Assembly (NCBI RefSeq): GCF_026210795.1 | Contig: NC_089434.1 | Span: 2,604,001 to 2,668,000, forward strand | DNA: 64,000 nucleotides | Reading direction: 5' to 3' | Source of the DNA: Rhizophagus irregularis | Taxonomy: Eukaryota > Glomeromycota > Glomeromycetes > Glomerales > Glomeraceae | Shown: piece after piece, positions 1 to 64,000 of the stretch | How positions within the stretch are numbered: the stretch's first letter is position 1 | How the letters are laid out: each line of letters begins with the position of its first letter | Notes under the pieces: model-generated | What the model was told of the DNA's origin: nothing | What the model saw: only the letters and a program-made list of their open reading frames with translations | Database searches by the model: none | Program-made: the position numbers and the translations under genes

Positions 1-1
1 A

Positions 2-1051
2 CGTGAATGCTGCTCCTTTGCTGCGACCATCCGACCCGCAAAGCTCTCTTCTAAACAAGTCGTGTATTTATATAATGCTGTTCTTGTACCAAAACTTGAA
101 TATCGGATGCAAGTTACCCACTTGTCTGAATCTGAATGCCACCTAATAACGAGAAGTATACGATCCGTTGTAAAGCACAAAGCGAACTTTTCTCGTTTTT
201 TACCCAACCCCATTCTATTTTTGTCCCAAGCTTTGGGCTTGATTAATTTGTTCGCTCATCAACGACAATGTCATATTACTAATTTATTTTTAATGGCTAA
301 TTCTTCTTCTTCTTTTATTCAATCTCTTTTTATTTACAGATTGTGTTTAATTCAATATAATTTTTTGATTCCTATTTCTCCTTTATTAATTAAGGACTGG
401 TCTATATGGTCTTCTTTATTTTCTTTTAAGAAAGATTATATCGCATGCACTATTGCTCTTCTAACTTCTACTCCCTTTCGTTTGCTTCATACTCAACTTT
501 TGAAGCTTCCAAATTTATCCCTACCAGATGGATGCGTTCCTTTATTCGAATGCACGACGCCTAAAGCCTTTAAAGCTTATTTCCCCATTTTGCGAAACGA
601 CAACTGTTTTATTTATCTCAACTTGTTACTCCTCAAGGAACTCATTTAATTTCTTGGAAGGCTTATTATGACAATTTGGTTGGACGACGTGGCCCTGGCC
701 GTATCCCTTATTGGTACAAAGATATTCAACAAGTTACCACTATTTCTGACTCCAACAATCGTCTGCTGGATCATTTCACTATTACGCCCAAGATTGTCTC
801 TTCATCTTATGAATTGGCTCCCTGTTCATCCTCTCCTTCTACTACAAAAATTGGATTGTCACGTTGGACGATTATGGTTCTCCCATCTTTGGCAAACAAC
901 TCTTGGTCCAAACAAGTCGTGTACTTGTTCTATTGTTCACTGGATTTCTCCTGATTGCGAATCTTCGCCTGGCGATCTCATTAGACTCTCTCCTTGCCCT
1001 GGTTGCGCTGCTTCATACTCCTTTGCCTCCTTCCAAAAAACGGAATGCTGA
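2..1051 (+). pseudogene. LINE copy 1: reverse transcriptase C-terminal and connection region, frameshifted
   Basis: The open stretch 62-649 matches the equivalent part of copy 2 (about 3986-4331 onwards) almost residue for residue, including QVTHLSES and SIRSVVKHKANFSRFLPN. The catalytic RT motifs lie upstream and outside the window. Unlike copy 2, the WSIWSSLFSF segment is intact here. After PILR, near position 590, a one-base change shifts the frame, and the continuation (KAYYDNLVG, PYWYKDIQQVTTISDSNN) is read in another frame from about 650. The region after that carries further frame changes. The identification rests on direct comparison of the two copies in this window. Confidence 0.75.
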
Positions 1052-1060
1052 TTTAACCCT

Positions 1061-2002
1061 TTGTACGCCTACGGTCTCTCTACAACATTCGCTTATTTTG
1101 CCCACTACTAATGAACGAATTAGACGTACTACTTCTGAAGTGGCTTCACCTTTTACTTGGGCTGATATAGAAGATGGTGTCCGTCTTTATTATAGTAGAT
1201 TGGATTTTGATTCCGATTCTTCTTCTGCAGATACCGTTATAGTCTCTAATACTCCGCTCACAATTGAATCCTCGGCTGCTGCTGTCTTTGCAAATTCCCC
1301 GTTGGTCGTTTCCTCGATTCGTGCTATACCTTTTTCTTTTACGCTGATGGGTCTCTTATTAATTTAGGCACTCCCGATGTCTCTATGGGCTGGTCTTGGA
1401 TGCAAATAGTCCCTGATGCAGGTTTTCCTAACTCCATCGCCACTTATGCTCATGGCCTTATACGAGATAATCTCTCTTCTTCTCGAGCTGAGGCTGCTGC
1501 TATATATGCAGTTTTAACTATTTCTCCACGCGACTCAGAAGTTACTATTTATACTGACTCACAAACTGCCATTGATGGCCTTCGAAGTTGTTCTTCTTTT
1601 GTCTACTCAAACAGTCGTCTGTACTACAAAACTACAAATTTTGAGCTTTGGGCGATTATTGAGCGAACCATCCTTTCCAAAAATCTGACAGTTTTTCCTG
1701 TTAAAGTTAAAGCTCACTCCGGCAATTATTTAAACGATTTTGCTGATTCCTTGGCCAATACTGCCCATACCGCGTCATCTAGTATTCTGATCTCCGGAAT
1801 GGACCTGGCCTCTGCTCATGATTTTGTCTTAGTGTATGATAACGATGTTGTTTGTGAATCTAATCCGCGACACCTTCTCAAACTATATTATCAAACGCAG
1901 TTAATGCGTGATTTGTTAAATTTAACGCGTTTTCACTTCACTTCTTTATTGACATCTAATATAGATTATATTATTGACTGGAAATTACTTGGTTTACTTT
2001 AA
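1061..2002 (+). pseudogene. LINE copy 1: RNase H domain, frameshifted
   Basis: The region encodes an RNase H domain of the type found after the RT in many LINEs, where it removes the RNA strand of the hybrid. The order of motifs follows copy 2: a first acidic segment (here in a different frame, YADGSLI near 1340), then SRAEAAAIYAVL, IYTDSQTAIDGL and KVKAHSGNYLNDFADSLANT. A frameshift near 1310-1370 separates the first aspartate from the rest, whereas copy 2 reads it in one frame. A second change near 1985 (WKLLGLL then stop) ends this open stretch early relative to copy 2, which reads WDLTWFTLNF. Confidence 0.8.
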
Positions 2003-2676
2003 ATTTCAAGCCCTCTCATGATGCATCTTTTACTCCCGACCACGCATCAAGACACTTAACCTTTAAATTCAAACTTTTCTTGGATGATTTGCCTACTTTG
2101 GAAAAGCTGAAACGGACTCGACCAGATTTATACATGGACGAATTAACTTGCCGTTCTTGTATCGACCGCATGGAAGACCTGATGCACCTTTTTATGTGCA
2201 AAAATCGTCGTCTACCTATGCAACAGATTCTTCAATCTTATCAAAACCATTTGCTTTCTAAACTTCTGGAAGCTGGAAACATGGCTGATATTGACCTTAC
2301 TCCACTTATCGCTAAACTTACCTCTTTTTCATGCTGGTCCTTTTCTTCTACTAATTGGTCCTCTTATGCCCTTGTCCGTGGTTGTTTGCCTAAACTCTTT
2401 ATTGACTTATTTGTCGATTTATCCATCCCAAGGAACTCTGCGATTAAGGTTATCGCTGCTATTCACAATAATTTTGTTCAAAAATTCAGACGACGAATTT
2501 GGAATCCGCGTTCTTATGATAAAAGTAGATGGGAAAACGCGATGAATATTACCTACAAGATGAAAACTACTCTGATGCCTTCTAATTTGCCTTTGTCAAC
2601 GTACATACCTTACTCATCTTTACCACCTCTCGACCCTACACGATTCACGCGACTCCAGAACCGATTGGTTAGTTAA
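2003..2676 (+). pseudogene. LINE copy 1: C-terminal Cys/His-rich region
   Basis: The open stretch 2080-2676 continues the LINE polyprotein after the RNase H domain. It contains CRSCIDRMEDLMHLFMC, a C-x2-C...H-x3-C arrangement resembling the zinc-knuckle-like motif seen near the end of many LINE ORFs. The sequence then runs through a basic region (FRRRIWNPRSYDKSRWENAMN) to a stop at 2674-2676. It is about 95 percent identical by eye to copy 2 but frameshifted against the RNase H frame just upstream. Confidence 0.7.
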
Positions 2677-3064
2677 CTCGATGAAATATGGTTTGCCTTG
2701 GTTTAATCACTTTTCGGGTTTTATGGGTCGTCTAACGGTGCTACTTAATAACAGCTTTTGCAGGATGGAGTGTCGATTTTTATAGTGGGCGCGCTATTCG
2801 TTATTTTGTTAGCATAGTTGCTTCTACTTTGTTTGAAATATATCAACGGGGAAGATCTGGGGAAATTTAGTGTAATGCGATTTTTCTTTTTTAGATTAAT
2901 TTTTTTACTTTATTTTTTCTTAGGAGACTATATAGCTTTGTTTTTAGTTAGTTTTATTTTTATATTTTTCTTTTTATTTTTGTAAATTGTAAAGTTCGAA
3001 TAAAATTAATAAAGATAAAGGCTACTATGCCATGTTTGCCTGGTTTTTGACTAGTAAAAATACT

Positions 3065-4331
3065 CGCCCCATTACTCTACTTGAAGTGATTAGAATATCT
3101 CTTGTCAAACTTTTTTATAATCGCCTTTCTACTATTATGGCCTCACATAATGTCCTTGAAAGCGTAACAATTACGCCTGCTTCCTTCCCAGCTGGGTTCT
3201 TGCCGTGACCCTATTATTACTCTAGAATCTATTATCCATGACGCTGATATCAACAAAAATCCACTTTGGATTCTTTCCCAAGATATTTCTAAAGCTTTTG
3301 ACTCAGTTGATCTAACAATGTTACGTTTCGCTTTAGAACGTATACGTCTTCCAGCCTCCGCTGTTAAGTTTATCCTTTCCTTTTTCACGAAACGCACTAA
3401 TCGCGTTTTCACTGCTCATGGATCTACGCCTGCTTATAGAGTTCGCATTGGTATTGACCAAGGCGAAGTTATCTCTCCTCTTTTATGGGTTATTTATATT
3501 GATCCCTTACTTACTGTTTTGAAGAATGAAATGATGGACCCTTATGTTCTTTCTACACCGTCTTTAATTGATTCTCCAACTTCTTCTCCTGATTTGAAGA
3601 TTAATAATTTAGTTTTTATGGATGACTCTACTCTTATTTTCTCGTCAAAAGCTGGCATGGCATTTATGTTATCCATTACTGAAGAATTTTACCAAATCAA
3701 TAACACTTCTGCCAATCACAACAAATATGTGTTAATCACTAATTCGTTGCCTTTGACTTCGAATTCCACTTTACTCCCTATTACTTTTAACTTGGATTTA
3801 TCCTCTTTAAATAGTGTTCCTTCTATTACTATTACCCCAATTTCCATGACAACTTCTTTTCGTTTTTTAGGTGTTTGGTTTAACATTAAGAGCTCCCGTG
3901 ATTTTGTCAAAAAACAACTCAAACGCGAATGCTGCTCCTTTGCTGCGACCATCCGACCTGCAAAGCTCTCTCCTAAACAAGTCGTGTATTTACATAATGC
4001 TGTTCTTATACCAAAACTTGAATATCGAATGCAAGTTACCCACTTGTCCGAATCTGACTGCCACCTAATAACGAGAAGTATACGATCTGTTGTAAAGCAT
4101 AAAGCAAATTTTTCTCGTTTTTTACCCAATCCTATTTTATTTTTATCTCAAGCCTTGGGCTTGATTAATTTGTTTGCTCATCAACGACAATGTCATATTA
4201 CTAATTTATTTTTAATGGCTAATTCTTCTTCTTTTTTTATTCAATCTCTTTTTATTTATAGATTGTGTTTAATTCAATATAATTTTTTGATTCCTATTTC
4301 TCCTTTGTTAATTAAGGACTGGACTATATAG
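3065..4331 (+). pseudogene. LINE copy 2: reverse transcriptase domain
   Basis: The RT core is recognisable. RPITLLEV lies near 3069. Motif A, ILSQDISKAFDSVD, is at 3270-3311 with the first catalytic aspartate. The motif B region is GIDQGEVISPLLWVIYIDPL near 3450-3510. Motif C is FMDDSTLIFSS near 3617-3650, with methionine in place of the usual alanine of FADD. The frame is intact from about 3190 to 4330. A frame change near 3180-3205 separates it from the RPITLL segment. The stop at 4329-4331 replaces the tryptophan codon present in copy 1 (WSIWSS), so this is a nonsense mutation. Confidence 0.85.
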
Positions 4332-5039
4332 TCTTCTCTATTTTCCTTTAAGAAAGATTATATCGCATGCACTATTGCTCTTTTAACTTCTACTCCCTTT
4401 CGTTTGCTTCATACTCAACTTTCGAAGCTTCCGAATTTATCTCTGTTAGATGGATGTGTTCCTTTATTCGAATGCATGACGCCTAAAGCCTTTAAAGCTT
4501 ATTTCCCCATTTTGCGGAAACGACAACTGTTTTATTTATCTCAGCTTGTTACTCCTCAAGGAACTCATTTAATTTCTTGGAAGGCTTACTATGACAATTT
4601 GGTTGGACATCGTGACTCTGGCCATATCCCTTATTGGTACAAAGATATTCAACAAGTTACCACTATTTCTGACTCCAACAATCGTTTGCTGAATCATTTT
4701 AATATTACGCCTACGATTGTCTCTTCATCATATGATTTGGCTCCTTGTTTGTCCTCTCCTCCTACTACAAAAAATTGGATTGTCACGTTGGATGATTATG
4801 GTTCTCCTTTTTTTGGCAAACAACTTTTGGTTCAAGCAAGTCGTGGTACTTGTTCTATTGTTCACTGGATTTCTCCTGATTGTGAATCTTCGCCTGATGA
4901 TCTCATTAGACTTTCTCCTTGCCCTGGTTGCGCTGCTCATACTCCTTTGCCTCCTTCCAAAAAACGGAATGCTGATTTAACCCTTTGTACGCCTTTACTG
5001 GTATCTCTGACATTCGGCTTATTCTACGCTACCCAATGA
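4332..5039 (+). pseudogene. LINE copy 2: connection region between RT and RNase H
   Basis: The frame continues after the nonsense codon at 4329 and stays open to 5039. It includes FKAYFPILRKRQLFYLSQLV, HIPYWYKDIQQVTTI and a cysteine-containing stretch (CSIVHWISPDCES, LSPCPGCAAH). This is the long linker typical of this LINE type. Near 4990-5040 the frame is lost by a small indel and NERIRRTTSEV resumes in the RNase H frame. The same segment in copy 1 (650-1060) is more heavily frameshifted. Confidence 0.7.
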
Positions 5040-5790
5040 ACGGATTAGACGTACTACTTCTGAAGTGACGTCTCCCTTTACTTGGGCTGATATAAAAGAT
5101 GGTGTTCGTCTTTATTATAGTAGATTGGATTTTGATTCTGATTCTCCTTCTGCAGATACCGCTGTAGCTTCTGTTACTCCTGTTACTATTGAATCCTCGG
5201 CTGCTGCTGTTTTTGCAAATTCCCTGCTGGTCGTTTCCTCAGATTCGCGCTATATCTTTTTCACTGATGGGTCTCTTATTAATTTAGGCACTCCAGATGT
5301 TTCTATAGGCTGGTCTTGGATGCAAATAGTCCCTGATGCAAGTTTTCCTAACTCCATCGCCACTTATGCTCACGGCCTTATACGAGATAATCCTTCTTCT
5401 TCTCGAGCTGAAGCTGCTGCTATTTACGCAGTTTTAACTATTTCTCCACGCGACTCAGAAGTTACTATTTATACTGACTCGCAAACTGCCATTGATGGTC
5501 TTCGAAGTTGCTCTTCCTTTGTCTATTCAAATAGTCGTCTATACTTCAAAACTACAAATTTTGAGCTTTGGGCTATTATTGAGCGAACCATTCTCTCCAA
5601 GAATTTAACCGTCCTTCCCGTCAAAGTTAAAGCTCATTCTGGCAATTATTTAAACGATTTTGCTGATTCCTTGGCCAATACTGCTCATACTGCGTCATCC
5701 AGTATTTTGATTTCTGGAATGGACCTGGCCTCTGCTCATGATTTTGTCTTAACTTATGATAACGATGTTGTCTGTGAATCTAATCTGTGA
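5040..5790 (+). pseudogene. LINE copy 2: complete RNase H domain
   Basis: In one frame the sequence shows the four acidic or histidine signatures of RNase HI: FTDGSL (first aspartate, near 5260), SRAEAAAIYAVL (glutamate, near 5400), IYTDSQTAIDGL (second aspartate, near 5470) and KVKAHSGNYLNDFADSLANT (near 5625-5685). The stop at 5788-5790 (CGA arginine in copy 1, TGA here) is a point nonsense mutation followed by the rest of the C-terminal region. The domain looks structurally complete but sits in a broken element. Confidence 0.85.
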
Positions 5791-6710
5791 CACCTTCTCA
5801 AACAATATTATCAAACGCAGTTAATGCGTGATTTGTTAGACTTAACGCGATTTCATTTTATTTCTTTATTATCATCTAATGTAGATTATATTGTCGACTG
5901 GGATCTTACCTGGTTCACTTTAAATTTCAAGCCTTCTTATGATGCATCCTTTACTCCTGAGCACGCTTCAAGACACCTAACCTTTAAATTCAAACTTTTC
6001 TTGGATGATTTGCCTACATTGGAAAAGCTTAAACGAACTCGACCAGACTTATACATGGACGAATTAACTTGCCGTTCTTGTATCGACCGCATGGAAGACC
6101 TGATGCACCTTTTTATGTGCAAAAAACGTCGTCTGCCTATGCAACAAATTCTTCAATCTTATCAAAATCATTTGATTTCCAAAATCGTAGAAGCCAGAAA
6201 ATTGGCTGATATTGATCTTACTCCATTCATTGCTAAACTTGCTTTTCTTTCATGCTGGTCCTTTTCTTCTCACAAATTGGTCCTCCTATGCCCTGCTCCA
6301 ATTAAGGTTGTTTACCCAAACTCTTTATTGACTTATTTGACAACTTATCCATTCCAAGGATTTCTGCGATAAAGGTTATCGCTGCTATTCACAATAATTT
6401 TGTCCAAAAATTCAGATGCCGAATTTGGAATCCGCGTTCTTATGAAAAAAGTAGATGGGAAAACGCGATGAATATTACTTATAAGTTGAAAACTACTCCG
6501 AAGTCATCTAATTTGCCTTTGTCAACGTACATACCTTACTTATCTTTACCACCTCTGACCCTACACGATTCACGTGACTCCGGAACCGATTGGTTGAAGA
6601 ACTCGATGAAATATGGTTTGCCTTGGTTTAATCACTTTTCGGGTTTTATGGGTCGTCTAACGGTGCTACTTAATAACAGCTTTTGCAGAATGGAGTGTCA
6701 ATTTTTATAG
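5791..6710 (+). pseudogene. LINE copy 2: C-terminal Cys/His-rich region
   Basis: The open stretch 5824-6372 carries the same CRSCIDRMEDLMHLFMC motif as copy 1, then loses frame near 6270 (SSHKLVLLCPAP replaces SSTNWSSYALVRG). The equivalent of the copy 1 ending (RIWNPRSYEKSRWENAMN and NLPLSTYIPY) is read in two further frames up to about 6600. The stretch 6600-6710 (MKYGLPWFNHFSGFMG) corresponds to the sequence just after the stop of copy 1. Confidence 0.7.
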
Positions 6711-6979
6711 TGGGCGCGCTATTCGTTATTTTGTTAGCATAGTTGCTTCTACTTTGGTTGGAATATATCGGGGGAAGATGCGGGAAATTTAGTGTAATGC
6801 GATTTTTCTTTTTCAGATTAATTTTTTTTACTTTATTTTTTCTTAGGAGACTATATAGCTTTGTTTTTAGTTAGTTTTATTTTTATATTTTTCTTTTTAT
6901 TTTTGTAAATTGTAAAAGTTCGAATAAATTTAATAAAGATAAAGGCTACTATGCCATGTTTGCCTGGTTTTTGACTAGT

Positions 6980-7689
6980 GCCTGTCGTACACTTTTGAAA
7001 TTTTTTGGAAAGTTATATCGTACTGTGGTACAAATTTCCTTTTTGGGTGCTCATGTGAAGTGACTTTTGTCATACACTTAATAGTCAACAATAAAAAAAA
7101 TTTGTTGTACACTCAATTAGTGGTAAAAAGACTTTGTTGTACATTTAATTTATAATATAGAAAGTTTTGGTGTACACTTTTAACCAAATTGATAATTTTT
7201 ATTATTAGTTATAAGATTTATATTAAGACAAAACTTAAAATAATTGCACATTAATATAAAAATTAATAGTTGTGAAGTTACGATAACTGGTTAATCATTT
7301 TATATTATTAATTTATTAATATTTAATGAATTATTTTTCACCATTTTTTCGCAATGTTATATAAATATATTTAAAAAAGTATTTACCCAAGATATATAAA
7401 AAAACTAATAAATATTATTAAATAAATTAATGAAATTTATTTTAATTGACTTATTATTAAAAAACTTTTATTAATAAATAACAAAAATGTTTCTTATTTA
7501 ATCTAATTAGCATAGTCGTACATTTTGCAATTTTATTCAATTGCTTTGAATGTACATTTTGGCTAAATTTGGAGCAAATATTAAACATTCATCGTACAAT
7601 ATAAAAAAATTTTTGCTGATGTCATACATTTAAGCAAAATTTTGCTGTACACTTTGACACTTTCTCAGACAAAGTTCACTATATAACAA
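6980..7689. repeat. Subterminal-like repeats, motif TGTACACTTT
   Basis: No gene is seen here. The motif TCGTACACTTTTGAAATTTT and variants (TGTACACTTTTAACC, TGTACATTTTGG, CATACATTTAAGC) recur about ten times between 6985 and 7660, on one strand, separated by AT-rich DNA. They stop just before the CACTA-type transposase remnant. Clustered short direct repeats are typical of the transposase-binding subterminal regions of CACTA elements, so this may be the 5' end of the element that carried 7690-9993. I could not find a clean matching terminus on the other side. Confidence 0.5.
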
Positions 7690-9993
7690 ACGTTCGTATT
7701 CAGGGGCCCTCTTGAAGGATGAAATTGTGTCAAACGGTCTTGGCTGAGAGAGAGGTTAAAAAGCCAGAATTAATATATCCATTTGTACTGATTCATCAAC
7801 AATTGAAAACTCTATATCGTTGGTCTCACTTTAAACGGTTACTTCGACATTAGTCAAATTATCGACAATTCGATAACATACTGACCGATATATATGACAG
7901 TCAAATCTGGAAAACATTAAGAGAAACTGACGATGAAAATTCAGCAAAATTTTTCTGACCAGAAGTAGTCAATTCACATCTAGGACTAATGATAAACTTT
8001 GATTGGTTCCAGTTCTACGATAATACATTTTATAGTATCAGGGTAATTTACGCGGCTATCTGTAATTTACCCTGTGACATTTGGTTCAAATGCGAAAATT
8101 CGCTAGTTCTCAGTCTACTACCAGGACTGAACGAAGTAAGCTTGCACAAGATTAATCATTATATTGTGCCTATTGTCAATGAATTAGAGTTACTATGGAT
8201 TGAAATAACTTTAAATCAAACATTTGAGTGCCAAAATGGAAAAAATATTCATGCGACTTTAGTACTAATTTCGTGTGATATTCCTGCTGTTCAAAAAATA
8301 TGCAGGCATATTTTAGCTTTGGTTTCTTGCCATCGGTGTATGAAATGAGCAAATTATGAAAACAACTAACATAATTTTGCAAATATGGAGGATATGGAGA
8401 ATTGGTTCATTACTCGTGATTCGACTGAACATCATCGGAATGCTCTTGCATGGCGAAGTTGCAATTCCACCAATTCAAGAAAGAATTTCGTTAGTGAAAA
8501 AGGGGTTAGGTGGTCGGAGTTACTTTGATTGCCGTACTTTGACCTAATTCATTTTATTATTGTAGATCCAATGCACTGCTTATTCTTAGAAATTGCGAGA
8601 TGGATAATGAAGAGGATTTGGATCGATGAGGGTGTTTTAACCCTGAATGATCTAAAGAAGATTCAAGAAAAAATGAATTAATTCAAAATACTGGCTGATT
8701 TAAGACGAATTCCTGGAATATTGAGCGCAGAAAAGGGTTTTTGAACTATACAGCTGATTAGTGGCAAATTTTCTTTATAATCTATGCAACTACCTTATTG
8801 TGGAAACATTTACCGTCAAAAGATCAAAAAATCTTGACACATTTCGTTCGAGTTTATTCTATTTTAGTAAGCCGAATTTTAAAAATTGAATTAATGGAAG
8901 AAGCTCATGAGAGGCTAATTAAAATAATTAAGCTTATTGAAGTACACTATGGAAGAGTAAAAATTACACCTAATCTTCACCTTTCGCTCCATTTGTGCGA
9001 TTATTCAAATGATTTTGGTCCATTGTATGCATTTTGGTGTTTTTCATTTGAGCGTATGAATGGAATACTCGGTAAGATATTCTTTTTTTTACTTTTTTTA
9101 CTTTATTCGGATGTTTACATTGTTGATCTTATTTTTAATAATTTTTAAGACTCGTTGCCAACAAGTAATAAACAAATTGAACTGGAAATAATGCGTCAGA
9201 TAATGAATGATAATCAAATTGGAGATATCATTAGTTCTGACATTCAAACAAAAGGCTTAGAATTGCTTGAAGATCAACCCACAACTGGTTCAATATTGGC
9301 TGCAGACCAATTTTCTTTAGATGAACTAGAGCAGTTTTGGCTAAATGCTAAAAACATACAGGAATCAACTATTACTGGATGCGAGCCATTTTCTAAAGAA
9401 ATGCTGAAGCCTAATTCTGAAGCAATAATGACCGAATCAATGCTTGAACTGATGGTTGTTTTTTATAATGCTTCTTATATCAAAATGTACAAGTTTCGCA
9501 AATCAGCAGATGAAATTATCCAAGATTCTATAACAATTCGAGTAAAGATAAATCAATTTGGAAGATGCCGAATTGGTTCTGAAGTATTTGGCTTCGCAAT
9601 GTCAGTTCGACATACAAAAAGCTCGTGTGTTCTAGCCAAATTTATAACTAGTGATGGAGAAGTCGACAGTTATCCTGGACAAATTCAATACTTCTTCAAA
9701 CATACAGTCGACTTGCCAAATGGACAAATGGAACATAATTTGGCATATATTTGTTGGTATCGACCAGCTAGTATGAGTGAAAGTTGATATTATTTTCATA
9801 TTGATAATGAAGATGAGAGCTGTAACGTCGAGTTGTGGAAATCTGAATTTTATAATGAAAGTCGCGATTGTATTATTCCTGTACATAATATCCTTTGTCG
9901 ATTTATACCATCAAAATATCAAATTTCTACTCAGAGTAATGCTATTGAATATTTGGCGATTAATCCAATTAATCGCAAACTTCAAATTCGTTA
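7690..9993 (+). pseudogene. Decayed CACTA-type (CMC) transposase, C-terminal part
   Basis: A transposase reading frame can be followed through many stops and frameshifts. The pieces in order are: PELIYPFVLIHQQLKTLYRW (7775); DWFQFYDNTFYSIRVIY (8000), then FECQNGKNIHATLVLISCDIPAVQKICRH (8221); an IIVDPMHCLFLEIARWIMK segment near 8560, where the D-P-M-H-x-L-F block is the hallmark of CACTA transposases; ITPNLHLSLHLCDYSNDFGPLYAFWCFSFERMNGILG (8964-9078), resembling the DUF4218 region of that superfamily; and a C-terminal domain (9155-9993) ending IEYLAINPINRKLQIR before a stop. The N-terminal half is missing. A related N-terminal half occurs at 35700-36768. The family call rests on these motifs. 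Confidence 0.75.
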
Positions 9994-10065
9994 ATAATTA
10001 AGTATTTTGGTAAAAATCAGCTAAATTATTTTTTTTATTTTTTTAATTTTTATAAGGATAAATCT

Positions 10066-10377
10066 AATTGTAACAGCCTGTTACGCATCTTATTTGTAAC
10101 AACCCCCAATTTTATCCAATTAAAATTTAAGATCAGGCGTAATGTAAACAAAAACAAAAGATCAGTCATGTAAGCTAAGACAAAAAGAATTTTTCAAGAA
10201 ACTGCTTATAACTTAAAATTTTGTCTATGAAACTGTCTTAAATACATTAAGTAAAAGTTTTCCAAATTAAATTTTGCATATAAAAATTTTATTTGTGAAA
10301 CACATTAAATTTATTATTAAAAAAAAATAAAAAAAAGGATGTTACAAATAAGATATGTAACAGGCTGTTACAAATAC
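10066..10377. mobile_element. MITE-like unit in the left palindrome arm
   Basis: The outer 312 bp of the left arm have their own terminal inverted repeats. The left terminus reads TTGTAACAGCCTGTTACGCA followed by TCTTATTTGTAACA; the right one (10338-10376) is its reverse complement with one or two changes. Each terminus also contains the self-complementary GTAACAGCCTGTTAC. The interior is non-coding. A mirror copy sits at the other end of the palindrome. Confidence 0.65.
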
Positions 10378-11161
10378 ATTTTTTCTTTTTATAATTACTT
10401 GACGAGAGACACGTTTATTAGACGAAATTTTATTTTATGAAAAGATTCTTTTGTAGTATTTTTATTATAATTACTTGTCAAAAAAGCAAGTCGAAATTCA
10501 TTTTACAATAAAAATTTTTGTTAATGATTATGCACTGAATATAAACAATGTAAACAAAGTATAAAATTTGAATTAAAAAATAATGTTTTTTACTATTTGG
10601 CAAAATTGTGTCAATTTATATGACCAATCGGCAAAATTTACTGAACGAGCCTTAAAGGAACAAGTTTTCGTATAACAATCGGTATAAGTCAATTTTTCGC
10701 AAAAGACTGAATGAGTTTTTGTTTAACAATCAGTATCAGTCGATTTGTAATTGATTTTACCGATTTTTGCCGATTGGTCAAAAAATGTGACGAATTACAT
10801 GACCAATCAGCAAAAATTATGCCAAAAACGTTTAACGGTCAAAAGTTTTGATTTTGACCAGTGTATTATTGTAAAAAAGATCTTTTTTCTTTCTATATGC
10901 TGATTCTTCATATAACAGATAATGAAAATACTTAAACTTCAATTTTTTCTAATCTGGTATTAATCTAGCAGCTAATCTTATAATTTGGTATGTAAAATTT
11001 TAGATAAATTTTGAATTTTTTCAATGTAATATGTATAAAAGTGGGTATAAATTCTGAAATTTTTTGGGGTAAATTTCTTTAAATCTGATCATTTTCCCCC
11101 ACATTATATATAATTGTCCGGAATTCTGTTACAATTATGTAAAGAATATAATAAATTGCTC

Positions 11162-11795
11162 AGCATCTAATGATCGTAGAAAGATGCAACACAGCTTGTT
11201 GGAATCATCTCATTGAGACAAATCGAATGGTAGTAGTTTCATCTTTCTATGATCACTAGCTGATGAGATATTTAGCGAAACATCAAAAATCGGCATTTTA
11301 ATATTTCTTGATTTATGTTTACTGCGCCACTAAACGTTTTGCTTAATTTCTTAGCATCTAGTAATTGTAAAAATATGATTAATAGCTCTTTAGAATCGCC
11401 TAATTGAGACAAATCGAATAGTAGTAAGATTATCTTTCTAAGTATGATAGATCGCAAGCTATACAAATAAATGTTAAAATGATAAATTATTAGATAATTC
11501 GCGGTTTATTGCACCTAGAAAGATGATCTTACCACCATTCGATTCGTCTCGATTAGGCGATTCTAAAGAGCTATTGATCATATTTTTACAATCACTAGAT
11601 GCTAAGAAATTAACCAAAACGTTTAGCGGCGCAGTAAACATAAATCAAGAAATATTAAAATGCCGATTTTTGATGTTTTGCTAAATATCTCATCAGCTAG
11701 TTATTGTAGAAAGATGAAACTACTACCATTCGATTTGTCTCAATGAGATGATTCCAACGAGCTGTGTTGCATCTTTCTACGATCATTGGATGCTG
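11162..11795. repeat. Four copies of a ~100-bp hairpin element at the palindrome centre
   Basis: Four related units lie at about 11162-11266, 11353-11441, 11511-11603 and 11691-11795. Each starts with GCATCTA(A/G)TGATNGTA-like sequence, contains a core close to GAGACAAATCGAATGGTAGT, and ends with a near-inverted CATCTTTCTA...GATGC. The last two are the palindromic partners of the first two. A fifth relative lies at 36769-36860 in unrelated surroundings, so the unit is dispersed independently of the palindrome. Confidence 0.6.
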
Positions 11796-12576
11796 AGCAA
11801 TTTATTATATTTTTTACATAATTGTAACAGAATTCCGGACAATTATATATAATGTGGGGGGAAAATGATCAGATTTGAAGAAATTTACCCAAAAAATTTC
11901 AGAATTTATACCCACTTTTATACATATTACATTGAAAAAATTCAAAATTTATCTAAAATTTTACATACCAAATTATAAGATTAGCTGTGCTAGATTAATA
12001 CCAGATTAGAAAAAAATTGAAGTTTAAGTATTTTCATTATCTGTTATATGAAGAATCAGCATATAGAAAGAAAAAAGATCTTTTTTACAATAATACACTG
12101 GTCAAAATCAAAACTTTTGACCGTTAAAAGTTTTTGGCATAATTTTTGCTGATTGGTCATGTGATTCGTCACATTTTTTGACCAATGGCAAAAATCGGTA
12201 AAATCAATTACAAATCGACTGATACTGATTGTTAAACAAAAACTCATTCAGTCTTTTGGTGAAAAATTGACTTATACCGATTGTTATACGAAAACTTGTT
12301 CCTTTAAGGTCGTTCAGTAAATTTTGCCGATTGGTCATATAAATTGACACAATTTTGCCAAATAGTAAAAAACATTATTTTTTAATTCAAATTTTATACT
12401 TTGTTTACATTGTTTATATTCAGTGCATAATCATTAACAAAAATTTTTATTGTAAAATGAATTTCGACTTGTTTTTTGACAAGTAATTATAATAAAAATA
12501 CTACAAAAGAATCTTTTCATAAAATAAAATTTCGTCTAATAAACGTGTCTCTCGTCAAGTAATTATAAAAAGAAAA

Positions 12577-12889
12577 AATGTATTTGTAACAGCCTGTTAC
12601 ATATCTTATTTGTAACATCCTTTTTTTTATTTTTTTTTAATAATAAATTTAATGTGTTTTACAAATAAAATTTTTATATGCAAAATTTAATTTGGAAAAC
12701 TTTTACTTAATGTATTTAAGACAGTTTCATAGACAAAATTTTAAGTTATAAGCAGTTTCTTGAAAAATTCTTTTGTCTTAGTTACACGACTGATCTTTTG
12801 TTTTTGTTTACATTACGCCTGATCTTAAATTTTAATTGGATAAAATTGGGGTTGTTACAAATAAGACGCGTAACAGGCTGTTACAATTA
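12577..12889. mobile_element. MITE-like unit in the right palindrome arm
   Basis: This is the inverted counterpart of 10066-10377, with the same GTAACAGCCTGTTAC-containing terminal repeats at 12577-12620 and 12853-12889. Together the two units bracket the palindrome in the way insertion sequences bracket a compound transposon. Confidence 0.65.
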
Positions 12890-12898
12890 GATTTATCC

Positions 12899-13028
12899 AT
12901 TAATTAATTATTGTTGATTAATAAAAAAAATATTTTTTATTCTAGACTATGTACAAGATATTTAATGGAGATGCTAATTATGTATTCATATATTCAAATT
13001 CTTATCCAATATATTCGTCACAGATGTG
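12899..13028. other. Short AT-rich spacer
   Basis: I see nothing coding or repeated in this stretch between the palindrome and the next gene remnant. Confidence 0.5.
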
Positions 13029-15783
13029 TTAGACAACTTTTCTTTTTTTAGGCGTGTAATGACAATCAGGAATATCAAATTTTTCAGCTCTTCGTGGATT
13101 TTTCCATCTCTTCAGATTATCAGATGAGTTTGTTGTATAATTTACTATCTCCATTGTATTTAAAATTTTGAGCTACAGAAAAATGATGATCAATTTAACT
13201 TGTTAAAGTTAAAAATATAACAATCAGAATGGAAGTTTACCTTGGCATAAATAATGGAGACCAGAGCATCCAATGTTCTGCTAAATTGTTTTACATCGGC
13301 ATATATTTCCAATGGTGCTTCTCTCATATATCGACATACATATCCTTTTGGACAATCAAGGTTAGTCTTGATTAAATTAGCTCCTACATAAATTCCGAGC
13401 GTTAGTAATTTCGATCAAGTTCAATTCCAAAAACGTATCAATACATACAAACCTGCGTGAATAAATCCCGGGATGTTGATTTTACGCATCTTGTCTTCGT
13501 CAAAGTCTACCTTGCGTGCTAGACTAATAAATATGTCTTTTAAAACTTTTGGCAAAGATAAACCGCATTCCTTTATAGTCTTTGTCCCTTGTTCTCCTTC
13601 CCATTTCGATCCAGCATCGGATGCTGCCCAATCAACCAAACGACCGAACGTAACCGTCTCCTTTTTTTCCTATAGACTTCCGTTGCATTGGACCTATGTT
13701 GCTAAGGGTTCTGCCACGATTTTTCCTATCTTTGGTCGCTAGTCCAGCTTTTTCGCCTCTATGTAAAAAATATAAAGTAATAAATGATCCCTTAAATGGT
13801 TCTTAATTAAGCTAGATGAATGCTTATATCTACTTTAAATACTTCCATATAGCCTACATACTATGAAAATTTCGGGTATTTTTGCCTGCAAATCTATTTA
13901 AGAATAATATTATAACAGTTACTCTTTTACTCACCCGACGAAAAACACAAAGGGTACATCCGAAAAGGCTATATCAATTGTCCTCCAAACATTTATTCGG
14001 AACCAACTTTCTGGTAAATCTTGTGTACTTGTTAACGGATTTGGCTCCATTTCTAGCAAACGAACCCTGAAAAATATTTATTTATTGATAAGTAAGGAGT
14101 AAGATATGAACTATAAGAGTTCATCACTTACCAATCAGACACTGTGGTTCTTACATGTTCGTATGGGAAATCAACATGAGGATTGTAATTTTCGCAAAGT
14201 CGAGGGTGTGAAGAATAAAGTGCTTTGCGTATATCTTTTGTTGAATCCTGTAAAGAGAACTAGTTTGTCATAAAGATGCTAGACGATTGGAATGGCATCA
14301 TTCACAAATTACCTTTGCAAAAGAATCGATATATTCCAGCAAGTCATCATCTATTTTTGGTAATTCATACATGGATTTTGTTTCGCGAATCTCTGTTATC
14401 TCATCAGAAGTGAATCCAGACTGAACAAACTTGTCTCCAGGATCAATTATGAAGGAATGGACAAGACTAAAACAAACGAAATTTAGGTTGATTAGCGATC
14501 ACATTCTTGATTGTGCACCACAGTGTTATCACGGCTCTTACTTATGATATCTGCATTTTTTCCCTAGATTGTACAAGACATCTTCCACATATGTTCCTGT
14601 GCTGAGCTTCCACTTTTTATAACTCTTCATTGACTGAAATCTATATTCAGAAGACGGTAAGGCGAATTCTACAAAATCAGGGCTTGTGCAAAGGCAACAA
14701 AGACTCTTACCTTTGTGTAAATAATTCTCTGTCTTGAAAAGTGAATTCATCTAATGATTCGTCACTTTCAATTTCTTTGACTTTCTTATCCTGAAGCTCT
14801 TTGGTTAACTTTTCCCCCTCCTCGTTGTAATCATCTTGAAAGTCGGCAAATGATGATTTAACAGCTGGTGTTGTAGAGGTAACACTTTCTGAAATATGAT
14901 CTACTAATACATGCTTAGATTTGTATTGAAAGATTACTTCTTTTACAGCAAAAATCTGGATCTCGCGCTAATAGTAGATCAAGAAGAAAATATAAACATC
15001 ATACCACGATATAACATCGAAAACAGTACTTACTTTATTAACTCGATCCTCGATTGCAAGAGTTGCTAAGTTTGAGCAATGTTCCTTCCATAATATTAAG
15101 TTTGCAGGATCTTTATCGCAATTCTAATGAATGATATATATATATATAAAGAAATTAACTACGGAATCTTTACCACAATTCTAGTGAAAATAATAGTGAT
15201 TGCCTAGCCACGCATGATATGATGGAACCTATGAGATCCACCATCATAGCACACTTCCCACTTCAGGCAAGAAACATCTTGTCTTGTGCGATAAGATCGC
15301 TCAGTTAGCAACTGCAGGGTATGGGTTGGCCTATATATGATACCAGCGCATGCTATGATGGACCTATGAGATCCATCACCATAACACACTTCCCACTTCA
15401 GGCAAGAAACATCTTGCCTTGTGCGATAAGATCGCTCAGTTAACAACTGCCGGGCGTGGTAGACATAGTAAAGAAAGCGTTCTTAACTTGTAATGATTTC
15501 TCTAAAGCAGCCGCTTTCAGCTTCCGTCCCGTAAATGCTGAAGGAGGACTTTGAGTTCAAAACCCAGTGTTCTGTGCGCTTGTCCTTTACTACATCCAGG
15601 AACTTGATTGATGTAATAAATGTCCCAATCACTTATACTCCCCCATGAGGCTGGGTTACGGTTCCAGTATTCTGAAAGACAGTAATAAGAAGACTAAAGT
15701 TACTCTCCTAATAATAATGATGAAAAACAGAGCTTACCCGGATAGTACAGGGCTGCAAGGAGTTTGTCGTCGGTAAAAGTCAT
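13029..15783 (-). pseudogene. Broken multi-exon gene of unknown function (fungal orphan family)
   Basis: On the minus strand an ATG at 15783 opens MTFTDDKLLAALYYP and splices through a 66-bp intron to EYWNRNPASWGSISDWDIYY. A base missing from an A run then shifts the frame (FELK to SPPSAFTGRKLKAAALEK). After a 245-bp tandem duplication the pieces continue as CDKDPANLILWKEHCSNLATL, an acidic segment (TTPAVKSSFADFQDDYNEEG), SMKSYKKWKLSTGTYVEDVLY, a GTGTD-free region with SDEITEIRETKSMYELPKID, then WEGEQGTKTIKECGLSLPK and KVDFDEDKMRKINIPGFIHAG, and end with EKFDIPDCHYTPKKRKVV and a stop at 13029. Exon borders mostly carry GT/AG. Several frames are broken. I do not recognise the family; the GDGYVRS...WAASDAGSKWEGEQGTK layout could be a divergent nuclease-like fold, but that is speculation. 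Confidence 0.6.
15211..15455. repeat. Tandem duplication, ~136-bp unit, two copies
   Basis: Two direct copies (15211-15346 and 15347 to about 15455) share the run CACACTTCCCACTTCAGGCA and AAGAAACATCTTG, differing at a few bases. They interrupt the minus-strand gene remnant between its second and third recognisable segments and add a stop, so they contribute to its inactivation. Confidence 0.8.
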
Positions 15784-16465
15784 TTTCAATTGTCTCGTAG
15801 CTTGGAGAATAACAAAATAATCTATTTATCAGTTACTGATAATCTCTTAAACAGTGAAAACGCGGTGGGTTGGGTGTGATGCCTGTGATGAATATTTTCA
15901 CCGTCACGTGATAGTAAATTTTTTATGGTAAACCGCCTATATAAATAAGGAGCGTCCTTATCCTAGACCCCCGGTTCAGGTTTCTTATTCTAGACCCCCG
16001 GGGTTCAGGCTTCTTATCCTAGACCCTCCTTAAATATGATTGGTTTAATCATCCACCGAAATCCATTGGACAAGACTTATTTTTGCATGAAAATTTTTCA
16101 CGATGCACTGTATACACGCGTAACAGGTGTGACGGAAACATGTACTGTATGGATTCCTATGTATGTATGTATGGTGGTCAATGTATGGTATACGGTGTAC
16201 TTTTCATACATACATACTTTTTTATTAAATTATATAATTAGAGAAAACGTATGTATGTATGAAAATAAAATTTCACGTGACTATACATTGAATTCGGAAA
16301 TTTTTATAAAAAAAAATCCCTACTGACTACTTCACGTTTTTGATTTTTTTTTAAAAAAAAATTTTTTTCATGTATTAGAACTGTAAACGCAATTTATATT
16401 TTCTTTATTATGATTTATAAACGTATTATTATAAATTTAACAAAAAAAACTAAATATATTTTTTT
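15784..16465. other. Intergenic DNA with triple direct repeat and GTAT microsatellites
   Basis: No supported gene. A CACGTG site lies at 15905, and TATATAAATAAG near 15939 resembles a TATA box. It is followed by three direct repeats of TCCTTATCCTAGACCCCCGG with a TTCAGG spacer (15955-16028). At 16150-16265 there are GTAT/CATACA microsatellites on both strands that can form a hairpin. The 96-codon open stretch here (16036-16326) has low-complexity content and no support. Confidence 0.5.
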
Positions 16466-18815
16466 TTAACATTTTTGTTGATTTTCTATTTCTAATGCTT
16501 CGGCTTTAGCTTCCATCATTTGTGCTTCAGCCTCAGCTACTCGTGCTTTAATTTCACGCTCCCTTAATATAATTTCCTTCTCTTTAAGTTCTAACTCGAG
16601 ATTTTTTTTATGAATCTCTTTAGAAAATGTTTCTTCTTCATTGTCTGATAAAATATTTTCAGCTCTTTCATGATTTTTCTTTGATCTAATAGGTGTTCTA
16701 CTATTAGAAGATGATAATTTTCTTTTTTTTGATGACTTGGGTAATTTACTTTATTCTTTTGAATACGAGATGCTATATATTATAAAAAAATTTTAAAAAT
16801 TTTTATAAATAAATAAATTAATTGATAAATAATGTTTTTACTTACTTTTGCGTACAATTGAATTTTGTAATCTCTTAACATCACTTTTGTCTCTATGAGT
16901 ATAAGGTACTCCATTTTTGTCATGAACTTCAATCGTTGTATAACACCTTGCATCGTACCTTTTTCCTCTTTAAATTATTTATAATTAATACATAATATTC
17001 ATAATATTAAATGTAATTTGGTAATTAAAAAAACTTAAACTAACTTTAAAATGGCTGATAATAACTTCAATTGCTTTCCTTCTCTGTTAGCCATGAAATG
17101 GGCCGCTTCAGCATTATTAGTATCTGATCCACTTTTATTCCAAATCTCATGATCAACATTTGAAACGTATTTATTTAAAGAAGATAAAACATATGATTGT
17201 CGATAATAATTCAACCATTCTATAAGAAAAAACATTTTTAAAAATTTATATTAATTCTTTTAAACTTCTAAAATAAATAAATAATATACCTTTTATTCCT
17301 TCATCATTTGTATCTTCTATTTGTTGCAGAAGATCATGAACTTGTTCTTTACTAGTTGCATTAGGAATTTGTCGTATTAAATTTTTCGTGCTTATAGTAA
17401 ATGTTTTATGAAATAAATTTTTTAAAAAAAAAATTAATTAATTAAATTAAAAGTAAAAGAGATAACTATTCAATAAATTTATAAATACCTTTCAAAGTGT
17501 ACAAGGCATGTTTTCAAAATAAATGTCAAGTGTGTTTCCCAACTTTTTTCGTGATCCAAATCATATAATGCTAATCCTAACCCCTTAGCCTGTGCAGCGT
17601 CCAAATCAGCCAGAATACATCCAATACCACTTCCATGAATATGTCAAAATTGAATAGATTGACCACTTACTTCACGAATTATTTGGAATAAAGATGAGAA
17701 TAACCTATGATACCCTTCAGCAGTAAAAACATTAGTAAATATACGACAAAATGACAATACTTAAAAAAAAAAAACTATGGTTAGTAACATCATTAATGTA
17801 TATCATTTATAATGCATGATGGGATTAATTTAAATAAAAATTTTACTTATTCAGGTGATGTTTGGAATTATACATGTTAATTTTAAATTCATTTATCTCT
17901 CCATTTACTCATTTAAAACTGACATTAATTTGAAAATAATCAAGTGTAATTAATTTTTTAGCCTGATTATCAAGCATACAAGTAATAATTACTTGGCCAT
18001 TATTTGAATAATGTAATAAAATTTTAAAAAATTTACCAATTTTGCAAACATAATTTATTAAATCTGATTTGGGATTTAATATATCATGATAAATTCCTAT
18101 AACTCCTTGTCCAAAAGGATGCAAAATCTTGTATGCTTTTCTTACTAAGTATCATAACTTGTCTATATTATTGAAAGAAACATAAACTTCTGCCAATATT
18201 TCTTTATTAAAATAAGTACTGAATAGATTTTCTATTAGTTTAATACTAGCCGTTAATCCGTTGCTTTGCAATGGTATACATACATATAAAAAAAGTGTGT
18301 AACAATTAATTCTGGCCAGAATTATATAATCAGTGCAGAAATTTCCTTTTTTGGAGTATTTGTGAAACTAAAATTTCCTATTTTTGTGGGAACTGGAAAG
18401 CAAAATTTCCTTTTTTAGAGTATTTGTGAAACTAAAATTCCCTATTTTTGTGGGAAGCAAAATTTCTTTTTTGGAAGTTCGTGTAATGTCACGTGATAAA
18501 GTGCCCAATGGAAGTGATATTACGCAATTCAAATTTATTTATACAGTGTAGTCTAAACATTATGGTTACACACAAAAACAATTATTATATAGTATAGATA
18601 TAGATATCAAAACTAAATTAATTATTAATTGATAATAATAAATAATAATCTTATTAATATTTTATACCTGATAATATTGATCTTGAAGTAACATTATCAT
18701 CTTGTTGAATAGCTTGAATAATTAAAGATTCTAAGTTATTCTTAATTTCAGAAGGAATCCTTTCAAGTGTTGGGATGGATGATTATGTATTTCTATATAT
18801 ACAAGTGCTATAAAA
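16466..18815 (-). pseudogene. MULE-like transposase remnant with C-terminal coiled coil
   Basis: Read on the minus strand, pieces in order are PTLERIPSEIKNNLESLIIQ (18680-18790), HPFGQGVIGIYHDILNPKSD (18124-18060), VLSFCRIFTNVFTAEGYHRL, HGSGIGCILADLDAAQAKGL (17640-17585), SWETHLTFILKTCLVHFE, KNLIRQIPNATSKEQVHDLL, MFFLIEWLNYYRQSYVLSSL (17235), YDARCYTTIEVHDKNGVPYT, and finally a charged helix (LELELKEKEIILREREIKAR, AEAEAQMMEAKAEALEIENQ) ending at 16466. The ADLDAAQAKGLG block resembles the central acidic motif of MULE-type transposases. Several junctions look like introns with GTAAGT or GTATTT donors, but stops such as the one before HIHGSG show decay. The family call is an inference. Confidence 0.55.
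18300..18505. repeat. Dispersed repeat: GGCCAGAATT terminus plus AATTTCC tandem motifs
   Basis: A perfect 16-bp palindrome AATTCTGGCCAGAATT lies near 18308. It is followed by three tandem versions of GCAAAATTTCCTTTTTTNGA with TGTGAAACTAAAATTTCC and then TGTAATGTCACGTGATA. The same combination recurs at 21672-21815 and, without the palindrome, at 22120-22250, so this is a repeat family. It sits inside the interrupted MULE-like gene. Confidence 0.6.
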
Positions 18816-18881
18816 GAATAGTTATAAATGTTTATAAAAGTATAATAAAAATATCATATAAAAGATGGTATCATAATAGAT

Positions 18882-19952
18882 TTTTTTTTTTTTTTTTTTT
18901 ATGTTTTAGGAGATATCAGCATAACCGGCTCACCAAAGCTATGTGAAGGGAGCATTACAACTCCAGTTGCAGTAATATACTCCTATCGTTAAGCAACAGA
19001 TAACCAAACAACCTACTCTAATTATTTAGAAGTAACCGGATGTTCATCCTTCCTACCCCCTATATACCACACTGGGAAGACGATCCAAGTTTATACCCAC
19101 ACAAGAATGGATCGTAGTGCAGCAGGGTTTCTAACACAGTTATGCTACCTACTAGCACCTGTCAGAAGTGAGCAACCACCCACGTATGGCAGATATAATG
19201 GAGCAGACATCTAGAAGTCCTTCCATGATAGTTAGCTTAGAGGTACTGCAATACTAAGACTACTAATATGGCCTCACTTAAAGTCCACTACAGGCTGCAA
19301 TTACTGTATCAGCTTACCATAGTTGTAAGTCCCCCAGTAGTATAGCAGTGACTATCAGAACAGTAAGCTACTAAGGGTACTGGGATCCTTCCTTTATTAT
19401 AAGTAACCAACCCAGATTCCGAGAGATCACTCACCAAGACGTCATTCGCAGGAATCGAACTTTACCTTAGAACCTTATATACCTGTGAGCCTATGAACGT
19501 CTCCAATCAGCCTAAACCTATTAGAAGGTAAACTACTGCTAAGACATTGCACTTGAGACTTTACCATCTATTTTAGACCATCTAGCGTAGTAAACCCCCA
19601 CAGTAAAGTTCTGTATAACTTAGTGGTATTGTAGAGTGACCACCAAGACAAGAGCTCACCCAGATGGTATGCAAGCAGTAACCATCCAGACAGGACAATA
19701 GGCTTCCCAATGGCCTCATAGGGAACGCTAGGAGGATACCATAACCCTTTGTTGAAATATGCCACCGACCGGTACATACTAATTTACCATGATGCAGTTC
19801 AATCCCTGTACTTTCATACTATTGGTAGTAATGTCTGCAGTAAAATTCTTTTAATTTCCATGATCAGCGAAATTGAACCTGTGACCTCACCATACTCAGG
19901 CTTCATGAGGGGACTCACAGACTAACCAATGAACTAAAGGTGATCAACCCAT
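18882..19952 (-). mobile_element. tRNA-headed SINE-like retroposon with 13-bp target duplication
   Basis: The element is flanked by a perfect 13-bp direct repeat TATCATAATAGAT (18869-18881 and 19953-19965). On the minus strand it starts with a tRNA-like head: a box A match TAGTTCATTGG near 19935 and a box B-like GGTTCAATTTC near 19875, which are internal RNA polymerase III promoter elements. It ends in a run of about 19 A (plus-strand T at 18882-18900). A second B-box match, GTTCGATTCC, occurs at about 19450. At 1071 bp it is long for a SINE. It is less AT-rich than its surroundings and has no convincing ORF; a 69-codon open stretch at 19568-19777 is not supported. Mobilisation by a LINE is inferred from the A tail and duplication. 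Confidence 0.8.
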
Positions 19953-19965
19953 TATCATAATAGAT

Positions 19966-20520
19966 ATTTTCAAACAATAAAAATAATTATTTTATGTCGG
20001 AATTTGTATTACCATCTTTAGATGCAAATATATCAAGATTCACTAATCCGTTTTTTATAATTTTAGGCTCATTGAAAAGCCCTTGTTCTGGACTTTATAG
20101 GCGAAAAAAGAGCTCGCCGATTGAATCATTAGATCCAGAAATATTTACATTTAAAGTTGAGGTATGAATTTTTTAACATGCTTAAATGCAAATATCTTGG
20201 GATCCACTAATCCGTTTTTTATAAATTTAGGCTCTTCAGAAAGTCCTTGATCTGGTCTATATGAGCGAAAAAAGAGCTTGCCGATTGGATCATTAGATCT
20301 GGAGATATTTATGTTTAAAGTTAAGATACAAATTTTTAATATATATAGTAAGTACTAAGAATTATTAATTTAAAAGAAATATTTACCAACTTATAGTATA
20401 ATAACATTAAATAAAAGTTTTTTAATACTCACCCCCAATTTACTGTATATAGTATTTTGTATAATAAAAATATAACAAAATCAATGTTTTAATTAAAGGT
20501 AAACAAATCAACTTATATAT
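19966..20520. repeat. AT-rich region with ~160-bp tandem duplication
   Basis: Two direct copies (about 20022-20184 and 20185-20340) share CACTAATCCGTTTTTTATAA, TTTAGGCTC, GCGAAAAAAGAGCT and GCCGATTG(A/G)ATCATTAGAT with moderate divergence. No gene is supported. The remainder is AT-rich. Confidence 0.65.
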
Positions 20521-20523
20521 ATA

Positions 20524-21110
20524 TTATTTTTTCTATTTTACATGCTATTTTACTATTTTATATACTATTTTTTATTTTATGTGTTATTTTTCATCTTTTT
20601 ATATACTATCTTTTATGTTCTTTTTATGTTACCTTTTTAATATGCTATCTTTTATATACAATCTTTTTCTAATATGCTATTTTATATGCTATTTTATATG
20701 TCATCTTTCTATGTTCTGTCTTTAATGTATTATCCTTTCTTTTTATATGCCGTCTTTTTGTATTATCTTTTCATATTATCTTTTGTGGCTTATATTTTTT
20801 TGTATTATCTTTTCATATTATCTTTTTGTATTATCTTTTCATATTATCTTTTTGTATTATCTTTTCATATTATCTTTTTGTATTATCTTTTCATATTATC
20901 TTTTTGTATTATCTTTTCATATTATCTTTTTGTATTATCTTTTCATATTATCTTTTTGTATTATCTTTTCATATTATCTTTCATATCATATTATCTTTTC
21001 GTTTTTCTAATATTATTTTATGTATTTTTATCTTACGTGTTCTTTTTAATTCACTATTTTCTATTTTCATGTGTTATTCTTATAATCTATCTCTTGTAGC
21101 TTATAATTAC
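20524..21110. repeat. Pyrimidine-biased minisatellite, 26-bp unit
   Basis: About seven near-identical copies of TATTATCTTTTCATATTATC plus TTTTTG (26 bp) fill roughly 20803-20985, inside a longer TATGTTATCTTT-rich tract. Open stretches through it on the plus strand are periodic artefacts of the repeat. Confidence 0.85.
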
Positions 21111-21690
21111 TTCTCCTAATTATTCCTATTGATGAACTTGATAAACTTGTTGCTAAGCCGCAATCGATCAACTTCCTATTTACTCTATTTGATCTTCATT
21201 AATCATCCAATAAGCATTACGTCATGTAGATCATTTCTCTTCTTAAATGTTTATCCTTTTTAGCTAATTATTTATCCAATTATATGACTTTTTATCACGT
21301 GATCTTTCATTCTGTATATTATTCCTCTATATTATGCGATTACCTGGTTACAATGGAGGTATATTTTTCCATCAAATATATTTAGTAAAAAGACCCGTAA
21401 TTTAAGTTTTTTTTCATTGTACTGTTATTAAAAAATATCAGAAATATCGTAAAATCATTTTTTTTATTTTTAATAAAAAATATGAAATATGGTATTAATT
21501 TTAATGATAATGACACTAAGGTTGCTTGCCGAAATCAAGTAGTTTAAGCCAAGCCTGAAACTTTTTTAAAACCGAAAGTTTAGGCAATTAAAAGTAAATT
21601 TGCCAAAATTATACAATGCCGAAACTTTTACTGAAAGGCCGAAATTTAGCCGAAACTATTAGCCAACATTAATACTATAATTCTGGCCAG
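21110..21690. repeat. Dispersed repeat shared in inverted orientation with 31455-31690
   Basis: The segment 21085-21265 (containing GATGAACTTGATAAACTTGT, GATCTTCATTAATCATCCAA and ACGTCATGTAGATCATTTCT) reappears as a diverged reverse complement around 31455-31690. Beyond about 21300 I see only AT-rich DNA and a GCCGAAA-rich stretch (21530-21660). No gene. Confidence 0.55.
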
Positions 21691-22274
21691 AATAATGATT
21701 GACACGTAAATTTCCTTTTATGGAATTTTGTGTAATATTTGTGCGACATATTTCTTTGATTTTACTGGAAAACAAAATTTCCTTTTTTTGGAAATTTGTG
21801 TAATATCACGTGACACAATGTCATGATTTTGGCCGAATTTTAATTTTGGCCAAAATTAAGACCGAGTTCCGGCCTAATTTTGGCATTTTCAGCTTTTGAT
21901 TTGATTGGCCAAAACCTTTCAGAATTTCCTTTTTAGTTTCGGCAGGCAACTTTAAATGACACAGTTTTAACTGCTTTAGAAGACCTAGACTAGGAATTGG
22001 AATCGATTCCCATTATTAGAATCGTTATTAAAATCGATTAATCGCGATTAATCATTTCGCAAATACCGATTTTTTTTTATACTATTTATAATAGGTGTGT
22101 TTAAACACATATCACGTGATTACGAAAAATTACAGTGATCGATGAACAAAATTCCTTTTTTGGAAATTTGTACAACCTTGTGCGATAGCAACTTGAATTT
22201 TATTGGGAGATAAAATTTCCTTTTTAGGAAGTTTGTGTTCCGTCACGTGATTCGCGGGCGGAATTATGAATTTG
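21691..22274. repeat. Repeat-derived intergenic DNA with AATTTCC/CACGTGA motifs
   Basis: Units related to 18300-18505 recur here: AAATTTCCTTTTTTTGGAAA followed by TTTGTGTAATATCACGTGA (21775-21815) and AAATTTCCTTTTTAGGAAG with CCGTCACGTGATT (22214-22250). A TCGATTAATCGCGATTAATC-type stretch (22020-22060) has relatives at 25570-25670 and 61680-61780. No gene seen. Confidence 0.5.
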
Positions 22275-22479
22275 CACTAGTCGAAAAAGGAACATTCGGC
22301 CTTAATACAATTCGGCCTATATTCGACTAAAATTAAAAAATTCGACTTCAATTAGTAATGATCTACGATTAGACATATATTCAACCTTGTTGAATAAACG
22401 TTACGCGTTACGCGTTACGCGTATTAAAAGTTTAAAAAAGGATCATCTTATTGCATTCTTTTTTAAACTTTTTTAATTT

Positions 22480-22600
22480 TCTTTCTTCCCCTTCCCCTTT
22501 CCCTTCGTTCCTCTTTCCTCCTTTTACTTCCCTTCGTCCCTTTACTTTTCTTATCCTTTTCCCCTTTCCCCTTTCCCTTCGTCCCTCAGTTTTTTTTTTC
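22480..22600. repeat. Polypyrimidine tract
   Basis: The plus strand is almost pure C/T (CTTCCCC, CCCTTTCCC and CCCTTCGTCCC units) leading to TTTTGTAG at 22601-22608, a plausible 3' splice acceptor for the first exon-like module at 22609. Confidence 0.7.
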
Positions 22601-22608
22601 TTTTGTAG

Positions 22609-25136
22609 GTCAAGACGCCCATTTAGAAGGCCGGACTTCCTATTTCGAAGGTATATATATACCTTCAAATTTTATTTTGTTGTTTTTTAACGAAACGTTT
22701 TACTAACGTTTTCGTTTTTTGCTTTTGTAGATCAAGACGTGACTGAGATTCGTAAGTATTATTACGAATAGTGGATTTTTTTAATATTATAGAACGGTTT
22801 ACCAGCCGTTCTTGTTTTTTTATAGATTTCGAGGGAAGTGAAAACGAAAGGGGAAGAGAAAACGAGAGGGGAAGCGAAAAAAACGAAAAAGGTGGGCGAA
22901 AACGGGAAGCGAAAAAATAAAAAGAAAGGGGAAGCGAAAAAACGAAAGGGGAAGAAAATGAAAGGGGAAGCTAAAAACAGAAAGGGAAGCTAAAAACGAA
23001 GGGAAGCTAAAAACGAAAGAAGCCAAAAACGAAAGGGAAAAATTTAAAAACGAGGGCTAAAAACGAAAGCTACAAAAACGAAAGGGAAGCTAAAAACGAA
23101 AGAAGCTAAAAACGAAAGGGGAAGCTAAAAACGAGGAAAGGGGTTAAAAACGAAAGGGAAGCTAAAAACGAAAAAAAAACGTGGGATAGGGTAAAACGAA
23201 AGGAAAAGGAAAATGGAAAAGAAGGGGGAAAACGAAGGGGAAAAGAAAGGGAAAACGAAAGGGGGAAAACAAAAGGGTAAAACGAAAGGGTAAAACGAAA
23301 GGGGAAAACGAAAGGGGGAAAACGAAAGGGGAAAACGAAAGGGTGAAACGAAAGGGGAAAACGAAAGAAAACGAAAACGAAGGGAAGGGTAAAACGAAAG
23401 GAGATGGATTTCCGAAAGAGTATTTTAAGATTCGTAAGTATTGTATTACGAATCAAATATTTTTTTTTTTTTTGTTTTTTTTAAATATTATCGTTATGAA
23501 CGGTTTACTAACCGTTCTTTCTTTTTTTAGGTTCGGGTGGGCTTCCGAAGAACGGAAAACCCAAAGATTTGTAAGTACGAATCTTTAATTTATTTTTGTT
23601 ATTTTTTTATTATTACGAACGGTTTACTAACCGTTCTTGTATTTTTTTATAGGTTCGGGAGGCTTCGAAGAACGAAAACCCAAAAGATTCACGTACGAAT
23701 CTTATTTTTTTTATTTTTTTTTAATATTATGAACGGTTACTAATAACCGTTCTTTTTCTTTTTTTTTAGGATCGGATGGGCTTCCGTGTTCCGAAGAACG
23801 GGAAAATTCCAAGATTCGTAAGAATCTTGGATTTTTTTTTATTTTTTTTAAAAAAAATATTACGAACAGTTACTAATAACCGTTCTTTTATTTTTTATAG
23901 GTTCGGCCGTTCGGGTGGGCTTCCGTGTTCCGAAGAACGGGAAATCTCCAAAGATTCGTAAGAATCTTGGATTTTTTTTTTATTGTTTTTAAAAAAAATA
24001 TTACGAACGGTTACTAATAACCGTTCTTTCTTTTTTTAGGATCTGGTGGGCTTCCGAAGAAAGGAAAACCAAGAAACCAAGATTCGTAAGTAAGTACGAA
24101 TCTTGGTTTAATTTTTTTGTTTTTTTTTTTAATATATGAACGGTTTACTAATAACCGTTCTTTTCTTTTTTTAGGATCGGGTGGGCTTCCGAAGAACGAA
24201 AACCCAAAGATTCGTAAGTACGAATCTTTAATCTTTTTTATTTATTATTATTACGAATGGTTTACTAACCATTCTTTCTTTTTTTAGGTTCGGGTGGGCT
24301 TCCGAAGAACGAAAACCCAAAGATAAAGATTCGTAAGTACAGTACGAATCTTTATATATTTTTTATTTTTATTTTTTTTTATCATTTTGGAACGGTTTAC
24401 TAACCGTTCCTTTCTTTTTTTAGGTTTCGGGCGGGCTTTTGTGTGGGAAAAACCAAGATTCGTAAGTACGAATCTTGGTTTAATTTTTTTAATTTTTTTT
24501 TTTAATATTAATGAACGGTTACTAATAACCGTTCTTTCTTTTTTTAGGATCGGGTGGAGTGGGCTTCCGACCTTCGGAAAAGAAGAACCAAGATTCGTAA
24601 GTACGAATCTTGGTTTATTTTTTTAATTTTTTTTTTTAATATTACGAACGGTTACTAATAACCGTTCTTTCTTTTTTAGGATCGGGTGGGCTTCTGACCT
24701 TTGGGAAAGAGGAACCAAGATTCATAAGTACGAATCTTGGTTTATTTTTTTTTGATTTTTTTTTCAATATTAATGAACGGTTACTAATAACCGTTCTTTC
24801 TTTTTTAGGATCGGGTGGAGTGGGCTTCCGACCTTCGGGAAAAGAAGAACCAAGATTCGTAAGTACGAATCTTGGTTTATTTTTTTGATTTTTTTTTAAT
24901 ATTATTATGAACGGTTACTAATAACCGTTCTTTTCTTTTCTTTTTAGGTGCCGGGTGTCTCAGGTGTCTTCTGAAGAACGGAAAAAACCAAAGATTCGTA
25001 AGTAAGTACGAATCTTGGTTTTTTTTCTTATTTTTTTTTAATATTATGAACGGTTACTAACCGTTCTTCTCTTTTTTTTATAGGTTCGGGTGGATTGCTA
25101 AAGAACAATCAAAGATTCGTATATACGAATACATGA
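22609..25136 (+). CDS. Candidate multi-micro-exon gene with structured introns (function unknown)
   Basis: Fifteen intron-like units of 74-97 bp start at 22651, 22752, 23434, 23571, about 23693, 23818, 23958, 24086, 24214, 24333, 24462, 24597, 24724, 24859 and 24998. Nearly all have GTAAGT-type donors, TACTAAC or CTAATAAC branch-like sites 18-25 nt before a T-rich TAG acceptor. From 23190 the exons join in order into one open frame ending at TGA 25134-25136. Repeated peptides are rich in Gly, Lys and Arg (SGGLPKNGKPK, DRVEWASDLRKRRTK). Oddities: donor 24724 is ATAAGT, donor 23693 is GTACGA, the purine tract 22840-23190 is closed in each frame by repeat slippage, and no start codon or signal peptide is found. 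It recalls SP7-type Rhizophagus effectors, which have basic tandem repeats and several introns, but homology is unproven. It may equally be a decayed or non-coding array. Confidence 0.5.
22840..23405. repeat. Polypurine tract, unit AAACGAAAGGGGAAGC
   Basis: About 565 bp of almost pure purine on the plus strand, built from imperfect AAAACGAAAGGGGAAGCTA units of 12-20 bp. It lies between the second and third intron-like units. With the polypyrimidine tract at 22480-22600 it forms a pair of long homopurine/homopyrimidine segments on opposite strands, able in principle to form triplex DNA or RNA:DNA hybrids. Minus-strand open stretches here are repeat artefacts. Confidence 0.85.
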
Positions 25137-25511
25137 ATCATGTAATTGTGGAATTGTATTTGAATTAGCAATATTTTTTGTAAATTAGATAGATGCAATA
25201 ATAATAATATAATTATAAAGTATTTAAGCATTAATAAATACATTTATTTAATAAATTTGATAAAAAAAATCAAAATAAATTCATAAATAAATGGGTTGTT
25301 ATTAGACCATAATTCGGCTTAAAGTTTTAAGGTCGAATATTGGTCAATTTAAACCTAAATAATGGTCGAATAATTAGTCCGAATTTGGGACGATTGGCAC
25401 CCTAAATGCGCCCGAAAATTCGACCTCAATTTGACACAGGTTAGACCATTATTCGACCTATATTCGACCTGGTCAAATTTAGGCCGAATTGTCCTTTTTC
25501 GACTAGTGTTG

Positions 25512-26528
25512 GCCAAAATTAACTATTATGAACAAATAATAATTTACGGTCAAATTAACGAAACTGCGCCACAATAAGTAGATTCGATTTTTATTCGAGA
25601 TTCGATTTAAAATCGATTCTTATCGATTTTCGATAGTTTCGATTTTAATCGAATCTTTTCCGATCCCTACACTAACGATAATTCGCACACTCAATTTCAA
25701 CAACAACAACAAAATTTTCTTGATGTAAATGGTTCATTTATCAATTTCAATAACTTTCGTGGGTAACACTTTCTGATTTAAGTAATATAACATACAGTAT
25801 ACTATATGCTATTCTACACATCTATTTTTCCTATCATTATACGATATTTTATTTTGATATTTTTATATAAGGAGAATTTTATAGGTTATTTATTAGCAAT
25901 ATTTATTATTAAGGTTAATTTTAATTTACGGTCAAATTAACGAAACTGCACCACAATAAGTAGATTCGATTTTTATTCGAGATTCGATTTAAAATCGATT
26001 CTTATCGATTTTCGATAGTTTCGATTTTAATCGAATCTTTTCCGATCCCTAACCTAGACAATACATTTTTCATTGAATATTCAAATTCTGAAGATTCTGA
26101 AGATAAAAAAGAATCTAATATTATCAATCAGTGGTCATGTCAGGGATCAGCAGGGATCGGTATGGGAAGTTGATTTAATTAAAGGTTCTACATTTATATT
26201 AATACATTTTTGTAAAACCGTTTTTTTGGTTAAATAAAAAATCTTACATAATAAAGTACACTAAAAATTTACATGTGACTTAGTGCTATTTCGAAGTTAT
26301 ATTATATTAAGTTTTATCATTATTGGATAAATATTGAGAAACTTTTATTAGGAGCGTATTTTTACGAAGCGAAAAATGGCCAAACTTCAATTGTATTTTA
26401 ACGTAAAAGTGTTGTTTCAACGTGGTCTGTAACACTATGTTATGCAAAACGTGAAGACCTTAAGTAGATATTTTTGTCTCCTTACGGACAAAAAAGAATG
26501 TCAGTAACTTGCATCTCTACAATTTATT
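25512..26528. repeat. Intergenic DNA with 128-bp direct repeat
   Basis: The segments 25541-25669 and 25923-26050 are almost identical (AATTTACGGTCAAATTAACG then a TCGATTTT/AAAATCGA-rich palindromic stretch ending TTTTCCGATCCCTA). Between them a short open stretch with Gln repeats (TQFQQQQQNFLDVNGSFI) is followed by GTAACA and could be an exon remnant. The rest to 26528 is AT-rich with no supported gene. Confidence 0.55.
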
Positions 26529-29500
26529 TTGACTATTTTTTGTCAAAGGAAATCATTAATGTCAGAACAAAAATATGAAATTTCCACACCCTTGCCTTCT
26601 ATAGACTTTTTAGAAGAATACAACGATGAAATAAGCAGTAATGACGAGTTTGGACGTGAAATGTTAAATGAAACACTTGATAATACTAGTGATATACATT
26701 TTGAAGACCCTGAAAAAAAAAAGAAAAATGATTGTGAAACATTTGAACATGATGAAGTTATAGATAATTTAGAACACACTGAACTTACACCATATGTAGT
26801 TATCGATTTTATTAAGGGTGAAGTTCAACGATGTGGGGAATCAACGAAACTAAGACAATTACGAAATTTGTTTGGAACATGGCAAGTCGACAGAGATGCA
26901 ATCAATGAAGTTGATGGAGTTTTAATAAGATTAGGAGTATGTAATACTCATTTCCAATTTGATAATAAGTATCTACATCAATCACGAAATAAACAATTGA
27001 AAGATTTTAATCAAGGAATTATTCAATGGAGACGATGCATTTCTTGTAATAAATATATTACTTTTTTTTCTCGGGGCGCAGGATGCACATTACATTCTTG
27101 GCATTTAAATAAACAAAATATTCAAGTTCCATGTATTGGACAGTATACATGTGAGGCGCTACGAGATTGTCTACCAGTGTGTAAACGGGCTTTTGATGAC
27201 ATTAATCCGTGGTAAAAAGTGTGTGTTACTGGTATTACGAAAATTTGGGTAGTCATATTCATCATCATTCTGGGAGAGGAAAAAGTGGGATAACATGTAC
27301 TACATTACATGCTGATGATACAGCAAAAGGGTTAGAGTATTTGGGTAACTGGTTAATTAATATCGCACAAACAGGAAATGACAAAGAAAAAAATCAAAAA
27401 ATATTAACTAAAGCTTTCGAAGCCCTTCTTCCCTTTGCCGACCTAATGTTCAGTTCCAATTCTACTATTACTACTCTTATCTCAACTACCCTAAATGAAC
27501 CTCCCAGTTTGTTTATGATAAAGACTCTTTTTATTGAATTTTCTAAAAAACAAGAAATTGAAAAAAAATTAGAAATCAAAGAAAAAGAACTTGAAAAAAA
27601 AGAAATTGAAAAGAAAGAAATCGAAAAAAAATTAGAAATAGAAGATTTTGAGGCAGGTATACTCTCTTTTTCTTCATGAAAACTCACGGTAAAAAAAAGA
27701 TGCGAATGAATAATTTTTTGATTGATTGATACAGGAATTTGGTTGTACATTTGGACAAAAATTATGGAATTCTTGATCATATGTCAATTCAAGAGCATCT
27801 GCCTTAGAATCTCCGCAAACTATTCAAGAATATTACGATGGGTTTCCCAAGTTTTTAAATGATTTCTTCTTTGGAGTAATTGATGAATTATATCAAAAAA
27901 TGATAATAGTATGCAACTGGCAACGAAAAAAATGTCACAAGTTACCAAAAACTGTAATTTCTGAACTGATAATGAAAACTGTAACATTATTACGTCGATG
28001 TTATTAGGACTAGCTTTTCCTCATTTGAAAATTTGGTTATCTCAAGTTTTAGCTAGCCTTAGTCGTATGCCAAGATTACTGGGTTCTTTTCAACAGTTGT
28101 TAACAGTTTGTCACGTAAGTTCTCATAGTGACAGACACGAACAAAAACTTGCAAAAATCCGAATGGAAGAATCGAATCCATCAAACCGTTTAATTCGCGC
28201 TAACAATGTGTGAAATTTAGCAATCATCGATAACATCGATTTTAAAGAGAAGAGTTTCAAGTTCGGTAATATATATGATGTTACGCGTGGTAACTCACAT
28301 GCCACTCTGAGAATGGCCTTTCAAGCCCAATTGCCAGTCGAAATAGAAACTAGTCCTGAACAAGTCATCGAGTTAACTCCTAATACTTCATTATTCGGGA
28401 TGAATTAGAGTATTGATGAAACGTTAAATATGTTTCAAAAGGTTATTTTTGATTTGTTAGATTTCAAAGAAATTGAAGGTGAATTAATTTACAAGACAAA
28501 TTTTGATGGGGAAACTATCAAGCGCGTTTTACTTACTAAATTAGACCCAGAATGTCTTGGTCCTTCTCCCAATGTTGTAATATTAGAGCCAGGAGCCAAT
28601 CCGAATTCTGACGAAGAAATTTTGCATGTTTCTGAAATGTATAAGGAGGACTTTGCGATGAACAATCATTCCTTTTTAGATATCATAGCAGATGAGGCGA
28701 TCTTTCGTAGGTTAATCAAATGCCGGGAGAAATGGCCAAATATAAGACCTCACTTGGGCCAATGGCACACGTTGAAGGACTTTTGTTCAGTTTTGATAGT
28801 CCTATTCTCTAGTTACGGATTATTAAATTTGGCGTCATGTTTGGGCGTTCATTTCTTGGACAAATTATAAGCTGCAGTCAATTATCGGTCAACTGCACGA
28901 GTATTGGATCTTTTATGGGTGGCAGTGGGGATAGCAATCAATATTTACATAAAAAAAATTGGAATATCACTTTCAGATATAATAGATGATGAAAATGATG
29001 CTCATGTTTGTCTCAAAGTATAGTATACCTTTATTTTATATTACCAATTAATTATATTGTATTTTATTTATTTTATTATTTATTTATAATTATGTAAAAC
29101 TTACTTTATTACAATAAAAAGATATGGTACTTATACTATAAATGGGCTGGTATCTGGAAAGTGCATTGGATGGGAATGCGCATAGGAAACTTTGGTCTGC
29201 AACGAAATTCTTTATCTGCAGCGGCTTCACTTTACGCAAGTGCAGCGAAATCCAACTATACGACAGCTATAGCCCATTATCTTAACGTCATGCGCAAATT
29301 CTTAAATTAAATTAGAAGAAAGATTAAATTATTGTGGCACCTTTAAAATTCCCCGCGATGTTAATGAAGATTCACGGCATGTTTGTTTTGGCTTTGACGA
29401 AGCTCTGAAAACGTTTGGCGTAAGGTTTATCAAACAAAATGTTTATGGAAATATAATTGATGAGAAGAACCTTAGAGATCAGATAAAGTCTTCTCAGGAC

Positions 29501-30136
29501 GAAAGAGAAAGGATAGACCTGTTAATGAGTGAGTACCTTAATGATTATGCAGTTTCATATAGTGAACGGGCTATAAAGTCACACAAGAAATCTTTATGAG
29601 AGCTCGTGAATGACTTCATAACGGGTTTTGGAATGTCTGACCCCTTATCACACCAACTATTCCAAGAATATACACCCACAGAAATGCATAAGGAAGGGCT
29701 TAGTAGACTGTTTAATTGTTATCTAAATGGTTTAAAATGAATTAAAGCAATATACCGGCAAGAAGTTCTAAAGACAGAAGATAGAAATCCACAAGGTAGA
29801 AGGACAATAGGAGTTGTTAGAACGAAGGTGAAAGATTATAATAGTAAGAAAAAGGCTGAGAAGAGAAAAATAATGATTCCAGAACTTACACAGCCTGTAG
29901 TAAAAGATTTAAATGAAACGTCACTAACCATCGAACCACAATCCAAATGAAGAAAAATAGCAGGTGCCAGACATCGAACTACCGAAAATGAGACAGCAAT
30001 TCTTTGTGCACTAAAAATATATAAAAATTACCTTCCGGAAGATGCTATTGGTTCCGTTCGTGAGAAATTGTCAGAAGTTTGGACTGTTAAAAAGGTGCGA
30101 GAGTGGTGGAATTATCATAAGAACAAGGAATTGTGA
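26529..30136 (+). pseudogene. Decayed multi-copy transposon-like gene, family unrecognised
   Basis: Recognisable pieces in order: an acidic N-terminal region (26565-26800); a cysteine/histidine domain (GEVQRCGESTKLRQLRNLFG; CISCNKYITFFSRGAGCTLH; CIGQYTCEALRDC) at 26818-27200; a short shifted segment (SVCYWYYENLGSHIHHHSGR); a Lys/Glu coiled coil (27545-27650); HLKIWLSQVLASLSRMPRLL (28020); NIYDVTRGNSHATLRMAFQA (28270); WPNIRPHLGQWHTLKDFCSV (28735-28795); WYLKW-like and RIGNFGLQRNSLSAAASLYA (29180); HVCFGFDEALKTFGVRFIKQ (29380); DERERIDLLMSEYLNDY; and WNYHKNKEL ending at 30136. At least eight stops or frameshifts separate them. The layout resembles a gene type I believe is highly repeated in Glomeromycotina, possibly related to DUF6589-like transposase genes, but I cannot confirm that. 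Confidence 0.6.
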
Positions 30137-30840
30137 AAAATTGTAAATATTGGGCAGTGATAAATAAACAGTTTGCATTTGCAAACCGCTAAAATCAATC
30201 ATTATCAGTTATTATCGTTTTTTTTATTTAGTTTGTTATAATAATATAAAGAACAAATGCAATTCCTATAGGTTAACTAGTCGATAAAATAAAAATTTGC
30301 TATTTGCCTTTAAAGTTACTATCCTAACCACCTTTTTATGTCTAAACATTTCGATTGCACTTAAAAAAATACGTGTAATCATGCACTTAATACAGAATTT
30401 GGAAATCGTATAAACTTGCATCTTGGGTTGAAATCAAAAAAAATAAGGAAAAGTTGACCATATGTAAAGTTTTTGTATAAATGTCATACTATAAAAAAAA
30501 GTGTTGGAATAGATAACCAGAAACCTCTAAATTGAAAAGTTCTTAAGGTTCTTTCGTTAATTATTTGAGCCAATATCACGTTGCATTAGACCATTCATTT
30601 TTGATTATTAGTGTTACACAAAATTTCAATTAGTGATCGACAAGTGAATCGCCTTATCCTGACATGACCACTGATTGTTATACTGAATAACGATAATGAT
30701 GATAAAATAACATCAGATTTTGATAATAATTTTAATTTAAATAATTTAGAATTTGAAAAAGTTTTGATAGTTATATTGAAGATAAAATATACGATAATTT
30801 GAAATTAAAGGTTAAAGAATTTTTTTAAAAAGGGAAGTAT
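30137..30840. other. AT-rich intergenic DNA
   Basis: No gene, tandem repeat or clear terminal repeat found. The last part (30680-30840) may be degenerate N-terminal coding sequence of the next fragment (DFDNNFNLNNLEFEKVLI). Confidence 0.4.
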
Positions 30841-30867
30841 TCATGCCATTCTTCTAATCAATCCTAT

Positions 30868-31245
30868 TTTATGAAAATTGGTTATGAACGATTTCTTAAA
30901 CGTCGAGCAGAATTTGAAAGCCTGGATAAAAATATAAAGAATATGGTTGTCAAAGGCCAACTCATGATTTTCAAAAAAAATGAAAATACTAGAAAAGTTA
31001 ATGAAAGTAATAGAAAATATGTGCATTTTAATTATTGTTTTAATAATAATCTTCCAATTTGCTGTACAACATATAAAAATCTTATTGGAGCCAGTTATAA
31101 ATATTTAGATACGATTATACAACATTTACGAGAACATGGCATTGAAGAACATATATATGGAAATACTGGAAGAGCTCCAAAAAATATGAATTGTATTGAA
31201 GTTAATTATGATATAGCACATTGTAACCATGGACATCGAACTTAA
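30868..31245 (+). pseudogene. Transposase-like gene, N-terminal fragment
   Basis: An open stretch encodes YERFLKRRAEFESLDKNIKN and CFNNNLPICCTTYKNLIGAS, then YLDTIIQHLREHGIEEHIYG and NTGRAPKNMNCIEVNYDIA. The arrangement of a basic region, a Cys-containing helical segment and the HGNxxRAPK-like motif resembles the N-terminal part of DUF7869-type transposon genes, whose later part lies at 33113-34240. The intervening 1.9 kb is taken up by other repeats including the hAT-type element at 31738. Confidence 0.45.
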
Positions 31246-31454
31246 TGAAATAGATAAATAATACACTGAACAGAAGATCACATAATAGAAAGTCACATGA
31301 TTAGATATAAAGATGTTAGCCTTAATTATTTTTTAAAAAATTTGAATTACGGCTATAAGATTTTTATAGCCTTAATTAATTACAGCATATAAAATTTTGT
31401 ATTATGACACTTTTTTGAATTACGGCTAACATCTTTAATTGGATAAATAATTAG

Positions 31455-31700
31455 CCGAAAAGGATAAACATTTAGGAAAAGAAATAATCTACATGATGTA
31501 ATGTTTATTGAATGATTAATGAAGATCAGATAGATTAATTAAGAAGTTGATCAATCACGACATGATAACCAGTTTATCGAGCTCGTCAATAGGAAAATTC
31601 TGATATACTGTAATAACAGGTTTATCAAGTTTATTAATAGGAACAATTAGGACTGAGGAGTAATTATAAGCTACAAAAGATAGATTATAAGTTGGGAACA
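31455..31700. repeat. Dispersed repeat, inverted relative of 21085-21265
   Basis: Contains AGAAATAATCTACATGATGT, GAATGATTAATGAAGATCAG and TTATCAAGTTTATTAATAGG, the diverged reverse complement of the segment near 21085-21265, including the flanking AGCTACAAAAGATAGATTAT portion. Confidence 0.55.
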
Positions 31701-31737
31701 TTTGATTATTTTTCTTTACAATAGAATATTTCTTTAC

Positions 31738-32540
31738 TAGAGTTCTGAATGGATTAGGTCAGGTTAGTTTAGGTTATATCAGGTTGTCTATTTAACTTAA
31801 CCTGACCTGAAATCTGAAAAATTTCAGGACTATTTTTATTAAAGTATTGAAAAAAAATGGTACAAAACTTTTTTTTTTAATATAATATTATAAAAAAAAC
31901 GTTTTTGCAACGTTTTTTAATAAAACATTGAAAAAAAATATTGCAAAACATTTTTTTAATATAACATTATGAAAAAAATGTTTTCGCAATGTTATTATTG
32001 AAATATCAAAAAAAAATGGTACAAAACATTTTTTTAATATAATATTATGAAAAAAATGTTTTCACAACGTTTTTCTTAAAATATTGTGATTCAACATTTT
32101 TATATTAAAATCATATAAAAAAGTAAATCCCAATACTGCAATTCACTTTTTTTTATATAGAATTAATATAAAAAAAGTGAGTTGCGATATCACAATTCAC
32201 TTTTATTATATAAAATCAAGATAAAAAAGTGAATCGCAATATTTCAACTCACTTTTATTATATAAATTAATATAAAAAAGTGAATCGCAATATCACAACT
32301 CACTTTTATTATATAAAATCAATATAAAAAAGTGAATCGCAATACCGCAACTCACTTTTTTTATATAGAATTAATATAAAAAAGTGAATCACAATATTGC
32401 AACTCACTTTTATTATATAGTAGAATCAATAGTTTCAGGTCAACAGGTCAATCAGGTCATGTCAATCTTCATACCTGACTTGAATTTCAGGTCAGGTCAG
32501 GTTAGGTTACTTGAATTTGGCTAACCTGTTCGAAGCTCTA
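31738..32540. mobile_element. Non-autonomous hAT-type element with internal satellites
   Basis: The 803-bp element has terminal inverted repeats TAGAGTTCTGAATGGATTAG and TAGAGCTTCGAACAGGTTAG (15 of 20 matching) and a perfect 8-bp target duplication TTCTTTAC (31730-31737 and 32541-32548), which fits the hAT superfamily. GGTCAGGT/AACCTGACC motifs cluster near both ends. The interior is non-coding and consists of two satellites: three ~85-bp units (31850-32090) and six ~52-bp units (32105-32425). Confidence 0.85.
32105..32425. repeat. Palindromic tandem repeat, ~52-bp unit, six copies
   Basis: Each unit has the form AAAAAAGTGAATCGCAATAT then CNCAACTCACTTTTATTATAT, so it is a direct repeat whose halves (AAAAGTGA and TCACTTTT) also pair as a hairpin. 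It lies inside the hAT-type element. Confidence 0.8.
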
Positions 32541-32548
32541 TTCTTTAC

Positions 32549-33112
32549 GATGTAATATTTGAAAGATTATTTTTTTTTAAAGAATAACAGATGGCACATA
32601 AAAGATAGCACATAAAAGAAAGTATATTAGAAAGAAAGAACAGGTTATTTTAGTGTACTTTTATAATTTTAGGGTAGTAAAATTAAATTTCAAAATATAT
32701 AAATATAGGTGGAATTCAATAGGTCAGTGGAACTCAATAAAATATTAATTATTAGAAGTTATTTTTGAATATACTTATGGTTCGCCTAAGTTTTAATTAA
32801 TGTTTTATAATGATAATTATAAGATTAATAAAATATAAACTTTCGTAATGAGAATTATCGTATTTTGGAAGAAGAAACAAGGATAAAATATCATGGCAAG
32901 AGCTATCGCAGTTTGAAAGTTAAGTAGAAATAAAATCTAAATCAAGCAAAAATATATTAACGTTTCGTTGAGATTAAATATAATAAGGCGATTCCTTTTT
33001 ATTTACTATCGGGTGGCAGATGGTGATGACAACGTGATGTATTTTTATTTTTAAAAAACTATTCAAACATACATGGTATGCCTTCACCTGGGCGGCATTT
33101 CAATGAATTTTC
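32549..33112. other. AT-rich intergenic DNA
   Basis: No gene found. A GATGGCACATAAAAGATAGC stretch at about 32591 resembles, in reverse, the TATGTGCTATCTTTTATG-like DNA upstream of 21110, consistent with one larger dispersed repeat interrupted by the hAT-type element. Confidence 0.4.
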
Positions 33113-34240
33113 ATGTCTGTTGTATTTCTTCGACCAGTTTCAGCTATTCTTCAGTATATCGTGACTATGTACAAGCTTATAAGTAAGGAAAAGCATGAAC
33201 CAGAAATTCGTGTTATGGTTGAATCAACTTTTGTTAAAATCTGGAAATCCTTAATACCATCACTTCAGTTTATGTCCTCAAAATCCAATTTGTGTGAAAA
33301 TTGTAAGACAATGAAAATGGACATTCAATATATTACACAACATGAAAAAAAATTGGATTTTACAGAAAATTATTTAAATCATTTAAAATGTACACAGCAA
33401 GAGCGAGATTATTACAATTCCAATATTGCATGTGCAATTAAAGATAGCAAAAATAATCCCAATCCTTCTGGATCCCAAACTTTATACAAAACCTTTAAAG
33501 AAGTCGCTCATATTGCATATGACTGGATCCAAAATGTGCAAATTCCATATTTTTCACAACAAATAGGACCTTTATTTTTTAAAAGTTCTTGAAAAGTACA
33601 CATTTTTGGTATTTGTAATACCAGCAATTTTTCTCACACTCAACAGATCAATTATATAATTAATGAAAGTGAAATGCCTGATGATGGAAAACAAGGAAAG
33701 GGCGTTAAGTTTGCAATTTAAAAGTACAATTGTGGAGAAAAAAAATTAATTGTTACCTGTAATAATTGCATAGGACAAAATAAAAATAATTACATTTTAT
33801 TTTTTTATTCATGGTTGATTGATCGTAATATATATGATAAAGTTGAATTGAATTTTATGATACCTGGACATACAAAGTTTATTTGTGATGGGTGTTTTAG
33901 TCTGATTAAAGTTCTCTACTGAAAAAGTAAGGTAAATACCATAGATGATATAGTTTCAATTGTTAACCGTTCTAGTACTGCAAATAGTTTTAATGTTGCT
34001 CAGCGTTATTTAAATGGAGAAGGTTTTCAATATTATAATTTTAAGAAATACTTTCAAAGATTTAAAAAATTACCTCTTATTTAAAAATATCATCATTTTT
34101 ATTTTTCTTCATGGAATCCTGAGTTATCTTTTATAAAGATAGACTTGAAAATAATTACAAAAAAGCTACAGTTCGTACTTTTTCTTATTGTCCAGAGCAT
34201 AGCGAAGGACTATATAATTTTACGAAGGTTGATGACAATT
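33113..34240 (+). pseudogene. DUF7869-like transposon gene, C-terminal fragment
   Basis: Segments in order: VESTFVKIWKSLIPSLQFMS then SNLCENCKTMKMDIQY (a C-x2-C pair), a helical stretch (HEKKLDFTENYLNHLKCTQQ), YDWIQNVQIPYFSQQIGPLF, a stop at 33590, then QINYIINESEMPDDGKQGKG, IVTCNNCIGQNKNN, ELNFMIPGHTKFICDGCFSL, SIVNRSSTANSFNVAQRYL, YHHFYFSSWNPELSFIKIDL. The F-x-I-P-G-H-T-K-F block matches what I know of DUF7869 proteins, which are common in transposon-rich eukaryote genomes. Stops at 33590, 33721, 33920 and about 34083 show it is dead. Confidence 0.6.
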
Positions 34241-34340
34241 AGTGTCACGTGGCGATTTCTGATTATCCACACACGTCATTTCTGATTGGACCGCACAGCT
34301 ACATCAAAAATAAACAAGTAAAAAAGTTTATGATTACCTT

Positions 34341-34690
34341 TTTTTTTTAGATTTTGGCTAGTAAGTATATTTTTCTTTTAAACGACTTTCTTATTTTTTT
34401 CCTAGGGTTTCTGGATTTCTTGTATACATAGGACTGGTGAGTTGTTTTTTATTTGTTTTGCTTTAAAGAAACGTTTTTAGCGTTTCATTTTTATTTTCTT
34501 TATCTAGGAACACAGGTTTTTTTGTACATGCCGGACTTTTAAAGGTAAATTGTAAGGGCTTTTCTTACTTGTTTAACCTTAAAGAAACGTTTCTAACGTT
34601 TCATTTTTCATTTTTATTTTTTTAGGGATGCCAGATTTTTTGTACAAATTAAATTTTTAAAGATATTTGGATTTTTGTACAAATCTTTCG
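34341..34690 (+). repeat. Second intron-like array, 3-4 units
   Basis: Intron-like units at 34361-34405 (GTAAGT...CCTAG), 34437-34507 (GTGAGT...TCTAG) and 34545-34625 (GTAAAT...TTTAG) are separated by exon-like modules of 31-37 nt that share TTTTTTGTACATGCCGGACT-like sequence. The last two units carry a hairpin around the branch site: GAAACGTTTTTAGCGTTTC and GAAACGTTTCTAACGTTTC. The design is the same as at 22609-25136 but the sequences differ. A CACGTGG site and two TGATTGGA/TGATTATC blocks just upstream (34247-34290) could be promoter-like. No long frame results. Confidence 0.55.
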
Positions 34691-34691
34691 C

Positions 34692-35050
34692 TTAGGACTT
34701 ACAATGGTTTCCGTTTCCTAGTGATACTAATATTCTATCACCTATAATTAATTGTAAACCCCTTTCTTTAAAAAGACAAGAGAAATTATATAAAGAAATT
34801 GCACCCTATGTTAATATACGTGATTATTTTGCAATCTCTGGTAATAATATATTGTTTAAAATTTAAACCTTTTATTGTTTAAGGTTAATTTAATAATTTT
34901 AAATTTATTTTAGCAACTAGCACACTAATCGAAAAAGCTTTTTCTAGTAGTACTGATCTTATAAGTCAAAAAAAATGTAGTTTTTCAGCTGAAACAATCT
35001 GTGCTTGCATGTGCTTAAAATTTTGGTGGAAAATAGAATTGAAAAAATAA
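34692..35050 (+). pseudogene. hAT transposase, C-terminal dimerisation fragment
   Basis: Exon-like 34692-34840 encodes LQWFPFPSDTNILSPIINCK and YKEIAPYVNIRDYFAIS. A 73-bp intron with GTAATA donor and TTTTAG acceptor joins in phase to ATSTLIEKAFSSSTDLISQK, ETICACMCLKFWWK and a stop at 35048-35050. The pattern of a serine/threonine-rich LIEKAFSS segment, a hydrophobic KKCSF segment and a final CLKFWW helix matches the hATC dimerisation region at the end of hAT transposases. Everything upstream of it in the gene is missing or replaced by the intron-like array. Confidence 0.65.
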
Positions 35051-35699
35051 TTTCAATTTATTTTATGTAATAAATAATTTATATAAATAAATATATAAAT
35101 ATAAATAAATATAAAGGAATATAAATATTAATTTTTGACATAAAATAAATAAATATAATTACATAAATAAAATGCGTAAGTTTAACCTGGATAAACTTGA
35201 CTTGGTCAAGTCGATTCAAGTTCAGGTTAAAATATTTTTAAATTTAAGTCGAGTCAGATTAGATAATTTTATAATTTTAACTTAACTCAACTTGACTTGA
35301 TTTTGTTGAGTCAAGTACGAGTTACCTTTTAACTTGATTCAACTCAACTCGTCCAGAACTCTATGTAGAATAAAAAACATTACTTCATTATCCTTTACCC
35401 AATGCTTAAACCTTATCAGCAAGCATATTTATAGAAGGATTTGTGGTTAAAGCAAAAATGCGAATTATAGAAGATTTATGGTATTATTGGATGCATAAAA
35501 AATAAACAAATATGTGTTTTATTTTTATAGAATTAATAATAAAAGAATATTTGAAATTTTTTTTACACTATATACTGTATATTTTATTTAGTATATATAG
35601 GTATATATTCTAATTTAAAGGATGAGTCAAGGTTAAAATTGACTTTTACAGTCAATTATATCAATTTTTCATAAAATAATCACATAACAAGAAAAAGGT
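35051..35699. repeat. AT-rich DNA with AACTTGAC/GTCAAGT repeats ending in a hAT-like terminus
   Basis: Between 35180 and 35365, motifs CTTGACTTGGTCAAGTCGA, AACTCAACTTGACTTGAT and TTGATTCAACTCAACTCG alternate, and the block ends CCAGAACTCTA, resembling the right terminus of the hAT-type element at 31738-32540. The corresponding left terminus and target duplication were not found. The rest is AT-rich with no gene. Confidence 0.4.
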
Positions 35700-36768
35700 C
35701 AATATCAAATGTACTCAAAGATAATTCTCAACCAATTGCTAAACTAATTAGGTTCAGCACAAGGACAAAAGTTAACTGTTTTTGTGACAAATGTGAAGGA
35801 AAATTGGTCGATTCTCGCACACAGAGAAAACATGCAAGTTCATCAAGCCAATTGTCAATTCAGGAAGATATCGAAGCTGAATCATTTCAATAAAATACAA
35901 ATGATGAGTCATCTCAACAAAATACAAACGATGAGTTATATCAGTCAGCTAGGTTTAGTAGGCAACAAATTAAAGTTTCACAAAATACTGTTGATATAGA
36001 AGATATAGAAAAAAATTAAGAAACTGACGATTCTGATTTCAATTATTTATCTTGAGAACATGTATTAAGATATACTAAACTTTCAACAACTTTCACCGAA
36101 CTTTTCATTAATGACTTCGAACAATCAGAAGTTACCGAATCTGATACTGGCATTGATGATAATGACGATTCAGCAAATAATGAATATTCTGAAATTTTTG
36201 AGAACTATTTATGTCCTCCATTTGAACCATCAATTAATACAAAGGTGGTGAATAATAACCGAATATTATGGATTTTAATCTGGATTATGAGATTTTGAAT
36301 AAGGTTTAACCTTCCAGAAACAGGAACAGAATCATTAATAAAATTCATGAAACTGGTGTTAAGAGAAATCAGAGGTTCCAATTTTGATACATTTCCTGGC
36401 ACTTTGTTTCTTGCAAAAAATGCGCTTGGTTTTAAAGATCTATTTCATAGCTTTGTGCTGTGTCAAAAGTGTTATAAATTATATAATAAACAAGAATTAG
36501 AAAATTTTAATCAAGATGAAGATCTTACTGTAACGAAATGTCAACATATTGAATTTCCAAATTTAACAAGTTGTAGATTAAAGTAGTGTCAAATTCCATC
36601 ATACAACCGAATCTTATTAACAAATGAAAAACTAAGTTTGAAACCTAAATTAATATATCCGTTTGCTGGAATTTGTCAACAATTGAGGAAAATGTACAAT
36701 CGACCAAAATTTAAACAATTCCTTCGATACTGGGCAAATCATCCAAATCATGATAACATTTATTTATT
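35700..36768 (+). pseudogene. CACTA-type transposase, N-terminal half
   Basis: Pieces in order are VNCFCDKCEGKLVDSRTQRK (35767-35830; a zinc-binding-like pair of cysteines), an acidic region (SEVTESDTGIDDNDDSANNE), an ETGTESLIKFMKLVLREIRG segment at 36320, FPGTLFLAKNALGFKDLFHS and FVLCQKCYKLYNKQEL with a further C-x2-C, and KPKLIYPFAGICQQLRKMYN at 36645. The last block aligns with KPELIYPFVLIHQQLKTLYR at 7770 in the first transposase remnant, so both belong to one family. Reading ends where the small hairpin element at 36769 is inserted, after HPNHDNIY. Several stops are present. Confidence 0.65.
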
Positions 36769-36860
36769 GCATCTAGAGATATGAAATAACTACTATTAGA
36801 ATCGTCTTGATGAGATGATTCTGATGAGCTCTATTTTATTTTTCTGTGATCATTAGATGC
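36769..36860. mobile_element. ~92-bp hairpin element, fifth copy
   Basis: Starts GCATCTAGAGATATGAAATA and ends GTGATCATTAGATGC, with GAATCGTCTTGATGAGATGA in the middle. It is related to the four units in the centre of the large palindrome (11162-11795). Here it interrupts the transposase frame after DNIY, giving it at least one independent insertion. Confidence 0.5.
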
Positions 36861-38380
36861 GAAGTTATTAAATGAAATATTCTCTTTATATATAAAATGA
36901 AGATCATTATTAATCTTTGATAATGAATTATTTCTGATCTACAAACCCAACCACTTGATTTTTTTTTTAAAAAATGTTTTTCTCGTTATGAAAAATTTAG
37001 TAATTTTATTACAAAAATATTTTTTTTTTTAATATTTTTAATTATATGTATATTAATCTTATGAATTAATTTAAAATTCACCCTAGGTTATTTTTTAATT
37101 TTAATTACCTTAGGTGAAATTCACCTTCTTGATTTGTGTTACATTTCACAATTATTTATTTATTTATTTATCACGTTATGATTATAAATAAAAAAAATTT
37201 CTTTTCTAAAAAAGCTTTGTTATTAACACATATTAAACACTTTGACTCAGTTTTGTTACTTATATCTTGTGAAGCTACAGGTATTTCATACAATTCATAG
37301 TGTATTTATTTCTAAATTTCTTTCGTGTTATATTTTCTAACTTCAGAGCGTAATTTCGTAACTTTAGTCAAATGAAATCAACTTTCTTTATTAAGTGAAA
37401 GTTGTTCAGCTATGTCGAAACTACTTATATTTTGAATATTATAAGCGTAGGTATAATACTTGTAGAAATATTCATATTTTTTATAATAACAATAATTTTT
37501 GAATTTTTCATTTTCTGTTTGTTAATTTCAGAGCGTAATTTCACTACTTTAGTCAAATGAAATTGACTTCCTTTATTAAGTAAAAGTTGTTCACCGATAT
37601 CGAAACTACTTATATCTTATATTTCATGAGCATAGGTATAATACTTGTAGAGATATTCGCGTTTATATAATGGCAATAATTTTTGAATTTTTCATTTTTT
37701 GTTTATTAAATTCAGAGTGTAATTTCACTACTTTACTCAAATGAAATCAACTTTCTTTATCCGTATTTTTCATAATGGTACTAATTTTCGAATTTTTCTT
37801 GCTAAGAATATAATTTCACCATTTTGGTCAACATTTTAGCTATCAAATTTTATAATGCTTTAATAAAGTAAAGAGGAAAATTTTTAATTTATAATTTATT
37901 AAAAAATCAGTTTTACTTTACATGTATAAATTCTATAAATCATATGACCAGGTGATTTTCACCTGGGGTGAGCATTAAAATTACCCTAATCTTATAATTT
38001 TACATATATTAATATAGTAATTATTAAATATATTACTTAAATAAAATTAATTATAAATTATTAAAATAATTGATTTTTTTTAATAATTTAGACCATTTAA
38101 TATTTATTTATCACTTAATTTATAATAAAATATATTACTAATTTTTGTAAAATGTTTAATTTATTAAAAAATATAAAAATCACAAAAGTAATGCATAACT
38201 TTTTTCTGATAAATTGTGTTGTACTTGAAAAATTAACAAATCAATCTATATTACATTTTGGTAGTTTACATCATAAATAATTTATATTTAAAATTTTATT
38301 TTGATTGGCTTTAATTTGATGTCAATACATGTGATTAAAATTCATATTCAAAGGTGATGCGTTACTTTTGTAAGTTACTG
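36861..38380. repeat. AT-rich DNA with ~184-bp tandem repeat
   Basis: Units starting CAGAGCGTAATTTC lie at 37344-37528 and 37529-37712, with a partial third at 37713-37800. Each contains AGTCAAATGAAAT, TATCGAAACTACTTATAT and AGGTATAATACTTGTAGA. The block is bracketed by inverted TTAGGTGAAATTCACCTT (37115) and CAGGTGATTTTCACCTGG (37950), so it may be one inverted-repeat element. No gene found. Confidence 0.6.
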
Positions 38381-38998
38381 TATATAATATTATAATATCA
38401 ATTATTATTATTAATTATTCATTATAATTATTATCAGTAATATCATTATTATTATATATATCTTTTGCAATTTCATTAGGATTATAATTATAATCTTCTG
38501 ATTCACTATTACTTTCTAATTTATTATCACTATCATTACTATTAGTATTTTGACTATTTTTACTTTCTCATTACTTAAATCTGTATCACTATTATCTTGT
38601 ATTAATATCAATATCTTTTGTAATAATTGGATTATTTAAATCAATAAAATTTTTCAACTGTAATGGATGCCATTCAATAATAACTTCAACATTATTATTT
38701 GACTTATCATTAATTATATTTGAATCTTCAAAATTGGAATCTTTATCTACTTCTTCAATTTCATTAAAATCTAATGAATGAATAATTTCTGTAATTTCTT
38801 CAGTAAAAATATTTTGTCTTTAATATACCAATTCCTAAACTCATGAATCATGTTAATTTAATCTTTGCAATTAAATATAACCAAATTTATTTGTACTAAT
38901 TTTGTCTATTTTGTAAACTTATAAATCATATTAATTTAATCTTTATATTTAAATATAATCAAATTTATTTATATACTAAAAAGTGAACAATTTTGTCT
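38381..38998 (-). other. Low-complexity region with possible acidic protein fragment
   Basis: On the minus strand, about 38820-38605 is open and reads as an Asn/Asp/Glu-rich segment (TEEITEIIHSLDFNEIEEVD, VEVIIEWHPLQLKNFIDLNN) before stops. It could be the tail of a transposase gene or chance reading of an AAT/GAT-rich repeat. The plus strand is a TATTATTATCATTA-type microsatellite. Confidence 0.3.
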
Positions 38999-39215
38999 AC
39001 TTATTTGCAAATTTGTGATACTGTAAATTATTTGCAAATTATTTGTGATACTATAAATTATTTGCAGATTTGCAAATTATTTGTAATACTATAAATTATT
39101 TGCGGATTTGTGAATTATTTGTGAGTTTGCAAATTTGCAGATTATTTGTAATACTATAAATTATTTGCAGATTTGTGAATTATTTGTGGGTTTGTGGATT
39201 ATTAGATTACTAAGT
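38999..39215. repeat. Minisatellite, TTATTTGCAGATTTG type
   Basis: Variants of AAATTATTTGCAGATTTGTG and TTATTTGTAATACTATAAA alternate about ten times. No coding content. Confidence 0.75.
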
Positions 39216-39954
39216 GCAATTGATTTTTAAAACCCGCAATATTGCAGATTTTAGAAATTAATTGAGGACCCATTTTTACACTTTAGTCTTTTTGGTGAAT
39301 ATATATTTGATTTAGAGGACTTTATAAATTCTAATTATTTATCTTAGCCTTGCCTATATAAGAAAAAAGTTAGGTCTATCTGCGAAGAAAGATATTTTTA
39401 CAAGGATGGATATGTCAAATACTATAGATCTCCACCAGAAAAATGTGCATATTCTGCTGTAATAGGCTGACTTTTTCTACAATACATGTCAAACCCATTT
39501 ATAAGAAAAATTGATTAGAGAGTCGCAAAAAGAGTGAATAAGATTTGTAACTTTGGCCAAAGACGCTAAAGTAAAGGAATTTTGAATATCTATAATAAAA
39601 GTGAAAATAAGTTTTAAGATTACTAATATTAAATTATTTTATATAGCTCATTTTATCTGCCAATACATAAAAAATTAATTTAAAATGATCAGTCTAATTT
39701 GGCCTAAATTTAATATATTAAAAACTTAAATTAGATTTATTATAAAAACAAAATAATCAGCCAACTTAATTTTAGCCAGTTTAATTTCAGTCAAAATTAA
39801 AACGATTTTGGCCAGAATTATGAAATCTGAATTTAATAAAAAATCATATGCTAGTTCAGATCTAACTTAAATTCTGAATCCCATTTGCAGTCTTTAATGT
39901 AAAGATATTAACTTTAAAAGATATTATATACTGTATAAAATAATCTCAAAAAGT
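39216..39954. other. AT-rich intergenic DNA
   Basis: No gene is supported. A TTTTGGCCAGAATTATGAAA stretch near 39807 is related to the GGCCAGAATT termini seen at 18308 and 21673. Confidence 0.4.
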
Positions 39955-40580
39955 CAAATCAGAAAAAGCTACACTAACAATTGCTTCCCTTTTTTTAGAA
40001 ATGTTTATTACTGAATTTTATAAGGTTATTTGGCAACCACGTTGTGACATAGTTGCAGATTGGGAACGTACAAAAGGAATTAAAAAGCAAGATTTAAGGA
40101 AAAAAATATCAGCACAACAACGTATCGTATATGAAAGAATTCCAACCCAGCAAGTGGAAGATGGTACATATGACCTGAAGGGAAGAAAAAAATTTTCAAA
40201 CGTGGTGAACAGTGGTCAGTTGCTTTAGAAAAAACAAGACAATATATAAATCAATTTATTAAAAATGGAAATAGGGTAATTTGGAAGGCATATAACAATC
40301 TCAAATTATATAAATACAAATATAGTTCTTCTTTTTGTTTAGAGGGTAGTGAAAGCATTTACTAAAGCCATATGATGATGATGATCCTATATAATCTGAT
40401 AGCTACTATGGGAGGATATAGGTGAATTTCATAAGGTGATGGTAGGGCACGGGAGCAATCTTATGGACGGGGGACCGGTTTGGAGTTTTAAACAAATTAA
40501 TTATACATGTAACAGAACTTTCTGTCTTTTATATAATTAATAAACTCACAAATTGCACTACCTTGCAAAAAAAAAAAAAA
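39955..40580 (+). mobile_element. 5'-truncated LINE fragment with 18-bp target duplication
   Basis: The insertion is flanked by direct repeats AAAATAATCTCAAAAAGT (39937-39954 and 40581-40598) and ends in an A run (40567-40584, overlapping the repeat). The open stretch from 40001 (FYKVIWQPRCDIVADWERTK) looks like the last part of a LINE ORF, followed by a GC-richer 3' UTR (GGGCACGGGAGCAATCTTAT, GGGGGACCGGTTTGGAGTTT). Its sequence is not related to the tandem LINE at 1-6979, so it is a second family. The structure fits target-primed reverse transcription with 5' truncation. Confidence 0.75.
40001..40228 (+). pseudogene. LINE ORF2 C-terminal fragment
   Basis: A 75-codon open stretch inside the truncated LINE. 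The sequence KVIWQPRCDIVADWERTKGI followed by a basic region resembles the end of LINE polyproteins after the RT, but no catalytic motif is present. The frame is lost near 40200 and continues in another frame as EKTRQYINQFIKNGNRVIWK. Confidence 0.5.
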
Positions 40581-40598
40581 AAAATAATCTCAAAAAGT

Positions 40599-41429
40599 TA
40601 TTATATTTTATAATTAAATAATTTTTTTTTATATTTTAAAATTTTTTAATTTAAAATATAAAGTGTATAAAGGATTAGCTTTCAAATAAAAAAAATTTGA
40701 GTAATTTTATTAGAAACTTATATATTTTTATGCAATATGAAAATTACCAAGTATTTTTAAAGAAATCTGGCAAATTTATGTAATACTATATATTACTTAT
40801 TACATTTAAATAAATAAGCTGCTTAATAAGACATAAACATTAATCCTATAAAAAATTTTATGTAAATATAATATATTTATAGGAATAATAAAAATATAGA
40901 ATAAATTCTAATGTTAAATTTTACCAAAAAGAAAAAATAAAATAAAAAAATTATTATTAAATATTTTTCAAAAAAAACTTTAATTTATAATTTACCTAAG
41001 AATCTGAGTAAATTATTATATAAAAATTGGAAAAAATAATTAAAAGCATTAACTCATAATCCAGTGATTAATTTATAGTTTTCAATGTTCTTTTAAAAAT
41101 AAAAAAAAAGATATCAGATTAGTAGATTGTGAGATAATTGTCAAAAATTATTTTTTGAGGATTGAATTTCAAATCTGCTTTCTTTTGCAAAAGTAGTTTT
41201 TTGTAATTAGCTCATAATATACTGGTCCAATTTTAATATCTTTTTTTTTTATTTTAAAAAAGGTATTAAGAGTTATAAAATAGCTTAAGGATTCGTTAAA
41301 ATACAATTACTAGATTAGATGTATATTATGAAATCAGTCACGTGATAAACTTTGGATTTGGTAATTAACATTTCTTACCTAAAATAGAAATCAGCTGGTA
41401 ATGTGATTATCAATACCGTTTATTATAAT
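40599..41429. other. AT-rich intergenic region upstream of the DUF1279 gene
   Basis: Nothing coding seen. A CACGTGATAA site at 41340 lies about 90 bp before the first ATG of the next gene and may belong to its promoter. From here on, transposon remnants become sparse and genes dense. Confidence 0.45.
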
Positions 41430-42314
41430 ATGATAAAATCTACAAATCTCTTTCTTCCTTTTACTGATAAAATGTTAATCAGTACCATGTCGATAACAAA
41501 AGGAGCGTTCGCAACGGTTTTAAAGAATTCAAATTTTCGAATATCTTCGGTATTATTATCCAATACATTAAAAAATTCAACTAACAAGCTTATTTCATCA
41601 AAAAGAAATAGCAACAACATATTAGCACACTTAAAAAATCAATATCAATACCAAGCATTTATTGACGCAAAGGATGCTACAAGACAACAATCGATACTAA
41701 GATTATCATCCTTAATGAATTATCATAATTCATTTCGTAATTCATTTTCTTCATTACAATCGCCAAAAAAAAATTCCACATTCAACACTAATTTCTTATA
41801 TTCTAAAAAGAATTCACAGTCGAGGAATAATTTAACATCTATTTCAAAAGATTCTTCCTCAAAAGTAACTTCTGTAGAAACTGATACAGTCGAGGGAAGA
41901 AGTATGACAGAAAAATTTAAAATATTGACAAAAAAATATGGAGTATCAGCTATAGTAGTATATTTAGTAATTTCAGCATTGGATTTAGGACTAACATTTA
42001 TTCTTATCCAAATTGGTGGAGCTGATCGTGTTAGAAAAGTTGAAGACTGGTTTACGGAAACTTTTGGTAGTTGGATCGTCTTACGAAAAGATCCTAACAC
42101 TAATACACCTAAAACTGACAATACTGAGAATGACACTGCTGTTAATGGTAATAAATCTAATAAAACGCCGTCGTGGGCTAGCACGTTAGTTATTGCTTAT
42201 GGTATACATAAACTATTAGTTCCTTTTAGATTAGGAGTAACCGCTGCTGTCACTCCTCCTATAGTTAAAAAATTAAAAAGAATGGGCTGGAATATTGGTG
42301 GTAAACATGTGTAA
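41430..42314 (+). CDS. Mitochondrial DUF1279 (FAM210-like) membrane protein
   Basis: Single-exon gene. The ATG at 41430 is the first in frame; later in-frame ATGs at 41472 and 41487 are alternatives. The long N-terminal part is rich in Ser, Asn, Lys and Arg with few acidic residues, as expected for a mitochondrial presequence plus low-complexity linker. The DUF1279 domain begins near MTEKFKILTKKYGVSAIVVY, then a transmembrane segment (LVISALDLGLTFILIQIGGA), an amphipathic WFTETFGSW region, and a second hydrophobic portion (WASTLVIAYGIHKLLVPFRL) leading to TPPIVKKLKRMGW. An Asn/Thr-rich insertion of about 25 residues splits the domain. In animals FAM210A/B proteins act at mitochondrial membranes; that role here is inferred. 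The gene is convergent with the UBE3D-like gene, with 247 bp between them. Confidence 0.85.
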   Translation: MIKSTNLFLPFTDKMLISTMSITKGAFATVLKNSNFRISSVLLSNTLKNSTNKLISSKRNSNNILAHLKNQYQYQAFIDAKDATRQQSILRLSSLMNYHNSFRNSFSSLQSPKKNSTFNTNFLYSKKNSQSRNNLTSISKDSSSKVTSVETDTVEGRSMTEKFKILTKKYGVSAIVVYLVISALDLGLTFILIQIGGADRVRKVEDWFTETFGSWIVLRKDPNTNTPKTDNTENDTAVNGNKSNKTPSWASTLVIAYGIHKLLVPFRLGVTAAVTPPIVKKLKRMGWNIGGKHV

Positions 42315-42561
42315 AAATTTCAATATGAAGTTTGATAAGTAGATTTTTACTTTTAATGTAAAAATAAAATTTCGATAAATAAGTTAGAATAAAAAAAAAA
42401 CCAAAATTAGAATTAATTTAGCTTAGTTTCATGAATTCTTTAAATCAAATAAAATTGGCAAAGCCAAATCTTTTTCAGCTTAAATATATTTTTTTCTTCA
42501 TTGGTTCATCATCATCATAATATACTTGTTTAATAAGAACTCTATTATTTGTCTTGGTAAT

Positions 42562-44446
42562 TTACCCATTCATATCCATAAATCCTACCAAGAACTCATT
42601 CATATACTTCTTACTAGCAGGTAAGCAACTTGTACTTTTTCTTAGCAATAACAACAACTCTAAACAAATATCATCTTGATATATAAAATGTTCCACCGTA
42701 TTATCTTTTCTCCATTGTTCCAATAACCTACATAATGAAGAATTAAACGAAGAATTTATAATATTGAATAATGGTTATAAAAGAATCAAAATATACCTTA
42801 CGGACTTATCATCATCAGTATCTTGGTTTATAATCGTACAATCAATATACAATATCTTCATAACTATTTATAAGCGGATTTTTTGGATTTAATAAACCCT
42901 TTTTGATAAATATATTTTCAAAAGAGATTATGATAATTTACCATCACATATTTTCAAATTACTTTCAACAACGCTACAATCTTCTTCAATATTCCTTGAA
43001 AATATTTTGAAGGAATTACATTCTTCCAATACATTCGTCATAATTTTCGAGTCCCATCCAAACAACCAAATCTATATTTTTTGGTAATACCAAAAAAAAG
43101 TAACTTTTGAATTGTACAAAAAAAAAAAAATATTTAAACAATTAAAAAAAAAATTCCGTTACATACCAAAAGATAAGGTTGTTTAAGTTTTTTTCCTTTA
43201 ACTATAAATCTATAAGTTGCATGTACTTTTGTTGCTTCAAGAAAATCTATTGCTAAAAAAGCGGTAAATTTATATTTTTGTATAACTGACCTATAACAAA
43301 AAAAAAAAAAAAATTCTTAATTGAACATAACAAGATCCATTTTATTAAATGATGCTTACTCTTTTTTATCAGCATCGGCACCGCCCTCCATTTCAACTAA
43401 AGTCATATACTTATTAAGTTTAACAGCTAACAATTTTAATTCATCTTTTTCTTCCTCTTTAGATTTACAATATAGACCATCTCCAACAGAAGCGAAACAT
43501 CTTGAACAATTTATTGATATCCATTTCTTTGACATTCCTTTTGTCCACTATGTTTTTTTAAAAAGAATAAATATATGTGTATATTGTTAATACATAAATT
43601 ATAATTAGAGAATGTACACTCACGTAATAACATGTCAAAACAATTTTAGTCAAGAAGCATGCTGATTTGAAATATGAGTAAATATTTATTTTTGGACTCG
43701 TAGTATCGACCAAGTTATCATCATCTCACAATAATGGCCTTCTTTAAGTCCGTGTTAAACCGCAATTTATTAATTTTTTTGAGAAGGGAATAATAACTTA
43801 CATCAATTTCATGTAATTCTTCTTCATCGACTTTCAAAGAATCCTCTTCGATATTATTAGGATGCAATAAAAAATAGCTATTGGAAACCAATCCAATATT
43901 TTCTTGTGCGATAATATCACCAATTTTAGCGTGCTTATAATCTTCCTGGTGACACATCCAACAATCTACTAACTCAGCCCAATGTTCCGATGGCATGTCC
44001 AATATTTTCTTTAACGTATTCTTTTTAACTAAAAATTTTTTACAATAACTACATAATATATTTTTAAACGAAGATATATTTGTTGAATTAAAAGGGGCTT
44101 GGTAGGTTTCGCTTATGCTAATATCTTTTTTTGGTGGTCTTTTACGTACAAAGGTACGTAATTTTAATTTTATGTCTATGCCTTCATTAGAATTTGTTAT
44201 TATTGGTTGTTCTGAGGTTTCTACTGTTTGTATTAAAGGTATTTCAAGTTTTGATGTAGAAAAAGTTTTTGTTGATTTCGAAATTGTTTTAGTTGGTGAT
44301 TTTGATTCAAATATAAATTTTAATGGATATAACCCGAATTCATATAAAGTCTCTTCTTTACTTCTCGTTAAACCAACACTAACAGTCATAGACTTTACAT
44401 TTGGTAATATTTCGGCAAAGATTGGTAATTCATTTTTATTTTCCAT
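42562..44446 (-). CDS. UBE3D: UBE3D-like HECT_2 protein (E2-binding E3 ligase)
   Basis: Minus-strand gene with about six exons: 44446-43802 (215 codons, phase 0), 43547-43360 and four shorter ones ending at the stop 42562-42564. Exon 1 contains LCSYCKKFLVKKNTLKKILD then PSEHWAELVDCWMCHQEDY, the Cys-x2-Cys plus W-E-L-V-D-C-W-x-C-H signature of the HECT_2 (UBE3D) family. Exon 2 supplies INCSRCFASVGDGLYC. Exon 3 begins SVIQKYKFTAFLAIDFLEAT, later exons give LFGWDSKIMTNVLEECNSFK and LLEQWRKDNTVEHF, and the protein ends KKYMNEFLVGFMDMNG. Donors GTAAGT (43801) and GTAAGC (43359) are clear and the frame is continuous across them. Family members bind cyclin-associated E2 enzymes; the role here is inferred. 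It is divergent from the PheRS gene. Confidence 0.75.
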
Positions 44447-44580
44447 AATTATAAAAAAAAATAGAATAAATCTTTAATGAAATGATAATGATAATCTGAT
44501 ATACATAAGTGATAATCTAGATAATATTATAGATATAGCCCAACCTTTTTTCTCGCCCATTTTATAACATACCTTAAAAA
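44447..44580. promoter_or_regulatory. 134-bp bidirectional promoter region
   Basis: The start codons of the UBE3D-like gene (minus) and the mitochondrial PheRS gene (plus) are only 134 bp apart, so both promoters must lie in or overlap this AT-rich segment. No clear motif stands out. Confidence 0.55.
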
Positions 44581-46528
44581 ATGAATCGAATACAATTTTC
44601 ATATTATTCAAGTACAAAAAAATTTACGTCATGTTACAAAAAAATGTTTTCATCATTACAAAATTCAAAGAGTTTAAATTCATTTCAAGGTAAATTATTT
44701 TCTGTCGTGAAAAAAATTATATATATCTCTATTTCCGATCATAAGAATATAATTATGAACTATTTTCATCAGTTTTATCAACAGAAACTCCATCTAATCC
44801 ATATCCACATGTGACTCATAACGAAACATTTACAATAGAAGGTATATCATATAAACTAGATGATCAAACAAACGTTTCGCCTTCAATTTTATCAAAACTC
44901 TCTCGAAAACTTCATTTACAACCACATCACCCACTCTACATTTTACGAACACAAATCGAACAACACTTTCCACACTTTTCTTACTTTAATACATTTAATC
45001 CTATCGTAACAGTACAAAAAAATTTCGATGATTTGGGATTTCCAAAAGATCATCCTGGTAGAAGTAAAACTGATAGTTATTATATAAATAAACAAATCAT
45101 GTTAAGAACACATACTTCAGCTCATCAATTAGAAGTATTCAGTAAGATGAATACTAAGTTTTTGATTAGTGGTGATGTTTATAGAAGAGATGAAATTGAT
45201 TCTTCTCATTATCCTATTTTTCATCAAATGGAAGGTGCTCAAATATTTAATATACAAAATATAGAACAAGAAATATCTAAGGATAAAAAATATTTAATTT
45301 CATTGAATTCAAGAAAAATTCCTTTAAGAGATAATAGTGAAGTTAATGATGATACAATAATTTCCACAAACAATCCAATACAATCATGTCATCCAATTGA
45401 ACAAGTTAATTTTGCTATAAAACATTTAAAATTTTCTTTAAATTCTTTAATAAAAAAATTATTTATAAATCATGATGAAAATTTAAAAATTAGATGGATT
45501 GATGCATATTTTCCATTTACTTGTCCAAGTTGGGAAATGGAAATTTTTTTTAAAGGTAAATGGTTAGAAATTTGTGGTTGTGGTATAGTTGATCAAAATA
45601 TCTTAAATAAGGCTGGTAAGTGATACTTTGAGATTTCTTAAAAATTTTCTTCTTTATACTTATGGAATTATTAATTTTTTTTTTCTTTTGAAAATCTTTT
45701 TTTTTTTTTAAATACAACAAAAAGGTCAAAGTGATAAAATTGGATGGGCATTTGGATTAGGATTAGAACGTATAGCTATGGTATTATTTGACATACCAGA
45801 TATAAGATTATTTTGGTCACAAGATGAAAGATTTTTAGATCAATTTACTGATTTTAATGATAATAAAATTATAAAATTTCTCCCCTTTTCAAAATTTCCT
45901 CCCTGTATAAAAGACATTAGTTTTTGGTTAAATGATCAAAATTTTCATGAAAATAATTTTTGTGAAATTATAAGGAATAATGCTGAAGACTTGGTTGAAG
46001 ACGTTAAACTGGTGAGCCTTCCTTCAGACGAGAAAATTCTTTTTTTGAATTTAAAGAAATAACTTGACATCTTGTATTGTTATAGATTGATGATTTTGTA
46101 CATCCGAAAACAAAAAAAAGAAGTTTATGCTATAGAATTAATTACAGATCTATGGACAGGTAGAAAATTTTATGCATGATAAATAATTATACATATGTAT
46201 ATTTTTACACAGTGAAATTCGATATACCGGAACCTCGATATAACGGATCATAAGTAAAATCTTGGTATATCGGAATTGGGGCGTATAATTAATTTACCTC
46301 GATATAACGGAATTCTTGATGTAACGGATTTTTGACAAATTTTGTTAATGGAACGGATGGTTCTATTATATCGAATTTCACTGTGTATATATTCATATGT
46401 ATATACAAATATTTATTAATTCCTTAATTTCTTACTTTGTTAGAACTGTCACAAATGACGAAATTAACAAAATACAAGAACGAGTTAGAGAAGATATTGA
46501 AGAAAAGTTAAATGTTACTTTGCGATAA
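44581..46528 (+). CDS. FARS2: Mitochondrial phenylalanyl-tRNA synthetase
   Basis: Class II synthetase charging mitochondrial tRNA-Phe. Five exons fit the frame: 44581-44689 (basic, Ser-rich presequence), 44773-45615, 45725-46011, 46086-46159 and 46444-46528; the splice sites are GT/AG and phases agree. Exon 2 starts [12 protein letters not shown] and holds [35 protein letters not shown] (motif 1 region), [13 protein letters not shown] and [20 protein letters not shown] (motif 2), and the aminoacylation core up to [15 protein letters not shown]. Exon 3 carries motif 3 ([20 protein letters not shown]) and [16 protein letters not shown], then the C-terminal anticodon-binding (FDX-ACB) domain starting [18 protein letters not shown] and ending [14 protein letters not shown]. 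The last intron contains a small transposon. Start chosen as the only in-frame ATG of the presequence. Confidence 0.92.
46208..46385. mobile_element. Tc1/mariner-type MITE inside the PheRS intron
   Basis: The 178-bp element has inverted termini CACAGTGAAATTCGATATA and its complement TATATCGAATTTCACTGTG, flanked by TA on both sides (46206-46207 and 46386-46387). TA duplication and this terminus fit the Tc1/mariner/pogo group. Internal CGATATAACGGA motifs repeat in direct orientation. It accounts for most of the 284-bp fourth intron. Confidence 0.85.
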
Positions 46529-46639
46529 CTATTCAAATTATTTATTTTGAGTTATTGCTACATATAATTGTAGTTAATTTGAACATTTCGATGATGTTTT
46601 TAAGTATTATTACTTTTAAAATATTATAGTTTAATATTA

Positions 46640-49600
46640 TTATAAAGATTTTTTTTCCGCTTTCTTTGCTAATGATGCTTGATCCACAGTAAATTTAATA
46701 GCATCAACAGCTGGTCTTGTACGTAAATAATACATGCCAGTTTTAAGACCCTTCTTCCACGCGTAACTGTATAGATAATATTAAATTATAAGTAAATGAT
46801 GAAAAATAATAATAAGAAAAAATAAATAAATAAATACTTACAAATGCATGGATGATATTTTAGCAACACTGGGTTCTGATAGAAAAACATTTAACGATTG
46901 TGATTGATCAATAAATGGTGCACGATCTGCCGCAAGATCAAGCAAAACTTTCTGTGGAATTTCCCAGATAGTTTTGTAAAGGTTTTTTAATTCATCATCC
47001 AACTCCTCAAGACCTTGGATGGAGCCGTTGGCAGCAATGATCTCATTTTTCATTTCCTCATCCCAAACACCTCTCTCTGTAAGATCTTTAAGCAAATGAT
47101 AATTCTAAATAAACAAGATATAATTAAATTTTTTATTCATGTTACTATAAAATTATTTGATTATAATACTTACGACTACTTGAAATTCCCCACTTAATAC
47201 ACGTCTTTGATAAATATTGCTTGTGTATGGTTCAAAGCATTCATTGTTTCCAAGAATCTGACTCGTAGATGCAGTGGGCATCGGTGCAATCAACAAAGAG
47301 TTTCTTACTCCATATTGACTGATCTTTTCTTTCAACTCTGCCCAGTCCCATCGATCTGAAGGTTGTACTCCTGTTCCCCACAATTCGTAATGAAGGATAC
47401 CTTTACTAATCGGGGAACCCTCATATGTAGGGTAAGGACCATCTTTAGCAGCAATTTCACATGATGATTCAAGAGATGCATGATATAAAGTTTCAAAAAT
47501 ATCTCGGTTAAGCTTACGCGCTTCATCAGATTCCCATGGATACCTAAGAAGTATCAATGCATCTGCAAGCCCTGTTTTATAAAAGAATCGAATATCGTTA
47601 TTACCATTGAATTTATCTAATAATAATGACTATTACTTAAAAATAAGTTATACTTTCCTTGTACTCCAAGGCCAACTCTGTTAGAATCAAAAAGAAAATT
47701 TTAATGGGAATTACTTTCAATAAAAAAAAATTCAATAATTATATACTTACGGTCTATGTCTCTTGTTACTTTTTTCAGCTTCTGGAACGGGATAATAATT
47801 TTCATCAATGACTTTATTTAAATTCTTTATAACAACTTTAGCAATTTCATGAAGCTTCAAGAAATCAAAAGTTTTCGATTTGGTATTAACAAATTTAGGT
47901 AATGAAATTGAAGCTAAATTACAAACGGCTACTTCATCGGGTGCAGTATATTCAACAATTTCAGTACATAAATTAGAGCATGTTATAGTACCAAGATTCT
48001 TTTGATTAGATTTTTCATTACAAGAATCTATAAATATTAATAAGTCTTTAATGTTAACAAATTTTGAAAAATATTTAAAACAAACAATTTTTAAGTTATA
48101 TGGTTACCTTTATATAACATATAAGGCATGCCAGTTTCAATTTGAGCATCAACTATGGCAACCCAAAGTTTCTGTGCTTTAATTGTTTTACGTGCTTTAC
48201 CGGATCTTTCATATTTAATATATAATTCTTCAAATGCTTGGCCATAGAGTTCGTAAAGACCAGGACATTCATGAGGACAGAACAAAGACCAATCATCATT
48301 CTTTTCAACCCCTTTAAATTATAAAATATTCTTGGAAATCATTTCATATAAGAAATGTAAAAGAAAAATTTATTTATATACTTTTCATAAAAAGATCCGG
48401 AATCCATAATCCAAGGAACAAATCACGTGCGCGAATTTCTTCTTTACCAGTATTTTTCCTCAAATCGAGAAATTCAAATATATCGGCGTGCCATGGTTCA
48501 ATGTATCTAATTTAACCGAACATGGTTTAAATTAAAACATTTGAATAATCAACTTGAACAATCAACTATTATATTTTACTTACACGGCAAAACTTCCGTT
48601 CCTTTTACCACCACCTTGATTTACAAAACGCGCAGTGTCATTGAAAACACGTAACATTGGGACAAGACCATTTGAAGTTCCTCCAGTACCAGCAATATAG
48701 GAACTGGCACACCGAATTTTTTGCATGCTAATACCAATACCACCAGCAGATTTGGAAATTAAGGCACACATTGTTAAGGTATCATATATTCCCTCGATAC
48801 TAAAGAAGTGAATACACGTAAAATAATTTTAAAATCGAATCCTTAGATAATTTTAAACATAAATATTTTAAATATTACCTATCATCTTTCATTTGCACTA
48901 AAAAGCAGCTTGACATTTGTGGTCTTGGTGTACCAGCATTAAACAAAGTTGGACTTGCATGAGTAAAATATTTCTCGGACATTAAATTATAAGTTTCAAT
49001 AGCTGCATCAATATCATAACCATGAATTCCAATAGAAACACGCATCAACATGTGTTGTGGTCTTTCAACAACTAAGCCTACAAAGTCACAAAAAAAAAGG
49101 TATTAGTACATTTCTGATAACAAAATTTTTTTAAAATTATTTCATTTATACCTTCAATTCTCATTAAATAACTTTTTTCCAAAGTTTTAAATCCGAAATA
49201 ATTATAACCATAATCTCTATCATAGATGATTGCTGAATTCAATTTATCAGCATTTTCCATAACAATATCATAAACTTTTTTAGAAATTAAAGGTGCATGG
49301 ACTTTACGAATTGGATTAACATGATTATAAAGATCTTGAATAACTGTGCTAAACTTAATATTTCAAGAAAAGGTTAGGGTTTAAGATTAGGATCCGTTTT
49401 TTTATGTGATTTAATAATCGTGAAAGATATTATTATTTATACTTGTTTTTTTGTTTCCTTGTGTAAATTAGAAATTGCAATTCTTGCCGCCAAAATAGCA
49501 TAATCAGGATGATTACAAGTTAGATATGCAGCAGTTTCAGCCGCTAAATTATCAAGTTCCACAGTGGTGACACCCTGATACATACCACTGACAACCTATC

Positions 49601-49895
49601 ATTAACATAAAAAAAAAACGCGAAATATTTTTAGATCAAGATACGTAAATTTGGAGAGAATTAACACACCTTCTGAGATATTTTCGCGGGATCAACAAAC
49701 TCCATATTTAAACCATAACATAGTTTAGAAATTCTGGAAGTTATCTTATCAAAATAAACTGTTTCTTTTCTTCCGCCTTATTATAATAAATTTATGAATA
49801 AATAATTATTCAACAATAAGCAAAAACCAGTAGAAAAATATTAACATGAAGTTTTCGTTTGTTCTTTTTTACACACCTCTCTTTATGACAAACAT
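46640..49895 (-). CDS. RNR1: Ribonucleoside-diphosphate reductase large subunit
   Basis: Minus-strand, multi-exon gene. A 19-bp first exon (49895-49877, MFVIKR) splices in phase to [20 protein letters not shown], the N-terminal ATP-cone. Further exons give [130 protein letters not shown] then [12 protein letters not shown] (active-site region), [20 protein letters not shown] and [20 protein letters not shown]-like ending. This is the standard order for class Ia large subunits. The frame closes at TAA 46640-46642 after [11 protein letters not shown], so the usual C-terminal tail with a CxxC pair is not seen. The gene is convergent with PheRS, stops 111 bp apart. Confidence 0.92.
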
Positions 49896-50547
49896 ATTTT
49901 CTTTGATTTAAAAAATTAAAATTTTTAATACTACTTTCGGTATAGATTTTTATTATATTACGAAAATAAATACTATAGATATTTCTTTTCGTTAAAAAAG
50001 AAAAGGAAACAAAAAAGAATTATTTATAACAAAGGACAAAAAAAACTAATGAAAATTTAACGTAACACGACAATCAAATTTCCCTCGTTGTTACATATCT
50101 GATATGGAAAAAAGTCATTTCCTATTGCTATAAACGAATGAAAAAAATACGATATTTTTCCTGCTCATAACCTTCCTCAATAAGTAAGCAATAATTTGAA
50201 CGTTAGTCATTATAATCGGATCAGAGACCTGTCGCGATTGTCCAGATTGTCCAATAGACATGGTGAGATTATATTAACGTGAAAGTCAGTTAACGCTATC
50301 ACGTGCAAATGTATAACTCCTAAATTCTGGTAGGATCATTAGGATGTATACACCCCCCCATATTACATGAGTTGAAAATTTAGATGCGTCATATCATTAA
50401 TTACCATAAATTATAAATAAATCAAATGTTATTAATGATATATATACAAAAAATAATATAAATACATATGAATAAATATAATAAATAATACTATATTTGT
50501 CTAATCCAATCTAAAATTTTATAATCGTTCTTTTTTTCTTTTTTTTT
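49896..50547. promoter_or_regulatory. Upstream region of RNR1 (and 3' flank of the acyl-CoA synthetase)
   Basis: A 652-bp AT-rich gap between two minus-strand genes. It must hold the RNR1 promoter. A CACGTG site at about 50299 is the only obvious candidate element; I saw no MluI-box (ACGCGT) of the kind that controls DNA-synthesis genes in yeasts. Confidence 0.4.
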
Positions 50548-52864
50548 TTATGCAATTTCAGCATACATTTCAATAATTTCATTATGAAATTTTATTTTAG
50601 CTTGATACCTTTTCAATTTTAATGTTGGAGTAAGTAAATTATTTGTCATAGAAAATGGTTTATAAGTTAAATGAACATTTTTTACAATTTCAAACCCCTT
50701 CAAATTATTGATTTTACCATATTTTATAAGAGATTGAAGTAAATATCCTTTAACTTTAGAATCTTCACATAATTCTTGAAAAGATTTTCTACCTAAATTA
50801 TTTTGTTTGGCCCATTTTAAAAGCATTCCTTCATCAGGTACAACAATAGCAACTAATGAAGGTTGTAAAGAATCACCATGAACAAATATTTGGTGAACAA
50901 GTTCATGTTTAATATATATACTTTCGATCTAAAAAAAAAAATTGTTTTTTCATACGTTATTAAAAATAATAATAATAAATAAATAAATAAATAAATAATA
51001 AAGTAAATACCTTATCTGGAATAATATATTCACCCTGAGATAGTTTAAAAATATTTTTTACACGATCTATAATTACTAGACGACCTTGATCATCCCAATA
51101 TCCAATATCACCAGTATGACACCAGCCGTCCTTGTCAAGAGCTTCAGCAGTATTTTCAGGAAGTTTATAATATTCACGAAAAACGCTATGACCACGAACA
51201 CAAATTTCACCTCGAGGATAAGGATTATCTCTTGAAGTATAATTCATTTCTGGTACATCAATTAATTTAACTTCGACGCAAACTTGTGGTGGACCAACGT
51301 GACCAGACGAAGTATCTCCAAACAAAGACTTTTTTTAAAAAAAAAAAAAATTAAAATCGCTCGATAAATCATATATAAATAATTATAATAATAATAGATT
51401 ATCATATCAAAATATTTACCATTGTCAAACAAGCAGCATTTTCAGTTTGACCATATCCTTCATATACATCAACTGAAAAAGCAATTCTCAAAAAATCCAT
51501 AACTTCAGTTGAAATAGGAGCGGCACCAGACAAAATAACTTTAACTCTACCACCAAGTCTAGCTCTAATTGGAGCGAAAACTACACGATCCCACATCCAA
51601 TGATCAACATTTCCTTTATCCAATCCATTTTTTTTCGCATTGTATGCAGCGGTGAACATCCATTGTGCAACACCACCTTTAGCTTTAACTCCAGCCATTA
51701 CTTTATCATAAACACGATTGAGTAAACGTGGAACTGAAATGAATATGGTAGGCTTCAATTCAGCAATGTCATCTAATAATTTCAAGGTATTACCTTGATA
51801 AAATCCAATCGCTACTCCCCCATAAATCATAGTTGCAGTATTAACCAATTCATATACATGGGCTGATGGTAAATATGAAATATGTACATCATCTGTTGAT
51901 GGTAAATAACATTTTCCTTTTTCAGAAAGCCATCTAATACTAGCAACATTTGCCATTATATTTTTATGGGTCAGTACTACACCTTTTGGTGTACCTGTTG
52001 TACCAGAAGTATAACAAATTACGGCAACGTCATTAGGTCTAGCATTTTCAGCATTAATATGATGAACAGATCCATCTCTTTCTATGACAGCAAAATTTAA
52101 TACTCTAATATTAAGTGAATTTGCAAGATCGGTAAATTCTTGATCATATTTATCTATAACGATAATTGTTTGAAGAGTTGGTAATTTATCCTTCATATTA
52201 AGAAGTATTCGACCTTTATCAATTGTAACAATACAATATTCCATCTCAGTTTGATTTATAATATATTCAATAGAATCAATTCCTAAAGTATCATACAATG
52301 GAACTGAAATGAAATTATATTGATGACATGCAAGTTGTGCCATTATCTAAAAAATTTAATCAAGAAATTAATTAAGAATTTAATAAATTATATATCATAA
52401 TTAATAGAAGAAAATATTTACATATTCAGGGGTACTGATTAAGAATATCCCTAAGATTTCTTTAGGTTTAAATCCTAATTTACTTAAACCTGAACCAAAA
52501 TTCGCCACACGTTCTTGTACTTCAATATATGATTGCCAAACATAAGGTCCAGCAACACCATCCCGAATTTCTCGATGTCCCAAGAAATTTCTATTACCTA
52601 TTATTAAAATTTAAATTTTATATAATTCGAATAATTAAAGAGGAAATAATTTACGATTGAATTTGAATATCATAGATAATTTAATAATTTACCTGCTTTA
52701 TTAACACCATGTAAGAAATTTTCGTACAAAGTAGTTGCATTTGGTGGGTGAATAATTAATTTATCAGGACAGAGAGCATTTCTACGAGGTTTTCCTTCTC
52801 CAGGAATATCAGGAGCATCAGCAACTTCGATTGAATATTGTGTTTTCAATTGCGAATAACTCAT
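50548..52864 (-). CDS. Long-chain acyl-CoA synthetase
   Basis: Activates long-chain fatty acids to acyl-CoA through an acyl-adenylate. Minus strand, about five exons. The ATG at 52864 opens [20 protein letters not shown] and the first exon ends with GTAAAT at 52692. The next exon carries [20 protein letters not shown]. The large exon (52343-51402) holds the AMP-binding signature [40 protein letters not shown] and [17 protein letters not shown]. The following exon has [20 protein letters not shown] and [15 protein letters not shown], the conserved hinge and lysine-proximal region. The last exon ends [20 protein letters not shown]. No signal peptide is seen. Arbuscular mycorrhizal fungi depend on host-derived fatty acids, so such enzymes are central to their metabolism; a specific paralogue cannot be assigned. 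Confidence 0.92.
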
Positions 52865-54169
52865 TTACGTTTAATTATTTAAATTTTCTTTTTAACTTTA
52901 TTTTAGCGTAACGAATTCTTTTAAATAAGCTATCTTTATCTCTCTTTTTTTTAATAAAAAATAGATATATGTGAATAATTGTTTGATGTAAAAAAGCAAA
53001 AAAAAAATTGATCATGTACTTAAATAATTTTTCATTTTATTTATATATTCATAAAATCTGCTAAAATTAGACAAAAAAAAAATTGATTCACATTTCCTTG
53101 AAAACTATATATATATATTCGGACATTATAATTAATTAATATAATATAAACAAACATAAATATAAATATAATATATATAGCGGAAAATTTTTTCAAAAAT
53201 GAAAATATAACTAAATGAGAATGGCTGATAGATCATAGTTATTGATTTACTTCGTGTTTAAATATGTACATATTTTTATTTTTTAAAAAGGGAATTATTT
53301 GTTAGTCGGGGATGGAAGAAATTACCCATTATAGGTTTGAATTACAAGATTTTCTATAATAAGCCAAGTTAATCTCTTTTTGATAAACAATAATTTCCAT
53401 TTCTTTATTTTTCTTTTTTATTATCCCCAGAAGGCGATCAAAAGAAAAAAACGGGAAATATTTTAAATTAAAAATCATTGGTACTCAAGCGTTTGGCACA
53501 GGTTTATCCTGAGATCTTCGTATATTATTCTCTTTCTAAAATTAATTAAAAATTTAAATGATTTACTAGTGTCTCTAAAGTGTTTCATAATCTAAATTAA
53601 ATAATGCACGTGATCAAATTAAATTTAACTAAAAATGATGCGTATTTTATAAATTATATAAATTATTTAATATATTGCATTATAATGATTCAATCATAAG
53701 AATACTTAATATAGGAATAATGATACAATTCTCTGCAGTAACAAAAGCCTTTATAAAGACACTTTCAGGGTCGTTACTTATCTCTTGGCAATTTAACGGA
53801 TGGTTGTATAAAAAGAATATTAAAGTTGTGTTCATCTTATCAGTTATAATCTGTATTTCTTTCTTAATACTGAATAAACTTTGTATAATTTTCTTTTTAT
53901 TACAATAAACCAAACCAAAATTAAAGGATTAATTGTTATATATAGACAATGTCTTTTTACTAATCATAATACACGAATTATCATTCATTCGAAATCAGCA
54001 TAGATTATGCTACGCTATGGAGAGATAGATATATAAAGCATAATAAATTATATGTGTGAGGATGTTTTTTTTAAAAGGAAATAAGGAAATCACAAATATT
54101 AATACTAATTTATTGACACAAAAAAAAAGATGTATAAAAAAATGATTTAAATGTGTGACAAACATTTTT
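52865..54169. other. AT-rich intergenic region
   Basis: Separates the acyl-CoA synthetase start from the MIS12-like gene's 3' end. I see no gene; overlapping short open stretches at 53675-53913 on both strands have no recognisable content. It should contain the acyl-CoA synthetase promoter. Confidence 0.45.
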
Positions 54170-55394
54170 TCAGCATTCCTTTCTACGTGTTAATGATCTT
54201 TCTTTCTCTGTTTGTCGTAATACCATCATGCTAATAAATTTCTCACGTTCATCAATCATGTTTTCATACTGTTTCAAGTTTTCTTCCTTAGCCGATTCAT
54301 CCAAATTATAGTACATCTTTTTAATGGCCATTAATTGATCGGTTACAAACCTCAATGTATCCGATAAAGGAGATGCTAAGTGAAGAATAATAATGTTATT
54401 TTTTTTTTTTTATGATTAAACAAATAAAAGGAAGAGTTATTTATTTAATAATGATACCATTATGAGCCTTTGCAGCAGTTCGTAGAAACGATATTTTATT
54501 TTCGGTTCGCTTTAATCTTTCAATTTGTATATCATATTTAATCAGTTGCTTTTTTAGCTTGAGATTAAAACATTTCGCCTGGTAAATTCGATTTTTTTTT
54601 ATAATATTTAATAAATACAATTTTAATAGGATTCTCAACAAAAACCTTCATCAAAATACCAAATTAAACAATTATTTACGGCCATAATTTTTTTTCGTAA
54701 TAATTCAATCTCTTTATCAGTTTCTACTTCTACACTTTCATCCACATTAAAATTCACGCCCTGATACAATTAAGAAAGTAAAATAAATATGTTCAATCTT
54801 TAAATTTGAAAAAAAAAAAATAATAAAATTTACCTCATTATGCTTCAATACGACCGTAACATTTTCACGTATAGCAAGAATCTTATGTAACGTGTATATC
54901 TCAAATCGTTCAAAATATTTATCAACCAAATTTTCCAACAACGTTTCAATTTGATGTGTACCCTGTATGACGAAATGTAAAAAAAAAAAAGTTATTCTAT
55001 TCATTCATTCATAAATATATAAAAAAAAAACAAATTATTTTAAAAATTTGATTTTCACATGCACCTGTTCAACTTCTTTTTTATTTTTCAATTCAGAGTT
55101 TACAAAATTATCCATACCAGCAATAGCTATATAAATTAATTCATTAATAGAATTAATTATATCATCAACAAAACTTATTGGTAAAAAACCGAAATGTTCT
55201 GTTATTATTTCATTTCTTATTGCAATATCATTTAAACAAGTTATTTGGTTATTAGGTTGGATTAAATCTGTATCCTCTTCTTCAGAATCTGATACAAGTT
55301 CTAATAGTTTTGATATTTTTTGATATTGAATTTGATATTGCTGCTGCGGTTGTTGTTGTTCTTCTTGTACGTGATGATCTTGTTGCTGGGACAT
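54170..55394 (-). CDS. MIS12: MIS12/Mtw1-family kinetochore protein
   Basis: Subunit of the MIND complex that links centromeric chromatin to the outer kinetochore. Minus strand, five exons. Exon 1 (from 55394) has a Gln/His-rich start, an acidic patch (ELVSDSEEEDTD) and the family signature TEHFGFLPISFVDDIINSIN then ELIYIAIAGMDNFV. Exon 2 gives THQIETLLENLVDKYFERFE and IYTLHKILAIRENV, also typical. Exon 3 encodes VNFNVDESVEVETDKEIELL, exon 4 a coiled coil (CFNLKLKKQLIKYDIQIERL), and exon 5 DTLRFVTDQLMAIKKMYYNL and a basic end, stop at 54170-54172. Introns are 70-110 bp. The first in-frame ATG is used. Conservation is concentrated in exon 1 as in other fungi. Confidence 0.88.
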
Positions 55395-55714
55395 TTTAGT
55401 TTATGTTAAGAAATAAGAAAGGTAATGTTTAAGGATCTATGAACTTTTTTCGGTACAAGAAATTAAAAGAAAAGAAGTTTTTCGCGTTTTTTAAAAAATC
55501 ATTATCATCACGTGATTTAACTGATTATAGTAAGTGAGCATACTTTCTGAAACGATTTTGTTATTCTACCGCAGTTGAAACTATCAGGTGATCATCACAA
55601 TTTTATTTATACAAAAAAATTTTTTTTTTATTTCATATTTCATAACTTTCAATAAATTACAATAAATATTCAATAACTATAAATATGTTTAAATTCTATA
55701 TTTTTTTTTTACTA
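55395..55714. other. Intergenic region with CACGTG site
   Basis: A 320-bp gap between two minus-strand genes. A TCACGTGATTT site at 55508 is probably part of the MIS12 promoter; nothing else stands out. Confidence 0.4.
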
Positions 55715-56831
55715 TTATAATACGAACATAGCTATAGTTCCAACACCAGCTAAACCAGTAAGAATATTAGCATTTCTTAAATCACTATTAGGTTTAGCGA
55801 CACTTGTTACTGTAGAGGTTCCCTTTCCGCCTTTAGAAACACTTTTACCATCGCCCAATTGTTTTGGAACATACTGAACACCATTTAAATCAGCGGTAAT
55901 CGAAAGAACATTTTGATTATCACTACCTTGATCATAAAAATCTACAGCAATAAAATTAGGAATTTTATCGAACGTTTGTTGGCATTTTTTAGCATGATCA
56001 GCTAAACTAGCAGAATTTGTGGTGTTCGCTTTATCAGGTTGAGGCACATCAATTGAAGTACTAATTGCTAAAGTACCATATAAGAAATGATTTAGAACGT
56101 ACATCGGACGTTCCTGATTTTTTGGTCTGTCAACTGTACATGTAAATGCATTTGCATTTTCATTTTCGAATGGGGTCTCAAATACATAACTATATTCTGG
56201 CATTAACCTAATAAAAATTTGAACAACATATGTAAATTTTTTTTTTAATAAAATAAAAAGGACAAGAAAAAATTGCTTACCATTGAACAGATGGATCAGC
56301 ACCTGTATCAACAAAATTTACAACTCTTTTACCACTTCCAATCATATCATTCAAAGTAGGCCAATCTTTACCAACTTCTTGAAAATGAGCGTATTTGACA
56401 AACCCAGACTGAGTGTATATACTATTGAACATAGCGGCTGGTACTTTACCAGCATTTTCCCATAATATAGTAATAACTTCATTTGGGTTATCATCTAACC
56501 AAGTACCAATTTGTTTTAAAGTAGTAGCTGCTGGACCTTGATCTAACAAGTCGCATGAGCTATGACATAAATGTACTTCATTTGTATTGTTTGTGGGAAA
56601 GTTGGCATCCAACATAAATCCTCTAATACCATCTTTCAATTGTGTTGGTATATCATAATTTTGGTTCGCCGCTACAGACTTACCATAAGCGTAAGCATTA
56701 TGTGTTGTTGGGTATGCTATACCGGAGTATAGTTTACCACAAAGTTCAGGATAACCATTACATGCTTTTTGTGAACTGACTATTGATGACAATAATGTTA
56801 TGGAAAATATAGTGATAATTATTACTTTCAT
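55715..56831 (-). CDS. Secreted PI-PLC-X-like phosphodiesterase, probable GPI anchor
   Basis: Two exons (56831-56281 and 56207-55715) joined in phase across a 73-bp intron give about 347 residues. The N-terminus (MKVIIITIFSITLLSSIVSS) is a signal peptide. The PLC-like TIM-barrel features are ACNGYPELCGKLYSGIAYPT then THNAY (first catalytic-type histidine), DGIRGFMLDANF, EVHLCHSSCDLLDQGP (second histidine), EVITILWENAG and KRVVNFVDTGADP. Exon 2 contains ETPFENENANAFTCTVDRP, NFIAVDFYDQGSDNQNVLSI and ends in a hydrophobic tail (NILTGLAGVGTIAMFVL) after a small-residue region, as for GPI attachment. Fungal proteins of this type are cell-wall or secreted; several lack Ca-binding residues, and the substrate here is unknown. 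Confidence 0.85.
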
Positions 56832-58940
56832 AATGACAAGAAAATAATATAATATACACTTATTAAATATTTGAAGAAGAGAAAAATGGATTTTTTTTTT
56901 TGAGAATTTTATTTAAATAAATAAATTTTTTTTTTCCAAATTTATTAATTTATTTAAAAACCCCTAATTTTTGAATAAAGTTTCTTGGCTTGTGAAATGG
57001 ATTTTCACTTTCTGAAAATAAAATTTACCGATAAAAAGATATTAGAATTACTGAGGCGGTGTCTATTTATAACTTGTATAAAACCTTTTCCGAAAAATTT
57101 GGACCCGAAAATAAAAGGAGAAGAGGAGGAGAGAAAAAGAATGTGATATATTTATTTAAAAAAAGTGGGTCAATTATACTTATTATCATAATAGCCCCGT
57201 TATTATGTGCATCGGGTGATACCGATAAATAAATAATTTATATTGTATTGTAAACAACTTTATTTTCTTACTATATGAGGTAACTTCATAAATTAAAACA
57301 ATTCTTAAATGAGTAATGATTTATATATTTTTGAAACATGTTTCTTGTTACAGATAATTCAACAAAGGTAATCTTACTAAAAGTTAGATTTTTCCTAAAT
57401 CTCAAAGCCTTCTTTTTCCTAGCCACGATCAAAGCCATTTTTAACGATTTTTTTTCATAAATTTTGTACGAGATGATCGTGATTGGGGGCGAGGTAAGTT
57501 AGGTAACACAAATACCATTTGTTCTTACGGAAATTACAGTAAATAACATGGTAATATAAAAATAGAATAAATAGAACGGAATTATGTTTATTTGGATCTA
57601 TTTATTATCTTGGCAATTTTACTTGGCTTTTATCGGGTAGATCATCACCAGGGTTTCATTTGTGGCTCATCAATTTTTTACATCGGATAACAAGTTTTGA
57701 TTCTGGTAAAAAGTTTAAAAAGTTTATTATCTCTGTAAACGCGCTTAAGAGAGATTAATTTAGTACGAGTTAAAATTATATTTTTACGTTAAAAAAAAAA
57801 GGAGTAAAAAAAAAATAAAACTATTTTTAATGATATCATCCTTAATTCGGTAAACAATAAAAAAAGGAGTTGTTAGTAAAAGGTTTTATTGGTTGAATCC
57901 TAAATTTAAAACGAATCAATTTAAGAAATATAACAATAATAATTTTTAGTTATTTAGTAATCAAGTCTTTTAACCATAAATTGTAATTTGGGTTTTATAT
58001 TTTTATATTGAAACATATTCTTTATTTGACCTGCATATTAGAGTTTCGGAGGGTGATAAGTTACATTAGTTAGATTTTAAGCCGCAACCCTTTTTTTTAC
58101 AATAATGTAAAATAAATGGTAGGGGCGAAATATTACTTTGCAGTTTCACTGGACTTGTAAAGGCTGTATAAACTCGATGGCTGGCATGGCATTGCCGGAT
58201 ATATATATATATAATCATAAGGGACCTATTGAGGGTAATTTTAATTGGTCAAAAAAACCATTAGCGTGGCTTATTTTCAACCAATCATTTATGCATTTCA
58301 TTAAATTATCCATTTATAGTTAATTTTGGTCTAATTTGATTATTTGAAACTTCATTGCTGTAAAAATTAGGGAACCACGAGTTATACACGTGTGAATAAC
58401 GCTACATAAATACGACTTTGCCATTAATAGTTGAAAAAAAAATCATTATATGATAATTTCGAGTTTAGCATTTTCTGCTAAAATTCTGAGTTAATCATTA
58501 ATCAGGTGACTTTAATGCTAGTCAGTCTTACTCTAGTTTTTAATTTTAAAATTTGACTAAAATGACGATGTTCTTTGCATCTCCAAACATTAACTATTTA
58601 GAGTAAAGAACCCCCATGGCAAATTCAAACAATATTTTTAACATTTGTATTAACTATATTTGTATAATTATTTTTTTATCAAAAAAATTTGAAATTTGAA
58701 AAAATTTATAATTCGAATATATGACATTATAATTTAAACCCGAGTACCTAACCATTATCGGTTGATTGTGTAATTTCAAAATGATTTGTTTCAGAATCAA
58801 GTGATGAAAAAATACTAATTCAGAGTAGTATACTGCGCTTATAAGACACATAACTAACTTTTAACACAAAAAGCAATGAACTTTGAAAATTTTATTTTTT
58901 TTTTTGTAGACAAGTAGTATAATTGCTTTATCCGTGCCAA
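56832..58940. other. AT-rich intergenic DNA
   Basis: Includes the promoter side of the PLC-like gene (56832 onwards, a GAGGAGGAGAG stretch at 57123). I see no supported gene; the short open stretches at 58138-58323 and 58654-58851 look like chance. Confidence 0.45.
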
Positions 58941-58942
58941 AT

Positions 58943-59167
58943 ACCGTATAGCACTGACTAAGGTACCCGGGTACAAATCAAATTTATCCTATTTAAAAAA
59001 TTGAATCGTACTCGGGAGTACTTTTGTATGGAACATGGAAAAATCAGCCAGAATTAGCCTAGTTAGCCTAATTTTACCAGAATTAAAAATTATCCTCTAC
59101 ATATCATATCCGGTATATTATAAGGGCAGCACGCTAAAATGGGGGTTCCTTAGTCAGTGTTATACGG
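58943..59167. repeat. Inverted-repeat pair, 25 bp, ~225 bp apart
   Basis: CCGTATAGCACTGACTAAGG (then TACCC) at 58944-58968 is the reverse complement, with two mismatches, of GGGTTCCTTAGTCAGTGTTA (then TACGG) at 59143-59167. This may be a small non-autonomous element; no duplication was identified. Confidence 0.55.
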
Positions 59168-59235
59168 CAGTGATGTGTTGGAATTTGGAGAATTGGAAAT
59201 TCCAATAGCTTCCAATCTTCCAATGCACATCACTG
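59168..59235. mobile_element. 68-bp hAT-like MITE
   Basis: Terminal inverted repeats CAGTGATGTG and CACATCACTG with an internal TTGGAA-rich stretch. The 8-bp flanks TTATACGG and CTATATGG match at six positions, consistent with an aged 8-bp target duplication. It is inserted immediately beside the right arm of the inverted repeat ending at 59167. Confidence 0.6.
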
Positions 59236-59815
59236 CTATATGGTAACTACTTCTTCGGTGTTATCAATATGGAATAGGAACTGAAAGCAATGAAAATTAA
59301 AGCATTTGATTCATATTCATATAAGGAAACAGCTATTCACTATAACAATAATGACCTAAAAATGGTACATTTAGGAAATTTCATTGTTAAATGATTTAAA
59401 ATGTTTCTACTACCAGTTGTTTGGGGCTTCCAATACTATTACTCATCTTCATTGGACTTTTCTTCGACAACGAACTCAATGAAAGTTGATATGATTTTAA
59501 TGATATCTTTTCATCTTTATTTGTTTCGATCTAAATAAAATTCAACTTTTTTACGAATTTAATACTTAGTAACTACTGATTTATGAAAATAACAGAATTT
59601 TTATATTATTACAAATTTAATAAAAATGCAGTTTATATATACTTTTAAGGATGATATAATACTTACACTTAGATTTTTTTCTAGACGCATTGACAAGAAA
59701 AACTTTTCATTAAAGTTGTGCATATTTCAAATTGCTTTGTTCGTGTTAGCAAGGATGAGAATACATTTTATGAAAAATGTAAGCCCCATTATTTACTTAT
59801 TTTTAGACTTATACT
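59236..59815. other. AT-rich intergenic DNA
   Basis: No gene supported. The open stretch 59626-59841 runs into the adjacent transposon terminus and is not credible. Confidence 0.4.
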
Positions 59816-60382
59816 TAGGGATGGCAAAAAACATGTTTTAAAACAATTTTGGCGTTTTAAAACATGTTTTAAACGTGTTCTAAAACATTAAGCACTTTAC
59901 TACGTAATACATATCTGCAATAAAAATTTAAGCATTTTATTATATAATATATATTTAGAGTATAGCCGGACCGACCTTGTTGGAAATTTTATTTGTAATA
60001 GCTTAGTGATACTAGTGATCCTCTACTATTCGTTAAATAAAATGTGCGCTAACTCTTAAAAAAAAAAGAATTATATAATATATTAATTTTAAATCTTTTA
60101 ATCGATCAATTAAATCAATAACTAATGTCATTTCCACAATAATTACACACTTTTGACGAGGTGTTTTTCGCAACTCATTCAAAGTGCTTACGGACGTCTT
60201 CTGATGATGGTCTTCCACGAGAATAATTTTTAAAAAAGTTACAAAAAAGGTTATTAAAAAATAATTACGCAATAATCATGCCGATAAATGTTTTAAAACA
60301 AAAAAAAAAAAAGTTTTAAAACAATAAAAAACTGATTTAAATTGTTTTAAAACATCTTGTTTTAAATCACGTGCCATCCCTA
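59816..60382. mobile_element. Non-autonomous hAT-type element
   Basis: The 567-bp element starts TAGGGATGGCAAAAAACATG and ends in CACGTGCCATCCCTA, giving an 11-bp TAGGGATGGCA terminal inverted repeat. A perfect 8-bp duplication CTTATACT flanks it (59808-59815 and 60383-60390). GTTTTAAAACA motifs cluster at both ends. No transposase; a 79-codon minus-strand open stretch is not supported. Confidence 0.88.
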
Positions 60383-60390
60383 CTTATACT

Positions 60391-60710
60391 ATACAGCAAC
60401 AAAATATTTTATATCTGGGAACTTCAAATTTATTTCTTAATTTGAAGTATTTTTATTAATTATCTATTGCTAATAAATACATACAGTAATTATCAAAGGA
60501 GAAGGTAAACAAATTGTTCTATTTGCCTATATAACAAAGAAATTCAAATAAAGACTCCAGATCGGCTCCAACCATTGGTTTTCCATTCATGTATTAAATT
60601 TTTAAAAACTTAATTATACATGATTTGATATCATTGATACTTACATTTTCAAATGCGCTTTTTAAGCAGGAAATAAAGTTAAATTGATTTGGAGAGTAAA
60701 ATTTCATTTA
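60391..60710. other. AT-rich intergenic DNA
   Basis: Nothing recognisable. Confidence 0.4.
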
Positions 60711-60910
60711 CCCTATAAAAAAAGAATATCCGGAAATTGACATCGAAAATGTCCGGAAAATGAAAATTGTCCGGAAAATTGCATTATTCCGGACACTTTC
60801 CGGACACTAGGCCTGAGCCCTCCTAGACATTCTAGACATTTTCTGGGAATTCAAAATGTCTTGGCGTCCGGAATATTGCAATTTTTCCGGACATTCTTTT
60901 TTTTATAGGG
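60711..60910. mobile_element. 200-bp inverted-repeat element, CCCTATAAAA termini
   Basis: Starts CCCTATAAAAAAAGAATATC and ends with GAC then ATTCTTTTTTTTATAGGG, a ~20-bp terminal inverted repeat continuing into TCCGGAAA/TTTCCGGA motifs that recur six times inside in both orientations. No clear target duplication. MITE-like. Confidence 0.7.
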
Positions 60911-63553
60911 ATTATTGTTGGTTTTTTAAATTTATTGGACGATACTTTGATTCAAATTTGAATGACTTAATTTAATTATGGTGAAGTAAATTCTACGCAA
61001 ATCACTAAATAATTAAAATATTATATTTTGTCCCTACTATAAGGTATTGTATTGTATAAAATAAGGTAAATTATACGAGCTATGGTGTCAACCCTGAAAT
61101 TCCTGATATAATAATAATTATGATAGTTATTATGAAATATTTCAGGTTATTCGAAAATAATGTTAGTAGATTTTTAATCGTTATCATATGAATGAAACAT
61201 CTTTAAATTAAAATTATTGAATCATTTAAATTTATAAAATTATAATTTTTATTGTTGGTTCAGAATTAATTAAGTTAATTAAGCGGTTTTTTTTATTTGA
61301 ATTTTAAAATAAGGAAAAGTCAAAAAAAAAAAAAGAAATTTGGGAAGGTTTATTGAAATAGCGTTTGGACGGATCCCCAACAAAATAAAGATAGTCTATT
61401 AACTATTTTTTATGGTATTAAACCTACATATTAATGTAGACCTATTATTAGAAACACTATTAAGAAAACAGAATTAAAGATTTTAAACTTTATTCTAATT
61501 AATCAAAAATTGCGAATTCTAAATCACGTGACTTAAGATAAGCAAGTGATACACAAAAAGTTAATTCCGGCCGGAATTATAAACTTAGCCAGAGTTACCG
61601 CCGATCACTGATTATCCATAAAATAAAATAAAAAACTAAATAAATAAAATAGCTTTTATGTTAAATTTGTGATCATTCTGCTACAAATTAAATGGTGCAC
61701 AATCGATTAGAAATGATTAATCGGAATCGAAAATTTAGAATCGAAAATAAATTAATTGATAAACGATTAATCGCGTAATTCAGTCAATTTTGCTTCATGG
61801 AAAAGATTTAATATATATATCATCGGATTCGGTGGTACATGACTTTATAAAACTTTTATGATTACAGTATAAAGAAGCTACAGTATTACAGTCAGCTCTA
61901 TAATATAAGAGGGTGTGCAATTTAAAGAGAATAAAATGAGACCATGTAAAGTTGGAGCTTACATTAATTGGATGGCAAAAATTCAACGTCCAGTCGGAAG
62001 ATAAAATCATTTGTCTTTATAGGCTTATCAATCTCATCAACTCTTGTATTTATTGGCAAATTGTTCAAAAGAATTGGTGTTACAAATAAAGTTGACGAAA
62101 TATGATATTCGGCTGTTTTACTGCCAATTATCGATGAGAAATATAATAAGGAAACTCATGGACTTATGATTCCATTTGGCGTAAATACTGAACGTATTTT
62201 GTATCACAATAATAACAAATAAATAATAGATAAAATAAGTAAATGAAAGAATTATCAAATTCTGAACGTGGAGGAAAACAGTTGACAAGGAGTACCTTAA
62301 ATTTTTGAAATTTTGGATTTAACAAACAAGTGATTTTAGCCATTGCTTCACAAACGAACACAAAGAACCATAATTGGTAAAACCACATTGTTATGAAAGA
62401 AAATATATTTATATACTTCGAAAAATGAAAATGCAAGAAATGAATAGCCTTATTTTTTTTATGAAATATTTAATAGTTATGTTTCCATTTGGCTAATTTG
62501 GAAGCGTTCTGATGCTTCTGGGGGTTAATATGCGGTTGCAGAAGTATCTACTGAACCAATCGGTGTTAAGCGAATTTACGATTGGAATTGAGTTTGAAAA
62601 CAAAGTTTGGTTACACAATTTTATATATTAATCCTTACACAATCTAACTAAAATTCTTTATTATTTTATGTGATGTCGGCCAGTAGGTAATAAAATATTA
62701 GAGTAGTAGGTCTAAATTCTAAAAGAGCCGAACTCTAACCCAGTTCCTTCGTTTGATTATCCGAGCATTTATTTTATTTAGGTTAGTTATCCCTTTTTAA
62801 ATCATTAATTCCATGAATCGTAGAAGTGAATTAGTATTGCGTACGCTATCATGAATAATTAGGTCCAACTATTCTATGCAGAGAAAATATTTCTATTAGC
62901 CAGAATTATTTTATTTTTCCATTTCTAATCATCATATCTGCAAAAATCTTATGAAAAATATAGTTGTTATTAACATAAAATAATATTACTAACTAGGAAA
63001 CGGAACCCGTTGTAAGCAGTGTTGGAAATCAGATTATTTTTATACGCGCAGAACGTACATTATTCATATAAAATAAATAATATTATTTCAAGGAGTCACT
63101 GATTTTCACGGCTGCGTCGTGAAAGTCATTGATATCCACAGTTCCCCGTGAAATAACTTACGTATAAAGCGCCATTATGAAAAAATATCGCGTACAATCA
63201 TGTACGCTGCATCCATCACTGATCGAGATAAACTAGATTTACGATTTTATTGGCTGATGATCATGTGAATGGATAAAATAAACACCCGTGACCGTAGATT
63301 TTTCATATCGAAGGTTCATCATAATACAGTAAAATTTCAAAAAAGGTAAAATTAGTAAAAATAGAAATTTTATCTTTGATTGGTTCATCAGTATAATGCA
63401 CAAATAAATAAATGTCAATAATTAGCAGGAAAAAAAAACTATTTTTACCTTATAAATATTTAAATTTCAGAACCAATTTTTTTTTATAGCTATTACGCCT
63501 AATAATTTTATCGGTTTTCTTCTACGACACAATAAAATATTGCTCTTTTTGTA
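60911..63553. other. AT-rich intergenic DNA with repeat fragments
   Basis: No supported gene. AATTCCGGCCGGAATTATAA at about 61563 is a diverged relative of the GGCCAGAATT palindromes elsewhere, and 61690-61780 has ATTAATCG/CGATTAAT motifs like those at 22030. The open stretches at 61795-62010 and 62164-62436 (minus) have no recognisable content. Confidence 0.4.
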
Positions 63554-64000
63554 ATGCCAAATAAGGTCTTATTAAAAAAATTTGTTCTACCTGAATCCTC
63601 ACGTAATATTTATCAAAAATGGGTATAATTTTCTTGACACTTTTAGGTATGTTAAACACATTGCCTTATCTGATCATTTTTTTTTTTTTTTGTAGAGTAC
63701 AAAATTGAGAATGTAAATAACCTAAAAAAAAGATGTGAAAAAGCCATGAAGATTGTTCCAAATTATGGCGAATTCACAAAAAATTATTTTTCTATTAAAA
63801 AAGAAAAGCTAAGTGATATCATTACACAATGGCAAAACAATTATCCAGATTTGTATTACGAATTAGAGCAATGGAAGGAAGGAACCGGATTTACACATGA
63901 AACGATAGCCTTACTTCGCAAAACCAAAAGCAAAAAAGTAGTAGAATGCGTATTTCTAAAGATTTACGAATCGGAAGGGACTGATATCCTAAACTGTGTT
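63554..64000 (+). CDS. Unrecognised protein, 5' part (runs off the window)
   Basis: Exon 1 (63554-63622, MPNKVLLKKFVLPESSRNIY then QKW) is followed by a 75-bp intron with GTATAA donor and a T-run plus GTAGAG acceptor. Exon 2 (from 63698) continues in phase: YKIENVNNLKKRCEKAMKIV, PNYGEFTKNYFSIKKEKLSD, ITQWQNNYPDLYYELEQWKE, TIALLRKTKSKKVVECVFLK. It is open to the end of the window. The composition is Lys/Glu-rich and helical, without signal peptide or membrane segment in the visible part. I do not recognise the family. The first ATG with a phase-consistent splice was chosen. Confidence 0.6.

Follow-up and report, generated by a model that had tools for sequence, protein, structure and literature searches.

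The nearest described system to the locus reported here is Tgm-Express1 of Glycine max, a CACTA element with spliced cargo. According to its published account, it is 5.7 kb long, contains five unrelated host gene fragments and has been shown to be spliced by RT-PCR (PMC1947982). Fungal introner-like elements, which also have a stable structure, are discussed in an article on fungal introns (PMC8469720). For Rhizophagus irregularis, a transposon paper reports CACTA/CMC families and the expression of CMC-EnSpm elements in colonised roots, and leaves two thirds of the transposons of this fungus unclassified; the available part of its text does not contain the word 'intron' (PMC11075540). Nanopore (long-read) and Illumina RNA reads of strain DAOM197198 have also been published (PMC10234402).

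The window analysed here is a stretch of 64,000 nucleotides of R. irregularis (C6:2604001-2668000), and genome-wide searches covered 32 contigs with 146,748,485 bases. At 813-6372 the window contains long open frames in two blocks that resemble each other; by eye the frames look like reverse transcriptase and RNase H, and the blocks are likely LINE-type copies. The subject of this study is the element at 22275-25508, hereafter W. It represents a recent family of non-autonomous CACTA (CMC/EnSpm-type) DNA transposons of R. irregularis, and we consider it probable that W is moved by tnp2 and carries a spliceable, non-coding array as a passenger. An earlier note on this DNA knew of no CACTA element with such cargo. 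That statement has to be narrowed, because Tgm-Express1 exemplifies spliced cargo as such (PMC1947982). A tandem hairpin-intron array is a different kind of cargo, and among the open-licence PMC papers listed in searches for micro-exons, intron arrays and CACTA cargo, no title or abstract opening describes one in a transposon.

Ends and target site of the element

The features that define the limits of W are as follows.

22272..22274, no strand: left copy of the target-site duplication (TSD), TTG (sequence; empty sites)
22275..22306, + strand: left terminal inverted repeat, CACTAGTCGAAAAAGGA... (inverted-repeat and genome end searches)
22275..22424, no strand: 5' subterminal region, containing motifs of the TTCG[AG]C type (its first 111 nt match L046 at 79% identity)
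25378..25508, no strand: 3' subterminal region (131 nt at 94% identity to L046, a tnp2 element of autonomous type)
25477..25508, - strand: right terminal inverted repeat (inverted-repeat and genome end searches)
25509..25511, no strand: right copy of the TSD, TTG (sequence; empty sites)

The two ends, 22275-22306 and 25477-25508, form an inverted pair of 32 nt that is 91% complementary, with the first 17 nt identical, and that opens with CACTAGTCGAAAAAGGA (a CACTA start). With up to three mismatches allowed, this 17-mer matches the window at three places, two of them the ends of W, against 0.17 expected. TTG flanks the element on either side. Motifs of the form TTCG[AG]C / G[CT]CGAA occur five times in the first 150 nt and eight times in the last 250, that is, 13 times in the two ends (400 nt) versus once in the intervening 2834 nt. 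The inverted CACTA-type termini, the flanking TTG and the TTCGACC-type subterminal motifs described in the earlier note are thus all present. The open-frame list of the window includes no transposase frame of at least 150 aa inside W, which is therefore non-autonomous. CACTA-type terminal inverted repeats, a 3-bp duplication, subterminal repeats and a tnp2 (PF02992) element with common ends place it among the CACTA / EnSpm (CMC) elements.

Sister copies, empty sites and tnp2 partners

Genome-wide, the 17-mer end has 103 matches with at most one mismatch, compared with none for its reversed control. Ends were paired by eye, and 20 pairs of less than 5 kb, with ends 1.4-4.3 kb apart, were fetched; with W they make a set of 21 elements, outside which stand a 5.3-kb GGC-type pair (L021, fetched separately) and pairs of 14 kb and 27 kb. 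The search for further copies with the termini of W, proposed in the earlier note, therefore yielded 20 more elements, and 19 of the 21 show a perfect 3-bp duplication, the exceptions being L002 and L020. By eye, no two of the 21 elements have the same flanks, apart from L016 and L020; these two occupy a single insertion site, and the set therefore represents at most 20 events. An open frame in the window at 28409-28870 resembles, by eye, the gene interrupted by L016 and L020; it has no Pfam match and may be an uninterrupted relative of that target gene.

When the flanks of W are rejoined with a single TTG, the resulting sequence aligns across the junction at 40 of 40 scored places (from 217 candidates, the places belonging to a dispersed repeat) with 94-99% identity, 37 of them at 96-99%. 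The exact 26-nt empty-site junction is present at all six loci fetched. The flank that the earlier note had rejoined was thus correct; empty sites, which it had named beforehand as a test able to refute its reading, were found, and together with the further copies they support the insertion of a CACTA-type element that duplicated 3 bp of its target. The flanks themselves (22125-22274 and 25509-25661) belong to a dispersed repeat, of which at least 40 copies align at 94-99% and a part recurs at position 25919 of the window. In other elements, reading frames are open across the joined flanks, an observation without a chance control. Transposase-type Pfam domains span the junctions of L004 and L011 (E = 3.5e-10 and 4.8e-25), and the joined flank of L012 matches DUF4218 at E = 1.2e-5, slightly under its cutoff; the other three of the six translations sent, from L013, L014 and L016, match no Pfam family. 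By eye, L003 and L007 are inserted in other arrays.

Judged by their similarity, the copies of the family are young. Over ungapped columns, L001 and L004 are 99.3% identical and W and L001 97.6%, and a search with a 389-nt end query, in which the best 40 of 142 candidates were scored, gave 42 matches, of which 15, W included, are at 98-100% over the whole query. Among seven close copies, non-CpG differences amount to 0-1.3%, whereas at CpG nine site classes differ at 4.3-13.5% (the tenth has 0 of 21). This concentration at CpG is as would be expected if the copies were cytosine-methylated.

Elements that encode a transposase have the same kind of ends. A match to tnp2 protein lies within 5.5 kb of 11 of 14 AATAGGA-type ends, in a protein search that scored the best 64 of 856 candidates. 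Three partner elements were fetched whole: L046 (7207 bp, duplication ACG), L047 (7296 bp, AAA) and L048 (7408 bp, TTG). Their last 131 bp are 92-94% identical to those of W and their first 112 bp 77-79%, and L046 has an open frame of 866 aa that matches PF02992 (tnp2) at E = 3.9e-11. Counting L026, three of the four partner copies with both ends have a 3-bp duplication, L026 being the one without. GTAAGTACGA is absent on both strands from all four (L046, L047, L048 and L026), which, together with the common ends, identifies the array elements as non-autonomous relatives of the tnp2 elements. Transposition does not require such a passenger, which is a point against the reading as a whole. Transposition itself is well supported by the ends, the 3-bp duplications, the empty sites, the near-identical copies and the ends of the tnp2 partners, and a tnp2 element of the L046 type would cut and paste W in trans.

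Two side observations concern L026 (C17:70477-78683). Its tnp2 CACTA element lies between a CACTA-family array and a different array and has no target duplication, a layout that is probably due to a nested insertion plus rearrangement. An open frame in the window at 9149-9787, without a Pfam match, resembles by eye the second frame beside the L026 tnp2 (6760-7623).

The predicted intron and micro-exon array and its hairpins

The interior of W was parsed into the following features, most of them from a splice-site model.

22475..22608, + strand: pyrimidine-rich leader ending in TTTTGTAG, the first predicted acceptor (sequence, splice model)
22609..22650, + strand: predicted exon 1, with the next donor within GAAGGTATATATATACCTTC (sequence, splice model)
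22731..22751, + strand: predicted exon 2 (splice model)
22826..23433, + strand: predicted long purine-rich exon with GAAAGGGGAAGCTAAAAACG-type repeats (splice model)
23434..25083, + strand: core tandem array, with 13 introns and 12 micro-exons (38-57 nt) predicted (parse, splice model)
24462..24547, + strand: example of a predicted intron, with donor in CCAAGATTCGTAAGTACGAATCTTGG, branch in GAACGGTTACTAATAACCGTTC, a T tract and TTTTTTAG (splice model)
24724..24729, + strand: donor ATAAGT in W, GTAAGT in the near-identical L001 and L004 (copy comparison)
25084..25118, + strand: last predicted micro-exon, 35 nt (parse, splice model)
25233..25238, + strand: AATAAA, a possible poly(A) signal in an AT-rich tail (sequence only)

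After 25118, GTATATACGAATAC may be terminal exon sequence. The fifteen repeated units with ordered intron signals described in the earlier note were recovered as 15 branch-bearing units, from which the model predicts 16 exons and 15 introns; 14 of these introns open with GT and one, at 24724, with AT.

The same organisation is found throughout the family. All 21 paired copies carry the array, with modules of about 130 bp, in a single orientation relative to the ends, which bears out the suggestion that the element moves together with it. Summed over the 21 elements, there are 278 GTAAGT motifs in sense and one in antisense; for TACTAAY the counts are 272 in sense and 19 in antisense. Donor, branch, pyrimidine tract and acceptor, the signals of a spliceosomal intron, follow one another in order: a model of donor, branch, pyrimidines and TAG has 5-22 sense matches per element and no antisense match save one in L010, compared with three and two on the two strands of the remainder of the window.

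The array is widespread. Counted strand by strand and with at most one mismatch, the genome contains 485 matches to the donor palindrome and 572 to the branch palindrome (both reversed controls 0), these patterns being near-palindromic, so that some places may count twice; the array strand of the 21 elements accounts for 105 of the donor matches. Of 100 exact donor places listed, 84 were clustered, giving 41 clusters, 31 of them outside paired elements, on C1-C10. Eleven loci outside paired elements were fetched because of donor matches, and every one is an array, with 3-15 intron-model matches. L027 bears a CACTA-type right end with four mismatches and L028 one with two. Other layouts were also seen. 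L021 (C25:1273135-1278436), 5.3 kb long with AAAAAGGC ends, has array units on both strands and looks like an inverted duplication, and L035 and L045 (C17, about 78.5-83 kb) form, by eye, a third type of micro-exon array in which the strand switches along the locus and branch sites lie in hairpins with the donors mostly outside. As a query, L035 matches mainly a dispersed repeat of about 244 bp.

Hairpins enclose many of the predicted splice signals. Of 120 distinct donor sites, 81 overlap a stem of at least 8 bp, as do 59 of the 122 branch sites that are distinct, versus none of 30 donor and 30 branch motifs of the same kind elsewhere in the window. One unit of the core array (within 23434..25083) folds at -43.1 kcal/mol, 5.9 standard deviations below shuffles (z = -5.9). 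When arms are swapped among units, stems of at least 8 bp persist in 47% of cases at donors and 30% at branches, indicating that much of the palindromy is common to units. With geometry fixed, compensation at donor pairs 9, 11 and 12 lies above all 300 shuffles, while the inner donor pairs and every branch pair do not exceed them; an excess of branch covariation from a mixed-geometry count was dropped in favour of this fixed-geometry count, which shows none. A resemblance to the Rfam family L20_leader, at 25-30 bits versus a cutoff of 58.7, was treated as chance in AT-rich hairpins.

Divergence between related units was compared in 226 unit pairs drawn from 332 units at 32 loci, leaving out donor, branch and acceptor because paired units were recognised by their donor and branch motifs. 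Non-CpG differences are 2.8-5.6% in the hairpin arms, 5.8% in the T tract, 9.9% in the spacer and 10.8% in the exon, rising to 16.5% in the exon bases directly outside the donor arm. This suggests that the arms are under constraint or homogenised and that exon sequence is unconstrained. The close copies have too few variable sites to show selection on the splice motifs.

The same architecture recurs in an element with other ends. At C1:5228037-5231749 (L050, L054) lies an element of 3713 bp whose ends, CAGCAAGTTT..., are unrelated to the CACTA family, and several of the 200 places of a second branch palindrome fall within it. GGT[AG]AGT donors number nine in its sense strand and one in antisense; in this element, which has no stem control, eight of the nine donors overlap a stem of 6-14 bp, and of ten branch-like motifs with TAG after them, six are within stems of 6-10 bp. 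The arms do not resemble those of the CACTA elements. A donor pattern derived from this element has 57 matches with at most two mismatches (reversed control 0). L049 (C7) has, by eye, an end similar to the CAGCAAGTTT end. A wider reading, which we hold only tentatively and think rather doubtful, is that R. irregularis has a general class of mobile hairpin-intron arrays with unrelated ends, kept because splicing matters and serving as a source of new multi-intron units. Splicing might matter in such a class by giving a gated multi-intron RNA, for example, or by camouflaging insertions in transcribed DNA.

Competing readings and known systems

In the reading that we prefer, a tnp2-moved element with a spliceable passenger, the array would be transcribed from inside the element, its introns would be excised by the ordinary spliceosome, and exons of about 40-50 nt would be joined into a non-coding RNA. 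Modules would multiply and vanish through tandem duplication and deletion, the hairpins would most likely tune or gate the use of splice sites, and the RNA may be a passenger. Strong hairpins over donors can block splicing, and an unlikely alternative is that the CACTA element is real and the array a palindromic satellite, unspliced, whose splice-like motifs are incidental. In its favour, besides the blocking effect, palindromes could act as DNA; exons are not conserved between units, the branch hairpins show no compensation beyond shuffles, and a genome-wide search for a spliced copy (retrocopy) of one junction gave no match at up to three mismatches. Such an array would nevertheless not be expected to present four intron signals, properly ordered and spaced and all on one strand, in each of the 21 elements, nor would the architecture be expected to recur with different arms in an element with other ends. 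We regard it as improbable, somewhat more so than a satellite, that a host gene or fragments were taken up with their introns by Pack-type capture, as in soybean Tgm-Express1. There are known CACTA elements whose captured cargo is spliced, and the leader, the exons and the AATAAA-bearing tail of W are gene-like, but three exon-joined frames match no Pfam family and the array loci fetched look repeat-like, none being recognised as a host gene.

There is little to recommend a protein-coding micro-exon gene, encoding a tandem-repeat protein and carried by the transposon. Its best arguments are that 72 of 177 distinct exons are free of stops in any frame versus 28% (sd 3.5) after shuffling, that in four close copies 19 of 28 exons are stop-free versus 43% shuffled, and that R. 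irregularis has SP7-like proteins with tandem hydrophilic repeats, as their published description has it (PMC11333574). Exon lengths nevertheless fall in all phases (119, 94 and 66 with remainder 0, 2 and 1, among 279 exons under 90 nt in an automatic parse), and a reading frame is not maintained through the exons: spliced models of seven copies, translated in three frames, show that the frame slips from one near-identical copy to another and that the long exon contains stops. The exons also diverge as fast as the intron spacer, and the failure of the three joined-exon frames to match Pfam weighs here as well. The array is probably not a protein gene. A minimal probability remains for introners, that is, single introns as mobile units, a comparison raised in the earlier note. 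DNA transposons with end repeats can give rise to introners, according to the account in PMC9860276, but here the comparison is not supported, as the splice sites, which in introners are at or near the ends of the mobile unit, are internal, away from the CACTA ends, and 11 of the 11 loci fetched on donor matches outside paired elements hold several units, none a single intron.

Should splicing of the array be borne out, a transposon of the cut-and-paste kind would be multiplying ready-made multi-intron transcription units, and many introns would be gained at once by a route other than introners. With donors and branch sites set in hairpins in so many natural units, the family would offer a test bed for the gating of splicing by RNA structure, and near-identical copies, empty sites and the published long-read RNA of the same strain make splicing directly testable. 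The array family could also help to name part of the unclassified transposons of R. irregularis.

Among known systems, the family resembles CACTA / EnSpm (CMC) elements of the tnp2 type in its CACTA termini, 3-bp duplications, subterminal repeats and a tnp2 partner with the same ends; to our knowledge, an internal tandem array of intron modules is not a feature of that group. SP7-like effector genes of R. irregularis likewise have tandem repeats and paralogues scattered over the chromosomes, but they are described as protein-coding with a signal peptide (PMC11333574), and no kinship to the W elements is claimed. Introners and fungal introner-like elements share repetitive introns tied to DNA transposons (PMC9860276, PMC8469720), with the difference that there, in the published accounts, the intron itself inserts in genes, whereas here an array sits inside a larger element. 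The internally symmetrical stwintrons of Hypoxylaceae are similar in being repeated introns with inverted-repeat symmetry, although as reported their inverted repeats lie at the intron termini and they insert without short flanking duplications (PMC8469720), while here separate local hairpins enclose donor and branch. Tgm-Express1 is likewise of CACTA type, with internal exons and introns bearing canonical splice sites, which in W are predicted; its cargo, as described, consists of five gene fragments (PMC1947982), whereas the elements reported here carry a single repeated hairpin-intron module in a family of many copies.
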